A DNA stretch of 64,000 nt from Gemmatimonadota bacterium (GTDB lineage Bacteria > Gemmatimonadota > Gemmatimonadetes > Gemmatimonadales > Gemmatimonadaceae), in assembly GCA_027307165.1 (NCBI GenBank), contig DAHUXM010000024.1, positions 124,001 through 188,000 on the forward strand, in the 5' to 3' direction. Below the pieces are notes generated by a model. That model made no database searches and had not been told where the DNA came from. It saw only the letters and a program-made list of their open reading frames with translations. Below, one piece after another: positions 1 to 64,000 of the stretch (positions are counted from its first letter, which is position 1; each line of letters opens with the position of its first letter). The translations under genes and the position numbers were made by a program.

Positions 1-1
1 C

Positions 2-772
2 TCGAACGCCGACAACGCACTGCTCAAGTGGCCCGGTGACGGCACGAACAACAATCCGATCTACAACAACTTCGTGACGCGCGACGACCAGCACATGAGC
101 CAGACGCTGGTGAATATCCTGAAGAGCCTCTATATCTCGATCGGACCGACGCCGGCAGATACGGTGTTCGACCCCCGTCTCGCGGTGTACGCGGACCCGA
201 TAATCTCGAGCCCGAGCAAGGCGCTGTACGTCGGTGCGCCGAACGGATTGCAGGACGATGCTGCAATCGCAATCGGGATCAACAACACATCGCGCGTTGG
301 AATTGCATATCGCGGCAAGGCGACTCCGTCGATCCTGATGGCGTACTCCGAAGTGTTGTTCGATGAAGCAGAAGCAGCCGCGCTTGGCTGGGCACCGGGC
401 GATCCCGCTGCGCTGTACAACGCCGGTATTCAGGCGTCGATGCAGTACAACGGAATCGCGGACAGCGTGACAGCGGCATATGTCGCCTCACCTCGCGTTG
501 CGTACTCGCCGGCGACCGGTCTGCAGCAGATTGCGCTGCAACGCTGGATCGCCCTGTTCTCCGAAGGAACGGAAGCATACAGCACCTGGCGCCGCACTGG
601 CGTGCCGGATCTCAAACCCGGGCCGGCAGCGATTACGTCGCCGCAGGTGGTGCCACGCCGCCTGACCTACCCGGTGTCGGAGCAGTCCTTCAACAATGCC
701 GCATTGCAGGCGGCCAGCGCCGCGCAGGGCGGAGCAACGCTGAACGGCCGCATTTGGTGGGACAAGCCGTAG
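2..772 (+). CDS. SusD/RagB-family outer-membrane lipoprotein, C-terminal part
   Basis: The 5' end lies outside the window; about 256 residues of the C-terminal half are present. SusD-family lipoproteins sit on the outer surface of the outer membrane and cap a TonB-dependent SusC barrel, binding the substrate. Support comes from the Asn-rich stretch near the start, the helical segment with MAYSEVLFDEAEAAALGW (the TPR-like helix carrying the conserved acidic run), the LQRWIALFSEGTEAYSTWRRTGVP region typical of the SusD C-terminal domain, and the aromatic end WWDKP. Its SusC partner is probably just upstream, outside the window. A strong hairpin follows the stop codon. The substrate cannot be told from sequence. 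Confidence 0.85.
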   Translation, partial: SNADNALLKWPGDGTNNNPIYNNFVTRDDQHMSQTLVNILKSLYISIGPTPADTVFDPRLAVYADPIISSPSKALYVGAPNGLQDDAAIAIGINNTSRVGIAYRGKATPSILMAYSEVLFDEAEAAALGWAPGDPAALYNAGIQASMQYNGIADSVTAAYVASPRVAYSPATGLQQIALQRWIALFSEGTEAYSTWRRTGVPDLKPGPAAITSPQVVPRRLTYPVSEQSFNNAALQAASAAQGGATLNGRIWWDKP

Positions 773-790
773 TATTGATCATGACAGCCA

Positions 791-819
791 ACCGGGGACG
801 GTGTTTCACCGTCCCCGGT
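791..819 (+). terminator. Strong hairpin after the SusD gene
   Basis: A perfect 13-bp inverted repeat (ACCGGGGACGGTG and its complement) surrounds a TTT loop 18 bases after the SusD stop codon. It lacks a long T tract, having only TT after the stem, so it may act as a weak intrinsic terminator or as a 3'-end stabiliser. Confidence 0.7.
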
Positions 820-842
820 TTGCGTAATGGAGAGTTATCCGC

Positions 843-3323
843 ATGAAAGCACGTATCTGGCTCGGCGCGGGAATCGTTGTCGCTGGATTGACGGCGCTCG
901 TATCGATCGGAAATGCCCGTCCGCAGGGGCCCGGTCACTCGGACCCCAGCCGCTACGGCCACTCTGACCGTGTCGAGCGTCACATGCTTCCTGCGGTCTC
1001 CACTGGACCGATGGCGCCAGTGTGGAGTCCGGACGGACGCTGGATCGCCTTTTCCATGCGCGGTGACATCTGGAAGATTCCGGCCGAGGGCGGTGAAGCG
1101 ATCGCGCTCACGTCCGGCCCCGGTGACTACTTCGAGCCAGCGTGGAGTCCGGATAGCAAGCGCATCGCGCTATCGATGGACACCGGCAATGCCAATCTCG
1201 ACATCGGGATCGTGAGCGTCGATGGCGGGACCGTGCAGCGCATCACTACCGATTCGGCAGTGGACGTCGAGCCCGTCTGGAGTCACGACGGTAAGAGTAT
1301 CTACTTTGTAAGTCCGCGCGGCCCCGGCCGCGGCGAGTCGTTCCACATCTACCGGCACGATCTCGCGAGCAACACCGATGAGCAGATCGTCGCCGGAATC
1401 CAGCCCGCTGTCTCTCCCGACGGGAATCAGCTGGCCTACGTTGCGCCAGAGCGCGGGCGTCTTGGCAGCGGCGGCATCTGGGTGAAGCAGCTTCCGTCGG
1501 GCGAGCCGCGTCTCGTGCATTACGAAGAGAGCGAGTACCGGATGAGGCCAGCCTGGACTCCGGATGGCACTTCGCTGATGTACGTGTCGGATGAAGGCGG
1601 AAGCAACGACGTGATGATCGTTCCGGTCGCTGGTGGAAATCCCGAGCGTCTCACCGCCGATGCGCGCGACGAGTACGAGCCTTCGCCAAGTCCGGATGGT
1701 AAGAGGTTTGCGTTCGTGTCGAATCGCGCCGGCGCAACGGTGCTCTACACTGCCGGCATTGGCGGCGGGCCCTTCTCCTCCTGGACGGCAGTGCCGATCC
1801 GCAGTCGTAAGCCGGTGATACCGACCGGACGAGTTCATGTCACTGTCCTTGGGCCCGATGGCAAGCCAACTCCCGCACGCATTTACATAACGGCCAGCGA
1901 CGGGCGCGGCTACGCACCAGAGGGCGGCTTCCAACGCTCCATTGCTGCAACAGGGACGCCATACTTCCAGACCACCGGTACGTTCGACGTCAACGTGCCT
2001 GCCGGACAGACGCGGATCGAAGCTCTCAAGGGCTACGAATATCGTCCGTCATCGGTGAAGCTCGACGTGACAGCCGGCGGAACGAAGAGTGCAACGATCC
2101 GGCTCGCCCGTCTTGCAGATCTTCCGGCGCGCGGCTGGTACTCCGGCGACACACACATCCACGATCTGCACCAGGGCCGTTTCGGTCTCACGCATCAGAC
2201 GTTCTTTGACGAGCTGCGCGCGGAGGACCTGCACGTCACCAACGCGCTGATCCACATGGACGGCACTCGCCTCATGGGTCGATGGGATGATCTGACGGGC
2301 AAGCCAAGCCCGTTGTCGACACCGCAGTACATCCTGCAATACGCTGAAGAGTTTCGCGGTCTGCTGGGACACATCTCGATACTCGGCATCAAGCGCTTCA
2401 TCATGCCGCTCACGGGTGGAGTGCCCAATACCTCGTACGCGCAGCCGACTCTCGACGCAATGTACATCGACTCGGCACACGCGCAGGGCGGTATCGCCGG
2501 ATTCCCGCATCCGTATTACTCGCTCGTGAAGACACCAGCACAGGCTGCAAGCACGCTGATCCCCGTCGACGCTGCACTCGGCAAGGGTGATTACTACGAC
2601 ATAGGTGCGGTGTGGTCCGACGAGTATTCGTCCGCGGAGATGTACTATCGGTTGCTCAACTGCGGATTCCGAATTCCGGCAACGTCTGGCACGGATAACT
2701 TCTCCGACGTCTGGCGTGATCCACCGCCCGGAACCGACCGTACGTACGTGCATGTGAAGGGTCCGCTGACTCTCGCCAACTGGTTTGCGGGAATCAAGGC
2801 AGGACACACTTTTGGCTCGACAGGTCCGCTACTGTTCCTCGACGTCGCCGGCCACGAGCCAGGCGATGAGATCGCGCTCGCATCCAGCGCTGCGCGCACG
2901 CTCAAGGTGAGCGCCAACGCAGTGTCGATCGCACCGATGTCGCAGTTGGACATTCTGGTCAACGGCAAGGTCGTGCGCAGCATCACGCCGTCGAACGCGG
3001 CGGACTCACTCAAGCTGGCGTTCAGTGATACGGTTGCGATTCCTCAAGGAGGATGGATAGCGGCGAGAGTGATCGGTCCATCGTCGCGTTACATCGGCGA
3101 CGGCTACTCGTTCGCGCAGACGAGTCCCGTGTACGTCGTTCGCGGCGGACATCAGTACATCTCAGCCGAAGATGCACACTTCCTGGGAGAAGCTGTGGAC
3201 GCCGTTTGGACGAAGGAAGAACACGCACCCTGGCGTACGGACGCAGAGCGCGATCGTTTTCACAATGAGATCGTGCGTGCACGTGCGGTGTATCAGCGGC
3301 TCGAGGACCAGGCGAAACGATAG
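843..3323 (+). CDS. Secreted TolB-type beta-propeller fused to a CehA/McbA-family metallohydrolase
   Basis: 826 residues with a signal peptide at about 1-25. Residues 50-310 contain six PD40/WD40-like repeats of the type WSPDGRWIAF, each with the SPDG or TPDG turn, forming a TolB-like propeller. The C-terminal half is a CehA/McbA-type PHP-like metal-dependent hydrolase: the motif GDTHIHDLH at about 434, FPHPYYS at about 554 and SGTDNFSD at about 614 supply the expected His/Asp ligands. The family acts on aryl esters and amides in characterised members; the substrate here is unknown. A Gly/Gln-rich linker with a carboxypeptidase-regulatory-like stretch (about 330-425) joins the halves. RBS GGAGAG lies 8 bases upstream of the ATG. 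Confidence 0.8.
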   Translation: MKARIWLGAGIVVAGLTALVSIGNARPQGPGHSDPSRYGHSDRVERHMLPAVSTGPMAPVWSPDGRWIAFSMRGDIWKIPAEGGEAIALTSGPGDYFEPAWSPDSKRIALSMDTGNANLDIGIVSVDGGTVQRITTDSAVDVEPVWSHDGKSIYFVSPRGPGRGESFHIYRHDLASNTDEQIVAGIQPAVSPDGNQLAYVAPERGRLGSGGIWVKQLPSGEPRLVHYEESEYRMRPAWTPDGTSLMYVSDEGGSNDVMIVPVAGGNPERLTADARDEYEPSPSPDGKRFAFVSNRAGATVLYTAGIGGGPFSSWTAVPIRSRKPVIPTGRVHVTVLGPDGKPTPARIYITASDGRGYAPEGGFQRSIAATGTPYFQTTGTFDVNVPAGQTRIEALKGYEYRPSSVKLDVTAGGTKSATIRLARLADLPARGWYSGDTHIHDLHQGRFGLTHQTFFDELRAEDLHVTNALIHMDGTRLMGRWDDLTGKPSPLSTPQYILQYAEEFRGLLGHISILGIKRFIMPLTGGVPNTSYAQPTLDAMYIDSAHAQGGIAGFPHPYYSLVKTPAQAASTLIPVDAALGKGDYYDIGAVWSDEYSSAEMYYRLLNCGFRIPATSGTDNFSDVWRDPPPGTDRTYVHVKGPLTLANWFAGIKAGHTFGSTGPLLFLDVAGHEPGDEIALASSAARTLKVSANAVSIAPMSQLDILVNGKVVRSITPSNAADSLKLAFSDTVAIPQGGWIAARVIGPSSRYIGDGYSFAQTSPVYVVRGGHQYISAEDAHFLGEAVDAVWTKEEHAPWRTDAERDRFHNEIVRARAVYQRLEDQAKR

Positions 3324-3341
3324 GATCATGGCGCCTGGTCC
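3305..3341. terminator. Long-arm hairpin spanning the stop codon, between convergent genes
   Basis: GGACCAGGCG at 3305-3314 pairs perfectly with CGCCTGGTCC at 3332-3341; the 17-base loop contains the stop codon of the metallohydrolase. The next gene is convergent, so this may serve as a terminator, though no T tract follows on either strand. A run of nine G residues (3361-3369) lies just beyond. Confidence 0.4.
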
Positions 3342-3419
3342 CCGTTTGCGCGGCCGGTGCGGGGGGGGGCGGCGCGCCTTGGGCGGGATGGCGGCATTCG
3401 ACTCGCGAGCCCCCTCGAG

Positions 3420-4829
3420 TCAGATGAACGACAACCCTTCCATCTTGTGCGCCGTAACTCCCAGCACCGCACACGCCGATGCCATTACATCCACCGTGCG
3501 ACGCGCCGGTCCCCGAGTGGGTCGATTGGTGATCAGCGGCACCAGCATGTGCTCCCTGTGCAACGCACCGTGCGACGAGACGTGCGGAATCGGCTCGTAG
3601 TGCGCACGGAAATCCCAATCCGGAGCCGCGGACAGTATCATGTCGCCACTTCGCGAGCACGACGAGATGCGCGCTATCTGTACTATCGAATCAGGATAGA
3701 AACTACCGACGGTTGCATCGAATGCGTCGCTCTCGCTCATGTCATCGCGTTCGCCGATTCCAAGGGGATCACCCGTTACGGGGCGGTACGCGTATCGTGC
3801 GGCGTCCCATGAGACGACAGCACGGCCCCGGTCGCTCGTGCGCACCTCGCACGACGTGGGTGACAGCGGCAGCAACATCACGTCCACCGATTGCCGGCTA
3901 AGCAGCATGTCTGCAACACAATCCCACTCGCTGCTGAGCGACGACCAGAAGCTCTGCGTTCGGCTCTTGAGCCCCGTATAGATGTGGGCCATTGCGTTGC
4001 CACTCACAGCTACCGCGATCTGCGCTCCACGCCGTACGGTCCACGGGTGCGCTACCACCTTGAAACCAAGCGACGCGGTAACACCCGCAAGATCCTCGTG
4101 TGCCCTGACCGGCGAGTGCCCGTGATCGCTCACGATCCACAGATGCGTCGAGTCCCAACTGCCGGCGCGCTCGGCGTCCGCGCGAATTCGCCCGCACACG
4201 TCGTCCACGACCCGCATTGCATCGTGCACCATCGGCGAATCGTGGCCGAACGCGTGCGATGCCTTGTCTATTCCGGTGAACGCGGCAAACGCGAACTCAG
4301 GTCGCTCATCGCGCACGCGTTGCACGAATCTGTCGCCAATGTTGCGATCGATGTCCAGCCAGCCGGATACCCGGCCGCGAAAGTGTGTGATCGCAGTGCG
4401 CGCGACGAACGCGGTGCCGCTCCCGATCTGCCGGGACGGCGGCAGTCCGCGCCGAATGACACTCAGCGCGCCGATGCTCGAATCGGCAAGCTCGAACATT
4501 GTTTCGGCGTCCTCAGCCAGATCGCCATCCAGAAAGCGGCACTGCGGTCCGATATAGCTGCGCGCATAGCTCGGCCATCTGCACGCCGAGTGGGCACGAT
4601 CGTACCATCTGAGGCCCGGCAGGCCCACAGAGCCGGGATGCTGGCCTGTGAGGAACGGAGTGTACGCCGGCCCTGTAACGGAAGGGAACGCAGTAGTGAC
4701 GGTGTGGAATCCACCATCGTCGGCAAGTTGTGCGAGCGCCGGAAGCTGGCGGGATTGCAGCGCCGCGCCCAGCACATCCGGGCGTGCGCCGTCGGCAAGC
4801 AGAATTATTACAGAGGGAGAGGGGGGCAC
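3420..4829 (-). CDS. Alkaline phosphatase-superfamily protein (type I phosphodiesterase/nucleotide pyrophosphatase-like)
   Basis: 469 residues, about the usual length for the family, with no signal peptide. The metal and nucleophile set of the superfamily is visible: ADGARPD at 12-18 with Asp13, the nucleophile Thr52 in FPSVTGPAY, GIDKASHAFGHDS (Asp and His ligands) at about 188, SDHGHS at about 238 and a C-terminal HVSSHG at about 423. The enzyme should hydrolyse a phosphodiester or pyrophosphate; substrate unknown. The start is GTG, forced because an in-frame stop lies four codons upstream. Its start codon is only 11 bases from the start of the divergent LOG-family gene, so the two share a control region that runs into both coding sequences. 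Confidence 0.8.
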   Translation of the reverse strand: MPPSPSVIILLADGARPDVLGAALQSRQLPALAQLADDGGFHTVTTAFPSVTGPAYTPFLTGQHPGSVGLPGLRWYDRAHSACRWPSYARSYIGPQCRFLDGDLAEDAETMFELADSSIGALSVIRRGLPPSRQIGSGTAFVARTAITHFRGRVSGWLDIDRNIGDRFVQRVRDERPEFAFAAFTGIDKASHAFGHDSPMVHDAMRVVDDVCGRIRADAERAGSWDSTHLWIVSDHGHSPVRAHEDLAGVTASLGFKVVAHPWTVRRGAQIAVAVSGNAMAHIYTGLKSRTQSFWSSLSSEWDCVADMLLSRQSVDVMLLPLSPTSCEVRTSDRGRAVVSWDAARYAYRPVTGDPLGIGERDDMSESDAFDATVGSFYPDSIVQIARISSCSRSGDMILSAAPDWDFRAHYEPIPHVSSHGALHREHMLVPLITNRPTRGPARRTVDVMASACAVLGVTAHKMEGLSFI

Positions 4830-4840
4830 TAGATTCGGTT

Positions 4841-5893
4841 ATGGCAAAAACTGCAGCCAGACAATCTACGAAGACCAAGAAGCGCGCCACACCGACGCTG
4901 GTTCGGGATCCCGCCTCTACCGAGCCCCTTCCCACGAAGCCCGCCAAGGCGCCGAGGACCGCTTCGGGCAAGCGCGTGAACCCGCAACTGCTCAAACAGG
5001 CGAGCAAGACGGCGCTGGAGGGCACCAAGGAGCGGACCGAGGCCGGCCACAGGATGGCGGGCCGGATCCCTCCATCTCAGACAAATCCGCAGCGTCAGTC
5101 CGGTGCTACCCGCAAGATCGACGAGTCCATCCGCGACACACCTCAGTACATCCTGGCTTCCAGTGTAACCGAAGACGAAAAGCTGCTCCAGGCGCCACGC
5201 TCCGCGGAGGAAGACTACACAAAGACGGATCCGTGGCGCGTCATGCGCATCACGGCCGAGTTCGTGGAGGGGATGGATGCGCTCGCGGATGTGAGGCGCG
5301 GCGTCTCGATATTCGGTTCCGCGCGCACCGCGCCCGACGATCCGATGTACCAGGCAGCCGAGGAGACCGGCCGCCTGCTCGCCGCGGCCGGCTTCACGGT
5401 TGTGACCGGCGCTGGACCGGGCGTGATGGAAGCGGCGAACAAGGGCGCGAAAGAAGGCGGCGGACACTCGGTCGGCTGCAACATCGAGCTTCCATTCGAA
5501 CAGGGTGCGAACCCGTACGTCGACACGCTCGTGAACTTCCGCTACTTCTTTGTGCGCAAGACGATGTTCGTGAAGTACTCCAACGCGTTCGTCATCTTTC
5601 CGGGCGGATTCGGCACGCTCGACGAGATGTTCGAGGCGATAACGCTGATCCAGACCGGCAAGATCTATCAGTTCCCGGTCATCCTGTTCGGTCGGGCGTA
5701 CTGGGCCGGACTCGTGCGTTGGCTTCAATCGAAAGTTCTGGTCGAGCGCAAGATCTCGCCCACCGATCTGGATCTGCTCATACTGACCGATGATCCGCGC
5801 GAAGTAGTGGCCACGATTTCGCAGGCGTATGCCGCCGAGACGCGCACGGTGGAGCGGCGCAGGATCGGACCGCCCCATGCAGTGGGCAAGTAG
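4841..5893 (+). CDS. LOG-family protein (TIGR00730-type Rossmann fold) with basic N-terminal extension
   Basis: 350 residues. The LOG domain (about 145-330) shows the nucleotide-binding features GSARTAPDDPMY, TGAGPGVMEAANKGA and PGGFGTLDEMFE at about 253, the last being the family signature PGGxGTxxE. LOG proteins hydrolyse AMP-type nucleotides, and plant and some bacterial members release free cytokinins as phosphoribohydrolases. The first 130 residues are Lys/Thr/Ala-rich, basic and of low complexity, and are not part of the standard fold. The ATG at 4841 is chosen because a purine-rich RBS (GAGGGAGAGGGGGG) precedes it; an upstream in-frame ATG would run deep into the divergent gene. Confidence 0.85.
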   Translation: MAKTAARQSTKTKKRATPTLVRDPASTEPLPTKPAKAPRTASGKRVNPQLLKQASKTALEGTKERTEAGHRMAGRIPPSQTNPQRQSGATRKIDESIRDTPQYILASSVTEDEKLLQAPRSAEEDYTKTDPWRVMRITAEFVEGMDALADVRRGVSIFGSARTAPDDPMYQAAEETGRLLAAAGFTVVTGAGPGVMEAANKGAKEGGGHSVGCNIELPFEQGANPYVDTLVNFRYFFVRKTMFVKYSNAFVIFPGGFGTLDEMFEAITLIQTGKIYQFPVILFGRAYWAGLVRWLQSKVLVERKISPTDLDLLILTDDPREVVATISQAYAAETRTVERRRIGPPHAVGK

Positions 5894-5916
5894 CAAACTC
5901 GCAATCAATTCAAAAC

Positions 5917-6915
5917 GTGACTACGATGACCGACAAGCCTTCCACTTCACCGATCACTGCGTTCGTCCGCGAGCACTTCCGTCACTTCAACGCCGCGACG
6001 CTGATTGACGCCGCAGATGCGTACAGCAAGCATCTCGATAGCGGTGGCAAGATGCTCGTCACGCTCGCTGGCGCGATGAGCACCGCAGAGATCGGAAGGT
6101 CGCTCGCCGACATGATCCGGCAGGACAAGGTACACGCGATCAGCTGCACGGGTGCGAATCTGGAAGAAGATATCTTCAACCTCGTGGCGCACGACTATTA
6201 CGAGCGCGTTCCGCACTACCGCGACCTCACTCCGGCAGACGAGCACGCGCTGCTCAGCCGGCACATGAATCGCGTCACCGATACGTGCATTCCCGAGATG
6301 GAGGCGATGCGCCGCATCGAGAGCGTGGTGCTGGAAGAGTGGGTGGCGGCGGATCAGAAGAAGGAGCGCTTCTTCCCGCACGAATTCATGTACAAGATCC
6401 TTCGCAGCGGAAAGCTCAAAGGCGAATATCAGATCGATCCGAAGAATTCGTGGATGCTCGCGGCGATGGAGAGGAATCTCCCGATGTTCGTTCCGGGCTG
6501 GGAAGACTCCACACTCGGCAACATGTACTCCGGACACGTAATTACCGGCGACGTGAAGAACGTCCACACGGTTCGCACCGGCATCGAGTACATGATCGAG
6601 CTCGCCGACTTCTACACCAGGCTCACAAAGTCCACGTCGCTGGGATTCTTTCAGATCGGCGGCGGCATAGCGGGCGACTTTCCGATCTGCGTAGTTCCAA
6701 TGCTGCACCAGGATCTGCAGCGGCCGGAAGTGCCGCTGTGGGGCTACTTCTGCCAGATCAGCGATTCGACCACCAGCTACGGATCCTATTCCGGCGCGGT
6801 CCCGAACGAGAAGATCACCTGGGGCAAGCTCGGCATCGACACACCCAAGTACATCATCGAGAGCGACGCATCGATCGTCGCCCCGCTGATGTTCGCGATG
6901 ATCATGGGACGGTAA
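5917..6915 (+). CDS. Deoxyhypusine synthase-family protein
   Basis: 332 residues. The protein is similar along its length to deoxyhypusine synthase-like enzymes: MLVTLAGAMSTAEIG, ISCTGANLEEDIFN, SGHVITGDVKN, IGGGIAGDFPICVVPM (an NAD-binding Gly-rich segment) and EKITWGKL near the C-terminus. Lys304 in WGK matches the catalytic Lys that carries the aminobutyl intermediate in the eukaryotic enzyme. Bacteria lack eIF5A, so bacterial members are thought to act on other acceptors, for example putrescine to homospermidine; which applies here is unknown. The start may be GTG 5917 or ATG 5926; neither has a clear RBS. It follows the LOG gene by 23 bases and precedes DUF423 by 3 bases, suggesting one transcript. 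Confidence 0.88.
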   Translation: MTTMTDKPSTSPITAFVREHFRHFNAATLIDAADAYSKHLDSGGKMLVTLAGAMSTAEIGRSLADMIRQDKVHAISCTGANLEEDIFNLVAHDYYERVPHYRDLTPADEHALLSRHMNRVTDTCIPEMEAMRRIESVVLEEWVAADQKKERFFPHEFMYKILRSGKLKGEYQIDPKNSWMLAAMERNLPMFVPGWEDSTLGNMYSGHVITGDVKNVHTVRTGIEYMIELADFYTRLTKSTSLGFFQIGGGIAGDFPICVVPMLHQDLQRPEVPLWGYFCQISDSTTSYGSYSGAVPNEKITWGKLGIDTPKYIIESDASIVAPLMFAMIMGR

Positions 6916-6918
6916 CTG

Positions 6919-7305
6919 ATGCAACCTGTCGCGCGCACCTTCATCGCACTCGGTAGCATCAACGCCGCGCTAGCCGTAATCCTCGGCGCATTCGGAGCAC
7001 ATGCGCTCAAAGCGCGGATATCGCCGGAGATGCTGTCCGTGTATCATACAGCGTCGCAATACCATTTCTATCACGCGCTCGGCATGTTGCTCATTGGCGC
7101 GCTCGCAAGCCAGTTTCGGAATCCAGGAGCGCTGCAACTTTCGGGGTTCCTGATGCTCGCGGGCATCGTACTGTTTTCCGGCAGCCTCTACATTCTCGCG
7201 GTAACCGGCGTTACCTGGCTCGGCGCCGTCACACCATTGGGCGGCGTGGCATTCATCGCCGCGTGGGTCGTGCTGGCTTACGCCGCGATGCGCGCGGCCG
7301 TCTAG
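6919..7305 (+). CDS. DUF423 small membrane protein
   Basis: 128 residues with four predicted transmembrane helices. N-terminal LGSINAALAVILGAFGAHALK and the central HTASQYHFYHALGMLLIG are the conserved DUF423 segments. Function unknown; the family is widespread as a single small inner-membrane protein. It starts 3 bases after the deoxyhypusine synthase-like gene, so is probably cotranscribed. Its 3' end overlaps the stop codon of the convergent NUDIX gene by 4 bases, leaving no room for a separate terminator. Confidence 0.88.
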   Translation: MQPVARTFIALGSINAALAVILGAFGAHALKARISPEMLSVYHTASQYHFYHALGMLLIGALASQFRNPGALQLSGFLMLAGIVLFSGSLYILAVTGVTWLGAVTPLGGVAFIAAWVVLAYAAMRAAV

Positions 7306-7814
7306 CCGGACTTCCGTCCCGCACTGTCACCCGCGGCGAGCGTCTGTTCCAGCCGAGTTAGCAACTCTCCCTGCGCAGCGTTGATTCGCCCGCGCGCCGC
7401 TGTCGGATCGAACCAGCCGCAACGATCCACTTCCGGAAAGGTGATCATACGACCCGATCCGCGCGGCCATTCGGTCGTCATGCTGTTACTGACGATCGTG
7501 TCCGGATCTGCGTCCCCCTCGAACGCCCATGCATGCACGATCTTGCCCGCGCGTTGCCGGATGCTGCCCAGATCGATGAACGGACCCTCAGGCGCGATAC
7601 CGGTCTCCTCCTGAAATTCTCTGCGGGCAGCGTCCAGGATCGCCTCGCCAGCTTCCACGCCGCCCTTGGGTATCGTCCACGCGCCGTCGTCCCGGTTTGC
7701 CCAGAACGGACCGCCCGGGTGCGCCAGGAAGAATTCGAGCGCGGCCGACCCCGCGCCGCGGCGAAACAGAAGTAGTCCCGCACTGAGGTTGGGGCGGCGA
7801 CCCTGTGGTCTCAT
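7302..7814 (-). CDS. NUDIX hydrolase
   Basis: 170 residues. A full NUDIX box starts at Gly51 (GGVEAGEAILDAARREFQEE), fitting GX5EX7REUXEEXGU, and would bind Mg2+ and cleave a nucleoside diphosphate linked to another moiety. The preceding AGLLLFRR and FWANRDDGAWTIPKGG resemble diadenosine polyphosphate hydrolase/MutT-like proteins of about 150-170 residues, so a house-cleaning role on dinucleotide polyphosphates or oxidised nucleotides is possible. It is the last gene of a minus-strand run, 136 bases after the GNAT gene; that gap holds nothing recognisable. Confidence 0.88.
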   Translation of the reverse strand: MRPQGRRPNLSAGLLLFRRGAGSAALEFFLAHPGGPFWANRDDGAWTIPKGGVEAGEAILDAARREFQEETGIAPEGPFIDLGSIRQRAGKIVHAWAFEGDADPDTIVSNSMTTEWPRGSGRMITFPEVDRCGWFDPTAARGRINAAQGELLTRLEQTLAAGDSAGRKSG

Positions 7815-7950
7815 GAGGGGTTGGATGGTTTGATAGGTGCGTAGGATGACAGCAGTTCGATTGCGAAGCCAGCCCGCTCCGTCGTAATCTATATCTACGC
7901 CCCGCAGTATTCATTTGGTCCGCGTATCTGTACTACGCACTCACTCCGTG

Positions 7951-8424
7951 CTACTGCGCTCTCGGGGCGAACAGTAACTGCATTGCGTCGCCGTCCGCCA
8001 GAAATCCATGCCTCTCGTACATCGCGCGCGTGCGGATGGTCGGCCAGAGAAACACCGCATGAACCTGCCTTCGCGCGCTCCACTCCAGCACCTGGGACAG
8101 CATGCGGGACCCGACACCCCGCCCACGCGCGGCCTCCACTACGAAGAAGTTGGTTAGATATGCATGTTCTTCCGGCTCGTCGGTCGGAGTCGGGATCTTT
8201 TCAACTAACTGAATCCAGACGTTTCCGATCAGCTGGCCGCCATCTTCAGCGACCCAGCAATACCAGCGACCGTCACCCAGCCGCTCCGTCATCCACGACC
8301 GGCAGCGTTCGATAAAATCCGGCTCATCTTCGATGGGCGCCGAGAGATTGGAGCGAAAGTCGTAGCGAAGCTGGGCCAGCTGTGCGACGTCGTCGCGGCT
8401 CGCGTGCCTTATCTGGTAAGCCAT
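7951..8424 (-). CDS. GNAT-family N-acetyltransferase
   Basis: 157 residues. The acetyl-CoA pyrophosphate loop RGRGVGSRML is at about 100, preceded by the beta strand YLTNFFVVEAA and followed by the C-terminal segment with YERHGF, the usual GNAT motif B end. N-terminus IRHASRDDVAQLAQLRYDF is typical for small GNATs. The acceptor is unknown. It lies 40 bases downstream of the LysE-type exporter gene and is probably expressed with it. Confidence 0.85.
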   Translation of the reverse strand: MAYQIRHASRDDVAQLAQLRYDFRSNLSAPIEDEPDFIERCRSWMTERLGDGRWYCWVAEDGGQLIGNVWIQLVEKIPTPTDEPEEHAYLTNFFVVEAARGRGVGSRMLSQVLEWSARRQVHAVFLWPTIRTRAMYERHGFLADGDAMQLLFAPRAQ

Positions 8425-8464
8425 CCGATCAGTCTGATTGATGATCTGTGGATCGGGCTGCAGC

Positions 8465-9094
8465 TCAACGCCGGCTTGCCAGCGCGATTCGAAGTCCGAG
8501 TCCGATGAATATCACGCCGGTGATCTTGCGCAGGACGTCGGCCGACCTGCTGTTGGCGCGCACGCGTTCCGCCGCATGACTCGCGCCGAGCGCGACGATG
8601 GCGTTGACCGCAGTACCCGACGTGTCGAAGATCAGGCCGAGCACGACGATCTGGGTAGCCGCACTTCCGCGTGCGGGATCGACGAACTGCGGCAGGAATG
8701 CGAGGAAGAAAAGCGCGACCTTCGGATTCAGAATGTTGGTGATCGCACCCTGACGAAAGATCGTCGCGAGAGATGCGCGCGCGACCTGTTGTGTTGCGAC
8801 CGGTGAGTGCTTCGCGAATGCGCGCACACCCAGGTACATGAGGTAGATCGCGCCACCGATGCGCACTGCTGTATATGCGATCGGCACCGCAGCGAGCAGG
8901 GCGGCAAGGCCGAGTGCGACGGCGGTAATGTGAAACAGTGTGCCTGTCGCGATGCCGAGCGACGAAACAATGCCGGCGGCGCGACCTTCGCTGGTGCTGC
9001 GCGCCGCGACGTAAAGCATGTCCGGTCCAGGTGTCACATTGAGAGCGAGGCCGGCCGCCATGAAGAGCAGCAGCGAATGCAGCGGAGGAATCAC
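8465..9094 (-). CDS. LysE-family amino acid exporter
   Basis: 209 residues with about six hydrophobic helices. The N-terminal segment with ALNVTPGPDMLYVAARS carries the family motif TPGPD, followed by GIATGTLFHITAVALGL and, further on, NPKVALFFLAFLPQF, all diagnostic of LysE/RhtB transporters that export amino acids or homoserine lactones. GTG start; its first four bases overlap the stop of the upstream HExxH gene (GTGA), indicating translational coupling. Confidence 0.9.
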   Translation of the reverse strand: MIPPLHSLLLFMAAGLALNVTPGPDMLYVAARSTSEGRAAGIVSSLGIATGTLFHITAVALGLAALLAAVPIAYTAVRIGGAIYLMYLGVRAFAKHSPVATQQVARASLATIFRQGAITNILNPKVALFFLAFLPQFVDPARGSAATQIVVLGLIFDTSGTAVNAIVALGASHAAERVRANSRSADVLRKITGVIFIGLGLRIALASRR

Positions 9095-9714
9095 GCCTGG
9101 GATGACCGGCTCCCCTCGTCTCGCCCACGCGATGTCGCGCGCGCATCCACCTCCGCGATCGCCTGTTGCGCCTGCTGCCAGTCGATCACGGGGGCGACGT
9201 CCTCGTCATCCAGCTGCAGCGATTCGGTCGCGCGCCGAACTATCGCTTCGCCATTCGGGATCGCCAATCCGAACTCGAGCTCGGCCTGCCTGCACAGCCT
9301 TTCTTCGTCCGGTCGTTCGGCAGGATCGGATTTTCCCGTCGCGAACACGTGCGCGTGCATTCCCTCGTGCACGATCGACGATGCAATCTGCGCTTCGGTG
9401 AATTCCGGATTCACGCTGAAGGTGAGCTCGACCAGGCAGGTGCGCGAATCGGGATAGAACGCCGCGCGGCAAGGATAACGCACGACGTGAATGCGGGAAA
9501 AGTCCTGCGTCAGCTGTGCGAAAGTGGCGGGCCGGTATTGCTGGATGAGCCCCAGCGCGGTGTCCAGTCGCCTGAACACGAGCTCGGAGTCGATGTCGGG
9601 GCGCGTGTTGATGAGCGTGACCGGGAGACCGCGCAGGGTGCGTTTCTCGGTGGCCCAACCCTGCAACGCGCGCATCGCCTGTACGCGCCACCTTTCAACG
9701 AGGTCGCCCAGCAT
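9091..9714 (-). CDS. Conserved hypothetical protein with an HExxH motif
   Basis: 207 residues, no signal peptide or membrane segment. The one recognisable feature is HEGMH at 116-120 in SSIVHEGMHAHVFATG, which fits the gluzincin zinc-binding motif HExxH, with Glu136-Glu137 in DEERLCRQAELEFG as possible third ligand about 16 residues on. It may be a small zinc metalloprotease-like protein, but I do not recognise a named family. The gene is coupled to the LysE exporter by a 4-base overlap. The C-terminal 15 residues are charged and low in complexity. Confidence 0.65.
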   Translation of the reverse strand: MLGDLVERWRVQAMRALQGWATEKRTLRGLPVTLINTRPDIDSELVFRRLDTALGLIQQYRPATFAQLTQDFSRIHVVRYPCRAAFYPDSRTCLVELTFSVNPEFTEAQIASSIVHEGMHAHVFATGKSDPAERPDEERLCRQAELEFGLAIPNGEAIVRRATESLQLDDEDVAPVIDWQQAQQAIAEVDARATSRGRDEGSRSSQA

Positions 9715-9777
9715 GATCGTAACTTCGCTGGCGGCGCCGGGGCTGTCCAGCAGGCATGTGGTGCGGGGAAGTGCCTC

Positions 9778-9954
9778 CTACTTGCCGCCCCCGTGCGCCG
9801 CCATCCGGTTGATCAGCGTGCCGATCGTCATTCCGGCCGCGATTCCGAGCGCGAGAGCGATCGGGAGATGATGGGTGTTGGCGGCGAAGGTGGCGCCCAT
9901 GGCACCGCCTATGATGATCCAGCGGCCGCGATTGTCATTCGAATTGACGTGCAT
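9778..9954 (-). CDS. Small glycine-zipper membrane protein (58 aa)
   Basis: A short gene read directly from the reverse strand. It starts MHVNSNDNRGRWIIIGGAMG and has two hydrophobic Gly/Ala-rich stretches, WIIIGGAMGATFAA and IALALGIAAGMTIGTLI, with small-xxx-small spacing as in glycine-zipper proteins, then a polar tail ending HGGGK. Codon use is like that of the neighbours and the frame has no spare start further up. Similar 50-60 residue proteins are common in bacteria; function unknown. Confidence 0.6.
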   Translation of the reverse strand: MHVNSNDNRGRWIIIGGAMGATFAANTHHLPIALALGIAAGMTIGTLINRMAAHGGGK

Positions 9955-10051
9955 CGCTCGCTCCGTGCAAAGGTTCTTTCGCTCGATCGGGCTCTGGAGG
10001 CAGCCCAGTTAAAGACGTGCCTCAGCCGTCGAGGTCACCGCCAGGGACGCG

Positions 10052-10552
10052 TTATACCTTTGTATCGGCCGAAGGCCCGTAAACAGATGGTAAGGGGACA
10101 TCGTTCAGGCGGAGATAGACGCTCAGCTGGCCCCGGTGGTGGATCATGTGGCTCAGAATAAACGATCTCAGAACGGCGGCACGGGGGAGGGTCCAGACGG
10201 TCCGCCCGGCCCGCCGGAGCGTCCACGGCTCCATCATGTCGGAATCCGAAGCCGACTCTATCGCCGCGCGGGCGCGCCGCACGTTCTCGTCGAAAGTGCG
10301 AATCAGGTTTGCCGTGGAATCGAATTCCGGACTTCTGCCGCTCCCCGTCTCGTTCATGTCCAGCTCGTCAGCTTCCATTGCTATGAGACCGAGCCGCGGC
10401 AGATTGCCGATGTGCGACGCGAGCTGGCCCAGAGTCCGTGACTTGATGTGCGGTGTCCACTGCGCGCGAGTCTCGGGCACACGTTCGAGCATCGTGCGCG
10501 TAGTCGCCATCTCCTGATCGAACTCTGGAAGCACGCTTCCGGCAATCGACAT
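10052..10552 (-). CDS. DinB/YfiT-family putative metal-dependent enzyme
   Basis: 166 residues. DinB proteins are four-helix bundles with a three-His metal site; here His47 (LASHIGNL) and His135 with His138/139 (SHMIHHRGQLSVYLRL) are in the right places. Members include thiol-dependent transferases such as bacillithiol S-transferases, so a detoxification role is possible. The ATG at 10552 is preceded by CAGGAG, a good RBS; the open frame extends further but without coding character. Its start is 35 bases from the end of the upstream TRIC gene. Confidence 0.85.
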   Translation of the reverse strand: MSIAGSVLPEFDQEMATTRTMLERVPETRAQWTPHIKSRTLGQLASHIGNLPRLGLIAMEADELDMNETGSGRSPEFDSTANLIRTFDENVRRARAAIESASDSDMMEPWTLRRAGRTVWTLPRAAVLRSFILSHMIHHRGQLSVYLRLNDVPLPSVYGPSADTKV

Positions 10553-10587
10553 CTCATTCTCCTGACAGAGTTGCGACGGAGAATTGT

Positions 10588-11217
10588 CTAACGCTTCTCC
10601 GCCGAAGAGTCGAGCTCGAACACGGGAAGCTGCAGCCCCCAGAGGATTGCCGCTAGACGTACCCCCGCGATCACCGCCATTCCGGCGAACGACGGAATGG
10701 GGCGCGGGACGCTTAGACCCTCGAGGGCGACGTAGGTTGCCGTGCCCGCGATCGCGGCCGTCGCGTACAGGTTTCCGCGTTTGAGCACCAGCGGGATCTC
10801 GGCACTCAGCACGTCGCGGACGATTCCGCCCGCCGACCCGGTTATCGTGCCGAGCACTACGCAACTCACCGGCGGAAGCCCCGTTCGCTCGGCGATCTGC
10901 GCCCCGGTAATGCTGAAGAGCGCGAGCCCGAGCGCATCGGCGACAAGAAGTGCCGACCGGGGCGGCCGCCGCCAGCGCGCGTACGCGACCGTGAGCAACG
11001 CCGATGCAGCGATCACCAGAATGTACGACCCGTTGGCGAGCCAGAAGATCGGATTGCGATCCAGCAGCACGTCGCGAATGGTTCCGCCGCCGATCGCAGT
11101 GACGAGCGCGAGCACCACCACGCCCAGTAGATCGAGCTGCTTTCGCCCAGCCGCAAGCGCGCCGCTCACAGCGAACACCGATACGCCGACAAAGTCGAGA
11201 ACTGCAGGCAGCGTCAC
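10588..11217 (-). CDS. TRIC/UPF0126-family cation channel
   Basis: 209 residues, seven predicted membrane helices. The family's two repeated modules are clear: VSVFAVSGALAAGRKQLDLLG with AIGGGTIRDVLLDRNPIFW, and GLALFSITGAQIAE with ITGSAGGIVRDVLSAEIPL. The GGGxxRD and GGxxRDxL motifs mark prokaryotic trimeric intracellular cation channels. The GTG at 11217 is chosen (RBS GGGAAA); the frame is open further upstream but that part overlaps the DinB gene in another frame. It starts 14 bases after that gene's stop. Confidence 0.9.
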   Translation of the reverse strand: MTLPAVLDFVGVSVFAVSGALAAGRKQLDLLGVVVLALVTAIGGGTIRDVLLDRNPIFWLANGSYILVIAASALLTVAYARWRRPPRSALLVADALGLALFSITGAQIAERTGLPPVSCVVLGTITGSAGGIVRDVLSAEIPLVLKRGNLYATAAIAGTATYVALEGLSVPRPIPSFAGMAVIAGVRLAAILWGLQLPVFELDSSAEKR

Positions 11218-11231
11218 GCGTTTCCCGCGCG

Positions 11232-11762
11232 CTAGACCTGCATCCCGTAACGATCTCTCAGTATGCCGATGTGATGCGTGGCGTGGCCGGTGATGATGTA
11301 CGCCAGCGCCCGCGCACTCACCGTGAATCCGCTGGCTGTCCCCGTTCGCAGCCATGCGTCACCGTCGATCTCTCTTGTGAGCGCGATCGTTGCCGCGCGC
11401 GTTGCGCGAAACGAATCGATGAGAGTGCCAATCGGCAGACTGTTGAAATGCGCTGCATCGACGTATGGTTGCTGGTCGAAGCCCGGTAGCGGCGTCTTAT
11501 CGCCGCGCGCGATGCGGAGCATCCGGCACGCGAAGATTCGCTCGGCGTCCGTGATGTGGCCGACGGTTTCCTTCACGCTCCACTTGTCCGACGCATAGCG
11601 GTGCAGCGTCTCAGCGTCGCCGAGCGACCGGAGCGGATCAAGAGCTCCGATCTGGGTCACGAGAGTCTCGAGCGCGTTCGTGCCCGCGACGGGTGCTATG
11701 TAGGTGTTGTAGTAGGGCGCGTATTCGTCGGCGCCGGGATGGGAGAGCACCTGAGTCGTCAT
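11232..11762 (-). CDS. DinB-family protein, second copy
   Basis: 176 residues of the DinB_2 type. His69 in KWSVKETVGHITDAERIF and His160 with His163/164 in ITGHATHHIGILRDRYG form the metal triad. Only distantly similar to the DinB protein 700 bases downstream, so the pair is not a recent duplication. Substrate unknown; thiol-transferase or damage-response roles are known for relatives. Confidence 0.87.
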   Translation of the reverse strand: MTTQVLSHPGADEYAPYYNTYIAPVAGTNALETLVTQIGALDPLRSLGDAETLHRYASDKWSVKETVGHITDAERIFACRMLRIARGDKTPLPGFDQQPYVDAAHFNSLPIGTLIDSFRATRAATIALTREIDGDAWLRTGTASGFTVSARALAYIITGHATHHIGILRDRYGMQV

Positions 11763-11786
11763 CAGTTCCCTGTCAGTTGGGTTGGG

Positions 11787-12317
11787 TTACCAGGCTATCA
11801 GTGCCCCGACGCCATACGGCACCGCGGCCGTGCACGGCGGCGCAGTGCCGACGTAGCTCTGGTCCAAGGTAACGACTTCCGATCGCAGCGAGAATTGCAT
11901 CTCCCACACGCGCCCGCTCGCGAGGTACGTTCGCTCGCCAGCCGTGTAATCCATCTCGAGCCGGACGCCGCAGATCCGGTGTTCCGGAATACGCGCACTG
12001 TCGAGCTGCGCATGCAGCCAGAGCCCAAGACGGTCGACCAGACCGATCGCGGTCACGTCCGCGTCGTTGAGCGTGCAGCGTCGTGCGAGGACGTCGAGAA
12101 CGAGCAGCCCGCCCTGCGGATGATTGACCCGCACCTCATTGGGATAGCGCCGATCCACCGCAACCATGTTGCACAGCGAGTTCGCAACGGCCTGGAGCGC
12201 CCTGTGGCGCTGCTTATCGCGTTGCGGCCACGCGTTGCGTCCGAATTCCGACACGAGCGTAAGTGGCAGCACGTAGTCGGTAAGAGCGGCAAGCCACAGC
12301 GTCGGCCTCCCGTTCAT
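11787..12317 (-). CDS. Hypothetical protein
   Basis: 176 residues, soluble, no recognised domain. It is kept as real because it has a plain ATG start, protein-like composition, correct spacing (24 bases to the next gene) and no competing frame. It contains three Cys-bearing segments (SLCNMVAVDRRYPNEVRV, ARRCTLND, HRICGVRLEMDY) that could be beta strands, suggesting a small beta-rich fold. No function proposed. Confidence 0.55.
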   Translation of the reverse strand: MNGRPTLWLAALTDYVLPLTLVSEFGRNAWPQRDKQRHRALQAVANSLCNMVAVDRRYPNEVRVNHPQGGLLVLDVLARRCTLNDADVTAIGLVDRLGLWLHAQLDSARIPEHRICGVRLEMDYTAGERTYLASGRVWEMQFSLRSEVVTLDQSYVGTAPPCTAAVPYGVGALIAW

Positions 12318-12367
12318 GAAGCAATCCGGCTAACGAGGGTCATGGGCGCAACGGGTTCACTGTGGAG

Positions 12368-12763
12368 CTATCGTAGAAAACGGTCTGCCAGCTGCACCAG
12401 ACGGTCGTCGTTTGTGGCTTCCGCTCTGTCGCGAATCCGGCGAACGTGTTCGTGCAATCTGGGCTCCCCCCAGTAGTATCCCGTCGCTTCCTCCGCGCTC
12501 GCAGTCTCGCCGGCTCGCGCCGCTTCGAGCAGAGCGGCGGCGGCAGCTGCGTCAAACGTGGGATCGTCACGCTCGGGGAGTTCGTAGTTGCGGCGCGGTA
12601 CGGTTCCACCTGCATCTTCGTTGACAAATGCTCGCGACAAGTCGGGCCGGCTCAGTTTGGGCTGGATTGAAAACGTCCGTATTGCAAGATCGGTACTAGA
12701 GTCGGTGCCAGGGCTCGGGCCGGAAGCGTGCACGCGGGCCGGCTTCGCTGCGAACGTCGTCAT
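12368..12763 (-). CDS. Small hypothetical protein
   Basis: Up to 131 residues. The second half (RRNYELPERDDPTFDAAAAAALLEAAR, then an Ala/Glu-rich helix and a charged C-terminal helix with HVRRIRDRAEATNDDRLV) has clear coding character; the first 55 residues are less convincing. The only ATG is at 12763, inside a sequence resembling the fragment GTCATCCCGGCGAACGC of a dispersed palindrome, so the true start may be later, for example TTG at 12640. Function unknown. Confidence 0.5.
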   Translation of the reverse strand: MTTFAAKPARVHASGPSPGTDSSTDLAIRTFSIQPKLSRPDLSRAFVNEDAGGTVPRRNYELPERDDPTFDAAAAAALLEAARAGETASAEEATGYYWGEPRLHEHVRRIRDRAEATNDDRLVQLADRFLR

Positions 12764-12797
12764 CCCGGCGAACGCTGACGTCCGGCGCCGGACGCAC

Positions 12798-13532
12798 TCA
12801 GTTCTTCAGGAAATAATCCACGGTCGAAACCACGCGGACCGTCTTCGCGACCTGGCTCTCTTCAGTGATTCCCTGGGCCTGATCGCGCGGGAGGATCTCG
12901 AACACTCCCTGACTCGCCTGCCGAATGCCGCCGAGCTCGCTCCTGGAGTCCGTGGCGAACTTGGCGGCGGCTTCGCGCGCTCGCGCCGTGGCCTCGCCGA
13001 TCATCGCCGGCTTGAGCTTGTTGAGACCGGTGAAGACGAAGGTCGGGCCGCCGTTTCCATACTCGCCGCCCGAGGACAGAACCACGCCCGAATTGACCAG
13101 CTCCGCCACATGCTGGCTCGCTGCAAGAACCGTCGCCGGATCGTTCGAGCGCACCACGATCGTTTGATGGATCACGTAGCGCGTCGGCGCGCGATCGCTT
13201 CCGCCGTACTGATTGGTGAACGCGTCCGATACCTGGAAATTCGCGAGCGTCGCCTGCGTCGTATCGATCTTCTGCGACGCGAGAAACTGCATGATCTTCT
13301 GAACGCTCGTCTGGAGCTTGGCGTGCGCGACGGTCAGGTCGTTATCGGCGGCCACCACTCGCAACGGCCAGATGGCGAGGTCGGCCTGGACATCGCGCTC
13401 CGCGACGCCCTTCACGGTCACGAACCGGTCGGCGGAGCGACCGCGCGCGAAACCGTTTCCGATCAGGAGGCCGGCGATCGCTACTCCCAGTGCCAGGAGG
13501 ATGGCAGGTACTGTCGACTGCTCCATCTTCAT
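12798..13532 (-). CDS. SIMPL-domain (DUF541) periplasmic protein
   Basis: 244 residues. An N-terminal anchor or signal (VPAILLALGVAIAGLLIGNGFARG) is followed by a SIMPL domain: FVTVKGVAERDVQADLAIWPL, the DTTQATLANFQVSD segment and GEATARAREAAAKFATDS near the end. SIMPL/DUF541 proteins include the E. coli YggE group linked to oxidative stress and a signalling adaptor of mammals; the biochemical role in bacteria is unsettled. No obvious partner in the neighbourhood. Confidence 0.85.
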   Translation of the reverse strand: MKMEQSTVPAILLALGVAIAGLLIGNGFARGRSADRFVTVKGVAERDVQADLAIWPLRVVAADNDLTVAHAKLQTSVQKIMQFLASQKIDTTQATLANFQVSDAFTNQYGGSDRAPTRYVIHQTIVVRSNDPATVLAASQHVAELVNSGVVLSSGGEYGNGGPTFVFTGLNKLKPAMIGEATARAREAAAKFATDSRSELGGIRQASQGVFEILPRDQAQGITEESQVAKTVRVVSTVDYFLKN

Positions 13533-13595
13533 CGCGCCGCTTCTCCTTCCCTTACGATTTGAGGGCGCGGCAGCTCGCCGGCCCGTTGCGAGGGG

Positions 13596-14972
13596 TTACC
13601 GTGCTCGCCCTTTGTCGCCGCCGGGACGCCGCGGAGAACTTCCGGCTTTCGGCCGGTTTGTGCCAGGCACTCCCGGTCGCGCCGGCTTGGAAGGCTTACC
13701 CCGCCCGCCGGATGGTCCGGACTGTCCGGCGCCGCCCGTCGACCGCCGCGCCGCCTTGGCAGCGGCGCGCGCACGATCCTCGGCTTTCTTTGCGCGGATA
13801 GCTGCGATGCGCTCGCCGCGCGGCACCTCGAGCTTTTGCGTGGGACGCGCATCGTAATCGAAATCCGGTACGGTCACACGCGGCAGCCGCTTGCCCACTG
13901 CCTTCTCGATCGTGCGAAGGTCGCCTTCCTCGTCCGGTGCAACGAAGGTGAATGCTTCACCCGTCGCATCCGCGCGGCCGGTGCGGCCGACTCTGTGGAT
14001 GTAATCTTCCGCGACCAACGGTACGTCGAAATTGACTACGTGACCCAGCTCTTCGACGTCGATGCCGCGTGCCGCGATGTCCGTCGCGACGAGCACTTTG
14101 TACGTGCCGTTCTTGAATCCGGCGAGTGCCGCCGTGCGTTGAGTCTGCGACCTGTTGCCATGAATGCGATCGGCCTTGACGCCGTTCTTCACGAGAAAGT
14201 CCGCGAGACGGTTGGCGCGATGCTTGGTGCGCGTGAACACGAGCGCCTGCTTCATCTCGCCGCGGTTCAGCAGCGCGAGAAACAGCGGAGCCTTGAGCTC
14301 CTGCGAAATGGGATACACGGCCTGCGTGATTCCCGTCGGCGGCGCCGCGTTTCGCTCTATGCGGAGCATTGCGGGGTTGGTCAACATCTCGCGCGTGAGC
14401 GCCGCGATCGGAGGCGGCATCGTCGCGCTGAAGAAGAGCGTCTGACGCCGCGCCGGAAGGAGGCGCAGTAGCTTCCGGATCTCGGGAAGGAAGCCCATGT
14501 CCAGCATGCGATCGGCTTCGTCCAGAACCAGAAACTCCAGCCGGTCGAGCTTCGCGTACGGATGCCGCAGGTGATCCAGCAGCCGCCCGGGCGTCGCAAC
14601 GAGCACGTCCACGCCGCTGCGGAATGCGTGTTCCTGAGGCGACATGCCCACGCCGCCAAATATCGCTGCACTCGTTATCGGTGTATGAACGGCGATCTCA
14701 TTGAGATGCTCCGCGATCTGTGCCGCAAGCTCGCGTGTGGGCGTGACGATGAGTGCGCGCGTCGTTCCGCGCGGCCGCTCCATCAGCTTGTGAAGTATTG
14801 GAAGCAGGAACGCCGCCGTCTTTCCGCTTCCGGTCGCGGCGCACGCAAGCACGTCGCGCCCCTCCATCGCGGGCGGGATGGCGTCCATCTGAATTGGCGT
14901 CGGACGAACGAAGCCCAGTTCCTTGAGGCCTTTGAGAAGATTGGGGTCCAGCTTGAAACTGCTAAATGACAC
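13596..14972 (-). CDS. DEAD-box ATP-dependent RNA helicase (RhlE-like)
   Basis: 458 residues. All core motifs are visible in order: Q motif GFVRPTPIQ, I ATGSGKT, Ia PTRELA, II DEAD, III SAT, then in the second domain VATDIAARGID (V) and HRVGRTGRA (VI). The C-terminal 70 residues are a basic Arg/Lys/Ala/Gly/Pro-rich tail that probably binds RNA, typical of RhlE-type proteins. Expected role is remodelling rRNA or mRNA, often at low temperature. The upstream region (14973-15164) is shared with the divergent desaturase gene and contains a T7 tract. Confidence 0.93.
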   Translation of the reverse strand: MSFSSFKLDPNLLKGLKELGFVRPTPIQMDAIPPAMEGRDVLACAATGSGKTAAFLLPILHKLMERPRGTTRALIVTPTRELAAQIAEHLNEIAVHTPITSAAIFGGVGMSPQEHAFRSGVDVLVATPGRLLDHLRHPYAKLDRLEFLVLDEADRMLDMGFLPEIRKLLRLLPARRQTLFFSATMPPPIAALTREMLTNPAMLRIERNAAPPTGITQAVYPISQELKAPLFLALLNRGEMKQALVFTRTKHRANRLADFLVKNGVKADRIHGNRSQTQRTAALAGFKNGTYKVLVATDIAARGIDVEELGHVVNFDVPLVAEDYIHRVGRTGRADATGEAFTFVAPDEEGDLRTIEKAVGKRLPRVTVPDFDYDARPTQKLEVPRGERIAAIRAKKAEDRARAAAKAARRSTGGAGQSGPSGGRGKPSKPARPGVPGTNRPKAGSSPRRPGGDKGRAR

Positions 14973-15112
14973 GCGAAGTCCGTTTTTTTAGGGCAATCCT
15001 GAAAGTTAGCGGAATACCGGCCAATCGCGCTAAACGTGTGGTTGAAGGCTCGCTGAGTGACTATGATCGGTGCCTGTGAGCCCGCTCCCGCATAATGCGT
15101 AATTCTGCCGAA

Positions 15113-15141
15113 TTGGCACCAACTCTGCTTTCTTGTAACTT
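15113..15141 (+). promoter_or_regulatory. Possible promoter for the desaturase gene
   Basis: TTGGCA at 15113-15118 and TAACTT at 15136-15141 are spaced by 17 bases, a sigma70-like layout ending 7 bases before the first ATG. The -10 match is weak, and the sigma consensus of this organism is not known. Confidence 0.3.
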
Positions 15142-15147
15142 CCAGTC

Positions 15148-15168
15148 ATGAGCAACAACCCCGCATGA
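15148..15168 (+). other. Six-codon upstream frame overlapping the desaturase start
   Basis: ATG at 15148 opens a frame encoding MSNNPA and stops at TGA 15166-15168, which overlaps the ATG of the desaturase (ATGA). Either it is a tiny coupled leader or chance. Confidence 0.25.
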
Positions 15169-16133
15169 GCATGTCAGAGGCAGAGACGCTGGCCAAAGTA
15201 GAGGTTCTGGCGGATCTAGAGGAAGAGGTGCGCCAGCTCATGGTGGCTCATGAGTCCAAGCGGATACTCTGGTTTCCGAGCGAGCTGCTCTCCGCGGCCC
15301 CCGATACGGACCCGGACAAGCACATCCGGGACCTCCGGCGGCGCGCCGAGGGAATCAGTACGCCGGCGCGGGTGGCACTGGCCCTCAATCTTCTCACTGA
15401 AGAGGGGCTGCCGCACTTTCACCGTCTGCTCGCCGCATACCTCGGCGGCGACACATTCTGGTCCAAGTGGACCAATCTGTGGACCGCTGAAGAAGATCGG
15501 CACGGTGCGGTACTTCACGACTATTCGCGCGACAGCCTCGTGCTGGACAATCCTGTGCTCGAGAGGATGCAGTTCGAGTATCTCAAGTCCGGCTTCGAGC
15601 CGACGTGGGACAAGGACCCGTATCGCGTTTTCGTGTACACCACGCTCCAGGAGCGCGCGACACAGGTCAGTCACGCCAATACCGGCAAGCTGGCAAGCGA
15701 ATACGAGCCGATGATCGGCACAGTGCTGGCGAACGTGGCGAAGGAAGAAGCCCGTCACTACGTGTTCTACCGCAACGTCTTTCAGGAAGTGCTCGCCCGC
15801 GATCCCAATCGCGCGCTCGAGTCGGCCGCGGCAATCATGCCGTCCATCGACATGCCCGGGGTGAACATGCCGCACTTCCGCGAGATGGCGGATGTCATTC
15901 GGCGAGCCGGGATCTACGGACCACGCGACTATCTCAGGATCGTCGAAGAGCAGATCCGCTACTGGGCCATCGACGCGATCGAGGGGCTCAACGAGATGGG
16001 CAAAAAGGCGCAGGAGAAGATCATGTCGGTTCCCGCCCGCCTCGAACGTGTCGCCGACGCGATGGAAAGCCGCAACCGCGCGAAGACCTTCGTCTTTGCC
16101 GTCGCCTTTGCACGCGAATTCGACATGGAGTAG
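15165..16133 (+). CDS. Soluble acyl-ACP desaturase (fatty acid desaturase type 2)
   Basis: 322 residues, in the range of bacterial members. The di-iron ligands are present as two helical pairs: Glu79/80 with His84 (LTEEGLPHFH) and EEDRH at 109-113, then Glu163 region and KEEARHY with Glu194, Glu195 and His198. These proteins insert a double bond into acyl chains held on acyl carrier protein, using O2 and ferredoxin, and adjust membrane fluidity. The enzyme is soluble, with no membrane segment. It is convergent with the glycoside hydrolase-like gene, 9 bases between stops. Confidence 0.9.
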   Translation: MSMSEAETLAKVEVLADLEEEVRQLMVAHESKRILWFPSELLSAAPDTDPDKHIRDLRRRAEGISTPARVALALNLLTEEGLPHFHRLLAAYLGGDTFWSKWTNLWTAEEDRHGAVLHDYSRDSLVLDNPVLERMQFEYLKSGFEPTWDKDPYRVFVYTTLQERATQVSHANTGKLASEYEPMIGTVLANVAKEEARHYVFYRNVFQEVLARDPNRALESAAAIMPSIDMPGVNMPHFREMADVIRRAGIYGPRDYLRIVEEQIRYWAIDAIEGLNEMGKKAQEKIMSVPARLERVADAMESRNRAKTFVFAVAFAREFDME

Positions 16134-16142
16134 TCCGTCGGC

Positions 16143-18329
16143 TCAGCGCTGACGCACCACTACAATCGAATACGGCGGCAACGTCAGCGTCTCACCGGCG
16201 CTGACACTCATCCTCAGCGGTCCCGTATTGGGCTTCGCGAATCCGTCGGCGCCATTCGGATGCCACGTGTATTCCGCGCCAGAGAATCGCCATACGTCGA
16301 ATGTCGCGTGTGCGTCGCCGACTCCGCGAATGTCGGCGGTCCATGAATTCGCTGGATCGCGATTCGTGATCAGCACCGCGATCCGTCCGTCAGGATGACG
16401 CAACGTGTAGGAAGCGATCGGCGGTGCAGTAGCCGCTGCCGTCACCTTCGTCGCGAGCATCGCATGTGGGCCGCCAGCCGAGTCTGCCCAGAGCGTTGTG
16501 AGCATGTGAGCCGCATGATACGTCGAGTTCTTCGCGAGGATGTGACGGTCGTCGTTCGCGACAAACAGCGTGTTGTCTCCCCAGCTGTCACACGCCGCAC
16601 CACGATCGAGACTGCTTGGCTCCGTTCCATAGAAAAATGCCTGTGAGCCTCCGTCCGCGAGGAACTCGGCGACTGCAATCGTGTTGAGAACGGCGCCAGC
16701 GCGATTCATCTCGGACGCCGTCGAGAATGGCGAGTAGCCGTATTCGGTCATCAACAACGGAACGTCTTCAGGTAGGCCGTCTCTCCGAAACTGCGCTACA
16801 GCGGTGCGTATCTTTCGCGCCACCTGGGCGAGCTGCGGTGCGCTTCCGGAGCACGCGTCATCGAATGGATAGAACTCGAACGAAACGAAGCCGAGGTCGC
16901 GCGCGTGCCCGTGCGTCGTGAGAGCCGCGACGAAACGAGCCAGCCATGACCGCTCGTCCGAATCGTTTTCCTTCCACGCCATCATGACCTTGGTGCGCGC
17001 GTCCTGCAGCGACGGGCCGCCGAGCACGATGTTCGAATCGACGGCGCGCAACGAGTCGGCAACCTGCGCGTAAAGCGCGGCAAAGTCGAGTGGTGATGCG
17101 AACTGACCGTCGGGTTCCTCACCCAGCTCGATGCGCGGGATCGCGTAGCGTCGCCTGCGCACATAGCGAAGCAGCGCAGCTGCATTCGCCGGTGTATCGT
17201 ACAGCACGCCGACCGGAGTGAGCATCGGTAATCCGCGCGTGATTCCACTCGCGAACACGAGGTCGATGCCAGGCTGCTCCGTTCCCTCATCGCGGTCAAC
17301 TTCGCGATGCCACGGATCGGTGCTGGACACATACGTGCGACTCTGACCGCTCGGATCGGGAACGTGCCGAGTAGCGTCGCGGAAGCGTCCGTGTTCGATT
17401 CTGCCCACATAGATCTCACGCATCGCGAAGCCGAGCCCATCGCGCACGTCGGTCGAGCCAGCCGGCGCGCGGCCAGAGCTCGTGCGCAGCAGGATCCGGA
17501 TCCAGCGCGTGGTGACGGGACGTCCCGCCAGTTGGAGTGTTACGTCACCACCGTTGCCGCTCCGTATCGCCCCGTTGGTGAATGTGCGCCATCCGGTGTC
17601 ATCCGCGTTGTCATCAGGACCTTTGGGCTGTTCGCCTTCCCAGTACTGCACGTCGTAACTCGTTGCGTACGGCGTCCCCCACATTATTCGCACCGCGTCG
17701 ATCGATTCATTGTGCTCGAGATCGACGATCGCCCATTGCGGATGGCTGGCGCCTGGCTCGCGAGTAAAGCGCGAATCCAGATACGGATTGCTCTTCCAGA
17801 ATGACGTGGTATCGCCGTCGGTCAGGCGCGAATAGCCTTCGTCGTTGGCCTGATCGATCGTGTTGCCGCGGCGCGGCAACCTGTAGCCGTAAGACACCGT
17901 TATCGGGGATCCGATCGTATCGGCGGAGGTCCAGTAGCCCTGTCGATGCGCGGGATCGCTCCAGCGCCCGTGCGGATTCCAGTGCCAGGCCTCGATGCCG
18001 AGCTCGGTGCGCAGACGGTACGATATCGGGTGAAAGTTCACCGACTTCATCGCCGACACGTTCGCTCGCGTGAAGATGTGGAGCGTCGCGTCCTCGGTAT
18101 GCCCGTCGATGGTCGAGCCGAGCGCGACGATCGGATCGAAAGCGGCTATCGAATCACGCGGATCGACGGTGATGGTGACGTGGCGCTGCTGTGCGAGTAG
18201 CGGCGATGCGCACAGTGTCGATAGCAGCAATAGCGCGTTGGTGAACGCCGCCGCGCGCCGATTCGTCGTTCCCGCAGAAATGGGAACGACAGGTTCCAGA
18301 CGATCTACTTCGCCACCGCGCTCAGGCAA
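16143..18329 (-). CDS. Secreted discoidin-domain protein with clan GH-A glycoside hydrolase fold
   Basis: About 728 residues from TTG 18329, or 712 from an ATT at 18281; no ATG or GTG is available near the signal peptide (NRRAAAFTNALLLLSTLCASPLLAQQ). A coagulation factor 5/8-type carbohydrate-binding domain follows (WAIVDLEHNESIDAVRIMWG to VTTRWIRILL). The catalytic part resembles GH39-like clan GH-A enzymes: IELGEEPDGQ holds the probable acid/base Glu and LLMTEYGYSP the probable nucleophile Glu; a beta-sandwich ends the protein. It should act on a polysaccharide outside the cytoplasm. The start overlaps the end of the isochorismatase-like gene by 25 bases, so translation may be coupled. Confidence 0.72.
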   Translation of the reverse strand: MPERGGEVDRLEPVVPISAGTTNRRAAAFTNALLLLSTLCASPLLAQQRHVTITVDPRDSIAAFDPIVALGSTIDGHTEDATLHIFTRANVSAMKSVNFHPISYRLRTELGIEAWHWNPHGRWSDPAHRQGYWTSADTIGSPITVSYGYRLPRRGNTIDQANDEGYSRLTDGDTTSFWKSNPYLDSRFTREPGASHPQWAIVDLEHNESIDAVRIMWGTPYATSYDVQYWEGEQPKGPDDNADDTGWRTFTNGAIRSGNGGDVTLQLAGRPVTTRWIRILLRTSSGRAPAGSTDVRDGLGFAMREIYVGRIEHGRFRDATRHVPDPSGQSRTYVSSTDPWHREVDRDEGTEQPGIDLVFASGITRGLPMLTPVGVLYDTPANAAALLRYVRRRRYAIPRIELGEEPDGQFASPLDFAALYAQVADSLRAVDSNIVLGGPSLQDARTKVMMAWKENDSDERSWLARFVAALTTHGHARDLGFVSFEFYPFDDACSGSAPQLAQVARKIRTAVAQFRRDGLPEDVPLLMTEYGYSPFSTASEMNRAGAVLNTIAVAEFLADGGSQAFFYGTEPSSLDRGAACDSWGDNTLFVANDDRHILAKNSTYHAAHMLTTLWADSAGGPHAMLATKVTAAATAPPIASYTLRHPDGRIAVLITNRDPANSWTADIRGVGDAHATFDVWRFSGAEYTWHPNGADGFAKPNTGPLRMSVSAGETLTLPPYSIVVVRQR

Positions 18330-18901
18330 GCAACGACATCCGCGGTGCTGCGCACTCTGCCGATCGTCGGGAAAAAACGACGGACCGGAAACTCGTGAAG
18401 GTCCACCTCGCGCGCGGCCATTGCGTCCTCGACGAATATCTGGTCGTAACCGCGCTCCTGTGCAGCGCGCGCCGTGGACTCGACACCGATGTTGGTGGAG
18501 ATTCCGCCGAGTATGATGGTGCGAATGCCGCGCCGCGACAGGTGAATTTCGAGATCTGTCGCGAAGAATGCGTTCGGCTGATGCTTTGTGACGATCACGT
18601 CGCGCTCGCCGACGCCAAGCTCTGGCATGAGATCCGACCAGCCCGCTGAAGCATTGAACGCCGGCCGGGGAACGTCGGAGGCGACGCGCGGGAAGAGTAC
18701 GCCACCGGGCCCCACGTCCACGCGCACGAAGATCACGAGCACTCCTGCATCGCGACACGCCTGTGCCAGCCTGGCAGCGTTCTGCACGACGAGCGACGCT
18801 GGGTGCGGTACCGTTGTGCCGCCGGTGATTCCGCGCTGGAGATCGATGAGGACGAGCGCTGTCGTCGCTGGAGTTATCGATATGGCTTCCATGCTATGCA
18901 C
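18305..18901 (-). CDS. Isochorismatase-family hydrolase without the catalytic cysteine
   Basis: 198 residues. Of the Asp-Lys-Cys triad of the cysteine hydrolase subgroup, Asp20 (VLIDLQRG) and Lys106 (VIVTKHQPNAF) are present, but the cysteine position in GGISTNIGVESTARAA is Gly139. True isochorismatases (EntB N-domain, PhzD) also carry Gly there and use Asp/Lys chemistry, so the enzyme may hydrolyse an enol ether or similar bond instead of an amide. The start overlaps the upstream lipoprotein gene by 8 bases; starts at ATG 18901 or 18892 are possible. Confidence 0.85.
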   Translation of the reverse strand: MHSMEAISITPATTALVLIDLQRGITGGTTVPHPASLVVQNAARLAQACRDAGVLVIFVRVDVGPGGVLFPRVASDVPRPAFNASAGWSDLMPELGVGERDVIVTKHQPNAFFATDLEIHLSRRGIRTIILGGISTNIGVESTARAAQERGYDQIFVEDAMAAREVDLHEFPVRRFFPTIGRVRSTADVVACLSAVAK

Positions 18902-19469
18902 ATCCCTCCACCCACTGGACCTGTGGAAGCTGGCCTGCTCTGTAGGATGTAACGCGACTTCCGTCCGTCTCGAATATCAGACGGAAATTGCTGTCCGTTG
19001 GCGGTACGGGAGACACGACGAGATAATGACCGCCGGGCAGGTACTTGTGTGGCTCGACTGAAACGCGCGACCCGTACAGCGCCTTGACGTGTGCTTCCGA
19101 GTCGCCGACACGCAGGCCGAGTCCGGTCGGCACGGTGGTCGAATCGACCTCGATGCGCACGACTGTTCCGCCGGTGACCATGATTCGCATGCCGGGCGGA
19201 GCGGCGTCGAAGTGAACGTACGCGCATGCCGTGTCGAGCCCGACTGTCGATGGTGCCGGAGAGTGGAGTGCGCTCGCGGCGGCGGCGACGGTCATCCCGA
19301 TGCGGAGCGGCCCGTAGCCAGTTGCGGTTACCGTGATGACGGTGTCGGCGGGATGCTGTACGCCGGAATCGGACCGTGCTGTCGCCGAATCGGATTTTCC
19401 GGACGATTCGAAGCGCGAGCACGCGCTCAGCGCGGCGACCGCCGCAATCGCGAGTATCAATCTGCTCAT
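18894..19469 (-). CDS. Hypothetical lipoprotein
   Basis: 191 residues. Type II signal peptide MSRLILAIAAVAALSAC with the lipobox Cys17, then a Ser/Asp-rich spacer and a folded domain starting VTATGYGPLRIGMTVAAAASAL, which resembles the repeat of small secreted proteins where GPLRIGMTxxxA begins a helix. Function unknown. 13 bases after the DUF1707 gene and overlapping the isochorismatase-like gene. Confidence 0.75.
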   Translation of the reverse strand: MSRLILAIAAVAALSACSRFESSGKSDSATARSDSGVQHPADTVITVTATGYGPLRIGMTVAAAASALHSPAPSTVGLDTACAYVHFDAAPPGMRIMVTGGTVVRIEVDSTTVPTGLGLRVGDSEAHVKALYGSRVSVEPHKYLPGGHYLVVSPVPPTDSNFRLIFETDGSRVTSYRAGQLPQVQWVEGCA

Positions 19470-19482
19470 GACTGCGCCGCTA

Positions 19483-20109
19483 TCACGTCAGTCGCCTCGG
19501 TGTGCCATGCGAGAACCGTACGGAGCTGGGCAACTCCGCTTCGATCTGAACCGAGCCCAGTACAGCGCGTCCGCTGATCCGCACTACGCGATCGGCGTCG
19601 GTCGGGTAGCCCGCAACCATGGCCGCCTTGCAGTCGAAATTGCCGAGCAGGGCATCGCCCACGCATTCGACCCGGATGCCGACCGGAAGCGTCAGCTCCA
19701 CATTGCCCAGCACGGCCGAAATCCGAATCTCGGTAACGCCGGATGCGAAGGTCGCGTCGGTCATGTCCATCTCCACGTTACCGAAGATCGAGGCGATCTC
19801 GAGCTCGCGCGGAATGGTCATCGGACCGTTGCGCTCGTAATTGCTGAATTTCGCCGAGATTCGTCCGTGCTCCGGAACGGCTGGCAGCGCCGTTGCCGGC
19901 TTGAGATCGGCCACCAGATCGTCCAGCTCGGCCGCCGTTCTCGTCTGGTATGCCGCGGCCACGCGCCGCTCGAACTCATCCAGCGAGAGATGGTCGTCGG
20001 CGAACCGAAGCTGCAGCAGATCCACCACCCGCTCACGCTCGCCCAGCGTTGGTCCGGTAGTGGCGGCGGCGATCGCCGCACCATTCGATGAAGAAGGAGA
20101 GCCAGTCAT
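19483..20109 (-). CDS. DUF1707-type protein with LiaF-like C-terminal domain
   Basis: 208 residues, no membrane segment. Residues about 20-75 form a DUF1707/SHOCT-like helical domain (GERERVVDLLQLRFADDHLSLDEFERRVAAAY), and the rest is a beta-rich domain like the C-terminus of LiaF/cell-wall-active antibiotic response proteins (IFGNVEMDMTDA, SAVLGNVELTLPVG, ALLGNFDCKA, AVLGSVQIE repeats). Such proteins are linked to envelope stress sensing, but most are membrane-attached. First gene of the four-gene minus-strand operon; a 16-bp palindrome lies 15 bases before its start. Confidence 0.82.
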   Translation of the reverse strand: MTGSPSSSNGAAIAAATTGPTLGERERVVDLLQLRFADDHLSLDEFERRVAAAYQTRTAAELDDLVADLKPATALPAVPEHGRISAKFSNYERNGPMTIPRELEIASIFGNVEMDMTDATFASGVTEIRISAVLGNVELTLPVGIRVECVGDALLGNFDCKAAMVAGYPTDADRVVRISGRAVLGSVQIEAELPSSVRFSHGTPRRLT

Positions 20110-20124
20110 GACAGCTGGATCAAG

Positions 20125-20140
20125 ATAGCCGATCGGCTAT
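20125..20140. promoter_or_regulatory. 16-bp perfect palindrome between greA and the DUF1707 gene
   Basis: ATAGCCGATCGGCTAT reads identically on both strands. It is 15 bases upstream of the DUF1707 start and 157 bases upstream of greA, in their shared control region, so it may be a dimeric repressor site. The binding protein is unknown. Confidence 0.5.
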
Positions 20141-20222
20141 TACCCGGTGCAGACCTGCGCATCCAACCGGTGTCGGATTGCGCCTTCCAGCGCTGCCGGA
20201 TAACTTCCACGAATCATCCGTT

Positions 20223-20255
20223 CGCCCGACCCCCCGGCCGGGCGTTCATTTTTTT
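20223..20255 (+). terminator. Terminator-like hairpin in the greA leader
   Basis: CGCCCG at 20223-20228 pairs with CGGGCG at 20239-20244, followed by TTCATTTTTTT. It faces greA and there is no plus-strand gene upstream, so it could attenuate greA transcription or end a short leader RNA. E. coli greA also has a leader terminator giving short RNAs (GraL). The ATG follows 43 bases after the T tract. Confidence 0.6.
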
Positions 20256-20297
20256 GCCTCCCCCTCCCACATCAGGCATCGTCGCATCGAGGCTCCC

Positions 20298-20762
20298 ATG
20301 ATCGAAGAGCTCAAGCTCAAGCTCGGCGCAGAGGTCGAGAAGCTGCAGCACGAGTTGAACGTTGTATTGCCGAATGAGATCCGTAAGGCCGTCGAGCTTG
20401 GCGACCTGCGTGAGAATTCGGAGTACAAGGCCGCCCTCGAGCGTCAGCAATTCGTTCAGGCGCGTCTGGGGCAGCTGCGTCAGCGTCTGTCCAAGCTGTC
20501 GCAGATCGATGTGTCGCAGATCGCGCGGGATGCCGTCGGACTCGGCTCCGAAGTCACGGTGGAGGACGAGAAGAACGGCAAGACAGAGGTCTACAGCCTC
20601 GTCTTTGGCGATGGTGACTTCGAGGAAGGCCACGTGTCGATGTCATCACCGATTGGCAGATCTCTGGTAGGAAAGAAGCTGGGAGAGACCACGATCCTGC
20701 GGCTTCCGACCTCCGTCCGGCACCTCAAGGTCACCGCCATAAAGACCATCCACGACATGTAG
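20298..20762 (+). CDS. greA: Transcription elongation factor GreA
   Basis: 154 residues, close to the usual 158. The N-terminal half is a coiled coil (MIEELKLKLGAEVEKLQHELN, GDLRENSEYKAALERQQFVQ) whose tip carries the acidic Asp/Glu pair that enters the RNA polymerase secondary channel and stimulates transcript cleavage. The C-terminal half is the FKBP-like domain (GSEVTVEDEKNGKTEVYSLV, SMSSPIGRSLVGKKLGETTIL) that docks to polymerase. The ATG at 20298 is the one that gives family-standard N-terminus; the upstream open frame overlaps the hairpin leader. Confidence 0.95.
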   Translation: MIEELKLKLGAEVEKLQHELNVVLPNEIRKAVELGDLRENSEYKAALERQQFVQARLGQLRQRLSKLSQIDVSQIARDAVGLGSEVTVEDEKNGKTEVYSLVFGDGDFEEGHVSMSSPIGRSLVGKKLGETTILRLPTSVRHLKVTAIKTIHDM

Positions 20763-20800
20763 GCTCCACGCATGCGGTGAGACAGCGCTTGCGCTCGCTC

Positions 20801-20816
20801 CGGCGTAATTACGCCG
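20801..20816. promoter_or_regulatory. 16-bp perfect palindrome after greA
   Basis: CGGCGTAATTACGCCG, 39 bases after the greA stop and 42 before the next gene. It can fold as a 6-bp stem with an AATT loop, but no T tract follows, so an operator is as likely as a terminator. Confidence 0.4.
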
Positions 20817-20857
20817 TACAGTGAAGAACTGCCGAGGCTTATGACTCTCCGTTCAGC

Positions 20858-21643
20858 GTGACCGTGGTGCCTGTGCGGGTGGCCAGGCTTGGCGTTGGTA
20901 TCGCCATTGTGCTGTTGGGTGGATGCACGCTGCGCCGAATGGAGCAGACTGCGACGCGCACCGTGCACGTTCCGGCCGCGGGAGCAACCGTGCTGGTGCT
21001 TAACGCAGGCGCCGGCTATCTCAAGGTTCAGGGAGTGAGTTCAGCGACGGAAGTCCTCGTCACCGGTACCGCGCACGCAGCGACCGTCGCGACCCTCAAC
21101 GGGGTCAGGATAGCAAGCCGAAGGGCGGGCGACACGATCCTCGTCTCCGCGATTCTCCCGCCTTCGCGCCACGATCCCGGAGTCACCGCGTCACTCGATC
21201 TCACGATTCAACTGCCGCCGTCGCTGACCCTTGACGTGGTAGACAGCACGGGCGAGTCCACGTTCCGCAACGTGGGGCCGATGCGTCTGAGGCACGGCGA
21301 CGGTGGCCTGGACATAGACACGGTGGGCGGCAGACTCGACATAACGGACGGCGGCGGCGACATGGTCGTAGCCAACGTCTACGGCGACGTCCACATCGTG
21401 GATGGCGGCGGCGCCATCTATTTGAACAACATCGCCGGCTCGGTCAGCATCCCGCAGGACGGGTCGGGAGAGATCCAGCTGTCCAGCATAGGCGGTGACG
21501 TGACGGTCGGCTCCAAGTCGTCAGGGGAGGTCGCAGTCCGCGGAATCGGCGGCAATCTGGCCGTCCGGGCCAACGGCAACGGGTCGATCGAGTACCGTGA
21601 CGTCAAGGGTCACGTCACGATCCCTGCAGTCAGATATCACTAA
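20858..21643 (+). CDS. Lipoprotein with DUF4097-like beta-helical domain
   Basis: 261 residues. Type II signal peptide with the lipobox LLGGC, Cys23. After a short N-terminal sandwich, the protein is a chain of short beta repeats (LDIDTVGGRLDITDGGGDMVVANVYGD and similar), the pattern of DUF4097/adhesin-like single-stranded beta-helix proteins. Probably attached to the periplasmic or outer face of the outer membrane. No enzymatic signature. Starts at GTG 20858; GTG codons at 20864 and 20867 are alternatives. Confidence 0.75.
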   Translation: MTVVPVRVARLGVGIAIVLLGGCTLRRMEQTATRTVHVPAAGATVLVLNAGAGYLKVQGVSSATEVLVTGTAHAATVATLNGVRIASRRAGDTILVSAILPPSRHDPGVTASLDLTIQLPPSLTLDVVDSTGESTFRNVGPMRLRHGDGGLDIDTVGGRLDITDGGGDMVVANVYGDVHIVDGGGAIYLNNIAGSVSIPQDGSGEIQLSSIGGDVTVGSKSSGEVAVRGIGGNLAVRANGNGSIEYRDVKGHVTIPAVRYH

Positions 21644-21719
21644 TATGATGCCCGTCGGCTGATTGTCGGTTTCTTTTCGCGGTTGCAGCGTGAGGTGCCG
21701 ATCTTTAGCTTGACCGAGC

Positions 21720-22295
21720 ATGAAAAACAGCCACGGCAGGAGCCGTATCACAAATCTGATGAGCGTCGCGGTTCTCGCCGGCGCTCTATTTGTGTCGTCG
21801 GCGGGCGCCCAGGCTGTAACCATTACGCAGCCAAAGCCTGTTCCGGAGCCCAGGCCATTCCAGCAGCTCAGCAGCTCGATTCATGCGCTCCGGGATTCGA
21901 TAGTTGCCTTGTCGCGTGCGCAGCTCGGGATCAAGTACAAGCGCGGCGCAGAATCGCCGTCCTCGGGTTTCGATTGCAGCGGGCTCGTACAGTATGTGAT
22001 GGAACATTTCGGGGCGAAGCTTCCACGGACATCGCGCGAGCAGGCGCTGGTCGGCAAGAAGATCGAGCGCGACATCGCGTCACTCAAGCCGGGCGACCTC
22101 CTTACTTTTGGCCACGGCAAGCGTATCTCGCACATCGGCATCTATATAGGTGATGGCCGTTACGTGCATGCGCCAACGCCGGGGTCCCGAGTGAAGGTCG
22201 AAACCCTGGCAAACACCAGGAGCAGCTGGTGGAAGGGTGCAAGGCGCGTATTCGCCTTCGATGATTCACAGAATCCGGACTCGGTACTGAACTGA
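21720..22295 (+). CDS. Secreted NlpC/P60 (C40) peptidoglycan endopeptidase
   Basis: 191 residues with a signal peptide at about 1-30. The catalytic triad of the family is complete: Cys86 in SGFDCSGLV, His138 in RISHIGIYIGDG and His150 in YVHAPTPGSRV. Such enzymes cut gamma-D-glutamyl-meso-diaminopimelate or related bonds in the stem peptide during wall growth or recycling. There is no SH3 or LysM targeting domain; only a Pro-rich spacer (TQPKPVPEPRPF) precedes the enzyme. A clear intrinsic terminator follows. Confidence 0.9.
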   Translation: MKNSHGRSRITNLMSVAVLAGALFVSSAGAQAVTITQPKPVPEPRPFQQLSSSIHALRDSIVALSRAQLGIKYKRGAESPSSGFDCSGLVQYVMEHFGAKLPRTSREQALVGKKIERDIASLKPGDLLTFGHGKRISHIGIYIGDGRYVHAPTPGSRVKVETLANTRSSWWKGARRVFAFDDSQNPDSVLN

Positions 22296-22315
22296 GTCGA
22301 ACCAGGCTGAGCTTT

Positions 22316-22339
22316 GCCGTCCGATGGGCGGCTTTTTTT
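22316..22339 (+). terminator. Intrinsic terminator of the NlpC/P60 gene
   Basis: GCCGTCC (22316-22322) pairs with GGGCGGC (22326-22332, one T-G pair), loop GAT, followed by seven T residues. The clearest intrinsic terminator in the window. Confidence 0.85.
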
Positions 22340-22437
22340 GTGTCCGGAATCCCGGATTTCCAGGGGAATCGCGCAGAGTCGCGAGCAGAGGCGAGTCAGC
22401 ATCTGCGCCAATGCCGAATGGACTCGGAGGGCAGGCG

Positions 22438-22451
22438 ACCGCCCGGGCGGT
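22438..22451. promoter_or_regulatory. 14-bp palindrome upstream of fadI
   Basis: ACCGCCCGGGCGGT is a perfect palindrome 42 bases before the fadI ATG, where a repressor of the beta-oxidation operon would be expected to bind. No known site matches it. Confidence 0.4.
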
Positions 22452-22493
22452 TGCTCGGTAGCACAACGCGCTCCTGCTGTCTAAGTTCAAGCA

Positions 22494-23792
22494 ATGCCGA
22501 CCTTTGGAAACGGGCGCCGCGTCGCGGTTGTGGCGGGCGTGAGAACGCCGTTCGCACGCTCCGGCACTGTGTTCAAGAGCCTCTCTGCTATCGAACTCGG
22601 CAAGCTGTGCGTTAACGAGCTGCTCCAGCGGTCCAATCTGAGCGGGACCGAGGTCGAAGCGCTGATATTCGGCACGGTGGTTCCAAACGTTCTGGCCCCG
22701 AACATTGCGCGCGAAGTCTCGCTGATGCCGATGTTGCCCAAGGGCGTGCAGGCCTACAGCGTGAGCCGAGCTTGCGCGTCGGCGAATCAGGCGATAACCG
22801 ACGCTGCGGATCAGATAGCGCTGGGCCATCACGACGTTATAATCGCCGGCGGCGCCGAATCGCTCTCCAACGTGCCGGTTCTGCATTCGCGGGGCTTCGC
22901 GGATGCTCTGCTCGCGGCGTCGCGCGCCAAATCGCTCACCGGCCGCATCGGCGCACTCTCCCGGATCCGGCCCAGGGATCTGGTTCCCATCACTCCGGCG
23001 ATCGCGGAGCCAACGACCGGCGAGACGATGGGCGAGAGCGCCGAGAAGATGGCGAAGATCAACGACATCTCGCGCGAGGATCAGGATCACTTCGCGCTTC
23101 GCTCGCACAGGCTTGCCGCTGCGGGCACTGCCGACGGTCGGCTGACCGCCGAAATCTCGCCCGTGCTGGTGCCGCCGCAGTACGACACCGTCGTGAAGAC
23201 CGACAACGGCATACGCGAAGACACCTCGTACGAAAAGCTCGCTGCGCTGAAGCCCGTCTTCGACAGGCGTTATGGTTCCGTGACCGCCGGCAACTCGTCG
23301 CCGCTGACGGATGGTGGTGCATGCGTCCTTCTCATGAGCGAGGCGAAGGCAAAGTCGCTCGGCTACGAGCCACTCGGCTACATCAAATCGTACGCATACT
23401 CCGCGCTCGATCCCGGCGAACAGCTATTGATGGGCCCGGTGCTTGCTGCACCGGTTGCGTTGCACCGGGCGGGGCTCACACTTGCCGACATGGATCTCGT
23501 CGAGATGCACGAGGCGTTCGCGGCGCAGGTTCTATGCAATCTCAAGGGGTTCGAGTCGGTGGAGTGGGCGCATCGCGCCGGCTTCGAGGATCCAGTCGGT
23601 GAAGTCGATCGCGCGCGATTGAACGTCATGGGTGGCTCGATCGCGCTCGGCCATCCTTTCGGCGCAACAGGCGCGCGCATAACTACGACGTTGCTGAACG
23701 AGATGGGCCGCCGCGATGCGCAGTATGGTCTCATGACGGTTTGCGCAGCCGGCGGCCTCGGCTTCGCGATGGTGCTGGAGCGCGACGTATGA
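22494..23792 (+). CDS. fadI: Acetyl-CoA C-acyltransferase (3-ketoacyl-CoA thiolase), FadI type
   Basis: 432 residues, the length of FadI. Nucleophile Cys94 (SRACASANQA), His339 in MHEAF, His387 in GHPFGATG and Cys417 in VCAAGGLG complete the thiolase active site. It releases acetyl-CoA in the last step of each beta-oxidation turn, working with the FadJ subunit encoded immediately downstream. The stop codon overlaps the fadJ start (ATGA), as in the standard fadIJ arrangement. Confidence 0.93.
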   Translation: MPTFGNGRRVAVVAGVRTPFARSGTVFKSLSAIELGKLCVNELLQRSNLSGTEVEALIFGTVVPNVLAPNIAREVSLMPMLPKGVQAYSVSRACASANQAITDAADQIALGHHDVIIAGGAESLSNVPVLHSRGFADALLAASRAKSLTGRIGALSRIRPRDLVPITPAIAEPTTGETMGESAEKMAKINDISREDQDHFALRSHRLAAAGTADGRLTAEISPVLVPPQYDTVVKTDNGIREDTSYEKLAALKPVFDRRYGSVTAGNSSPLTDGGACVLLMSEAKAKSLGYEPLGYIKSYAYSALDPGEQLLMGPVLAAPVALHRAGLTLADMDLVEMHEAFAAQVLCNLKGFESVEWAHRAGFEDPVGEVDRARLNVMGGSIALGHPFGATGARITTTLLNEMGRRDAQYGLMTVCAAGGLGFAMVLERDV

Positions 23793-25972
23793 CGGAGCCT
23801 CGCATGAACACTCCGGTCGCGAATGGTCGGTATCAGGCTCCCGTGACCATGGAAATCGAAGATGGCATCGCGATCCTGACCATCGACCTGGTCGGCGAGC
23901 CGGTGAACAAGATCACGCGCGGAATGCGAGAAGCGTTCGTCGAGTTGTTCGATCGCATCGACCGCGACGACACGGTGAAGGGCGCTGTCCTGATCAGCGG
24001 AAAGCCGGATACGTTCATCGCCGGTGCAGACATCGAAGAGTTCACGCAGCTGCGCGACGCGGAGGACGCCGAGCGTCTGAGTCGCGACGGACAGGCACTC
24101 GTCGAGCATTTTGAAAAGTCGCGCGTTCCGTTCGTTGCGGCGATACACGGAGCGTGTCTCGGCGGCGGATTGGAAGCGTCGCTCGCATGCAGATGGCGCA
24201 TCGCGACCGATGACCCCAAAACGATTCTCGCGTTGCCAGAAGTGCAGCTCGGATTGATTCCCGGTGCGGGCGGCACGCAGCGCCTGCCGCGTCTGATCGG
24301 AGCCCGTGCCGCGCTGGACATGATTCTCACGAGCAAGAACGTGCGCGCGAAAAAGGCGTTGCAGACCGGCCTCGTGGATGAGATGGTGCATCCCGCAATC
24401 CTGCGTCGCATCGCAATCGATCGAGCCAGGGCGCTGGGTGAAGGACGACTCAAGCGCGCGTCGCGCTCGCGCGGCGCATCCGGACTGTTGCTCGATGCGA
24501 ATCCGGTCGGCCGCAGCGTCGTGTTCAGGAAGGCGCGCGAGGAGACGGAAAAGAAGACGCACGGCAATTTCCCCGCGCCGCTGGCGGCGATCGATGCTGT
24601 CGAAGCCGGAATGAACAAGGGAATGCCGGCTGGTCTGCGCGAGGAGGCGCGCCTGTTCGGCCAGATGGCTGCGACCGACGTGTCAAAGCAGCTCATCTTC
24701 CTCTTCTTCGCCACGACCGCGCTCAAGAAGGACAGTGGACTTCCCCCAGGTCACAGCGCCGCTGCACTCAACATCCAGAAGATCGGCATAATCGGCTCCG
24801 GGTTCATGGGTGCCGGCATCGCAAGTGTAGCGGTGCAGCAGGGAACGATCGTACGAATGAAGGACGCCGATTGGGCACACATCGGCAAGGGTTTGAGCGC
24901 GATCAGCAAGGTGCTGAAGGGACGGTTGACCAAACGACAGATCACGCGCATGCAGTACGCGGATACCATGTCGCTCGTCAGTGGCACGATCGATTATACC
25001 GGCTTCGCGAACGTCGATCTGGTGATCGAGGCTGTATTCGAAGATCTGGATGTGAAGCATGCGGTGCTTCGTGAGGTCGAGGCCGTCGTCAAGCCGGAGG
25101 CGATCTTCGCGACCAATACGAGCACCCTCCCCGTGACTCGAATCGCTGAAGTGTCGCGACGTCCCGAGCGCGTGCTTGGCATGCACTTCTTCTCTCCGGT
25201 CGACAGGATGCCGTTGCTGGAAGTGATCGTTACCGAGCGTACGTCGGATTCGGTGACCGCGACGGCTGTCGCATACGGCAAGAAGCTGGGCAAGACTGTC
25301 ATCGTCGTGCAGGACTCGCCGGGCTTCTTCGTGAACCGGATACTCGCTCCGTACATAAGTGAAGCCGGACGGTTGCTCGATGAGGGTGGCTCGATCGAGG
25401 CGATCGACAAGGCACTTGTCGATTTCGGATTTCCGGTAGGGCCCATAACACTCGTCGATGAAGTGGGGCTCGACATTGCCGGCAAGGTGGGCCAGATCAT
25501 GTTCGACGAGTTCGGTGCCCGTCTCTCTCAACCGGAATCGCTGCGCAGCGTGATCGACGCAGGACGTTTCGGCCGCAAGTCGAAGAAGGGATTCTACATT
25601 TACGACGAAGCCGGAAAGAAGGGTGGCGCCGACCAGTCGGTGTACGAGATCTTCGCACCCGGTCGTACGCGCACGGAGATGTCCGAAGACGACATTCAGC
25701 GTCGCACCGTTTACGCGATGCTCAACGAAGCAGCGCGCTGTCTTGAAGAAGGAATCATCCGCTCACCGCGCGACGGCGACGTCGGTGGAGTATTCGGAAT
25801 CGGCTTTCCCCCGTTCCGTGGCGGCCCATTCCGTTACATGGACACCATGGGGATCGAGCTGTTTTTGCAGCAATTGGACGACCTGAACGTAAGGTTTCCA
25901 GGGCGGTTCGAAGCCGCATCCATCCTGTTGCAGATGGCGCGCTCCAACGCGCGCTTCTACCCGCAGGACTGA
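23789..25972 (+). CDS. fadJ: Fatty acid oxidation multifunctional protein (enoyl-CoA hydratase/3-hydroxyacyl-CoA dehydrogenase), FadJ type
   Basis: 727 residues. N-terminal crotonase domain (about 15-200) with FIAGADIEEF, the oxyanion-loop GACLGGGLEASLACRWRIA and the second catalytic Glu in LPEVQLGLIPGAGGTQRLP. The NAD-binding domain starts near 330 (IGIIGSGFMGAGIASVA), followed by the MHFFSPVDRMPLLE substrate segment and the helical 3HCDH C-terminus. Together with FadI it carries out hydration, oxidation and thiolysis of fatty acyl-CoA. ATG at 23789 overlaps the fadI stop; ATG 23804 is an alternative. Confidence 0.93.
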   Translation: MTEPRMNTPVANGRYQAPVTMEIEDGIAILTIDLVGEPVNKITRGMREAFVELFDRIDRDDTVKGAVLISGKPDTFIAGADIEEFTQLRDAEDAERLSRDGQALVEHFEKSRVPFVAAIHGACLGGGLEASLACRWRIATDDPKTILALPEVQLGLIPGAGGTQRLPRLIGARAALDMILTSKNVRAKKALQTGLVDEMVHPAILRRIAIDRARALGEGRLKRASRSRGASGLLLDANPVGRSVVFRKAREETEKKTHGNFPAPLAAIDAVEAGMNKGMPAGLREEARLFGQMAATDVSKQLIFLFFATTALKKDSGLPPGHSAAALNIQKIGIIGSGFMGAGIASVAVQQGTIVRMKDADWAHIGKGLSAISKVLKGRLTKRQITRMQYADTMSLVSGTIDYTGFANVDLVIEAVFEDLDVKHAVLREVEAVVKPEAIFATNTSTLPVTRIAEVSRRPERVLGMHFFSPVDRMPLLEVIVTERTSDSVTATAVAYGKKLGKTVIVVQDSPGFFVNRILAPYISEAGRLLDEGGSIEAIDKALVDFGFPVGPITLVDEVGLDIAGKVGQIMFDEFGARLSQPESLRSVIDAGRFGRKSKKGFYIYDEAGKKGGADQSVYEIFAPGRTRTEMSEDDIQRRTVYAMLNEAARCLEEGIIRSPRDGDVGGVFGIGFPPFRGGPFRYMDTMGIELFLQQLDDLNVRFPGRFEAASILLQMARSNARFYPQD

Positions 25973-25989
25973 CCAGCCAACCCTACCAG

Positions 25990-27636
25990 ATGAGTCATAC
26001 CATCACGTCCTCAATCCGCGGCGTCGTCGCGGTGAGCATCGCCTCGTTCGGCGTAGCGTGCGCTGCGCGGATCGATCCGTCACGGCCGATTTACCCGATG
26101 CCGCAGACTCGCGCCGAGGCGTCCGATTACAACAGGACGTCCAGCTACGGCGACGTGATGGCTTTCATCAACGGGCTTCGCGCGCGCAACGCACCGCTGG
26201 CATACGGAGTGATCGGCAAGACGACAGAGGGACGCGACATCCCCTATCTGATTGCGTCGCGGCCGATCGTCAGGACGCCCGAAGAAGCCCGCAAGCTCGG
26301 TCGCCCGATCGTGTACGTCAACGCGAACATCCACGCCGGCGAGGTTGAGGGCAAGGAAGCACTGCTCGCGCTCGTGCGTGATCTCACATATCAGCGCGGT
26401 CCCAACGTACTCGACTCGCTCGTACTGATTGCCGTACCGATCTACAACGCCGACGGCAATGAGAAATTCGCCGATCAGGCGGTGAATCGTAGAGAGCAGA
26501 ACGGACCGGAGCTGGTAGGCACCAGAGCGCAAGGGCAGGGCCTCGATCTCAATCGCGACTACGTGAAGGCCGAAGCACCGGAAACGCGCGCATCGCTCGC
26601 GATGTTCGACAAGTGGGACCCGGACGTGTACGTCGATCTCCACACGACCGACGGAAGCTTTCATGGCTTCGCGCTGACGTACTCTCCGTCCTTGAACCCG
26701 GCATCGTATGCGCCGGGCTTCGCTGGCGGTCTCACACGCGATACGATCCTTCCCGAGATCCGCGCCCGCATGCACAGCCGCGGCTTCGAGGTGTTCGACT
26801 ACGGCAACTTCGGTCGCGAAGACGGTCGGGCCCAGCTGACCGACACGGTGAAGGACGGCTGGTACACTTACGAGCACACGCCGCGCTACGGGACCAACTA
26901 CTACGGAATGCGCGGCCGCGTGTCCATCCTGAGCGAAGCATTTTCGCACGATCCGTTCAAGCGTCGCGTCGCTTCGACCTATGCGTTCGTTCAGGAGATT
27001 CTCTCAGCCACAGCGAGACATGCAGCGCAGCTCGAGCAGATCAGATCCACGGCCGACAACGTTCAGGAAGCGAACGTTCCGATCCGTTCCCGGATGACCA
27101 CCAGGCCGTTCGATGCGCCAATTCCTTTCGAGGTTCTGACGCGGACGGGTGATTCGACGATGACCCAGGCCGGCGTTCCCAGGGGCCTACGGCGTACTGG
27201 CCGCTTCATCACGCAGGTGATGCCGGTGTATGATCGTTTCGAGCCGGCACTGGAGGTGCGTCATCCGGATGCGTATCTGGTCCCGAACGACGCGAAGATC
27301 GTAGCACTCCTGAAGCTCCACGGACTCAGCGTCGAACCGTTCTCGCCCAGCGGGACGGGCAACCGGCTGTCAGTATTCACAGTCGATTCAGTCATCACGT
27401 CGGCGCGCCCATTTCAGGGGCACCGCGAAATTCGTGTGACCGGAACGTGGAGTACGCCATCCGCAGTCGATGTTCCCGTCGGCGGATACGTGGTCGTACC
27501 GGCAACAGGGCGCTTCGGCCCGCTCGCCGCTTATCTTTTGGAGCCGGAAGCCGATGACGGACTCGTCGACTGGAATTTCTTCGACACGTCGATCGCAACC
27601 GGCAAACCGTTCCCAGTAATCCGCTTATACAAGTAA
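25990..27636 (+). CDS. Secreted M14-family zinc carboxypeptidase
   Basis: 548 residues. The N-terminus has a signal peptide with FGVAC, so it may be a lipoprotein with Cys24. Zinc ligands are His115 and Glu118 (NIHAGEVEG) and His218 (VDLHTTDGSFHGF); LNRDYVKAEAPETRA is the substrate-carboxylate region. The protein has a C-terminal beta-domain of about 180 residues absent from the smallest M14 enzymes. It would degrade peptides outside the cytoplasm. It is 17 bases after fadJ and 1 base before the proline dehydrogenase gene, an odd but tight grouping. Confidence 0.87.
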   Translation: MSHTITSSIRGVVAVSIASFGVACAARIDPSRPIYPMPQTRAEASDYNRTSSYGDVMAFINGLRARNAPLAYGVIGKTTEGRDIPYLIASRPIVRTPEEARKLGRPIVYVNANIHAGEVEGKEALLALVRDLTYQRGPNVLDSLVLIAVPIYNADGNEKFADQAVNRREQNGPELVGTRAQGQGLDLNRDYVKAEAPETRASLAMFDKWDPDVYVDLHTTDGSFHGFALTYSPSLNPASYAPGFAGGLTRDTILPEIRARMHSRGFEVFDYGNFGREDGRAQLTDTVKDGWYTYEHTPRYGTNYYGMRGRVSILSEAFSHDPFKRRVASTYAFVQEILSATARHAAQLEQIRSTADNVQEANVPIRSRMTTRPFDAPIPFEVLTRTGDSTMTQAGVPRGLRRTGRFITQVMPVYDRFEPALEVRHPDAYLVPNDAKIVALLKLHGLSVEPFSPSGTGNRLSVFTVDSVITSARPFQGHREIRVTGTWSTPSAVDVPVGGYVVVPATGRFGPLAAYLLEPEADDGLVDWNFFDTSIATGKPFPVIRLYK

Positions 27637-27637
27637 G

Positions 27638-28573
27638 ATGATCCGAAACGCACTGCTCTATCTTTCCAACCAGCCGCGAGTTTTCAAGTTCGTCAAGACA
27701 AATCGCCTGGCCAAGGGGTTCGCCTCCCGCTTCGTCGCTGGCGAGACGCTCGAGACCGCGGTTCCCGCGGTCCGTGAGCTCAACGGTCGCGGAGTCACAG
27801 CGTCGCTCGACCTGCTGGGCGAGAGCGTTCACAACGAAGCCGAGGCGCGAGCTGCCGGCGCCGAGTACTTGAAGATTCTCGATCGCATCGCGCGTGAGAA
27901 GCTCGATGCGAATGTGAGCGTCAAGCTCACCGCGATGGGCCTGGACGTTTCCGAAGAGTTGTGCGTCTCGATAATGGGCGACGTGCTCGAACGGGCGCGC
28001 AAGTACGGCAGCTTCGTCAGGCTCGACATGGAAGCGAGCAACTACACACAGAAGACGCTCGAGTTGTTCGAGAATCGCCTGTATCCGGAATTCCGCGGTA
28101 CTGTCGGAGTCGTGCTGCAGAGCTATCTGTATCGAACACAGGCGGACGTGGAGCACATGAATGCGCTCGGTGCGCGCGTGCGCATATGCAAGGGTGCTTA
28201 CAAGGAACCGGCGAGCGTCGCGTTTCCCGAAAAGCGCGACGTGGACGCGAATTACATCACGTGCATGCAGAGTCTCATCCTGCACGGTACCTATCCCGGT
28301 ATCGCTACGCACGACGAAGTCATAATCGAGAAGGTGAAGCAGTTCGCACGCGAGAACGACATCAAGCCCGATCGCTTCGAATTCCAGATGCTGTACGGGA
28401 TTCGCCGCGATCTGCAGGAGAAGATCGTGCGCGAGGGCTGGAGAATGCGGTGCTATGTCCCGTTCGGTACACAGTGGTATCCTTACCTCATGCGCCGGCT
28501 CGCAGAGCGTCCCGCCAATGTAGCCTTCATGACCGGCAACATCGTCAAGGAGATGGTGCGCGGCCGACGTTGA
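27638..28573 (+). CDS. Proline dehydrogenase
   Basis: 311 residues, typical for monofunctional proline dehydrogenase. The TIM barrel motifs are visible: TASLDLLGESV, DANVSVKLTAMGLD, VRLDMEASNYT (substrate and FAD region), GARVRICKGAYKEP, ATHDEVII, EFQMLYGIR, and RMRCYVPFGTQWYPYLMRRLAERPAN, the C-terminal helix contacting proline and FAD. It oxidises proline to 1-pyrroline-5-carboxylate and passes electrons to quinone. No P5C dehydrogenase gene is adjacent. It may use peptide-derived proline from the M14 peptidase encoded 1 base upstream; that link is inference. Confidence 0.93.
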   Translation: MIRNALLYLSNQPRVFKFVKTNRLAKGFASRFVAGETLETAVPAVRELNGRGVTASLDLLGESVHNEAEARAAGAEYLKILDRIAREKLDANVSVKLTAMGLDVSEELCVSIMGDVLERARKYGSFVRLDMEASNYTQKTLELFENRLYPEFRGTVGVVLQSYLYRTQADVEHMNALGARVRICKGAYKEPASVAFPEKRDVDANYITCMQSLILHGTYPGIATHDEVIIEKVKQFARENDIKPDRFEFQMLYGIRRDLQEKIVREGWRMRCYVPFGTQWYPYLMRRLAERPANVAFMTGNIVKEMVRGRR

Positions 28574-28591
28574 GCCGCCACTGAGCCCCAT

Positions 28592-28969
28592 ATGGGCCGA
28601 TTTCTTCCCGCCGATCATGACGCCGGTGACGCCAACACGGTTGGCGGCTACCGTGCGGTGCATTCCCGGCCGGCCGCATTCGAGGGCAGGGACGGCGCGT
28701 CATACAGCGTGGACATCGTCGTCGACGAAGTGCGCGAACCGGCTGGACGGTTCGGCGCGTATCTGCTGTTCGTACACTGGCGTCGCGGCGATCCATCCGC
28801 CGCCGGCCATCTCGAAACCGACTACATCGCCTTCGGCGAGACCGAGGACGCCGCGCGCGCCACACTCGGTGCAATGCGGTTGAGCGAGGCGAAACGCACG
28901 CTCGATGATCTGATCGCACGTGCACAGACGCCAGAGCGGCCGTGGTACGACGTCATGCGAGATTCGTGA
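28592..28969 (+). CDS. Hypothetical protein
   Basis: 125 residues, soluble. The middle (SYSVDIVVDEVREPAGRFGAYLLFVHW, then LETDYIAFGETEDAARATLGAM) looks like alternating beta strands and a helix; it ends with a charged helix. I do not recognise the family. Kept because it sits neatly between proline dehydrogenase (18 bases) and rsgA, whose start GTG overlaps its stop codon (GTGA). Confidence 0.65.
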   Translation: MGRFLPADHDAGDANTVGGYRAVHSRPAAFEGRDGASYSVDIVVDEVREPAGRFGAYLLFVHWRRGDPSAAGHLETDYIAFGETEDAARATLGAMRLSEAKRTLDDLIARAQTPERPWYDVMRDS

Positions 28970-29925
28970 CGGGGACACCACGAAGCATCGAGGGACCATC
29001 CCTCCTCGGCCGTGTCCTGTCGGGCACCGGTGGAGTGTGGCAGGTGCGCACGAGCACCGGCGAGATGCACGACGCGTCGCTGCGTGGCCGTCTCAAGCTG
29101 GTGAGCGATTCAGGCGTGAAGCTTTCGGTCGGCGACAACGTGAGGGTCATCGAGGGCGAGCGTGGGGACGGATGGATGATCACCGAGATTCTCCCGCGCA
29201 CATCGCAGCTCGCACGGCGTGAACCGGGTGGGCGCGCAGGCGAGCGCGTCGTCGTTGCGAATCTGGATCAGGTAATCGTCGTGTTCGCCGCGGCCAACCC
29301 CGAGCCGCACCCCCGAATGCTGGATCGCTTTCTCGTGATCGCCGAAGCCAACTCCCTCGCTGCGCGCGTGGTGATCAACAAGACCGACCTGGCAGACGAG
29401 GAAGAGATCCGCGTGCGCTTCGGCGACTACGAGGCCGCCGGATATCCGCTCCACCTCACGAGCGCGATCCGGAGGACCGGAATCGCGGAGCTGCATGCCG
29501 TGTTCGATGGCAGGACGAGCGCGCTGAGCGGTCCATCGGGAGTCGGAAAGTCGTCGTTGATGAATTCGCTGTACCCCGGCCTCAACTTGCGAGTCGGCGC
29601 CATCAGCGAATCGGTGAACAAGGGGCGCCACACCACCGTGGGCGCTGTGATGCATCCGCTTCCGGCGGGTGGCTACGTCGCCGACACTCCCGGACTGCGC
29701 GAGGTCGGAGTGTGGGGGCTGGACCCTGTGGACCTGCCGGACTGCTTTCCGGAATTCCGGCCTTTCATCCACGAATGCCGCTTCGGGAACTGTTCACATC
29801 TATCGGAGCCTGGCTGCGCGGTCATCGCCGCCGTTCAATCCGGGGCGGTGAGCGCAGCCAGATACGATAGTTATTCGAGACTGCGTGTAGAACTCGAGGA
29901 GACGGAAAAGCGCTGGAGTAAGTAG
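28966..29925 (+). CDS. rsgA: Ribosome small-subunit-dependent GTPase RsgA
   Basis: 319 residues from GTG 28966. An OB-fold (about 20-90) precedes a circularly permuted GTPase: G4 NKTD at 138-141 comes before G1 GPSGVGKSS at 189-197 and G3 DTPG at 240-243, the hallmark of RsgA/YjeQ. A zinc-binding tail with ECRFGNCSHLSEPGC (about 270-284) supplies Cys/His ligands. It matures the 30S subunit late in assembly. GTG 28966 is chosen because it overlaps the upstream stop and gives the OB-fold start. Confidence 0.95.
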   Translation: MTGTPRSIEGPSLLGRVLSGTGGVWQVRTSTGEMHDASLRGRLKLVSDSGVKLSVGDNVRVIEGERGDGWMITEILPRTSQLARREPGGRAGERVVVANLDQVIVVFAAANPEPHPRMLDRFLVIAEANSLAARVVINKTDLADEEEIRVRFGDYEAAGYPLHLTSAIRRTGIAELHAVFDGRTSALSGPSGVGKSSLMNSLYPGLNLRVGAISESVNKGRHTTVGAVMHPLPAGGYVADTPGLREVGVWGLDPVDLPDCFPEFRPFIHECRFGNCSHLSEPGCAVIAAVQSGAVSAARYDSYSRLRVELEETEKRWSK

Positions 29926-29965
29926 CGCCGCAGTATTGCGTCGGCAGTCGGTTCGGCCGGGTGGA

Positions 29966-30247
29966 TCAGTGGCCGTGTCTGCGCGTCTCCCAGCCCTTCC
30001 TGGCAGCCTTGCTTCTCTCCGCGTGGCTCTCGGAGTGGCCACCCTTTCGTTCCGGCTCGCGATTTTCACTTCTGTCGCGTCCGGATCCGCCGGCTTTTCT
30101 CCCGCCGTGGCTTATCGCGTTTTCCGTTGCCCATGCGCGTCGCTCCGATTCCTTCTCCGGAACACCGCGCGACTCGTATCCCTGTTCGATGTGTTCGACC
30201 TGTCTTTTCTGCTTGTCCGTGTATGCAGATTTGTCGCCCCGTGGCAT
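29966..30247 (-). CDS. Small basic stress-type protein (KGG-like)
   Basis: 93 residues starting MPRGDKSAYTDKQKRQVEHI with AGGAGG as RBS. The sequence is highly hydrophilic, rich in Lys/Arg/Glu/Gly, with GVPEKESERRAWATENAISHGG and HAERSKAARKGWETRRHGH at the end. Such short proteins are common in bacteria, often labelled plasmid stabilisation protein by similarity, without real function assignment. Probably disordered and nucleic-acid-binding by charge; inference only. Confidence 0.7.
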   Translation of the reverse strand: MPRGDKSAYTDKQKRQVEHIEQGYESRGVPEKESERRAWATENAISHGGRKAGGSGRDRSENREPERKGGHSESHAERSKAARKGWETRRHGH

Positions 30248-30440
30248 CGTGCCCTCCTGTCTGCGTGTAGAAGTGCCGCTGCAGAATCGTGCATAACACA
30301 TGCCCTCATGTGAGTCTCAGTGCAGCTCCGCGTCGTCGAGCGAAGGATGCGGATGACTGAATGTCGCGCCGCGCGTAATAAAAGAGTGGAACGCGCCGCC
30401 ACTGCTATTCCTCGACCACTCGAGGGTCGCTGTCTGGTTC

Positions 30441-30833
30441 CTAGCCCCAGGTGAGCTTCACGAGCTGGATCAGGTTGCCGCAGCTGTCGTCCAGCACAGC
30501 GATGATCGAGCCCGTCGTGGACGTGACCGGCACGGTGAACTTCACACCCTTGGCCACCAACCGATCGTGCTCCGCCTGCACGTCGTTCACGAGGAACTGG
30601 GCCGCTGGTCGGCCCTGCGCGCGTATCGCTTCCTGGTATGCCTTGCCTGCCGGGTTGGCGTTGGACTCCAGCACCAGCTCGGTGCCATCTGGATCCTCCG
30701 GCGACACAACCGTGAGCCAGCGGTAGTTCCCCTGGGTGAAATCGGCCTTTTTCTGAAAGCCGAGCGTGTCCGTGTAGAACTGAAGAGCCCTGTCCTGATC
30801 GTCGACGTACAGCGTTGTCCACTTGATGCGCAT
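30441..30833 (-). CDS. VOC-family (glyoxalase/bleomycin resistance) protein
   Basis: 130 residues from ATG 30833. One VOC module pair: MRIKWTTLYVDDQDRALQFYTDTLGF, YRWLTVVSPEDPDGTELVLE and the second half QFLVNDVQAEHDRLVAKGVKF with DDSCGNLIQLVKL at the end. The putative metal ligands are Glu in ELVLE and the C-terminal polar residue of the second half, as for related phnB/YaeR-type proteins. Substrate unknown. Downstream of the ArsR/SRPBCC pair, suggesting one functional group. Confidence 0.87.
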   Translation of the reverse strand: MRIKWTTLYVDDQDRALQFYTDTLGFQKKADFTQGNYRWLTVVSPEDPDGTELVLESNANPAGKAYQEAIRAQGRPAAQFLVNDVQAEHDRLVAKGVKFTVPVTSTTGSIIAVLDDSCGNLIQLVKLTWG

Positions 30834-30892
30834 CGCTTTTTTCTCCCTGTTTGGTTGTTGTTGATACTGCCAGGCCTCCGCGGACGACGCGT

Positions 30893-31351
30893 TCAGATTG
30901 TCCCGGCCGACTCCGGGATCCTTGCCAGCAGATCTTCGAGGTTTCCGGCCATCATCTTCCAGCCATAACGTGCGCCGTTGAAGTTCCGCTTCTGAGTCGA
31001 CTTGAAACCTGACTGCACGAGCGAGAGGCGCGTTCCCGATGCAGCAGGCATGAGCGTAAAGGTCACGACGGTGTCGATGTCTCCGACAACCCACGTGTAG
31101 CTGAGCTTTCTGTGCGCTTCGCTTTCCAGGATTCGACAGTGCACGCTGCCGTCCCAACCGGGGTGTGGCGGAGCCCTGAACACGAACTGGGCACCCGGCT
31201 CGAGCGCGAGGCCCACAACGGGCAGCAGCCACTCCGCGAGTAGTGAAGGATCTGTGAGCGCCCGCCATACCTTTTCCGGCCGATGGGGCAAATCGAATTC
31301 GAACGAAATGGATTCGGTTTGCGATTGCGTCGTGGTGTCGATGCGAGTCAT
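30893..31351 (-). CDS. SRPBCC/AHSA1-family protein
   Basis: 152 residues. The typical AHSA1 start of the lipid-binding fold FEFDLPHRPEKVWRALTDPSLLAEWLLP is followed by FVFRAPPHPGWDGSVHCRILES and TVVTFTLMPAASGTRLSLVQSGFKS, ending with a long C-terminal helix. The fold binds hydrophobic ligands in a cavity. ATG at 31351 overlaps the stop of the arsR gene (ATGA), a pairing repeatedly seen for ArsR-AHSA1 operons where the regulator senses stress or the ligand. Confidence 0.88.
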   Translation of the reverse strand: MTRIDTTTQSQTESISFEFDLPHRPEKVWRALTDPSLLAEWLLPVVGLALEPGAQFVFRAPPHPGWDGSVHCRILESEAHRKLSYTWVVGDIDTVVTFTLMPAASGTRLSLVQSGFKSTQKRNFNGARYGWKMMAGNLEDLLARIPESAGTI

Positions 31352-31677
31352 CGGTCCATTTTTTCCAGCAGTCGTTCGAGCCGATCGACGTGTTCTGTCC
31401 AGAAGGCGCGATAGTGCGCGATCCAATCGATGAGCGGCTTCATGCCGTGCGGGTCCACCCTGTAGTAGACGCAGCGTCCCTCGCGCCGGCCGTTCACCAG
31501 CCCGGCATCTTTCAACGCGGCAAGGTGCTGCGAGACCGCCGGTTGCGAGATATCGAAGCGCGCGGTGAGGTCCTTCACTGCCGCTTCGCCGCGCGTCAGC
31601 GACTCGAAGATCGCTCGACGGCTGGGGTCCGCCAGTGCCTGGAAGATCCTGTTCTCGACCGTAGCCGTGTTCTGCAT
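31348..31677 (-). CDS. ArsR-family transcriptional regulator
   Basis: 109 residues. Winged helix with IFQALADPSRRAIFESLTRGE, the recognition helix in DISQPAVSQHLAALKDAGLV and the wing NGRREGRCVYYRVD, followed by a C-terminal helix WIAHYRAFWTEHVDRLERLLEK. There is no CxC metal motif, so this belongs to the metal-independent group commonly paired with AHSA1 proteins. An ATAAG-N6-CTTAT inverted repeat 10 bases before its start is a probable autoregulatory site. Confidence 0.92.
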   Translation of the reverse strand: MQNTATVENRIFQALADPSRRAIFESLTRGEAAVKDLTARFDISQPAVSQHLAALKDAGLVNGRREGRCVYYRVDPHGMKPLIDWIAHYRAFWTEHVDRLERLLEKMDR

Positions 31678-31686
31678 GGTCGAAGA

Positions 31687-31702
31687 ATAAGTCGCTGCTT
31701 AT
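31687..31702. promoter_or_regulatory. Probable ArsR operator
   Basis: ATAAG-N6-CTTAT, a 5-bp inverted repeat 10 bases upstream of the arsR ATG. AT-rich inverted repeats of this shape overlap the promoter in many ArsR-regulated operons; on the minus strand it covers a -10-like TATTCT. Confidence 0.5.
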
Positions 31703-31785
31703 GAATCGTCAATCCCGGGATCGCGAGATCGGCGCCGGCAAAGGCCAGGATTACCGGTGCAAAGCGCCTGACTCTTCGCGCTTCG

Positions 31786-32313
31786 CTAACTCTTCGCCGG
31801 GACCAGCCTGGTACTGCGCGTGATGAACAGAAGCGTCACGGCGATAGCGATCGCGGCGGTGATGGTGCATGACAGCACGACGCCCCAGGCCAGGCCCGCC
31901 TGGGCTGCCTTCACGAGATACGACGTCCACAGTTTTTGAAGTCCCACATCCAGCGCGCCAGCCAGTGCGCCAGACATTGCAGCGCCGAGAGCGAGCATCC
32001 CCTTTCCGGTAAGACGTCCGCGGACTCTTCCCGAGATCATCAGCGCAAGCCAGCACGCTATCGCTGCGACCGCCGTACGCTGCACGAGACGGATCATGGC
32101 GGTGCGCCAGATTGCCGGCATGATGCTGGCGCCGAGCAATTTGCGGAACAGCATGTTGAGCGGAACCACGCCGATCGCGAACACGATCACCGCGTATGCG
32201 ATCGCGAAGAGCAGTATGACACGTGATACGCGGATGATCTGCGGAGAAGCCGAGCCGTAGAGGTGGCCTCTGGAATCTGTTCTAGCCATCATCTCCAAAG
32301 GACGGAGAAGCAT
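31786..32313 (-). CDS. Hypothetical membrane protein (four helices)
   Basis: 175 residues with four hydrophobic segments (VSRVILLFAIAYAVIVFAIGVV, AVAAIACWLALMI, MLALGAAMSGALAGALDVGL, GVVLSCTITAAIAIAVTLLF). Not a recognised family. ATG at 32313 or the pair at 32292 and 32289 could be the start; GGAG lies just before the latter pair. It follows bioD by 48 bases on the same strand. Confidence 0.6.
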   Translation of the reverse strand: MLLRPLEMMARTDSRGHLYGSASPQIIRVSRVILLFAIAYAVIVFAIGVVPLNMLFRKLLGASIMPAIWRTAMIRLVQRTAVAAIACWLALMISGRVRGRLTGKGMLALGAAMSGALAGALDVGLQKLWTSYLVKAAQAGLAWGVVLSCTITAAIAIAVTLLFITRSTRLVPAKS

Positions 32314-32361
32314 GCTGATCGGTCACCGGTGGTCGCTCGGTGACACGGTCGCGGCCAGCGC

Positions 32362-33060
32362 TCAGGCGGGCCGCGCGATGGTTGGACTCGCCGACAGCTC
32401 GCGAGCCAGCGTCATGAGCTGCCGTGGATCGGCGGGCGATTCGACGTAGGGGAAGCTCACCACCGGAACTGTCAGCAGCAATTCCTTGAGTAGTGCCTGA
32501 TTGGTGCGTTCCGCAGTGCCGCCCCGCGCCCTCGAGAGCGTCGTCAGAACCACAGCTCGCACACGCAGCCCGTACTCGCGTACGATATGCGTGTTCATGA
32601 GAACCTGGCTGACTGCTCCCACTCCATTTGGCGACACGATCACGATGTCGAGGCCCCAACGTCTGAACAGCGTCGCAAAGCTCTCGGTCTCGGTGATCGG
32701 TGCCAACAACCCGCCCGCTTCCTCCACGACCACTGCATCGCTCATCGTGCAGAGCTCGGCGAAAGCGCGATCCAGCATCTCGACGTCGATCGGTGCGTGG
32801 CCCCGGCGCGAGGAGACCAGTGGCGAAGCGGCATCTTCGAATGCAACGGGTTGCACGAGTCGGTCGGCGTAGCTGATGGTGGACGCCGCTCGCATCTGCT
32901 CGATGTCGCCCGCTCCGCGCCGGCCGATCGGCTTCATGGGAGCGACGCGAGCGCCCGCCTCGCGCATCGCCGCGATGATCGCGCATGCGACCACCGTTTT
33001 CCCGACGCCGCTATCAGTACCGACGACGCCGATTCGCGTCAACGCGATTTCACTCGTCAA
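32362..33060 (-). CDS. bioD: Dethiobiotin synthetase BioD
   Basis: 232 residues. P-loop GTDSGVGKT at 14-22, then the substrate-binding KPIGRR with Lys43, EEAGGLLAPI and the base-binding region with NTHIVREYGLRVRAVVL. BioD closes the ureido ring from DAPA, CO2 and ATP in the biotin pathway. No other bio gene is in the window; instead it is the third gene of an operon after a rhodanese and OsmC, overlapping the latter by 11 bases. The spacing implies shared expression with sulfur redox proteins. Confidence 0.87.
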   Translation of the reverse strand: MTSEIALTRIGVVGTDSGVGKTVVACAIIAAMREAGARVAPMKPIGRRGAGDIEQMRAASTISYADRLVQPVAFEDAASPLVSSRRGHAPIDVEMLDRAFAELCTMSDAVVVEEAGGLLAPITETESFATLFRRWGLDIVIVSPNGVGAVSQVLMNTHIVREYGLRVRAVVLTTLSRARGGTAERTNQALLKELLLTVPVVSFPYVESPADPRQLMTLARELSASPTIARPA

Positions 33061-33469
33061 TCAATTGCAGCGTCCAGTCCACGGGAATGTCCTCTCTCAG
33101 TGAATCCCGGACCGAACAGTATTTTGTGACAGCGAGATCGATCGCGCGTTCTGCGTGAACGCGCTCGATCCCGGCGCCGCCGATTTCGAAGTTGAGTGTC
33201 GCGCGTGCGAGCCTCCGCGGAATGCTGTCCACCCGTTCCGCCTTGACATTCACACTGAGTGAGCTGACCGGTGTCCTTCGCTTGGCGAGAATGTCCACCA
33301 CGTCGGCCGACGCGCAGCTGGCCAGCGCGCAGAGCAGCGTGTCGACCATGCTGGGCCCCGTTTTCGCCGACGTGTCGAGATGAATGGTTGGACCACCGGG
33401 CCGGCCACCATCGAACTGGCCCCCACCAGCCCAGACCACTGTTACTTCCGCCGGTATCGTTCCGCTCAT
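33050..33469 (-). CDS. OsmC-family peroxiredoxin-like protein
   Basis: 139 residues. The two redox cysteines of the family are Cys52 ([14 protein letters not shown]) and Cys118 ([11 protein letters not shown]), placed as in OsmC/Ohr proteins that reduce organic hydroperoxides. N-terminus has the strand [13 protein letters not shown] and the GPTIHLD segment with residues for substrate entry. The start ATG overlaps the rhodanese stop by 4 bases, with RBS GAGGTGGG. Confidence 0.9.
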
Positions 33470-34344
33470 GAGCCCACCTCGATTGGCGCGCGCACGGTAT
33501 TGCCCCATTCGGTCCACGATCCGTCATAGTTTCTGACGGTGGGATAGCCGAGGAGGTAGGTAAGGACGAACCAGGTATGCGCGGAGCGCTCGCCGATGCG
33601 GCAGTAGGTGATGATATCGTCCGACGGTGCAAGGCCCTGTTCGCGCTCGTAGATCGCGCGCAGATCCGGAGCAGATTTGAACGTCGAGTCACTGTTGGCG
33701 GCGCGGGCCCACGGTACCGAGCGAGCGCCTGGAATGTGCCCGCCGCGGAGCGTTCCTTCCTGAGGGTAGTCGGGCATGTGTGTGCGCTCACCGGTGAATT
33801 CCTGAGGGCTTCGCACATCGATCAGCGGTTTCGCGGCTTTCGATTGCGCGAGTGCGTCCGTGGCGAAGGCACGAATCTTCTCGTCGGAGCGCGGTGGGGC
33901 GTCGTACGACGTGCGCGGGAACGACGGACGCTCGGTATTCATCGGACGGCCTTCCGCTTCCCACTTGGCGCGTCCACCATCCAGCAGCCGAACGTTCTCG
34001 AAGCCGAACAACTTGAACACCCACAGCGCATACGCGGCCCACCAGTTGTTCTTGTCGCCGTAGAGCACGACGGTTTTCGAGTCGTCGATTCCGCGCGAGC
34101 GAAGCAGTTCCTGAAACTGTTCGCGGCTCACGTAGTCGCGAATCACGGTATCGTTGAGATCGGTGTGCCAGTCGAGTTTCTGGGCGCCTGGAATGTGTGC
34201 GACTTCGTACAGCAGCACATCTTCGTCGCACTCGAGTATGCGAATGGAGTCATCGACAAGTCGTTCAGCGAGCCATTCGGTGCTCACGAGGGCTTCCGGA
34301 TGTGCGTATCTCTTGGCTGCGATTACAGGGTCGACTTCGGTCAT
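33466..34344 (-). CDS. Thiosulfate/3-mercaptopyruvate sulfurtransferase (two-domain rhodanese)
   Basis: 292 residues. Tandem rhodanese domains: the first (about 20-140; [30 protein letters not shown]) is inactive, and the second carries the active-site loop [12 protein letters not shown] with Cys248. The loop CRIGER is closer to thiosulfate sulfurtransferases than to CGSGVTA of mercaptopyruvate enzymes. It transfers sulfane sulfur to cyanide or other acceptors. It heads the rhodanese-OsmC-BioD-membrane protein operon; a ferredoxin gene is divergent 34 bases away. Confidence 0.9.
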
Positions 34345-34378
34345 AAAACATCAGTTTGTGAGGGGCGATTATTATAAG

Positions 34379-34720
34379 ATGAATATGGCACCGTTACCAA
34401 GGCCGATGGAACCGTATTCGCACCACATCCTCATCTGCACTGGCGGCTATTGCTCACCGGAACGCGGCGGCCGCTCGCTGTACGCTCTGCTGGCGTCGCT
34501 GCTTGAGCGTGAAGGGTTGCTGTTCGGACCCAATCGTGTGAAGCGTGGCGAGACTCCGTGTCTCGGAGTCTGCGAAGGCGGGCCGATCGTGGTCGTGTAT
34601 CCCGAAGGCGTGTGGTACGCGGGCGTGACGCCGCAGCTTCTCGAGCGCATAGTGGTGGAGCACCTCAAGGGCGGCCACGTTGTTGAAGAGGCAGTGTTCC
34701 ATCGTGTTACGCCGGTCTAG
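34379..34720 (+). CDS. Thioredoxin-like [2Fe-2S] ferredoxin
   Basis: 113 residues. Cluster ligands Cys20 and Cys25 (HHILICTGGYCSPERGG) and Cys61 and Cys65 (TPCLGVCEGGPIVVVYPEG) follow the spacing of shethna-like/NuoE-type thioredoxin-fold ferredoxins, which form homodimers and transfer electrons. It is divergent to the rhodanese gene, separated by 34 bases, implying a shared control region. ATG at 34385 is an alternative start. Confidence 0.9.
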   Translation: MNMAPLPRPMEPYSHHILICTGGYCSPERGGRSLYALLASLLEREGLLFGPNRVKRGETPCLGVCEGGPIVVVYPEGVWYAGVTPQLLERIVVEHLKGGHVVEEAVFHRVTPV

Positions 34721-34836
34721 CGCATACGCAGCGCACATTTAGCGAACGTGCAACATCGGCCGGCTATACGACAGGGTTCGCCTGGATCGCGTCGATGCAA
34801 CACACGTGGCACGCGCTCTGCCAATGACCGTACCAC

Positions 34837-34980
34837 ATGAAAGAGAGAGGTCGCGCGACGTTCGCTGCAATGCGACTGTGCGCTACCACGCTACTCGTAA
34901 ACGCCACGATTCCATTAGTCGGCTGCAATTGCAAGCCCGGTAGCGCGAGTGGCAGGCCGACCGCGCGCGGAACCGTTTAA
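34837..34980 (+). CDS. Small lipoprotein directly before ctaG (47 aa)
   Basis: A short open frame not long enough for standard calling. It starts MKERGRATFAAMRL and has a hydrophobic run ending LVGC, a plausible lipobox with Cys30, then a short polar tail NCKPGSASGRPTARGTV. Its stop codon is 2 bases before the ctaG ATG, the spacing expected of a coupled gene. No family recognised; the twin Cys-x-Cys (CNC) after the lipobox may bind a metal such as copper. Existence is supported by position and signal-like sequence only. Confidence 0.45.
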   Translation: MKERGRATFAAMRLCATTLLVNATIPLVGCNCKPGSASGRPTARGTV

Positions 34981-34982
34981 CG

Positions 34983-36011
34983 ATGATCGGGCCAATGATC
35001 GGTAGCTTGCTGGTCCACGTTGCCGATGCAGACGTAGTCACGCCTGCCAACGTCTGGCAGCACTGGGGAGGTGATCCCGGCGCGCTCGTGTCGGTTGTCG
35101 CCATGGGCACGTTGTACGGAGTTGGCGTGCGGCGGTTGTGGACGAGAGCGGGGCGGGGTCACGTGGTGTCGCGCGGCGAGGTCGCGTCATTCTATCTCGG
35201 AATCCTCACCTTGCTCGTGGCACTGTGCTCGCCACTCGACGCAGTGGCCGACGCGCTGTTCTCCGCGCACATGCTGCAACACGTGCTGCTCATCGGTGTC
35301 GCAGCGCCGCTCGCGATTCTCGGCGCGCCGCTGCTTCCGTTCCTCTGGTGTCTGCCGCACGATGCTCGCGTAGCGGGTGGGCGTGCATGGAATGCGAGCG
35401 GGATGCGGCGTGGTGCTGCGATACTCGTACTGCCACTGCCTGCGTGGGCGCTTCATACTATCGCTTTGTGGGGATGGCACCTCCCCGGTCCGTACTCGGC
35501 CGCGCTCGCCAGCGCGCCCATCCATGCACTGGAACACAGCTGCTTCTATCTCACCGCGCTGCTCATGTGGTGGGTGGCACTCAAGCCCCTCCGCGGGCAC
35601 GGCGGAATTGCGGGATCGCTCCTGGTCCTCGTTGGCACCATGGTGCAGAGTGGTGCGCTTGGCGCCATTCTCACGTTCTCCGGCACGCCGTGGTACTACT
35701 CGCAGAGCGCCGGCGCCGCACTGTGGCATCTCACCGCGCTTGAAGATCAGCAGTTGGCGGGACTCATAATGTGGATTCCAGCGGGATTCGCGTATCTGAT
35801 CGCACTGCTCGCCGTGCTGCGACGAGTGTTCGATGTGGCGGAGCCGTCGAAGCTGGCGGGCGGGATCGCCGCTGCTACGGTACTCTTCGTTGCCACGTCC
35901 AAATCCATGTCCATGTCCGGCGCCGCGCGTGCCCCCGGCGTCCCCATGGCCACCGCCACGCCCGGCCAGCCCCTTGCCGGAATCGCGGCGTACCTCTACA
36001 CGTTACATTAG
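34983..36011 (+). CDS. caa3-type cytochrome c oxidase assembly protein CtaG
   Basis: 342 residues, seven to nine membrane helices. Conserved His residues typical of the CtaG_caa3 family appear in SAHMLQHVLLIGVAAP, HTIALWGWHLPGPYSAAL and PIHALEHSCFYLTALLMWW, with a further DQQLAGLIMWIPAG segment. Family members help to deliver copper to the caa3 oxidase in the membrane. No oxidase subunit genes are in the window. The C-terminal 40 residues are Ala/Pro-rich and of low complexity. Confidence 0.87.
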   Translation: MIGPMIGSLLVHVADADVVTPANVWQHWGGDPGALVSVVAMGTLYGVGVRRLWTRAGRGHVVSRGEVASFYLGILTLLVALCSPLDAVADALFSAHMLQHVLLIGVAAPLAILGAPLLPFLWCLPHDARVAGGRAWNASGMRRGAAILVLPLPAWALHTIALWGWHLPGPYSAALASAPIHALEHSCFYLTALLMWWVALKPLRGHGGIAGSLLVLVGTMVQSGALGAILTFSGTPWYYSQSAGAALWHLTALEDQQLAGLIMWIPAGFAYLIALLAVLRRVFDVAEPSKLAGGIAAATVLFVATSKSMSMSGAARAPGVPMATATPGQPLAGIAAYLYTLH

Positions 36012-36017
36012 AAAGGC

Positions 36018-36335
36018 TTGACGAACCCCATTGACCCCCGACGGCTAGCCCTCGGCGCAGCCCAAAAAATTCTATTCGACGGACGCGACCCCGAGACGAT
36101 CCTCGACCGGATCGCCAACATGGGAAACGAGCCGTCACAACCTTCCTATCGCCCTATGTCACGTCCCCGCGACAGAATTCTTGCCAACCTCGACGAGATG
36201 TATCGCGAGGCATTCGAGCGCGCCAAGGCCACTGGCGACCAGTCGCAGATGGCCACACTCGATTTTGCTTATCGCAGAGAGCAGCTGTATTTCGAGATCC
36301 TGCTCGACGTACGCGATGCGATGGAGCGCAGATAG
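36018..36335 (+). CDS. Small hypothetical protein
   Basis: 105 residues starting at TTG 36018 with RBS AGAAAGG 5 bases upstream. Soluble, mostly helical, with a charged helical second half (ANLDEMYREAFERAKATGDQ, DFAYRREQLYFEILLDVRDAMERR). No family recognised. Spacing of 6 bases after ctaG and 10 bases before terC suggests cotranscription. Confidence 0.65.
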   Translation: MTNPIDPRRLALGAAQKILFDGRDPETILDRIANMGNEPSQPSYRPMSRPRDRILANLDEMYREAFERAKATGDQSQMATLDFAYRREQLYFEILLDVRDAMERR

Positions 36336-36345
36336 GGTTTGACCG

Positions 36346-37296
36346 GTGGGCGCGGGGATGATCCACTCTCCGCTGGTCCCATGGATCGCGTTCAACGCGG
36401 TCGTTCTGATCGCGCTCGCGGTCGACCTTGGCCTCTTCAGCACCAGCAAGAAGCTGTCGGTAAAGGAAGCCGCGATTCGAAGTGCGGTGTGGGTCGCCCT
36501 GGCGCTTATCTTCGCCGCCGGTGTCTTTTACTTCCAGGGCCATCTCGCCGGCGTCGAGTTCATCACGGGCTATCTCGTGGAGTACTCGCTCTCGATCGAC
36601 AACATATTTGTGATGGTATTGATCTTCTCCTACTTCAACATCAGGGAGGAGTATCAGCACCGCGTCTTGTTCTGGGGCATACTCGGCGCGCTGGTCATGA
36701 GGGGGCTCATGATCGCGGCCGGCGCGGCTCTGTTCAACCGCTTCGGTTGGGTCACGTATGTGTTCGGCCTCTTCCTCGTCATCACGGGAATACGGATGGG
36801 GATGGGCGGCGATAAGCACGTCGATCCCGGCGCCAATCCAGTGCTCAGGCTGGTTCGTCGTCTGATCCCGGTTTACAACGAATACCACGGCGAGCATTTC
36901 TTCGTCCAGGCGAGCGACGAAAAGGGCGGACCGAAGCGCAGAATGGCGACTCCGCTGTTCGTCGTGCTGATTCTGATCGAGACGATGGATCTCGTCTTCG
37001 CAGTCGACAGCATACCGGCGGTTTTCGCGGTGACGCGCGTGCCGTTTCTGGTTTACACGTCGAACGTTGCTGCGATACTGGGACTGCGATCGCTGTACTT
37101 CCTGTTGTCAGGTGTTGTCGGCAAGCTTCGCTACCTCACCATCGGTCTGGCTTTCATACTCGTCTTCGTGGGACTCAAGATGCTGACGGCCGCGTGGTAC
37201 GAAGTTCCCACGGTCGCATCACTCGGTGTGATAGTCCTCATCCTCGGGACCGCCGCCGCGGCTTCCATCTACGTGGACAGAAGGCAATCCGTGTGA
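36346..37296 (+). CDS. TerC-family integral membrane protein
   Basis: 316 residues with seven or eight helices. The family signatures are EYSLSIDNIFVMVLIFSYF, with the Asp used for metal transport, and the second repeat LILIETMDLVFAVDSIPAVFAVTR. TerC proteins are linked to tellurite resistance and, more recently, to metal (Mn) export that loads secreted metalloenzymes. Start at GTG 36346 or ATG 36358. The stop codon overlaps the next start by 4 bases (GTGA). Confidence 0.92.
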   Translation: MGAGMIHSPLVPWIAFNAVVLIALAVDLGLFSTSKKLSVKEAAIRSAVWVALALIFAAGVFYFQGHLAGVEFITGYLVEYSLSIDNIFVMVLIFSYFNIREEYQHRVLFWGILGALVMRGLMIAAGAALFNRFGWVTYVFGLFLVITGIRMGMGGDKHVDPGANPVLRLVRRLIPVYNEYHGEHFFVQASDEKGGPKRRMATPLFVVLILIETMDLVFAVDSIPAVFAVTRVPFLVYTSNVAAILGLRSLYFLLSGVVGKLRYLTIGLAFILVFVGLKMLTAAWYEVPTVASLGVIVLILGTAAAASIYVDRRQSV

Positions 37297-37574
37297 CCGG
37301 CGGCGCCCTGTCGGTCATCGTGACGAATGCCCGCGTGAGCACCGGCAATCCCGCGCGCCCCTGGGCGACTGCGCTCGGCATCGGGGATGGAAAGCTTGCA
37401 GTTGTGGGGATGGCGGCGGAGATTCTCAAGATGGCGCGCGCAGACACGAGGATAATCGACGGAGCGGGACAGCTTCTTACGCTTCCTCCCGGAGCGGTCG
37501 TGGGAAGTCACGTGACGCTGACTGTCGCGCCTGACGGTAATCTGACCGTTCACCCATCGCAGGAGCCGCGATAA
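37293..37574 (+). CDS. Detached amidohydrolase composite-domain protein
   Basis: 93 residues from GTG 37293, which overlaps the terC stop. The sequence resembles the N-terminal beta-sandwich of amidohydrolases: VIVTNARVSTGNPARPWATA, GDGKLAVVGMAAEILKM and TRIIDGAGQLLTLPPGAVVG, the place where such enzymes usually continue with LPGxxDxHxH. Here the His-x-His is gone and the frame closes with VTLTVAPDGNLTVHPSQ, so no catalytic barrel is made. The next gene, 2 bases after its stop, encodes a full amidohydrolase; this may be a regulatory subunit or a degenerate duplicate. Confidence 0.6.
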   Translation: MTGGALSVIVTNARVSTGNPARPWATALGIGDGKLAVVGMAAEILKMARADTRIIDGAGQLLTLPPGAVVGSHVTLTVAPDGNLTVHPSQEPR

Positions 37575-37576
37575 CC

Positions 37577-39523
37577 GTGGCTCCCAGGCCCCATCCGCTG
37601 GATCAGATACTCGGCACACAGGCAGCAGTGCGTGTGCTGCGCGTGCTCTCACCGGGAGGAGAGCACGCTCCGCCGCGCATCGCGCGCGAAACGAAGATCA
37701 GCAGGCCCGCGGTGCGCGAGGCGATCATTCGTCTCGAAAAGGAAGGTGTCGTCGAGCGCGTCGGCGATGGCCGCAACGTGTTGTACAGAATTTCCTTGAA
37801 CCACCCACTGGCAAAACGAATCGTGAAGCTTTTCAAGACCGAGGCGAAGCGGGGAACGCTCGCCGGATTGTTGCTGCTCTGCGCGTCTTCGCTGGTTGCA
37901 CAGGGAACGGTATCAGCGCCAAAGCCCGCCGACCTCATAGTGACCGGCGGACACATCTACACGGTTGACGACACCCGTCCTGCAGCGCAGGCGTTCGCCG
38001 TGCGCGACGGCATCTTCGCGTTCGTCGGATCGGCGAGTGAGGCGATGGCCCTCAAGGGTCCCCACACACGCGTCATCGACCTCCACGGTGCGACGGTGCT
38101 GCCCGGCCTCGCCGACGCGCATGGACACCTGACCGAGCTCGGCGAAACCTTGCACGAAGCCGATCTCGCCGGCAGTCTGTCGTATGAAGAAGTCATCGAG
38201 AGAACAAAGAAGCATGCGGGCGCTGTTCCGAAGGGCGAGTGGATAAAAGGACACGGTTGGGATCAGAATCGCTGGGCCTCCAAACAGTTTCCGACCAGCG
38301 ATGCGCTGACGCGCGCGTTCCCCGACAATCCGGTAGTGCTGGAGCGCATCGACGGGCACGCACTGCTCGCCAATGCGCGCGCGATGGAAGCGGCGAAGAT
38401 CACCGCTGCGACGAAGGATCCGTCCGGTGGTCGCATCGTGCGTGACGCCAGCGGCAACCCGACCGGCGTATTCGTCGACAATGCACAGGGTCTGATCGAC
38501 CGCGCCGTTCCGCCGCCGACCGATGCGCAGCTGGAACAGGCGATATCGGCCGCGATCGCCGACGTGCACCGCTGGGGCCTCGTCTCGATCCACGATCCGG
38601 GCGAGCCGCGCAGAATCATCGACGTCATGGAGTCCATGGCGAAGAAGGGCAACTTCGATCTCCGCGGCTACATACTAATCGCCGACGACAGTGCGGCGAT
38701 CGCGCACTACTACTCCATCGGTCCGCGCAGCGAGCTGTACGGCGGTCACCTCTGGGTGCGCTCGATCAAGCTCTACGCCGACGGCGCACTTGGCTCGCGT
38801 GGTGCTGCACTGCTGTCTCCGTATTCCGACGATCCCGGCAACACGGGTCTGCTCGTCTCGACCGAAGCGCACCTGCAGAGTGTCGCGACGTCTGCGCTGC
38901 AACACGGATTTCAGGTCGCAACGCACGCGATCGGTGATCGCGGTAACAGAAACGCGCTCGATGCATACCAAGCTGCGCTCAAGGCCGTGCCAACCGCCGA
39001 TCACCGCTTTCGAATAGAGCATGCACAGATTCTCGATCCCGCCGACATCCAGCGTTTCGCTCAGCTCGGTGTGATTCCGAGCATGCAGGCGAGTCACCAG
39101 ACCAGCGACATGCGATGGGCCGAGGACAGACTCGGTCCGTCGCGCATTCGCGGTGCATACGCGTGGCGCTCGCTGCTCAACACCGGCGTAATCATTCCGA
39201 ACGGCACGGATTTTCCCGTTGAAAACGTCAATCCGCTCATCACGTTTCACAGCGCGATAACGCGCGCCGATTCCACCGGCTGGCCCGACGGCGGCTGGTA
39301 TCCGGAACAACGCATGACGCGCGATGAAGCTCTCAAGTCGATGACGATCTGGGCTGCGTATGCCGGATTCCAGGAACACGTGATGGGCTCCATCACCCCC
39401 GGCAAGTACGCCGACTTCACCGTGCTCGATCAGGACATCATGACGATACCGGCGAGCGAAATCCTCAAGACCAGTGTCCTCGCGACGTACATCGGTGGCA
39501 AGAGTGTTTACGAACGCAAATAG
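37577..39523 (+). CDS. Winged-helix domain / membrane segment / YtcJ-like amidohydrolase fusion
   Basis: 648 residues in one uninterrupted frame. Residues 8-80 are a winged helix (GTQAAVRVLRVL, ARETKISRPAVREAIIRLEK, GVVERVGDGRNVLYRISLNHPL) like those fused to nucleotidyltransferases. Residues 93-109 are hydrophobic and end in VAQ, like a signal peptide. Residues 116-648 are an amidohydrolase of the YtcJ type, with LADAHGHL at about 175, KLYADGALGSRG, ATHAIGDRG and RIEHAQILD. GTG 37577 has an AGGAG 11 bases upstream and sits 2 bases after the preceding stop. Val83 is encoded by GTG (37823), a possible second start that would give a normal secreted enzyme. DNA-binding plus periplasmic enzyme topology would be CadC/ToxR-like. 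Confidence 0.78.
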   Translation: MAPRPHPLDQILGTQAAVRVLRVLSPGGEHAPPRIARETKISRPAVREAIIRLEKEGVVERVGDGRNVLYRISLNHPLAKRIVKLFKTEAKRGTLAGLLLLCASSLVAQGTVSAPKPADLIVTGGHIYTVDDTRPAAQAFAVRDGIFAFVGSASEAMALKGPHTRVIDLHGATVLPGLADAHGHLTELGETLHEADLAGSLSYEEVIERTKKHAGAVPKGEWIKGHGWDQNRWASKQFPTSDALTRAFPDNPVVLERIDGHALLANARAMEAAKITAATKDPSGGRIVRDASGNPTGVFVDNAQGLIDRAVPPPTDAQLEQAISAAIADVHRWGLVSIHDPGEPRRIIDVMESMAKKGNFDLRGYILIADDSAAIAHYYSIGPRSELYGGHLWVRSIKLYADGALGSRGAALLSPYSDDPGNTGLLVSTEAHLQSVATSALQHGFQVATHAIGDRGNRNALDAYQAALKAVPTADHRFRIEHAQILDPADIQRFAQLGVIPSMQASHQTSDMRWAEDRLGPSRIRGAYAWRSLLNTGVIIPNGTDFPVENVNPLITFHSAITRADSTGWPDGGWYPEQRMTRDEALKSMTIWAAYAGFQEHVMGSITPGKYADFTVLDQDIMTIPASEILKTSVLATYIGGKSVYERK

Positions 39524-39526
39524 CGC

Positions 39527-40567
39527 ATGTACTCTACCTGTCTCTTCTGCCACAACAACCTCGGCGCGAACGAGGTAGTCGAGCATTTCCCCATCGGACG
39601 CCGGCTGGCGTTCGATGGAGAGAAGGGCAGATTGTGGGTGGTGTGTCGCTCGTGCGAGCGATGGAATCTCACGCCCATCGAAGAGCGATGGGAAGCGATC
39701 GAAGAGTGCGAGCGGTTGTTTCGCGACACGAAGTTGCGCATGTCCACGGAACACATCGGACTCGCGCGAGTGGCCGAAGGTTTGGAACTCGTTCGCGTTG
39801 GAGATCCGCAGCGCCCCGAGATGGCGGCGTGGAGATACGGGGATCAGTTCGGTAAGAGGCGGCAACGGCATTACATCATGGCCGGAGCTGGCGTCGTCGC
39901 TGTCGGCGTGCTCGTGTCGGGGGCGGTTTCGGTTGGACTCTTCGCAGGCGGCGGAGCCAGCCTTTACAGCGTGGCGTTCAATAGTTTCAATGCAGTACGC
40001 GGGCGACGCGTCGTCGCGAAAGTTCCAACGCCGAATGGAATCGTGAAAGTCACTCGCGCACAGTTGCCGCACGCGAAGATCATTCGATCGTCCGAATCAG
40101 ACTGGCAACTTTCGCTTCCACAAGGCAGCTACAAGTGGCGCGGGATGAATTCCCGGCGGATCGACGCCGGACCGACGGTGAACCTGGAGGCGCGAAACGC
40201 GCTCCCCGCACTTGCCGCACTTCTTCCCGCTATAAACGGTCGCGGTGGAACGAAGCGCGATGTCCAGACTGCCGTCGAACTCGTCGAGCAAGCGGGGAAT
40301 GCAACTCGCCTGCTGGATACTGCTGCTTCATTCGCAATGAAGACGAGTTGGAACGCGACAGCACGGGGCCGCCTCTCCACCATCCCACTCGAAGCGCGCC
40401 TCGCACTCGAGATGATGACGCACGAAGACGACGAGCGGCGCGCGCTCGAAGGCGAGCTCGCCGCTCTCGAAGAACGATGGAAGGAAGCCGAAGAGATCGC
40501 CGAGATCTCGGACAACATGTTCCTCCCATCGTCGATCACCGATTGGATGAGCAGGATACGAGGGTGA
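39527..40567 (+). CDS. Membrane protein with N-terminal zinc-ribbon (CxxC...CxxC)
   Basis: 346 residues. Cys5-Cys8 (STCLFCHNNLG) and Cys40-Cys43 (VVCRSCERWNL) form a likely treble-clef zinc site, and the segment EVVEHFPIGRRLAFD between them resembles HNH-like zinc modules. A helical region follows (RFRDTKLRMSTEHIGLARVAEG) and a Gly-rich membrane stretch at about 115-150. The C-terminal half is soluble, with ARLALEMMTHEDDERRALEGELAALEERWKEAEEIAEIS forming a coiled coil. I do not recognise a named family. Starts 3 bases after the amidohydrolase fusion; the AAA+ gene follows after 69 bases. Confidence 0.72.
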   Translation: MYSTCLFCHNNLGANEVVEHFPIGRRLAFDGEKGRLWVVCRSCERWNLTPIEERWEAIEECERLFRDTKLRMSTEHIGLARVAEGLELVRVGDPQRPEMAAWRYGDQFGKRRQRHYIMAGAGVVAVGVLVSGAVSVGLFAGGGASLYSVAFNSFNAVRGRRVVAKVPTPNGIVKVTRAQLPHAKIIRSSESDWQLSLPQGSYKWRGMNSRRIDAGPTVNLEARNALPALAALLPAINGRGGTKRDVQTAVELVEQAGNATRLLDTAASFAMKTSWNATARGRLSTIPLEARLALEMMTHEDDERRALEGELAALEERWKEAEEIAEISDNMFLPSSITDWMSRIRG

Positions 40568-40636
40568 CGAACCCGGCACGGGATCGCGCGCAACCGCGCC
40601 GGTGTATGACATTACTCACTTCATAACGGAGTAACG

Positions 40637-41665
40637 GTGGCCACACCGCTGCTTGAGTTTTTCGGTCTCGTGCCCGGCGCCTCCAAGCGCGGGACTGTGG
40701 ACGTCGTCGCGCCGGTACGCACTTTCGCCGACGTGATTCTCCCGCCCAAGACGCGCCAGACCCTGGAGCAGGCGCTCGCGCAGGTTCGCAATCACGACCT
40801 CATCTTCCGGCAATGGGGACTCGGCGAGCGTCACGCTACCGGGCTCGGTCTCGCCTTCAACTTTGCAGGGCCTCCGGGAACCGGCAAGACGATCTGCGCC
40901 GAGGCCATAGCGCAGGCGTTGGGACGACGTCTGCTGGTCGTACGCTATTCGGAGATGGAGTCGATGTGGGCCGGTGAGACTCCCAAGAACGTCGCAGCGG
41001 TGTTTCGCGTCGCGGACGAGCAGGGCGCGGTGCTGTTCTTCGACGAAGCCGACGCAATTGCTGCGCGGCGTTCTACATCTGATTTGCAGCCGATGCAGCG
41101 CGAGTCGAATACGATCGTGAACGTGTTGCTGCGCGAGCTGGAGAGCTTCAACGGAGTCGTGATCTTCGCGACGAACCTTGCCGCGAACTTCGATCCCGCA
41201 TTCGAGCGTCGCATCCGCACGCACGTGCTGTTCGAGCGGCCGGGTGCCGAAGAGCGCGAGCAGATCTGGCGCGTTCAGATCCATCCGGACAAGACGCCGC
41301 TCGCCGCGGACGTCGACTTCCATGTGCTCGCCGAGCTGTTCGATGCGAGCGGCGGCGAGATCAAGAACGCAGTCCTCAAGGCAGCCGCGATGGCCGCAGC
41401 AGAGCCAGCGACGACATCACCTCGCGCGATTCACCAGGCACACTTCGAGGCTGCAATGCGCGACGTGCTCACGGCCAAGAGCATCATGCGGCAATCTCTA
41501 TTCGACGCGGCCCAGACGCCGGAGGACAGCGCCGAGAAGCGAGTGATGGCGGCGTTTCAGGAAGCGCAGGGGAGGTGGGCGGCCGCGGTGCGGGTCACGC
41601 TGATCGTTGCGGGCGCGGCGCTGGTGCTCGCAACCATCGCGCTCCTCGTGACTCTGCTGCGCTAG
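40637..41665 (+). CDS. AAA+ ATPase with C-terminal membrane anchor
   Basis: 342 residues. Walker A AGPPGTGKT at 78-86, Walker B VLFFDEAD with Asp136 and Glu137, sensor-1 in IFATNLAANFD at about 175, and arginine-finger region FERRIRTHVLF at about 190. The AAA lid contains ASGGEIKNAVLKAA. The last 27 residues are one hydrophobic helix (VRVTLIVAGAALVLATIALLV), so the ATPase is tail-anchored in the inner membrane. There is no protease (FtsH-type) domain. Substrate unknown; the zinc-ribbon membrane protein upstream is the obvious candidate partner. GTG start with RBS CGGAG. Confidence 0.8.
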   Translation: MATPLLEFFGLVPGASKRGTVDVVAPVRTFADVILPPKTRQTLEQALAQVRNHDLIFRQWGLGERHATGLGLAFNFAGPPGTGKTICAEAIAQALGRRLLVVRYSEMESMWAGETPKNVAAVFRVADEQGAVLFFDEADAIAARRSTSDLQPMQRESNTIVNVLLRELESFNGVVIFATNLAANFDPAFERRIRTHVLFERPGAEEREQIWRVQIHPDKTPLAADVDFHVLAELFDASGGEIKNAVLKAAAMAAAEPATTSPRAIHQAHFEAAMRDVLTAKSIMRQSLFDAAQTPEDSAEKRVMAAFQEAQGRWAAAVRVTLIVAGAALVLATIALLVTLLR

Positions 41666-41814
41666 GGGTATGAACGGTCGTTCGATCAGGTTTAATCGCG
41701 TGAGTTGCCGGCGTTTCAGGCAGCGTCGGCCTTAACGTTCGCAGTCTCTCGACGTCGTATGTTTAGCCGCGCGATCGGGGATGTGCGGCATCAAATCAAG
41801 GAGAAGGGAAAGAC

Positions 41815-42324
41815 ATGAAGCTACAATTTCTGGCAGTAGCGGCTGCAGCTGGTCTGATGGCCGTTCCCGCACTGCATGCTCAGGCAACGACTCCGCCTCA
41901 GGCATCGGTTACGGGCCACAATTTCCCGCAGCGCGGGATGATGCACCGCGGGATGATGCGGGACCTGAATCTTACCGCCGATCAGCAGGCGAAGATGAAG
42001 GCGATCCACGAGAAGTACGCGCCACAGATGAAGGCTGCGCGCGAGAAGTCCAAGCCGGACTTTGACGCCATGAAGAAGGCCCGTGCAAGCCACGACACCG
42101 CCGCAATGAACGCCGCGCGCGCCAAGCTCCAGGCCGATATGGCGCCGATGCAGGGTGTGATGAAGCAGCAGATGGCGGAGATGCGCGCGATACTCACGCC
42201 GGAACAGCAGCAGAAGATGGACAGCGCGCACGTGCACATGAAGGGTCGCATGGGCGGACGCGGATTCCGTTCCGGAATGGGCATCAAGCCCGCGCAGCCG
42301 GTGAAGCCAGCCAATACGCTGTAG
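41815..42324 (+). CDS. Spy/CpxP-like periplasmic protein
   Basis: 169 residues with a signal peptide ending in LHAQA. Two LTxxQ-type motifs, LNLTADQQAKMKAIHEKYAPQMK and AILTPEQQQKMDSAHVHMKGRM, are the hallmark of Spy/CpxP helical chaperones, which bind unfolded periplasmic proteins under envelope stress. It is rich in Met and His near the N- and C-termini (GMMHRGMMRD, SAHVHMKGRMGG), which could bind metal. Strong RBS AAGGAGAAGG. A terminator follows, then a shorter relative. Confidence 0.85.
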   Translation: MKLQFLAVAAAAGLMAVPALHAQATTPPQASVTGHNFPQRGMMHRGMMRDLNLTADQQAKMKAIHEKYAPQMKAAREKSKPDFDAMKKARASHDTAAMNAARAKLQADMAPMQGVMKQQMAEMRAILTPEQQQKMDSAHVHMKGRMGGRGFRSGMGIKPAQPVKPANTL

Positions 42325-42359
42325 TTCCGAAAGCCAAGCTCCTTGACCTGGCTGCACCA

Positions 42360-42399
42360 GACGCGGGCCGTCCTTATTGGATTGCCCGCGTCGCTTTTT
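42360..42399 (+). terminator. Intrinsic terminator between the two Spy-like genes
   Basis: GACGCGGGC (42360-42368) pairs perfectly with GCCCGCGTC (42384-42392) around a 15-base loop, followed by GCTTTTTC. Confidence 0.75.
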
Positions 42400-42478
42400 C
42401 GCCGGTCTGAATGCAACGAACCAACAGATATTCTCCCCGCGCGGATCGACCGCGCTCCATCTTCACAAGGGAGAAGTC

Positions 42479-42856
42479 ATGACACTCAGCCGAATTCTGT
42501 TCGCCGTGCTCGCCTGCTGCATCAGCACCGGCATCAGCACCAGCTCGATGAGCGCCCAATCAGTCCACACGTATGGCCGCGCCAAACCCGCCATGTGGAC
42601 CGCGCTGCAGCTCACGGAATCACAGAAGGCACAGGTGAAGTCAATACACGAGAAACATGCGCCGGCCATGAAAGCCGCGCGAAAGATCGGCGCGGACAGC
42701 GCCGCCACGATCAACGATCGTGAGATGAGCGACGTTCGTACGGTGCTCACGTCATCGCAGCAGGTGACGTTCGATTCATACATGACCGGAGCGAAGAGAT
42801 CCAAGCGGAGCACCCGGCTCAAGGTGATGCCGGCGAAGATCGCGGTGCCGAGGTGA
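42479..42856 (+). CDS. Short Spy-like periplasmic protein
   Basis: 125 residues, signal peptide at about 1-25 (LFAVLACCISTGISTSSMSAQ). One LTxxQ motif LQLTESQKAQVKSIHEKHAPAMKAARKI matches that of the upstream gene almost position by position, and TVLTSSQQVTFDSYM is a degenerate second motif. Probably an old tandem duplicate. RBS AAGGGAGAA 8 bases before the ATG. Confidence 0.78.
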   Translation: MTLSRILFAVLACCISTGISTSSMSAQSVHTYGRAKPAMWTALQLTESQKAQVKSIHEKHAPAMKAARKIGADSAATINDREMSDVRTVLTSSQQVTFDSYMTGAKRSKRSTRLKVMPAKIAVPR

Positions 42857-42968
42857 GGAGTGTGTGAAGCGGGCCAGGCGGGGTTCTATCTGGAAAGCCC
42901 GGTTCATTGCGGCGAGCCCAGCTCATTGCATCTTGGCAAGCCCCAGTTCATTGAATCTCGTCGTCGAT

Positions 42969-43004
42969 CTGGCAGGTCTGGCAGGTCTGGCAGGTCTGGC
43001 CAGG
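42969..43004. repeat. 9-bp tandem repeat
   Basis: CTGGCAGGT occurs three times in a row (42969-42995) followed by the variant CTGGCCAGG. Confidence 0.85.
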
Positions 43005-43065
43005 ATGCTCATTTAAGTGACAGGCGCGGATGCATCCGCGCCCCACCATCGCGTGCCATTGGTGC
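43004..43065. repeat. 62-bp direct repeat, copy 1
   Basis: Begins GATGCTCATTTAAGTGACAG and contains the 20-bp palindrome at 43023-43042. The second copy (43376-43437) differs at three positions. Together they flank the 15-bp tandem array. Confidence 0.9.
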
Positions 43066-43150
43066 GGGAATCCTCAGCCACTGGTGTTGGTCTTGTCGAT
43101 CTCCAAAAGCAACGGTACTCTCCACCACCAAAGACGGTACGCGAATGTGG

Positions 43151-43170
43151 GGCACGGATGCATCCGTGCC
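43151..43170. repeat. REP family A palindrome, variant
   Basis: GGCACGGATGCATCCGTGCC is a perfect 20-bp palindrome, one of five copies of the family in the window (core GGGC[GA]CGGAT-NN-ATCCG[CT]GCC). It lies between the two 62-bp repeats. Confidence 0.85.
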
Positions 43171-43180
43171 TTTCTCTCCA

Positions 43181-43330
43181 GATGCTATTGAGGTCAATGC
43201 TCTTGAGGGCAATGCCCTTGAGATCGATGCCATCGAGATCAATGCCATTGAGGTCAATGCCATTGAGGTCAATGCTCTTGAGGGCAATGCCATTGAGATC
43301 AATGCCATTGAGATCGATGCCATCGACATC
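43181..43330. repeat. 15-bp tandem array, 10 units
   Basis: Ten contiguous 15-bp units with consensus [AG]ATGCCATTGAG[AG]TC. Variants such as CTCTTGAGGGC recur, so units duplicated in blocks: units 1-5 and 6-10 match as pairs for unit 2 with 7. The length is divisible by three, so all frames stay open, giving an Ile-Glu-x-Asn-Ala pattern on the plus strand, but no start or RBS supports translation. Confidence 0.9.
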
Positions 43331-43375
43331 GAACTAATGACGAGACTACACGTTGGATCCTTCCCAGCCTCCTAA

Positions 43376-43437
43376 GATGCTCATTTAAGTGACAGGCGCG
43401 GATGCATCCGCGCCCCACCATCGCATGGCATTCGTGC
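43376..43437. repeat. 62-bp direct repeat, copy 2
   Basis: Same sequence as 43004-43065 with three substitutions; palindrome at 43395-43414. It ends 142 bases before the D-aminoacylase start. Confidence 0.9.
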
Positions 43438-43579
43438 AGGACCGTCCCCCCGGTTGCAAACTCTGTTGCCTAGCGCAACACTGGCCAACGGCACAATATT
43501 CGGCCCGAACAGAACGATGTCGTCGCGGCTGTGATGCAGCCGCGACGATTGCTTCCACAATTCACTGGCGGCCGACATC

Positions 43580-45193
43580 ATGCCGAATTTTCGTCATCCA
43601 TCTGTGCTCATTTCCATCGTCTGTGCCAGCGTCGCTGCTGCTTCAGGTGCCACGTCAGTCGCGCGCGCGCAAGCTACAGACTTGGCGGACATCCTCATCC
43701 GCGGTGGCATGGTCGTCGATGGAACCGGCAGTCCCGGCCGAGCGGCGGACGTCGCGATTCGCGGCGATCGCATCGTTTTCGTCGGGAGTGCGACGGCCGC
43801 GCACATTCACGCCGCCCGTACGATAGATGCCAGGGGCCTGATCGTCGCGCCAGGCTTCATCGATTCGCACACACACGCGGAATCGGATCTGTCCAGTCCT
43901 GCACGGCATGGCAACGTCAACTATCTCATGCAGGGCGTTACTACTGTCATGACCGGCAACGATGGCTCCAGTCCGCTCGACGTCGGAAAGACACTCGACA
44001 CGTGGCAGCAGCAGGGGATCGGTACCAACGCCGCGATGTTCATCGGTGAGGGATCGGTGCGCGGGCACGTGCTTGGAATGTCCGACGCAAAGCCGACGCC
44101 TGTACAGATGGACAGCATGCGCGCACTCGTGGCGCGCGGAATGGACGGCGGTGCACTTGGTATTTCAACCGGCCTGTACTACGCGCCCGGAAGCTACGCC
44201 TCGACCGAGGAAGTGATCGAGCTGTCCAAGGTTGCGGCGCAGCATGGTGGCATATACGACACGCATCTCCGCGACGAGAGTTCCTACACGGTGGGACTCA
44301 TCGGTGCAGTGAATGAAGCGATCCGGATCGGCCGCGAGGCGCACATGCGCATCCACATCTCGCACATCAAGGCACTGGGCACCGATGTCTGGGGTCAGAG
44401 CGACACGGTGATCGCCCTCATCAACAATGCGCGCCGGGCAGGTATCGATGTTGTCGCGTGTCAGTATCCCTACACCGCGTCCGGCACCAGCGTCGGCGCG
44501 TCGCTCCTGCCGCGCTGGGCTGAGGAAGGTGGACGCGACTCGCTGCTCGCGCGGATTGCAGATGCACCAACGCATGCGCGGCTCGTCGCGGACATGCAGA
44601 ACAATCTGCGTCGGCGCGGCGGTGCTGCTGCCTTGCTCATCACGACCGAGCGCGATAGCGGTGCGACCGCCGGACTTCGTGGCAAGACGCTCGAGCAGGC
44701 TGCGAAAGCTCACAACCGCTCGCCGATCGACGAGGCGATCGAGATAGTGAAGAGCGGGGACGCCAGCGTCGCGTCGTTCAACATGAAGGATTCCGACATC
44801 GACAACTTCATGAAGCAGCCGTGGGTGAGCACCTGCTCCGACGGATCGGGCGGTCATCCGAGAAAGTACGGGACGTTCCCGAGGAAGCTGCGCGAGTACG
44901 TGTACAAGCGCCACGTCCTCACGCTCCCGCAGGCCGTGCACGTGAGCAGCGCCCTCACCGCCCAGACGCTGGGAATCAAGGATCGCGGAACGCTTGCAGT
45001 CGGGAACTATGCGGACGTGATAGTCTTCGATCCGAAGACCGTCGCGGACAGAGCGACATACGAGCAGCCAACGCTTCTCGCAGTCGGCATGCGCTACGTA
45101 CTGGTGAACGGCGTTCCGGCCGTGGATGGCGGAACCTACACCGGCGCGCTACCAGGCCGCGCCATCAAGCGCGTCGGAACACCGACGCGGTAA
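43580..45193 (+). CDS. Secreted N-acyl-D-amino-acid deacylase (D-aminoacylase family)
   Basis: 537 residues, signal peptide about 1-31 (ending ARAQA). Amidohydrolase fold with DILIRGGMVVDGTGSPG, zinc ligands His97 and His99 (FIDSHTHAESD), the substrate-carboxylate motif YDTHLRDES and IHISHIKALG, and the end CSDGSGGHPRKYGTFPRKL followed by DRGTLAVGNYADVIVFDP. This set defines D-aminoacylases, which hydrolyse N-acyl-D-amino acids to D-amino acids and a carboxylate. Usually cytoplasmic; the signal peptide places this one outside. It is the first gene of the acyl-amino-acid locus, before the divergent IclR gene. Confidence 0.88.
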   Translation: MPNFRHPSVLISIVCASVAAASGATSVARAQATDLADILIRGGMVVDGTGSPGRAADVAIRGDRIVFVGSATAAHIHAARTIDARGLIVAPGFIDSHTHAESDLSSPARHGNVNYLMQGVTTVMTGNDGSSPLDVGKTLDTWQQQGIGTNAAMFIGEGSVRGHVLGMSDAKPTPVQMDSMRALVARGMDGGALGISTGLYYAPGSYASTEEVIELSKVAAQHGGIYDTHLRDESSYTVGLIGAVNEAIRIGREAHMRIHISHIKALGTDVWGQSDTVIALINNARRAGIDVVACQYPYTASGTSVGASLLPRWAEEGGRDSLLARIADAPTHARLVADMQNNLRRRGGAAALLITTERDSGATAGLRGKTLEQAAKAHNRSPIDEAIEIVKSGDASVASFNMKDSDIDNFMKQPWVSTCSDGSGGHPRKYGTFPRKLREYVYKRHVLTLPQAVHVSSALTAQTLGIKDRGTLAVGNYADVIVFDPKTVADRATYEQPTLLAVGMRYVLVNGVPAVDGGTYTGALPGRAIKRVGTPTR

Positions 45194-45301
45194 ACGCGCC
45201 GGAACGCGGCGCGGTTCCGACCGCGATATTTGCGCCCGCCGAATCGATGATCGCACGATCGAACCCATATGCGTTCAGTCGTCGAGGGTGGTCCTGCGTA
45301 G

Positions 45302-45321
45302 GGCGCGGATTTATCCGCGCC
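45302..45321. repeat. REP family A copy
   Basis: GGCGCGGAT-TT-ATCCGCGCC, 9-bp arms with 2-base loop, preceded by GTAG and followed by TGGCCCCGT. The flanks match the copy at 59573 in inverted orientation. Confidence 0.85.
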
Positions 45322-45577
45322 TGGCCCCGTGGGATGCAATCGGAATTGGATAAACGCGGGGACGTTGAATGGCGTCATGCGGTGCCGTCACGCATGAAAA
45401 CGTCCGGTTCGTCGAATGTCGTCATCCCGCCGCTGGCTGGGAACCATGGCCGATGATCGAATGACGTTGCTCATCGTTGCCGGTGTCACCTATCCGGAAC
45501 AACGACCGTAGTCCGGTCCTTCATCCGCCGAAGGCGGAGGCCTGCGGTGCATGCATGCCATACCTGATCCCTCATCC

Positions 45578-45603
45578 ATGGATCCCCGCTTTCGCGGGGA
45601 TGA
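45578..45603. repeat. REP family B copy (variant)
   Basis: ATGGATCCCCGC-TTTC-GCGGGGATGA in the minus orientation. Differs from the copies at 57.5 kb by CCCC/GGGG in place of CCC/GGG arms. Confidence 0.85.
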
Positions 45604-45677
45604 CGAACGGCGCGGGGACAACGAACGGGGCGGGGACGACTATTACCGCCTACCCCCCGGCCGAACCGGCGCGCCCA

Positions 45678-46430
45678 TCACGTCGTGAATTCGCTCCGGT
45701 AGCCGAGCTGCTCCGATAGCGAGTTGGCAGCCTTCAACACCGCCTCGCTGCAGAGTTTGAGTCGGTCTTCAGGAACTCTGGAGATCGGCGCGCCGATGGT
45801 GAGCGCGCCGACCACCAGGCCCGTGTGATTCCGGACCGGCGCACCCACCGCCGCCAGGTCGTCCTCCATCTCGGCCCACGCAACTGAATAGCCCTGCTCG
45901 CGCACCGTCGCCAGCTCTTCGAGAAAGTCGTCGAGGGTCGTGATGCTTCGCGCGGCGAGCTTTGGAAACTGTGCCGGCAGCAGTCGTCGCAGCTCCGCCG
46001 GCGCGTGCCAGGCCAGCAACGACTTGCCCGCGGCAGTGGCGTGGACCGGAAGACGGCGACCGACCCAACCAGTATGCATGATTGGACGCGGGCTCTCGAC
46101 CGCCGAAAGGTTCATCGCTTCGGCCCCGACCAGCACCGCGAGATTGGAAGTCTCGCCCGTCGTAGCCGCGAGCCACTGCAGCTCGGCGATCGCGAGCCGC
46201 TGAAGGCTCGTGGCATCGCGCGCCAGCTCGCCGATGACGGCGAGCCGCGCTGATAGCCGGTAGCGCAGCGAAACCGGGTCGCGATCGAGGAACCCCGCGG
46301 CCTCCATCGCGCTCAGCCAGCGCGACAGCGTTCCCTTGGAAAGTCCGAGCTGGTTGGCCGCCTCCACCACGCCGACCTCGCGAAGGCTGGGCGAAAACAG
46401 CTCCAGGACGCTCATGCTCTTTTTCAGCAC
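45678..46430 (-). CDS. IclR-family transcriptional regulator
   Basis: 250 residues from GTG 46430. N-terminal winged helix SMSVLELFSPSLREVGVVEAANQLGLSKGTLSRWLSAMEAAGFL, then the GAF-like ligand domain with AELQWLAATTGETSNLAVLVG, GRRLPVHATAAGKSLLAW and GYSVAWAEMEDDLAAVGAPV, the latter being the classic GxxxxxxExxxxxxAxAxPV effector pocket. IclR proteins often control uptake or catabolism of aromatic and acyl compounds. It sits between the secreted D-aminoacylase and the divergently transcribed SusCD-acylase operon, the likely target. The longer frame to 46505 has less typical N-terminus. Confidence 0.9.
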   Translation of the reverse strand: MLKKSMSVLELFSPSLREVGVVEAANQLGLSKGTLSRWLSAMEAAGFLDRDPVSLRYRLSARLAVIGELARDATSLQRLAIAELQWLAATTGETSNLAVLVGAEAMNLSAVESPRPIMHTGWVGRRLPVHATAAGKSLLAWHAPAELRRLLPAQFPKLAARSITTLDDFLEELATVREQGYSVAWAEMEDDLAAVGAPVRNHTGLVVGALTIGAPISRVPEDRLKLCSEAVLKAANSLSEQLGYRSEFTT

Positions 46431-46452
46431 AGTTCTTCTCGTGACAGGTGAG

Positions 46453-46467
46453 TGCAACCCTGTTGCA
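46453..46467. promoter_or_regulatory. Inverted repeat near the iclR start
   Basis: TGCAAC-CCT-GTTGCA, 6-bp arms, 23 bases upstream of the assumed GTG. A possible autoregulatory IclR site. Confidence 0.45.
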
Positions 46468-46625
46468 AACTCTAGAACTCTAACCGCATCCCCAGATATA
46501 CGCACGGGAGCGGCTGTCGTGACGAGCGAATCTGGTGCTTTCGCACAAGCCGCGACGAAACCCCATCCTTGCGCGACACGACATGCCGTACGATGTTAAT
46601 TCCGCGTTAAGACAATTGATGGGAC

Positions 46626-46653
46626 AGAGTTGCAGATTCTGCAACTCTTTTTT
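46626..46653. promoter_or_regulatory. Strong inverted repeat upstream of susC
   Basis: AGAGTTGCAG-ATT-CTGCAACTCT, perfect 10-bp arms with a 3-base spacer, followed by TTTTT. It shares TTGCA/TGCAA with the site near iclR. It may be an IclR operator or, because of the T tract, an attenuator of the susC transcript; the ATG follows 112 bases later. Confidence 0.55.
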
Positions 46654-46760
46654 GATATGTTCTTGACGACAGCCGATGCACGAAGCGACCGTCCACCGCG
46701 GAGAAATGGTGTTAGCTGCCAGCCCTTGTACGCTCGCTCCCTCTCAACAGGACATCTGAC

Positions 46761-49700
46761 ATGATTACTGATCTGCTTCGCGCCCGCTGTCGTGGCGCGA
46801 TTGGCGCGTTCGTGCTGCTTGTGTCGTTCGCTGGGGTTGCTGCCGCCCAGACGGGAACCGTTACGGGACACGTGATGGTGAGGGGCACGACCCAGCCGAT
46901 TCCCGACGCGCATGTGACGGTCACGGGGACGAATCTGGGCGCATCGACCAATGCGAGCGGCGCGTACAGGATTTCCGGTCTGAAGCCGGGAACGTACAGG
47001 GTGCGCGCGCTGCGCATCGGCTACGCAGAGCAGCAGCAGTCGCTCACTATCACAGACGGTCAGTCGGCAACGGTCGACTTCGCGCTCGAAGCCGTCGCGA
47101 CCAAGCTCGAAGGGGTCGTGACGACTGTGACGGGCCAGCAGCGAAAGATCGAGGTCGGCAACGCGATCGCACAGATCGACGCGGCCAAGGATGTTCAGAC
47201 CAAGGCCGTGGCAAATGTGGCAGATCTGCTCACTTCGCGCGCGGCCGGCGTTCAGGTTACGCCCGGTCTCAACACGGGTGGCGGATCGCGCATCCGCATT
47301 CGCGGAACGAGCTCCCTGTCGCTCTCCAACAATCCGATCTACGTCATCGACGGAGTTCGCGTCGAGGGCACGACCGGTTCATCGACACTGAGCGTGGGTG
47401 GAACGACGCCAGACAGAATCGACGACATCAATCCTGAAGAAATTGCTTCCATCGAAGTAGTTCGCGGTCCATCAGCGGCGACGCTGTACGGCACCGACGC
47501 GGCCAACGGTGTGATCGTCATCACGACGAAACACGGCACCTCCGGAAAGACGGAGCTCAGGTACTTCACCGAACAGGGCGTGCACGTCGACAACAACACC
47601 TATCCGGACGCGTACACCGGATGGACGACCGGCAAGACTGCGGCGACGACGTCGAGTGTGTCCAACCGGGTGAATTGTTATTTGACCGCCCAGGCCTACG
47701 GAACGTGCACGCAGGATAGCGTTACCAGCTACAATCTCTACAACGACCCTCAATCGACGCCGAACGGGGCAGGTTATCGGCAGGCGCACGGGCTGCAGTT
47801 GGGCGGCGGATCACCGGCTGTTCGCTATTTCATGAGCGGCCAGTGGGAGAGCGAGGACGGCGTCCTCAAGGTGCCGGCGTTCGACCAGGCCTATCTCGCG
47901 GCGCACAATCTCAAGCTTCGCCCGGAAGCGGCCGACCCGAATCACCTGGGCAAGATCTCGACCCGGGCGAACTTCAACATGGCGCTCAGTCCGCAGTTCG
48001 ATCTCGCGTTCAACACGGGCTACATATCGCAGAACTTGCGACTCCCGACGAGCGATGACTCGGGAACCGAAGGAGTCGCCGGCAACACGTACGCGGGACC
48101 GGGATTCAAGTACAACATCAATCCGTCGACCGGCGACACCCTGTACGGCTGGCGTCAGATCACGCCACGCGACATCTACCAGGTCTACACCAATCAGGCG
48201 ATCCAGCGCGTCATCACTGGAGGTAACTCCAACTGGCGTCCGAGCGACTGGTTCACGGTCCGCGCTGATCTCGGACTGGACTACATCAACCGCACGGACA
48301 CGCAGCTCTGCCGTTTCGCAGAGTGCCCGAATCTGGGCGGCGACAGCCGGCTTGGCTTCAAGATCGACAATCGCACCAACTTCTTCACCTACACGGCGAA
48401 CCTGAGCGGCAGCGCCACGCACAAGATCAACGACGCTGTCGGATCGACCACGACGGTCGGTCTTCAGTTCGTTCGCAGCCTGTTCGATCGCAATGGCGCA
48501 GAGGGCATTCACCTCTCGCCCGGCGCGACGACGATCACTGGCGCCGGCACACTCACCGCCGACGAGTCGACCACCGAGACCCGCACGCTCGGTGCATTCC
48601 TCGAAGAACGCCTTGCTTTCGGTGACAACCTGTTCCTGACCGGCGCGGTGCGCTCGGATCGCAACAGCGCGTTCGGTGCGAACTTCAAGACCGTTCTGTA
48701 TCCCAAGGTGTCCGCATCGTGGGTCATCTCGAACCAGTCGTTCTTCCCGAAGTTCAGCTGGGTTAATCAGCTGCGTCTGCGCAGTGCGTACGGCGCATCC
48801 GGTGTCGAGCCGGGAACCACCGACGCGGTCCAGTACTACACGGCCACCAACGCGCTTACCTCCAGTGGCAATGCGCCTGCACTGGTCTTCTCGGCGCTCG
48901 GCAACCAGAACCTCAAGCCGGAGCGGTCTTCCGAGTTCGAGCTTGGCGCGGACGGAACGTTCTTCGGCGGCCGGATATCCAGCGAGATCACGTACTACAG
49001 CAAGCAGTCCAAGGACGCACTCGTCAGTCGCGTTCTGCCGCCGTCGCTCGGCACCGGAACCACGGCACGTCTCGAGAACCTCGGGCATGTGAGCAACAAG
49101 GGTTGGGAGGCGCTGGTCACGTTGATACCGATCCAGCACGTTGGATACGGCTGGGACATCACGTTCAACGGATCGACTAACACCAACGAGCTCGTGAGCC
49201 TGGGCGGCGTACCTCCGATCGTGCTGAGCTCCACGCTCCAGGATCGCGAGGGATACCCGCTCAACGGTTGGTGGACCAAGCCGATTCTGAGCTACAGCGA
49301 CAAGAATCACGACGGAGTCATCGAGTACAACAAGGATCCCACACTGAGCGAAGTCACCGTGGGCGATACCGCTGCGTACCTCGGTAACTCCATGCCGAAG
49401 TACCAGCTGGCGATGACGAACGGCATCGAGTTCTTCCATCGTCTGTTCCGTGTGGAAGCGATGTTCGACTACAAGGGTGACTACAAGATCTACAACAACA
49501 CCGAGCGCATTCGTTGCGCGAGCCGCAATAACTGCTCCGGTCTGATCAATCCTGCGTCATCGTTGTTCGAGCAGGCGCGTACCGTGGCGGTGCGAGAGAC
49601 GCCGAGTCGCACCGTGGGCGGCTTCATCGAGCCCGGCGACTTCATTCGCTTCCGTGAGCTCAACGTGACGTACACGGCTCCGGACCGCATCGCGAACAAG

Positions 49701-49877
49701 ATTCTCCACAGCCGGAACCTGGCCATCACGCTCGCAGCACGTAACCTCGGTATTGTCTGGACCAAGTACAGCGGTGTCGATCCCGAAGCGTTTGCGACGA
49801 CGGGCGACGCGCCTTCGGAATTCCAGGCTTTCGGTCCGCCGACGTACTATATGCTCCGCTTCTCCATCGGCTTCTAG
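46761..49877 (+). CDS. SusC/RagA-family TonB-dependent outer-membrane receptor
   Basis: 1038 residues. Signal peptide ending AAAQ at about 30; a CarboxypepD_reg-like domain (about 31-115; TGHVMVRGTTQPIPDAHVTV), a plug domain (about 135-240) with RIRIRGTSSLSLSNNPIYVIDGV and EVVRGPSAATLYGTDAANGVI, the SusC signature, then a beta-barrel ending in YMLRFSIGF, whose C-terminal aromatic is used for BAM insertion. It imports the substrate across the outer membrane with TonB-ExbBD energy; the partner SusD is encoded one base later. Antisense open frames are shadows of it. Confidence 0.93.
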   Translation: MITDLLRARCRGAIGAFVLLVSFAGVAAAQTGTVTGHVMVRGTTQPIPDAHVTVTGTNLGASTNASGAYRISGLKPGTYRVRALRIGYAEQQQSLTITDGQSATVDFALEAVATKLEGVVTTVTGQQRKIEVGNAIAQIDAAKDVQTKAVANVADLLTSRAAGVQVTPGLNTGGGSRIRIRGTSSLSLSNNPIYVIDGVRVEGTTGSSTLSVGGTTPDRIDDINPEEIASIEVVRGPSAATLYGTDAANGVIVITTKHGTSGKTELRYFTEQGVHVDNNTYPDAYTGWTTGKTAATTSSVSNRVNCYLTAQAYGTCTQDSVTSYNLYNDPQSTPNGAGYRQAHGLQLGGGSPAVRYFMSGQWESEDGVLKVPAFDQAYLAAHNLKLRPEAADPNHLGKISTRANFNMALSPQFDLAFNTGYISQNLRLPTSDDSGTEGVAGNTYAGPGFKYNINPSTGDTLYGWRQITPRDIYQVYTNQAIQRVITGGNSNWRPSDWFTVRADLGLDYINRTDTQLCRFAECPNLGGDSRLGFKIDNRTNFFTYTANLSGSATHKINDAVGSTTTVGLQFVRSLFDRNGAEGIHLSPGATTITGAGTLTADESTTETRTLGAFLEERLAFGDNLFLTGAVRSDRNSAFGANFKTVLYPKVSASWVISNQSFFPKFSWVNQLRLRSAYGASGVEPGTTDAVQYYTATNALTSSGNAPALVFSALGNQNLKPERSSEFELGADGTFFGGRISSEITYYSKQSKDALVSRVLPPSLGTGTTARLENLGHVSNKGWEALVTLIPIQHVGYGWDITFNGSTNTNELVSLGGVPPIVLSSTLQDREGYPLNGWWTKPILSYSDKNHDGVIEYNKDPTLSEVTVGDTAAYLGNSMPKYQLAMTNGIEFFHRLFRVEAMFDYKGDYKIYNNTERIRCASRNNCSGLINPASSLFEQARTVAVRETPSRTVGGFIEPGDFIRFRELNVTYTAPDRIANKILHSRNLAITLAARNLGIVWTKYSGVDPEAFATTGDAPSEFQAFGPPTYYMLRFSIGF

Positions 49878-49878
49878 G

Positions 49879-51291
49879 ATGACACCTCCAATGACTTCAC
49901 AAATGACAATACGTTCGCGCAGCTTCGTGCTGCGCTGGGCAGCGCCGCTCGCGGTTGTTGGTACGCTCGCGCTTGCCGCTTGCAACGTCGCTGACGTGCT
50001 GAAGGTTACAGATCCGGACGTCATCAATCCGAGCGACGTGCAGTCCGCTGCCGGTGCGTCAGCAGTCCGGTACGGCGCGATAGCACGACTCAATTCAGCA
50101 ACCAGCGGCGGCAGTACCGGTTCGGAAGGATTGTTCCTTCTGAGCGGCCTGCTGGCCGACGAGTGGAACAACGGCGACTCGTTCATCGACCGCCAGTCGG
50201 TGGACGAGCGCGTTATCAACCCATCGAACAGTTTCCTTACGGACGTCGATCGGATGCTGCACCGTGCGAGATTGGCGGCCACGCAGGCGGTGCAACTGCT
50301 GCAGAAGTACAGTCCAAACGGTCCGCCGTCGGATATTGCCGAGATGTATTTCGTTCAGGCGTATGTGGAAAACGCGATCGGCGAGAATTACTGCAACAGT
50401 CTCATACTGAGCACCATCACCAACGGCACGGAAGTCTACGGCTCGCCGATGTCGACGACCGATGCGTTCAAGCTTGCGCTCGCGCATGCAGACAGCGGCA
50501 TCGCGCTGATCACGGGAACGTCCGCTGCCGATCTGAGGGTGAAGGATGCGCTCATGGTGACGCGCGGCCGGATCCTGCTCAATCTCGACAGACCGGCAGA
50601 CGCCGCGGTGGCAGTGACAGGCGTGCCAACCAGCTTTGTGTACCAGAATCTGCATTCGCAGGCCACGACCGACAACCAGATGTGGAGCTATAACAACATC
50701 GCGCGCCGTTACAGCGTCAGCACTGGTGAAGGTACGAATGGTCTCGACTTCGCCACTGCGAACGATCCGAGGGTACCGATCTGCACGGGTGGTGATACGA
50801 AGTGCAAGGCGATCGGCGCCACGTTCAGCACGCGAGATGACGGATCGACTCCGCTATTCGTACAGATGATATGGCCGACGCGCGACGCTTCGGTGACGAT
50901 CGTTGGTGGTGTCGAAGCGCGCATGATCGAAGCCGAGGCGGCATTCCGCGCAGGCAATCCCGCCGGCGCGATCGCCAAGCTCAACCAGGCGCGCAGTGAA
51001 GGCGGTGTCGCCGGTCTTCCAGCGACTCTGACCGATCCCGGTACGGACGCGGCACGCGTCGACCTGATTTTCCGTGAGCGCGCCTTCTGGTTGTTCTCCA
51101 CGGGACATCGTGTAGGCGACATGCGCCGGCTCATCAAGTTCTATAACAGACCGGCCGAATCGGTCTTTCCGACCGGCGCGTGGCACAAGGGCGGAAATTA
51201 CGGTACGGACGTGAACTTCCCTGTTCCGCAGGCCGAGCAGAACAATCCAAACCTGCCCTCCGCGCAGACCTGCACTGATCGCAACGCGTGA
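49879..51291 (+). CDS. SusD/RagB-family outer-membrane lipoprotein
   Basis: 470 residues. Type II signal peptide with lipobox LALAAC (Cys35) following the Arg-rich start. SusD helices include NPSDVQSAAGASAVRYGAIARLNSA, the SQATTDNQMWSYNNIARRYS region and the C-terminal VARMIEAEAAFRAGNPAGAIAKLNQARSEGG (substitute: VEARMIEAEAAF), and FRERAFWLFSTGHRVGDMRRLIKFYNR near the end. It binds ligand on the cell surface and works as lid of the SusC barrel. ATG 49879 is one base after the susC stop; ATG 49891 is a possible alternative. Confidence 0.92.
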   Translation: MTPPMTSQMTIRSRSFVLRWAAPLAVVGTLALAACNVADVLKVTDPDVINPSDVQSAAGASAVRYGAIARLNSATSGGSTGSEGLFLLSGLLADEWNNGDSFIDRQSVDERVINPSNSFLTDVDRMLHRARLAATQAVQLLQKYSPNGPPSDIAEMYFVQAYVENAIGENYCNSLILSTITNGTEVYGSPMSTTDAFKLALAHADSGIALITGTSAADLRVKDALMVTRGRILLNLDRPADAAVAVTGVPTSFVYQNLHSQATTDNQMWSYNNIARRYSVSTGEGTNGLDFATANDPRVPICTGGDTKCKAIGATFSTRDDGSTPLFVQMIWPTRDASVTIVGGVEARMIEAEAAFRAGNPAGAIAKLNQARSEGGVAGLPATLTDPGTDAARVDLIFRERAFWLFSTGHRVGDMRRLIKFYNRPAESVFPTGAWHKGGNYGTDVNFPVPQAEQNNPNLPSAQTCTDRNA

Positions 51292-53465
51292 TGCATTCCG
51301 CATCCTTGCAAGGCTCCATGCGGTCGCTCCTTGTAGTTCCGCTCTTCGTCTGTGCCTCCACGATCGTGGAGGCACAGACTGGTCCGCCAGACATCGCGAC
51401 GCACGTAGAGGTGCGGCGCACCGAACACGGTGTGCCGCACATTCGTGCAGATAACATGGAGGCGGCCGGCTATGGCATGGGGTACGTACAGATCGAAGAT
51501 TACGGTGTTCGCGTCGCGATGGGATTGCTGCACTCGCGGGGTGAGATGGGTCGCTGGTTCGGACGCGACAGCATCGAAGGCGACTTCAACGCACGTCTGA
51601 CATACGAAGCAGCCGTTCGCGGCTATCCAACGCTCGATACGGATACGCGCGCGATTTATGACGGATTCGCCGAGGGCGTGAATCGTTACATCGAGTTGCA
51701 CCCCGACGAGTTTCCGGCTGGATTCGCGCCGCATTTCACCGGCTACGATGTACTCGCGCACGAAGTGTCGGGCACGTCAGCGCGTGAGGCTGCGCGGTTC
51801 CTCGACAGGATCGATCCCCAGGCGCCCCGCGGCAGAAACGCCGAGCCGGAAGTCGCAGTTGCGTCACCGATCGCAGGCGGCCAGGATCCGCCTGACGAGG
51901 GCTCCAATGCATGGGCCTTCGCGCCCAGCCGCACCAAGTCGGGACACGCGATTCTCTTGCGCAACCCGCATCTGAATTGGAATTCCGGTTACTACGAGGC
52001 GCAGCTCACGGTGGCTGGGATGGTGGATTTCTATGGCGATTTCCGCATCGGTAGTCCGTTCGGAGTCGTCGGAGGCTTCAATCGCGACCTCGGCTGGTCG
52101 ACGACCAACAATTCACCGCTGCTTTCCCAGATATACTCGCTCGACGTCGATTCGACGCAGGTGGATCACTACCTGCTCGATGGTGCGTCGATTCCGTTGC
52201 AACGCCAGCTGACGACAGTGGAGTTCCGCAACGGTAACGGCCTCTCGAGCGAGACGCGCGAAACGTTTCGCACCACGCTGGGTCCGGTCATCTATCGCGG
52301 CAATGGCAAGATCTACGTACTCAAGGCAGCTGGCGATGGTGATGTTCGCGGTGGCGAGCAGTTCCTGCGCATGATGCGCTCGCACTCGCTCACCGAGTGG
52401 AAGAACGCGATGCGCATGAGAGCCCGCATCACCTCCAACTTCACGTACGCGGATCGCGCGGGCAACATTCTTTACGTGTGGAACGCGTCGATACCGAAGC
52501 TGCCACTGCCCAGTGGCGGTGATACGGCCGCGGTACCGATAACCCGTACGTCGGAAGCATGGACCAGTTACATACCGTTCGACTCGCTGCCGCAGTTGCT
52601 CAACCCGAAGGGTGGTTATGTGGAGAATTCCAATGACCCCCCGTACTTCACCAATTTACGGCAGCCGCTGGACCGTTCGAAGTATCCAGCATACTTCCCC
52701 GAGCCGCGGCTCGGTCTGCGTCAGCAGCTTGCGCTCAGCCTGATCGACAACGATCACAAGTTGAACCTGCAGGATGTACTCGCGCTCAAGCATTCGTACA
52801 GGATGCTGCTCGCAGATCGCGTTCGTGACGATCTGGTCAGGGAAGTCCGCGCGTCCAATCCGTCGCCCGATGTTGCCAGGGCGATCGACATGATCGCGAA
52901 GTGGGATAAGACTGTTGCACCAACAAGTCGCGGCGGAGTGTTGTTCGAGATGTGGTGGCGCAAGTACGTCGATCACACTCGACCCGATACGATGTATGCA
53001 GTGCAATGGACCGAGAAGCAGCCCGCGTCGACGCCAAGCGGGATTCGCTTTCCGGATCGCTCGGTCGAGGCGTTCAAGTGGGCAGTCGAGGAGACGACGA
53101 GACGCTTCGGATCTCCGGACGTCGCATGGGGCGACGTGCATCGCGTGCGAATCGGGAAGGTCGATGTTCCGGTTGGCGGCTGCAATGGTGACATCGGATG
53201 CTTCCGCGTTCTGTGGTACAAGGACGACCCGGACGGCAAGCGCGAAGCAAATGGTGGCGACGGCTGGATTCTCGCAGTGGAGTTCGACAACGAGCCACAG
53301 GCCTACTCCGTACTCGCTTACGGAGAGAGCTCACGCGAGGATTCACCCTTCCACAGCGATCAGGCGGAGATGTTTGCCCGCGGCGAGCTGAAGCGCGTAT
53401 ACTGGCAGGAGAAAGATGTGGAGGCGCACACCATCCAACGCTACCGCCCTGGGGAAAAGCGGTAG
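51288..53465 (+). CDS. Penicillin acylase-family (Ntn-hydrolase) secreted acylase
   Basis: 725 residues. Signal peptide ends VEAQ at about 30. The precursor is expected to self-cleave before Ser206 (DEGSNAWAFAPSRTKSG), giving alpha (about 31-205) and beta subunits. VRRTEHGVPHIRADN is the typical N-terminal alpha segment; SGHAILLRNPHL, GDFRIGSPFGVVGGFNRDLGWSTTNN and the Asn-rich beta start are family features. Substrates of relatives include penicillins, acyl-homoserine lactones and N-acyl amino acids; given the locus, N-acyl amino acids or peptides are likely. Start GTG 51288 overlaps the susD stop. Confidence 0.88.
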   Translation: MMHSASLQGSMRSLLVVPLFVCASTIVEAQTGPPDIATHVEVRRTEHGVPHIRADNMEAAGYGMGYVQIEDYGVRVAMGLLHSRGEMGRWFGRDSIEGDFNARLTYEAAVRGYPTLDTDTRAIYDGFAEGVNRYIELHPDEFPAGFAPHFTGYDVLAHEVSGTSAREAARFLDRIDPQAPRGRNAEPEVAVASPIAGGQDPPDEGSNAWAFAPSRTKSGHAILLRNPHLNWNSGYYEAQLTVAGMVDFYGDFRIGSPFGVVGGFNRDLGWSTTNNSPLLSQIYSLDVDSTQVDHYLLDGASIPLQRQLTTVEFRNGNGLSSETRETFRTTLGPVIYRGNGKIYVLKAAGDGDVRGGEQFLRMMRSHSLTEWKNAMRMRARITSNFTYADRAGNILYVWNASIPKLPLPSGGDTAAVPITRTSEAWTSYIPFDSLPQLLNPKGGYVENSNDPPYFTNLRQPLDRSKYPAYFPEPRLGLRQQLALSLIDNDHKLNLQDVLALKHSYRMLLADRVRDDLVREVRASNPSPDVARAIDMIAKWDKTVAPTSRGGVLFEMWWRKYVDHTRPDTMYAVQWTEKQPASTPSGIRFPDRSVEAFKWAVEETTRRFGSPDVAWGDVHRVRIGKVDVPVGGCNGDIGCFRVLWYKDDPDGKREANGGDGWILAVEFDNEPQAYSVLAYGESSREDSPFHSDQAEMFARGELKRVYWQEKDVEAHTIQRYRPGEKR

Positions 53466-53560
53466 CGTGGCGAGCCTGGTTGGCGCGACGCCGGCCGGAG
53501 GATGCGGTGCAGCAGTTAGTGTGGGAAGATCATCTCAAGACACTGGAGAGTGGGCAGTAG

Positions 53561-54214
53561 ATGACAGAGCACGTGCGGTACGTCGAGCAGTTCCCCATGC
53601 GCGTCGGCCCGGTAACGCTGGAAGGAAGTCGTGTCCGGCTGATACCAATGACGCTGGATCATGTTGAAGCATTGTTCAAGGCGGCTGACTTCCCTGAGAT
53701 ATGGGAGCACACCACGACCCAGCCGATGGAAACGATCGCCGACATCAGAACATATATAGAAACTGCACTGACCGAGCAGGCGGCCGGCGAGACAATTCCC
53801 TTCGTAACGACGGATCGCGTTACCGGCGACGTGATCGGCTCCACGCGGTTTGCCGACATCAGTCCCAACGACCGACGCCTCGCGGTTGGCTGGACCTGGC
53901 TGCGGCCCGACCGTCAGCACACCGGCGTGAACGGCGAGGCCAAGGCGCTGATGCTGCAGCAGGCGTTCGACGTCTGGGGCGCGCTGCGGGTCGAGATCAG
54001 GACCGACGTGCGCAACACGAGATCGAGAGCCGCGATCGAGCGGATCGGTGGCACCTATGAGGGCACGCTGCGCCAGCACATGATCGTCGACGGCCGCGTA
54101 CGCAACACAGCGTATTACAGCGTCATAGATACGGACTGGCGGGATCCCGGTCACCGTGCGTACAAGAACGCACGTTCCTACGGCATCATCCCCAGGGCCG
54201 AGCCACTCGTCTGA
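53561..54214 (+). CDS. GNAT-family N-acetyltransferase (RimJ/RimL type), copy 1
   Basis: 217 residues. RimJ-like layout: VGPVTLEGSRVRLIPMTLDHVEALFKAA, then VIGSTRFADISPNDRRLAVGWTWLRPDRQHTGVNGEAKALMLQQAF, with the acetyl-CoA loop and ALRVEIRTDVRNTRSRAAIERIGGTYEG. A second, clearly similar gene lies at 60545-61201. These acetyltransferases acetylate N-terminal or small amine acceptors; the acceptor here is not known. It follows the acylase by 95 bases; the gap holds no supported gene. Confidence 0.88.
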   Translation: MTEHVRYVEQFPMRVGPVTLEGSRVRLIPMTLDHVEALFKAADFPEIWEHTTTQPMETIADIRTYIETALTEQAAGETIPFVTTDRVTGDVIGSTRFADISPNDRRLAVGWTWLRPDRQHTGVNGEAKALMLQQAFDVWGALRVEIRTDVRNTRSRAAIERIGGTYEGTLRQHMIVDGRVRNTAYYSVIDTDWRDPGHRAYKNARSYGIIPRAEPLV

Positions 54215-54251
54215 GCACACCCGGTCCTGTCAGCTAGATTTGAAGGCGAAG

Positions 54252-55073
54252 ATGTCCTCCAAGCCGACTTTCACCGTGGGCTCGCCCGAAAGCGCCGAAT
54301 CCATCACCATCCGCCGTGTCGCTACGCTGCCCGAATACGATGAGTGCGTCGCCATCGAGCGTGAAACGTGGGGCAGTCAGTTCGCCGAGGTGGTGCCGAG
54401 CATCATTCTGCGCATCGCACAGGAAGTGGGCGGCGTTACCGCCGCGGCGTTCGCCCCCGATGGCTCCATGCTCGGCTTCGTTTTCGGTATTACGGGCGTT
54501 CGAGACGGCGAGCTTGCGCACTGGTCCGACATGCTGGCGGTACGCGTCGGCGCGCGCGACATGGGCCTCGGGAAGAGGCTCAAGACATATCAGCGCGATC
54601 GCCTGCTCGAGATCGGCGTGCGCAAGATGTACTGGACGTACGACCCTCTCGTGGCGCGCAACGCATATCTCAATCTGATGCAGCTCGGCGCGCGCGCGGT
54701 GGAATATCGCACGAATTTCTATGGTGAAGATACCGGCAGCGTGCTGCACAGCGCGCTCGGTACCGATCGCTTCATCGTTGCGTGGCAGCTCGACGATGCC
54801 GCGCCGCGGGGCGCCAACCTGGACACGGCAGAGTGGTCGAGCACGCCCCTCGTCGAGGAAGTGCTTCCGGATCGGCTTCCGGATGACGCGCGTGTGCGGG
54901 TCGCGATACCGAACGATATCTTTGCAATACTCGACGTGGATGCAAAGCGCGCTACTCGCTGGCGCGAGACAACTCGCGCCGCCCTCACGACATATCTCGA
55001 CCGCGGATATTCCGTTCTCGGCTTCCTGCGCGGCGATGACGCCAGGCCGGGCACCTATTTACTGGCACGATGA
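54252..55073 (+). CDS. GNAT-superfamily acyltransferase of the COG3375 type (probable D-amino-acid N-acyltransferase)
   Basis: 273 residues from ATG 54252. N-terminal GNAT core: ITIRRVATLPEYDECVAIERETWG, FAPDGSMLGFVFGITG, HWSDMLAVRVGARDMGLGKRLKTYQRDRLLE (CoA loop) and KMYWTYDPLVARNAYLNLMQLGARAVEYRTNFYGE. COG3375 proteins are typically encoded beside o-succinylbenzoate synthase/N-succinylamino acid racemase genes, and in Geobacillus kaustophilus the GNAT succinylates D-amino acids so that the racemase can act. The same neighbour is present 22 bases downstream, which gives the assignment; the acyl donor here is not proven. Confidence 0.82.
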   Translation: MSSKPTFTVGSPESAESITIRRVATLPEYDECVAIERETWGSQFAEVVPSIILRIAQEVGGVTAAAFAPDGSMLGFVFGITGVRDGELAHWSDMLAVRVGARDMGLGKRLKTYQRDRLLEIGVRKMYWTYDPLVARNAYLNLMQLGARAVEYRTNFYGEDTGSVLHSALGTDRFIVAWQLDDAAPRGANLDTAEWSSTPLVEEVLPDRLPDDARVRVAIPNDIFAILDVDAKRATRWRETTRAALTTYLDRGYSVLGFLRGDDARPGTYLLAR

Positions 55074-55095
55074 CCCGCACCAACGGACCCAACCG

Positions 55096-56217
55096 ATGAT
55101 TCGAATTCAGGAGATCAAGCTTCACGAAATCCGGCTCCCGCTCAAGGAGCCATTTCGTATCTCGTCCGGATTGTGCACGGAGAGGCGAATCATGCTTCTC
55201 AAGGTGCGCGATGCTGACGGCGTCACGGTGTGGAGCGAATGCGTCGCGGGCGAGCGTCCGAACTACGCCTCCGAAACGATAGACGAGGCGTGGCTCGTAA
55301 TCACCGAATACGTCGCGCCCCGCGTGTTCGGAACGGCATTCGAGCAGGCTGCGCACGTTCATCCGGCGCTGGAGCTCAATTTCCGTGGCCACAACATGGC
55401 GAAGGCCGCGATCGAAATGGCCTCGTGGGCGCTCGTCGCAGAGCGCGATGGCATGCCGCTCGCGCGACTGCTCGGCGGCACGCGCACCGAGATCCCGACC
55501 GGAATATCGATAGGCATTCAGCAATCACCGGATGCGCTGGTCGCACGGGTCGGACGTGCGTTGGCGGACGGTTACCGCAAGATAAAGCTCAAGATTGAGC
55601 CAGGTCACGACGTGGACTTCATTCGCGCGGTACGCAATGCGTATCCCGATGCACCGTTGATGGCAGATGCGAACAACGCCTATACGCTCAAGGACGCCGC
55701 GCATCTCAAGCAGCTCGACCCGCTTCACCTCGTGATGATAGAGCAGCCGCTTGCACATGACGACATAGTGCGGCACGCCGAGCTGCAGCACATGCTCACG
55801 ACGCCGATCTGTCTGGATGAGTCGATAACCAGCGTCGATCGCGCCGAGGACATGATCACGCTCAAGAGCGGCCGCATCATCAACATCAAGCCCGGCCGCG
55901 TTGGCGGATTCCAGCAGGCTCGCGCGATTCACGATCTGGCCGCGAGGCATGGAATACCGGTCTGGTGTGGAGGCATGCTCGAGAGCGGAATAGGTCGCTC
56001 CTACAACGTCGCACTCGCGTCGCTCCCGAACTTCACGATTCCGGGCGATCTGAGCCCGAGCGCGCGCTACTGGGAGCGCGACATCATCAAGCCGGAGTGG
56101 ACCATGAGCCCCGATGGCATGATGCAAGTTCCGCTGAATCGTGCAGGCATCGGCGTCGCGGTCGACGAGGATCGCATCGATGATCTCACTGTCCGTGCCA
56201 CCACGCTCAGCGCGTAG
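55096..56217 (+). CDS. Enolase-superfamily racemase (N-succinylamino acid racemase / o-succinylbenzoate synthase group)
   Basis: 373 residues, typical length. Metal ligands Asp191 (LMADANNAY), Glu216 (IEQPL) and Asp241 (CLDES), the catalytic KxK (Lys164 and Lys166 in RKIKLKI) and the second catalytic Lys265 (NIKPGRVGG) are all present, the two-lysine pattern of the menC/NSAR group. No other menaquinone genes are in the window, and the neighbours are an acyltransferase and an M20 deacylase, so racemisation of N-acylamino acids (N-succinyl or N-acetyl) is far more likely than menaquinone synthesis. Confidence 0.88.
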   Translation: MIRIQEIKLHEIRLPLKEPFRISSGLCTERRIMLLKVRDADGVTVWSECVAGERPNYASETIDEAWLVITEYVAPRVFGTAFEQAAHVHPALELNFRGHNMAKAAIEMASWALVAERDGMPLARLLGGTRTEIPTGISIGIQQSPDALVARVGRALADGYRKIKLKIEPGHDVDFIRAVRNAYPDAPLMADANNAYTLKDAAHLKQLDPLHLVMIEQPLAHDDIVRHAELQHMLTTPICLDESITSVDRAEDMITLKSGRIINIKPGRVGGFQQARAIHDLAARHGIPVWCGGMLESGIGRSYNVALASLPNFTIPGDLSPSARYWERDIIKPEWTMSPDGMMQVPLNRAGIGVAVDEDRIDDLTVRATTLSA

Positions 56218-56237
56218 TAACACAAAGAGAAACCGAA

Positions 56238-57461
56238 ATGTCGACACCATCAGCAAGCGACGGCTCCGCGCCGCGCGTTCCCGAGTCCGTTCGGGCACTG
56301 TTTCCGGACGATCTCGCCCTTCAGCTCTCGGCGCTGCGACGCGATCTGCATCGTAATCCCGAGCTGTCGTGGCAGGAGAAGCGAACGTCGGATCTCCTCG
56401 CGTCGACGCTGGAAGGGTTCGGCGTCACCGACATCAAACGTGTCGCCAATACGGGGCTCATCGCACGCGTCCCGGGTCGCGACCACGCGGCCCCGATAGT
56501 CGCGCTGCGCGGAGACATCGATGCGCTACCCATCCACGAAGATACCGGTTTGGCATTCTCATCGGTGAACGATGGCGTGATGCACGCGTGTGGTCACGAC
56601 GTGCATGCGAGCTGGGCCGTTGCGGCGACCCGTCTGTTGCTCGAGTCTCCGGCACGAGGGGACGTGCTCGTCGTCTTTCAGCCTGCCGAAGAAGTCGGTG
56701 AAGGCGCGCGGGCGATCCTCGCAACCGGCGCGCTCGACTCCGTGCGCGCGATATTCGGAGGCCACGTCGATCGCAGATTCGAGGTAGGACAGGTAGTCGC
56801 GCAGGAAGGCGCACTCGCCGCATCCACGGATACGTTTCGCATAACACTCACCGGAGCCGGATCGCACGGTGCACGGCCGCACGAGTCGCACGATCCGATC
56901 GTCGGAGCAGGTGCGTTGATAGGCGCGTTGCAGACTATCGTCTCGCGACAGCTCGATCCCGCGAAGCCAGGTGTGGTGACGGTGGGGACGATCAAGGGTG
57001 GAAGCGCACCGAACATCATCCCGGATAGCGTGGAGCTTAGCGGCACCATTCGCGCCACGACCGCGGAGACGCGCGCGCTGCTCACCGGTGAAGTGCAGCG
57101 CATGGCCCAGGCAATCGCCGCAACGTATGGACTCAGCGCCGCTGTCGTGCTCAAGGGCGGCACTCCGCCAATAGTGAATCCCGCGATCGGCGCCAACTGG
57201 GCGCGCGAGGCAGTCACTCACGTGCTCGGCGCCAACGCACTCGTGCCGCTTGGCACCACCAACATGGGCGGCGAGGACTTCGCCGAGTACATCCAGAAGA
57301 TTCCCGGCTGCTTCATGCGAATCGGCGCACGCGAGAAAGACGGCCGCGTGATCGCCGCGCATTCGCCGTCATACTACGCATCCGAGGATGCACTGTTCAT
57401 CGGTGCCGCCGTACTGGCGGAATGCGCCCGCGTCGCGTCGGAGTCGCTGGCGGCGAAGTAA
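56238..57461 (+). CDS. M20-family amidohydrolase / N-acyl-L-amino acid deacylase
   Basis: 407 residues. Peptidase M20D pattern: RRDLHRNPELSWQE, VALRGDIDALPIHEDTG, HACGHDVHAS with Cys118 and His120 as metal ligands, FQPAEEVGEGA with Glu151/152, FGGHVDRRF, and TGAGSHGARPHESHDPI. These hydrolyse N-acyl amino acids (aminoacylase, IAA-amino acid hydrolase). After the racemase it would release the free L-amino acid. It starts 20 bases after the racemase and closes the cassette; a REP cluster follows. No signal peptide, so it acts in the cytoplasm. Confidence 0.9.
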   Translation: MSTPSASDGSAPRVPESVRALFPDDLALQLSALRRDLHRNPELSWQEKRTSDLLASTLEGFGVTDIKRVANTGLIARVPGRDHAAPIVALRGDIDALPIHEDTGLAFSSVNDGVMHACGHDVHASWAVAATRLLLESPARGDVLVVFQPAEEVGEGARAILATGALDSVRAIFGGHVDRRFEVGQVVAQEGALAASTDTFRITLTGAGSHGARPHESHDPIVGAGALIGALQTIVSRQLDPAKPGVVTVGTIKGGSAPNIIPDSVELSGTIRATTAETRALLTGEVQRMAQAIAATYGLSAAVVLKGGTPPIVNPAIGANWAREAVTHVLGANALVPLGTTNMGGEDFAEYIQKIPGCFMRIGAREKDGRVIAAHSPSYYASEDALFIGAAVLAECARVASESLAAK

Positions 57462-57489
57462 GAGACAGGGCGTGCCGACACGCGGACTC

Positions 57490-57515
57490 GTCATTCCCGC
57501 GAAAGCGGGAATCCA
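57490..57515. repeat. REP family B copy, plus orientation
   Basis: TCATTCCCGCGAAAGCGGGAATCCAT, an ATTCCCGC/GCGGGAAT hairpin after the M20 gene stop. It could also act as a terminator or RNA-end stabiliser. Confidence 0.85.
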
Positions 57516-57564
57516 TGTTATCGATCTCTGGATTCGATGACGGCAGAAAGTGGGTCGGCAGCAG

Positions 57565-57664
57565 ATGGATTCCCGCTTTCGCGGGAATGACGGCGGACTG
57601 ATGGATTCCCGCTTTCGCGGGAATGACGGCGGACTGATGGATTCCCGCTTTCGCGGGAATGACG
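57565..57664. repeat. REP family B, tandem array of three
   Basis: Three units in the minus orientation at a 36-bp period (57565, 57601, 57637). Each has ATGGATTCCCGC-TTTC-GCGGGAATGA; the first two are followed by the same CGGCGGACTG, the last by CGATACCTGT. It sits between the convergent M20 and nadE genes. Confidence 0.88.
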
Positions 57665-57683
57665 ATACCTGTGCCGTTTTCCC

Positions 57684-58532
57684 TTAGTAGTCCACCGGCC
57701 GCATGTACGATTCGCCAATCGCCGTCGGGCTCAGCATGGCGACTGTCGGAAGCTTGCGCTTCCAGTGGGTCGATCCGAGGCGCTTGCGCACGATCTCCAC
57801 GTCAGCGGCAGCGAAGCCGTGCGCGACTATCTCCTGGGGTGTGTATCCAGTCAGCAACCAGTTGAGAATCGCATCGGCCTTTGCGTACGAGATGCCGAAA
57901 TCCCCCTCGTCCGTCTGGCCGTGAATCAGGTCCGCTGACGCGGGCTTGTTGACGATCGCGTCGGGAACGCCGAGGAATCTGGCAAGTTCCCACACCTGGG
58001 TCTTGAAGAGATCGCCCAACGGGTTGATCGGCGGTGAGTCGTCTGCGTGCCAGGTGAAATAGCCAAAGAGCCGCTCGGTCTTGTTGCCAGTTCCGACCGG
58101 CAGCGCATGATATTTCGCGGAGAGGTCGAACAAAACGATCATTCGCATCCGCGCCATTACATTGCCGCGCCGGGACGCATCGGCGTCAGCCTCGTTTTCG
58201 AGATATCCGTCCACCGCGGCGGAGATGTCGATCGTGCGCTCAACCATGCCGAGCGATTCTGTCACGAGCCTTGCATGTTCCAGCGATTGTGGATTGCTCG
58301 TGCGATACGGCATCCTGACTGCAATCGTATTCTCAGCACCGAGCGCGCGCGCGGAGAGAAATCCGGTGACGGCGGAGTCCACTCCTCCAGACATACCGAC
58401 CACGGCCTTCCTGAAGCCGCGCCGTTTGAACTCTGCGCGCAGAAAAGCAACCAGCCATTCAGTCGTGAGCTCGCAATCGAGCGCCAGCGGCGGTGGCGTT
58501 GTGCCCGTGACAATCGGTGCGATGCGTTTCAC
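57684..58532 (-). CDS. nadE: NH3-dependent NAD+ synthetase domain protein
   Basis: 282 residues. P-loop of the adenine nucleotide alpha-hydrolase type MSGGVDSAV (47-55), YRTSNPQSLEHARLV, VGTGNKTERLFGYFTWHADDSPPINPLGDLFKTQV (NaAD and Mg binding), and KPASADLIHGQTDEGDFGISYAKADAIL. It amidates nicotinic acid adenine dinucleotide to NAD. The ammonia may come from the nitrilase encoded 6 bases upstream in transcription order, since glutamine-dependent NAD synthetase is normally a single chain with both domains. GTG start. Confidence 0.92.
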   Translation of the reverse strand: MKRIAPIVTGTTPPPLALDCELTTEWLVAFLRAEFKRRGFRKAVVGMSGGVDSAVTGFLSARALGAENTIAVRMPYRTSNPQSLEHARLVTESLGMVERTIDISAAVDGYLENEADADASRRGNVMARMRMIVLFDLSAKYHALPVGTGNKTERLFGYFTWHADDSPPINPLGDLFKTQVWELARFLGVPDAIVNKPASADLIHGQTDEGDFGISYAKADAILNWLLTGYTPQEIVAHGFAAADVEIVRKRLGSTHWKRKLPTVAMLSPTAIGESYMRPVDY

Positions 58533-58538
58533 GACAGC

Positions 58539-59438
58539 CTACTCGCGCTCGCCCGCGCGTCCGAGCGAGCGCAGCATGTGCGGCAACATCGTTCTGAGGT
58601 CCGCGAGCAACGGTGAGGATGCGCGCGCGCGGGTGATGTCGCCAAGGTCGAGTGAAACCGATATCGAAGCCTCGTCCCACAACGGAGCGCGCGCGCGAAT
58701 GTCGCCATGCGGCCCCGCAATGACAGAGCCACCGGGAAATGCCTTGCCGCCTTCGTTCCCAGTAAGCTGAATCAGTGCTACGAAGACGCCATGCTCCTCT
58801 GCGCGATCGCGCGCGAGACGCTCCCATCGATGCATGCTCGCTGGGCCGCGTATCTCCTCGTCCGGTTGTGGCCACGCACCACGCGCCGGAGATGCGGATG
58901 GAACGAAGATGATCTGCGCCCCGTCGAGCGCAGCCGCTGTAGCCGTGAGCGCGTGCCATGCATCCTCGCAGATGAGAATTGCGGCCCGTCCCCAGCGCGT
59001 GTCGAACGCGCGAACACCGAGTCCATGTTCGACAAATCTTTCTTCGTCGAAGAGGCCGTACGTGGGGAGAAAGACCTTGCGGTGCACGTGCGCAATCACC
59101 GGTTCGTCACCGCCGAGCGTGACGTAAATCGCGCTGTTGAAATACGTGTTTTCGTGCAGCTCGTAGAATCCCGCAACCACATCGACCTGTCCGCTGCAGC
59201 GCGCGCGAAACGCAAGGTTGAGATCGGTCGCAAAAGTCGAGGCCGGCAATGCAACGTCGCGAACGCCGCCTTCGACGAAATAGCCGGTGAGCACGGTTTC
59301 GGAGAAGGCGATGACGTCAGGGCGCGGATCCGTGCTCATGAATGATTCGAACAGTTGTTCGAATCGCTTGAGATTGCCTGAGTAATCGCCTTTCTTCGGC
59401 TGGAATTGCGCGATGGTGAGGTTCACAACGTCGGCCAT
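58539..59438 (-). CDS. Carbon-nitrogen hydrolase (nitrilase-like, probable glutaminase partner of NadE)
   Basis: 299 residues from ATG 59438. Catalytic triad Glu47 (IAFSETVLTG), Lys121 (HVHRKVFLPTYG) and Cys157 (AAILICEDAWHA), a structure like the N-terminal amidase domain of glutamine-dependent NAD synthetases. The motif YGLFDEERFVEHG is typical of these glutaminase domains. It is 6 bases before nadE on the same strand, so the two polypeptides would together act as a split enzyme that hydrolyses glutamine and passes ammonia; direct evidence for complex formation is not in the sequence. Confidence 0.88.
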   Translation of the reverse strand: MADVVNLTIAQFQPKKGDYSGNLKRFEQLFESFMSTDPRPDVIAFSETVLTGYFVEGGVRDVALPASTFATDLNLAFRARCSGQVDVVAGFYELHENTYFNSAIYVTLGGDEPVIAHVHRKVFLPTYGLFDEERFVEHGLGVRAFDTRWGRAAILICEDAWHALTATAAALDGAQIIFVPSASPARGAWPQPDEEIRGPASMHRWERLARDRAEEHGVFVALIQLTGNEGGKAFPGGSVIAGPHGDIRARAPLWDEASISVSLDLGDITRARASSPLLADLRTMLPHMLRSLGRAGERE

Positions 59439-59572
59439 GGTAGAAACTTCACACTGGTCGGAAGGCGACGGTAGGTGCGGCGGCCCCCTTCTTCCGCATG
59501 AATTCGGTGCGGGACGCCCGACATTCAACAAATCCGGTGGGTATCCACGTTCGAGCGCGCGTAACGTGGCCA

Positions 59573-59592
59573 GGCGCGGATCTATCCGTGCC
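59573..59592. repeat. REP family A copy
   Basis: GGCGCGGAT-CT-ATCCGTGCC in the minus orientation; flanks TGGCCA and CCTACGCGG match in inverse the copy at 45302. It lies 41 bases beyond the PhzF stop codon. Confidence 0.8.
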
Positions 59593-59633
59593 CTACGCGG
59601 CACCGCCAATCCGGCGAGTCGAATGGCGTCGTC

Positions 59634-60548
59634 TTACCGCACCCGCAATGTGCCCTGGCTCACCAACACCGACTTCCCCGCGACCTTGACCGCGCCTATC
59701 TCACCGCCACTCTTCTCGGCCGACAGCGACAGTATGCTCGGCCGTCCCATCTCGAAGCCCTGCTCGACGGTCCAGCTCAGCTCTGCGCCGTCTGCTGCAT
59801 GTTTCGCGAGATAGGCTGCGAGACACGCAGCTGCAGAGCCAGTCGCGGGGTCCTCGCCAATCCCCAGGCTGGGTGCGAACATCCGCGCGCGGATCGCACC
59901 ACCCCTTGATACTGCGCGTGCATCGAAGAGATACACTTCCTTTGTCCACCCATTCGCCAGCACTCGCTCCCACGTCGCGCGGTCGAGCCTTGCGCGACTG
60001 ACGGCGTCGCGGCTCGTGAGTGGCGCAATGAGGAATGGAACCCCGCACGATACCGCTTCAGCTGTCAGTGGTGTCGTCGACACATCCGATACGTCGAGCG
60101 AGAGGAGAGCGGCGATGTCGCGTGCCGTTGGCGCATCATCCCTGAACTCCGGCGCTTGCGCGGTTGTGAGCTGCGCGGAAACCGGCTTTCCGTTCTCGAC
60201 ACGTATCGTCACCGGAACAGGCCCTACACCTTCGCCCAGCACGATGTGCGTCGCGCCTTCGGTCAGTGGTATCATTCCTGTCGCAGCCAGCAGAAACGCA
60301 GTGCCGACGGTTGGATGGCCGGCGAATGGCAGCTCCCGGCCTGGCGTGAAGATGCGAACGCGCCGCGTGTGCGAGGTGTCTTCGGGTGGAAGTACGAACA
60401 CGGTCTCCGAGAGATTGAACTCTCTGCAGATCTGTTGCATCTGCTCCGCATTCAGTCCGCGTGCATCGGTCAGTACCGCGAGCGGATTGCCGCCGAATAT
60501 CGTATCGGTGAAGACGTCGAGCGTGTGATATGCGTAAGCGTCGCTCAA
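59634..60548 (-). CDS. PhzF-family isomerase/epimerase-like protein
   Basis: 304 residues from TTG 60548, which overlaps the stop of the GNAT gene (TTGA). Two similar halves (diaminopimelate-epimerase fold): YAYHTLDVFTDTIFGGNPLAVLTDA with FNLSETVFVLPP, FTPGRELPFAGHPTVGTAFLL and, in the second half, FAPSLGIGEDPATGSAAACLAAYL. PhzF uses a Glu as acid/base (Glu47-type residue in NLSETVF) with no cofactor. Substrate unknown; the phenazine role is unlikely as no phz genes are nearby. Confidence 0.9.
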   Translation of the reverse strand: MSDAYAYHTLDVFTDTIFGGNPLAVLTDARGLNAEQMQQICREFNLSETVFVLPPEDTSHTRRVRIFTPGRELPFAGHPTVGTAFLLAATGMIPLTEGATHIVLGEGVGPVPVTIRVENGKPVSAQLTTAQAPEFRDDAPTARDIAALLSLDVSDVSTTPLTAEAVSCGVPFLIAPLTSRDAVSRARLDRATWERVLANGWTKEVYLFDARAVSRGGAIRARMFAPSLGIGEDPATGSAAACLAAYLAKHAADGAELSWTVEQGFEMGRPSILSLSAEKSGGEIGAVKVAGKSVLVSQGTLRVR

Positions 60549-61201
60549 ACCAGTGGCTCCGGATTTGGCATGATGCCGTACGAGACGGCGTTCTTGTACG
60601 CGCGGTGGTTCGGGTCGCGCCAATCGTAATCCATGATGCTGTAGTAGACAGTATCACGCACGCGGCCGTCGCGCACTACCATGTGTTGCCGGAAGGTTCC
60701 TTCGTACAGGCCGCCTATCCGCTCGATTGCCGCGCGCGATCTCGTGTTGCGCACATCGGTCTTTATCTCCACGCGTAGCGCGCCCCACACATCGAAGGCC
60801 TGGCGTAACATCATCGCCTTCGCCTCTCCATTCACTCCCGTACGCTGACGGTCGGGGCGCATCCACGTCCATCCGATCTCGACTCGGTGATCGGCGAGAC
60901 TCATGTTCGCGAATCGCGTGGAGCCGATGATCTCGCCAGTTACCGGATCGGTCGTGACGAATGGGACTGCAGTTCCCGCCGCCGCTTCAGCGAGTGCGAC
61001 ATCGACATAGCGTCGCATGTCGTCGACAGTCTCTATTGGACGCGTCCCGGTGTGTTCCCAGATCGCGGGGAAATCCGCGGCTCTGAACAGCGCATCCACG
61101 TGATCGCGTGTCATTGGAATGAGACGGGCCCGTTGCCCTTCGAGGGTTACGGGCCCGACATGCATGGGAATCTGTTCGACGTACCGCGTCGCGTCTGTCA
61201 T
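60545..61201 (-). CDS. GNAT-family N-acetyltransferase (RimJ/RimL type), copy 2
   Basis: 218 residues, clearly paralogous to the protein at 53561-54214 with matching N-terminus (TRYVEQIPMHVGPVTLEGQRARLIPMTRDHVDALFRAADFP), CoA segment RQRTGVNGEAKAMMLRQAF and C-terminus. Identity appears high along the full length, so the copies arose by duplication and then diverged. The gene is upstream of phzF in the operon, with coupled overlap. Confidence 0.88.
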   Translation of the reverse strand: MTDATRYVEQIPMHVGPVTLEGQRARLIPMTRDHVDALFRAADFPAIWEHTGTRPIETVDDMRRYVDVALAEAAAGTAVPFVTTDPVTGEIIGSTRFANMSLADHRVEIGWTWMRPDRQRTGVNGEAKAMMLRQAFDVWGALRVEIKTDVRNTRSRAAIERIGGLYEGTFRQHMVVRDGRVRDTVYYSIMDYDWRDPNHRAYKNAVSYGIMPNPEPLV

Positions 61202-61255
61202 CGCTGCCTGAGTCTCCGATCTAGGGTATCAGGCGAGAAAGATAAAACATCCGCG

Positions 61256-62728
61256 CTAGAGAATCTCCGTCTTGCGCGACTCCCTGGCCTCACGCCGCGA
61301 TGTGCCAAAGTCGGTCGGCAGATCGAAGTGTCGATGGCGCACCGCTGCTGCGTCGCGCCGCGCGATCTCGGTGGGGTCCGCAGCGATGTACTCGGTGGGT
61401 ACGTGGGTGCCGCGTCGCGCCAGCTTCTCCGTCATGATGGTGTAGCGCATCATGAGAGATGATATGATGAACGCTGCGCTGCAGCCGCCCAGCAATGGCA
61501 GGAGGCCGATCGGTTGTCGGGTCGTCTCGAAGGCGAACACGACGGAAGTGAGCAACGCGCGCGACGCGCCGGCAAAGATCGCCGCCATTCCAACCAGTGC
61601 CGCGATGCGCGGGTCCACGCCCAGGCCCGGGAACCAGTGCACGCATAATATCCCGAGCAGCGCGCCGAGTCCACCGCCGATGGTGAACAACGGTGCGAGG
61701 GTTCCGCCCGAGGTGCCGCTGCCGAGTGCAATCGACCACGAGACGAACTTCAGTACGACCAGGGCAATGAGCACGGAATCGGTGAAGTTCCCGGCGAGGA
61801 TGTTCGAGATGTTGTCGTACCCGACGCCTAGTGTGCGCGGCTCGAAGTATCCGATGATACCAACCACGACGGCGCCAAGGGCAGGGAACCACATCCAGTG
61901 GATCGGAAGCTTCTCGAAACCTTCTTCGATGTAATACAGCGACTTGGTTACTCCGACGGCAGCGACGCCGACGATTGCGCCCAATACCATATACGTCGTC
62001 AACGCCTCGCCACTCGGCTGCGTCAACTGCGGCATCGCGAAGACTCCGGCGGAGCCCTCGAACACCATGCGGATCCCCGTTGCCGTCGCGGAGGCGAGCG
62101 CTACCGGAACGAGCGAGCGTGGGCGGTATTCGAACAGCAACAGCTCGATTGCAAGAAGGACAGCGGCCACAGGTGTGCCGAAGATCGCCGCCATTCCAGC
62201 AGCTGCACCTGCGGCGAGCAGGGTTTTCCGCTCGTCGGGCGTGGTGTGGAGTACCTGACCGACGAGTGATCCCAGTGCGCCGCCGGTTGCTATGATCGGG
62301 CCTTCAGCGCCGAACGGTCCACCGCTGCCGATTGCGATAGCGGCCGACAACGGCTTGAGCACGGTGATCTTCGGCGAGATCTTGCTCTCGTTGGTGAGTA
62401 TCTGCTCCATCGCCTCCGGAATGCCGTGGCCGCGAATCGCTCCCGATCCATAGCGCGCCATCAATCCGACGATGACTCCACCGATCACCGGGATGATCAT
62501 CACCCAGATGCCGAGGTGGTTGTCGGCGGGAGAGACGCTGCGCGCCGAGAATCTGCCGAAGAAGGAGATGTTGGTGACGAGCGCGATCGCGGCGATGAGG
62601 AGTCTTGCGATTCCCACAGCGCCCACGCCAACGATTATCGCAAGACCGGAAATGACCAGCGTTCGGCGTTGTTCAACGTCGTAGAAGGGTGGGGTATGCT
62701 GTGATTCAACTGCTGCCGGCTGCGTCAT
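61256..62728 (-). CDS. ClC-family chloride channel/transporter
   Basis: 490 residues with about ten to twelve helices. Selectivity motifs: GSGGPFGAEGPII (GxEGP, with the gating Glu present), GSGTSGGTLAPLF (the GxxxP-type motif), and the SAAIAIGSG region. The C-terminal 60 residues are charged and lack the two CBS domains of many eukaryotic members. Because the gating Glu is present, Cl-/H+ exchange is possible. It overlaps the MarR gene by 23 bases at its start and is therefore likely controlled together with it. Confidence 0.9.
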   Translation of the reverse strand: MTQPAAVESQHTPPFYDVEQRRTLVISGLAIIVGVGAVGIARLLIAAIALVTNISFFGRFSARSVSPADNHLGIWVMIIPVIGGVIVGLMARYGSGAIRGHGIPEAMEQILTNESKISPKITVLKPLSAAIAIGSGGPFGAEGPIIATGGALGSLVGQVLHTTPDERKTLLAAGAAAGMAAIFGTPVAAVLLAIELLLFEYRPRSLVPVALASATATGIRMVFEGSAGVFAMPQLTQPSGEALTTYMVLGAIVGVAAVGVTKSLYYIEEGFEKLPIHWMWFPALGAVVVGIIGYFEPRTLGVGYDNISNILAGNFTDSVLIALVVLKFVSWSIALGSGTSGGTLAPLFTIGGGLGALLGILCVHWFPGLGVDPRIAALVGMAAIFAGASRALLTSVVFAFETTRQPIGLLPLLGGCSAAFIISSLMMRYTIMTEKLARRGTHVPTEYIAADPTEIARRDAAAVRHRHFDLPTDFGTSRREARESRKTEIL

Positions 62729-63200
62729 CTTCGAAGATCAGGGTGGCGGGTTCTTCATCGGCGCCCATCAGGGAGACGAGGCTGTTCAATTCACTGGATA
62801 GCTGGCCGAGCGAGCCGGAAGGCATGGCCGAGAGTGCGCGGGTGAGTCGCTCCTGCACCGTGGGTGGCTTTCGCTGCATGAGTGCGGTCCCCTCGGCGGT
62901 TATGACGACCTGGGTACGGCGCGCGTCAGTGGCCGAGCTGAGACGGGAGACGAGTCCCTTGGCTTCGAGCCGGCTGACCACCACCGACACCGAGCTCTGG
63001 TCCGTGGACGTGCGCGCCGCGAGGTCGTTCATCGACTCCGCCGGGGCTTCGAGCAAGAGTTGCAGAACGAACGTTTGAGCGGTGCTCAGACCGGTTTCCC
63101 GCTCGACCGAGACAGCAGTCGTTCGCAGGGTCCGGACCAGGCGACGGATCGCCACTAGGGCACCTGCTACCGACTCCGGAGGATTTGTATTGGAACCCAT
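62706..63200 (-). CDS. MarR-family transcriptional regulator
   Basis: 164 residues. Winged helix: TGLSTAQTFVLQLLLEAPAESMNDLAARTSTDQSSVSVVVSRLEAKGLVSRLSSATDARRTQVVITAEGTALMQR, with the DxRR wing. N- and C-terminal helices form the dimer interface. The 3' end overlaps the ClC transporter gene, an arrangement typical of a regulator of the adjacent transporter. Ligand unknown. Confidence 0.9.
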   Translation of the reverse strand: MGSNTNPPESVAGALVAIRRLVRTLRTTAVSVERETGLSTAQTFVLQLLLEAPAESMNDLAARTSTDQSSVSVVVSRLEAKGLVSRLSSATDARRTQVVITAEGTALMQRKPPTVQERLTRALSAMPSGSLGQLSSELNSLVSLMGADEEPATLIFEDDAAGSS

Positions 63201-63256
63201 GCGTGTGAAGCTAACACACCGTCCTGCAAGGACATAGGCGCAAAGTGTACGAACGC

Positions 63257-64000
63257 ATGGTTATCTTCGAAAGCATGCCCCTAGCCGCACGGCGGATCGC
63301 CCTGACCAGCGCGTTCCTGCTCCTTGCGACGCCCGTGCTGCGCGCGGGCGCCCAAAGCAGTTCAGGCGACCCGTGGCGGATCGACCCGCTTCCGCAGGCG
63401 TCGCTCGTCTTCGCCAATGACGGAACGCTCGTGGGCGAGATCGGCAGAGAGCTGCGCACCAGCATCTCGATCCGCACGCTCCCAAAATACGTCGGCCAGG
63501 CGTTCGTGGCGGTCGAGGATCAGCGCTTCTATCAACACAACGGCGTCGATCTCATCGGCATCGCCGGCGCGATAAAGGACGACATCATGGGCGACCGGCG
63601 CGGCGCGAGCACCATCACGCAGCAGCTGGTTGGCAACATGCATCCGGACATCATCAACCGGAATGACAGCGATCAGTCCGCGCTCGCCCGCCTGGAACGC
63701 AAGCGTCGCGAGCAGCAGGCCGCGCGCGAGATGGAGAAGCACTACAACAAGGAACAGATCCTCGAAGCCTATCTCAACGTCATATCGTTCGGGCACGGCT
63801 ATTACGGAATCGAGAGCGCCGCGCAACATTACTTCGGGAAGTCGGCGAGCAAGCTGACACTTCCCGAAGCTGCGACACTCGCCGCGATGCCCAAGGGTCC
63901 GGGGATATACGATCCGGTGCTGCATCCGGCGCGCACGGTCGAGCGACGCAATACGGTTCTCGCGCTGATGCAGCAGCAGCACTACATAACGCAATCGGAG
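63257..64000 (+). CDS. Biosynthetic peptidoglycan transglycosylase (GT51), N-terminal part
   Basis: Open to the right edge; 248 codons seen. Start at ATG 63257 or ATG 63275. An Arg-rich N-terminus with hydrophobic segment (IALTSAFLLLATPVLRAGAQ) is a signal or anchor. The GT51 motifs are clear: EDQRFYQHNGVD with the catalytic Glu, GASTITQQLVGN, the RKRREQQAAREMEK-YNKEQILEAYLN region, SFGHGYYGIESAAQHYFGK and PEAATLAAMPKGP. It polymerises lipid II; whether a transpeptidase domain follows is not visible. Divergent from the marR gene. Confidence 0.88.
   Translation, partial: MVIFESMPLAARRIALTSAFLLLATPVLRAGAQSSSGDPWRIDPLPQASLVFANDGTLVGEIGRELRTSISIRTLPKYVGQAFVAVEDQRFYQHNGVDLIGIAGAIKDDIMGDRRGASTITQQLVGNMHPDIINRNDSDQSALARLERKRREQQAAREMEKHYNKEQILEAYLNVISFGHGYYGIESAAQHYFGKSASKLTLPEAATLAAMPKGPGIYDPVLHPARTVERRNTVLALMQQQHYITQSE

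Follow-up and report, generated by a model that had tools for sequence, protein, structure and literature searches.

A predicted D-amino acid inversion cassette in Gemmatimonadota and a possible menaquinone role of its enolase

The locus studied here lies in a window of 64,000 nucleotides (positions 124,001 to 188,000 of contig DAHUXM010000024.1, assembly GCA_027307165.1) from a member of the Gemmatimonadaceae, and holds a GNAT, an enolase and an M20 gene in tandem. It raises the question whether the three products convert D- into L-amino acids, the enolase acting as an N-succinylamino acid racemase (NSAR), or whether the enolase is the o-succinylbenzoate synthase (OSBS, MenC) of menaquinone synthesis with neighbours that are coincidental. 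A pathway consisting of a GNAT succinyltransferase, an NSAR and an L-desuccinylase was reportedly described in Geobacillus kaustophilus by Sakai and colleagues in 2006; judged by enzyme class, it resembles the window in having the same three enzymes tightly linked. The G. kaustophilus NSAR and L-succinylase have been used jointly in biocatalysis (reviewed in PMC7431475).

The initial annotation had described three adjacent genes separated by gaps of 22 and 20 bases, and all three open reading frames are indeed uninterrupted, in tandem and on the + strand (window positions throughout):

54252..55073, + strand: GNAT N-acyltransferase, 273 aa, predicted D-amino acid N-acyltransferase (from GNAT fold and enolase linkage)
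55096..56217, + strand: NSAR/OSBS-family enolase, 373 aa, predicted N-acyl(succinyl)amino acid racemase (from TIGR01928, PDB matches and residues)
56238..57461, + strand: M20D amidohydrolase, 407 aa, predicted N-acyl-L-amino acid deacylase (from TIGR01891, YxeP and motifs)

The family identities proposed from the letters alone were borne out, by curated profiles for the enolase and the M20 and by predicted fold for the GNAT. Profile matching placed the enolase in the NSAR/OSBS group with 348.9 bits to TIGR01928 (cut-off 200.65), and its best PDB matches are the N-acylamino acid racemases 2ggg, 1r0m and 1sja; the solved enzymes nearest to it come from Deinococcus, Amycolatopsis and Thermus. The residues of the NSAR/OSBS group (MLE subgroup of the enolase superfamily), a KxK motif, a second catalytic lysine and an Asp-Glu-Asp metal site, are present as K164 and K166, K265, and D191, E216 and D241, along with K162 and R268; the catalytic lysines (Lys164/166, Lys265) and ligands (Asp191, Glu216, Asp241) named beforehand are thus at their positions. 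Enolases of Deinococcus and Priestia that adjoin the same GNAT family are ~44-45% identical to it. The M20 product scored 328.5 bits against TIGR01891 (cut-off 153.75), has Bacillus subtilis YxeP (1ysj) as best PDB match and contains the metal-site motifs HACGHD and QPAEE. Enzymes of the M20D family accept broad substrates, and the relatives of the present one are L-acyl hydrolases.

The GNAT (54252-55073) had no Pfam or NCBIfam family match at E<=0.001. An AlphaFold2 model built from 50 related sequences reached a mean pLDDT of 92.1, and its residues 16-184 form a GNAT fold with VIA-align Z-scores of 17.0 to human Naa10 and 16.1 to E. coli RimI. N-alpha-acetyltransferases are its closest structural neighbours (Z about 16-17), which means that the nearest folds belong to enzymes acylating alpha-amino groups. 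At the sequence level it is 29-36% identical to GNATs adjoining an enolase in Deinococcus, Priestia, Sulfitobacter and Arthrobacter. Family membership cannot decide between NSAR and OSBS, nor can it decide D-specificity.

Linkage was studied by a scan of named genomes with the GNAT query alone, which yielded 80 GNAT loci. An enolase was found at most 500 bases from the GNAT in 64 of these and at most 3 kb away in 73; several of the loci that lack one within 3 kb are short contigs. This arrangement is far beyond chance. GNAT-enolase linkage occurs throughout Gemmatimonadota, and the same GNAT family stands beside an enolase outside the phylum, in Deinococcus, Priestia, Lysinibacillus, Sulfitobacter and Arthrobacter plasmid loci. 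Since the same pairing occurs outside the phylum, the cassette represents a known kind of cluster. An M20 of the same family adjoins the pair in 25 of the 37 closer relatives with enough downstream sequence and is not adjacent in the remaining third; M20 genes belong to the cluster also in Lysinibacillus, Priestia and D. ficus, as in the window. In other bacterial groups the pair is often accompanied by an M20 and by transporters for amino acids or peptides, for instance an amino-acid ABC importer in Sulfitobacter and an M20 with a peptide transporter in Lysinibacillus. Relatives also frequently carry genes for GntR regulators, serine beta-lactamase-fold hydrolases, D-aminoacylase-like Amidohydro_3 proteins and X-Pro-type peptidases nearby, an assortment that would fit the utilisation of peptides and D-amino acid compounds. 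Among the loci collected, a plasmid record of Stenotrophomonas rhizophila equals a Lysinibacillus fusiformis plasmid in gene content, order and lengths (L218/L219), a sign that the former may be contaminated or mislabelled.

Comparison with better known systems shows where the likeness ends. The gene order had been thought the same as in Geobacillus, a claim at odds with the Bacillaceae relatives compared: in Lysinibacillus and Priestia the M20 gene comes first, followed by GNAT and enolase, whereas in the window it stands last, behind GNAT and enolase. The kin of the Deinococcus racemase (1r0m/1xpy) on plasmid MP1 is ~44% identical over its full length, has the same residues and a GNAT in its gene run; the D. 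radiodurans MP1 locus differs in carrying binding-protein genes where the window has a SusCD importer, and no M20 is annotated adjacent to it. Deinococcus belongs to a futalosine-type phylum (PMC3914697), like the window's genome. The Amycolatopsis NSAR/OSBS (1sja) falls in the same enolase group and shares KxK...K, the metal ligands and the NIKPGRVGG segment with its arginine. It has been described as an OSBS in its biological function (PMC4215206), a role for which the window's genome has no pathway.

The menaquinone genes of that genome were searched by profile. No match to MenD was found in an assembly with 2% missing, and no MenB over the cut-off. A futalosine cluster is present on contig C25, with MqnC (470.9 bits, cut-off 428.1), MqnE (446.7 bits, cut-off 434.55) and, between them, a PF02621 protein of the MqnA family. 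Because MenD and MenB over cut-off are absent and the futalosine route is represented by MqnA, MqnC and MqnE, the window's genome needs no MenC. A menaquinone pathway lacking menC, named in the initial annotation as an observation that would refute its reading, was sought and is not there, and neither is a classical men pathway that would call for a dedicated MenC. On these grounds the enolase was discarded as MenC of this genome.

A survey of 200 Gemmatimonadota genomes extended this picture to the phylum. menD was over cut-off in 64 and mqnC in 113, with an overlap of 0; one order is described as preferring the classical route and Gemmatimonadales the futalosine route (PMC9426454). Enolases well above the TIGR01928 cut-off, together with three hits cut short, were considered strong, and partial genes were included in the counts by route. 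Of the 67 MenD genomes, 62 have a strong enolase; of the 120 futalosine genomes, 55 do. A GNAT lies within 3 kb of it in 53/55 futalosine versus 37/62 MenD genomes (Fisher P 1.3e-6, kinship ignored). The strong enolase is single in 36 of the 37 MenD genomes with a GNAT-linked enolase, where it is the only strong MenC candidate. Another menC family was considered for these and dropped, since TIGR01927 was over cut-off in 0 of 44 genomes tested, the 37 included. In three genomes with menD and without a strong enolase (G119, G124, G149) a different menC-like gene, below cut-off, lies a few kb from menD. Because it is the sole strong MenC candidate in 36/37, the linked enolase of MenD genomes is, on the simplest reading, predicted to be bifunctional and to do both jobs, racemase and OSBS. 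From families and linkage, the "menC" genes of futalosine genomes in the phylum look like racemases of the D-amino acid cassette.

Two sequence markers were set aside in the course of this survey. The conserved arginine near the second lysine (R268) is common to linked and unlinked enolases. A racemase tree, proposed beforehand as a way to group the enzyme with NSAR and not with menaquinone OSBS, does not by itself separate the two functions, because the clade of the window's enzyme contains enolases from genomes of both kinds, with MenD and with MqnC. A second, distinct enolase type (L156-L159), found chiefly in futalosine genomes from a different family of the order, reaches about 200-227 bits with TIGR01928 and has no NxKxxRxGG segment.

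The window's genome and its close relative G022 have mqnC and no menD, whereas G190, of the same genus, and palsa_1236 have menD and no mqnC. Their cassette enolases are 88% (G190) and about 89% (palsa_1236) identical to that of the window. G190 carries menF-D-H-B-A-E in a row (contig C5, 1-14000; L152), each step over at least one curated model cut-off; this operon has no menC, and an enolase nearby is galactarate-dehydratase-like. The cassette racemase is its only strong MenC candidate and, given an operon without menC, would be essential for menaquinone. Both genomes are draft assemblies in which a menC may be missed or a contig mis-binned. As a check on the latter, the oxidase flanking menD in G190 was compared and has no close match in the window's genome or G022; palsa_1236, likewise a draft genome and with a closely related cassette, shows the same menaquinone genotype as G190. 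It is conceivable, and we put it forward tentatively, that the cassette serves as a standing reservoir of o-succinylbenzoate synthase when lineages of the phylum switched between the futalosine and classical routes, the enolase probably doing both reactions.

The genes upstream bear on what the cassette may be fed with:

45678..46505, - strand: IclR-family regulator, divergent from susC, candidate regulator (PF01614, 131.1 bits)
46761..49877, + strand: SusC/RagA TonB-dependent importer (TIGR04056, 444.1 bits, cut-off 368.25)
49903..51291, + strand: SusD-family lipoprotein, start inferred (PF07980, 25.5 bits, cut-off 23.1)
51318..53465, + strand: penicillin-amidase/PvdQ-family acylase with apparent signal peptide and GSNAW nucleophile motif (PF01804, 386.6 bits); the open reading frame can start at 51288
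53561..54214, + strand: RimJ-like GNAT (Acetyltransf_3), possible operon member, 37 bases upstream of the cassette

Seven co-directional genes with gaps below 100 bases thus occupy 46761-57461 in the order SusC, SusD, penicillin acylase, RimJ, GNAT, racemase, M20, with the SusC-SusD pair (46761-51291, + strand) running in the direction of the catabolic genes. The operon is probably longer than the cassette and extends from SusC through M20 as a single transcript; both co-transcription and the link of SusCD to the cassette are what we infer from this layout. The acylase, with 233.6 bits, falls below the cut-off of 950 of the PvdQ model; it could supply amino acids by acting on N-acylated or amide substrates. 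A penicillin-amidase gene stands beside GNAT and enolase also in an Ignavibacteriales contig (L124, 3674-9022), a lineage far from that of the window. One RimJ-like GNAT gene lies on each side of the cassette (53561-54214 and 60545-61201); the two are similar and in opposite orientation, which resembles an inverted duplication. Palindromic GATTCCCGCTTTCGCGGGAATGAC elements lie just 3' of the M20 gene (57488-57671, four copies, three of them in a 36-base tandem) and one variant lies beyond the IclR gene (45581-45604), so that these elements bracket the predicted operon.

In G022, of the window's genus, SusC, SusD, acylase and RimJ likewise precede the cassette and an IclR gene is in the same place. 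In palsa_1236 (L072) SusC and SusD (49% and 39% identity) are divergent, RimJ lies between SusD and the cassette and the acylase is absent, and G190 has none of the four at its cassette. A SusC gene lies within 10 kb of the cassette in 10 of 45 closer relatives versus 2.8 to 5.5 expected (simulated P 0.0007 to 0.04), where the expectation assumes densities of 4 to 8 per Mb, guided by a genome count that may undercount. The SusCD importer, whose linkage had been said to look unusual, does not always accompany the cassette, being absent in G190, though it recurs nearby in other Gemmatimonadaceae. The linkage is recurrent and modestly enriched, and the upstream part of the operon (SusCD, acylase, RimJ) is lineage-specific.

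Taking gene families, cross-phylum linkage and a genome in which the enolase is not needed as MenC together, the conversion of D- to L-amino acids proposed at the outset is the best supported prediction, and we consider it likely that the cassette is a catabolic D-amino acid inversion pathway with SusCD and the acylase as probable suppliers. The GNAT would acylate the alpha-amino group of a D-amino acid with a succinyl or acetyl group taken from CoA. One of the two lysines of the enolase would then take the alpha-proton of the N-acyl-D-amino acid, a divalent metal would hold the enolate, and return of a proton on the other face would give the N-acyl-L-amino acid. The M20 enzyme, by hydrolysing the L-form only, would pull the sequence forward and free the L-amino acid. 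In the window's lineage the SusC/SusD importer and the secreted penicillin-type acylase would probably feed amino acids to the cassette. The conversion is predicted from families and linkage; the substrates, stereospecificities and acyl donor are predictions too.

Among other readings, salvage of N-acyl amino acids is unlikely but the strongest contender. SusCD and the acylase would import or split N-acylated compounds, the enolase racemise D-forms that arrive acylated and the M20 deacylate them, with a side role for the GNAT such as trapping excess amino acids. This would suit the SusCD and penicillin acylase preceding the cassette in the window and G022, the amidase gene of the Ignavibacteriales contig and the amidohydrolases that are common neighbours; yet across phyla it is the GNAT, and not the acylase or importer, that constantly accompanies the enolase, and G190 keeps the cassette without SusCD and acylase. 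A cassette that makes or detoxifies D-amino acids for cell wall or biofilm instead of feeding on them appears improbable: racemisation is reversible in principle and D-amino acids are toxic to some bacteria, but L-acyl hydrolysis by M20D enzymes, as known for the family, makes the D-to-L direction downhill, and the genes around the cassette encode catabolic hydrolases, importers and GntR/IclR-type regulators. Least credible of all, and very hard to sustain, is that the enolase is MenC amid coincidental neighbours. The best NCBIfam model, TIGR01928, does bear the name menC, and the same enzyme group is near-universal in MenD genomes of the phylum, but against this stand the MenD, MenB and futalosine findings in the window's genome and a GNAT linkage nearly invariant in futalosine genomes.

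If the cassette reading is right, its consequences reach beyond this locus. MenC has been counted without MenB in Gemmatimonadetes (1/1), Deinococcus-Thermus (12/12), Acidobacteria (4/5) and Planctomycetes (4/5) (PMC3914697, Table 1), and none of the papers searched treats "N-succinylamino acid racemase" together with menaquinone. The orphan MenC of futalosine phyla may be the NSAR of D-amino acid cassettes, which would explain these counts for Gemmatimonadetes and Deinococcus-Thermus and puts many "menC" annotations of the phylum in doubt. Close genome pairs with opposite routes present an 88% identical enzyme in two settings: one member has no menaquinone use for it, and the other seems to have no second candidate for OSBS. 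Such pairs open the evolution of a promiscuous enzyme to direct test.
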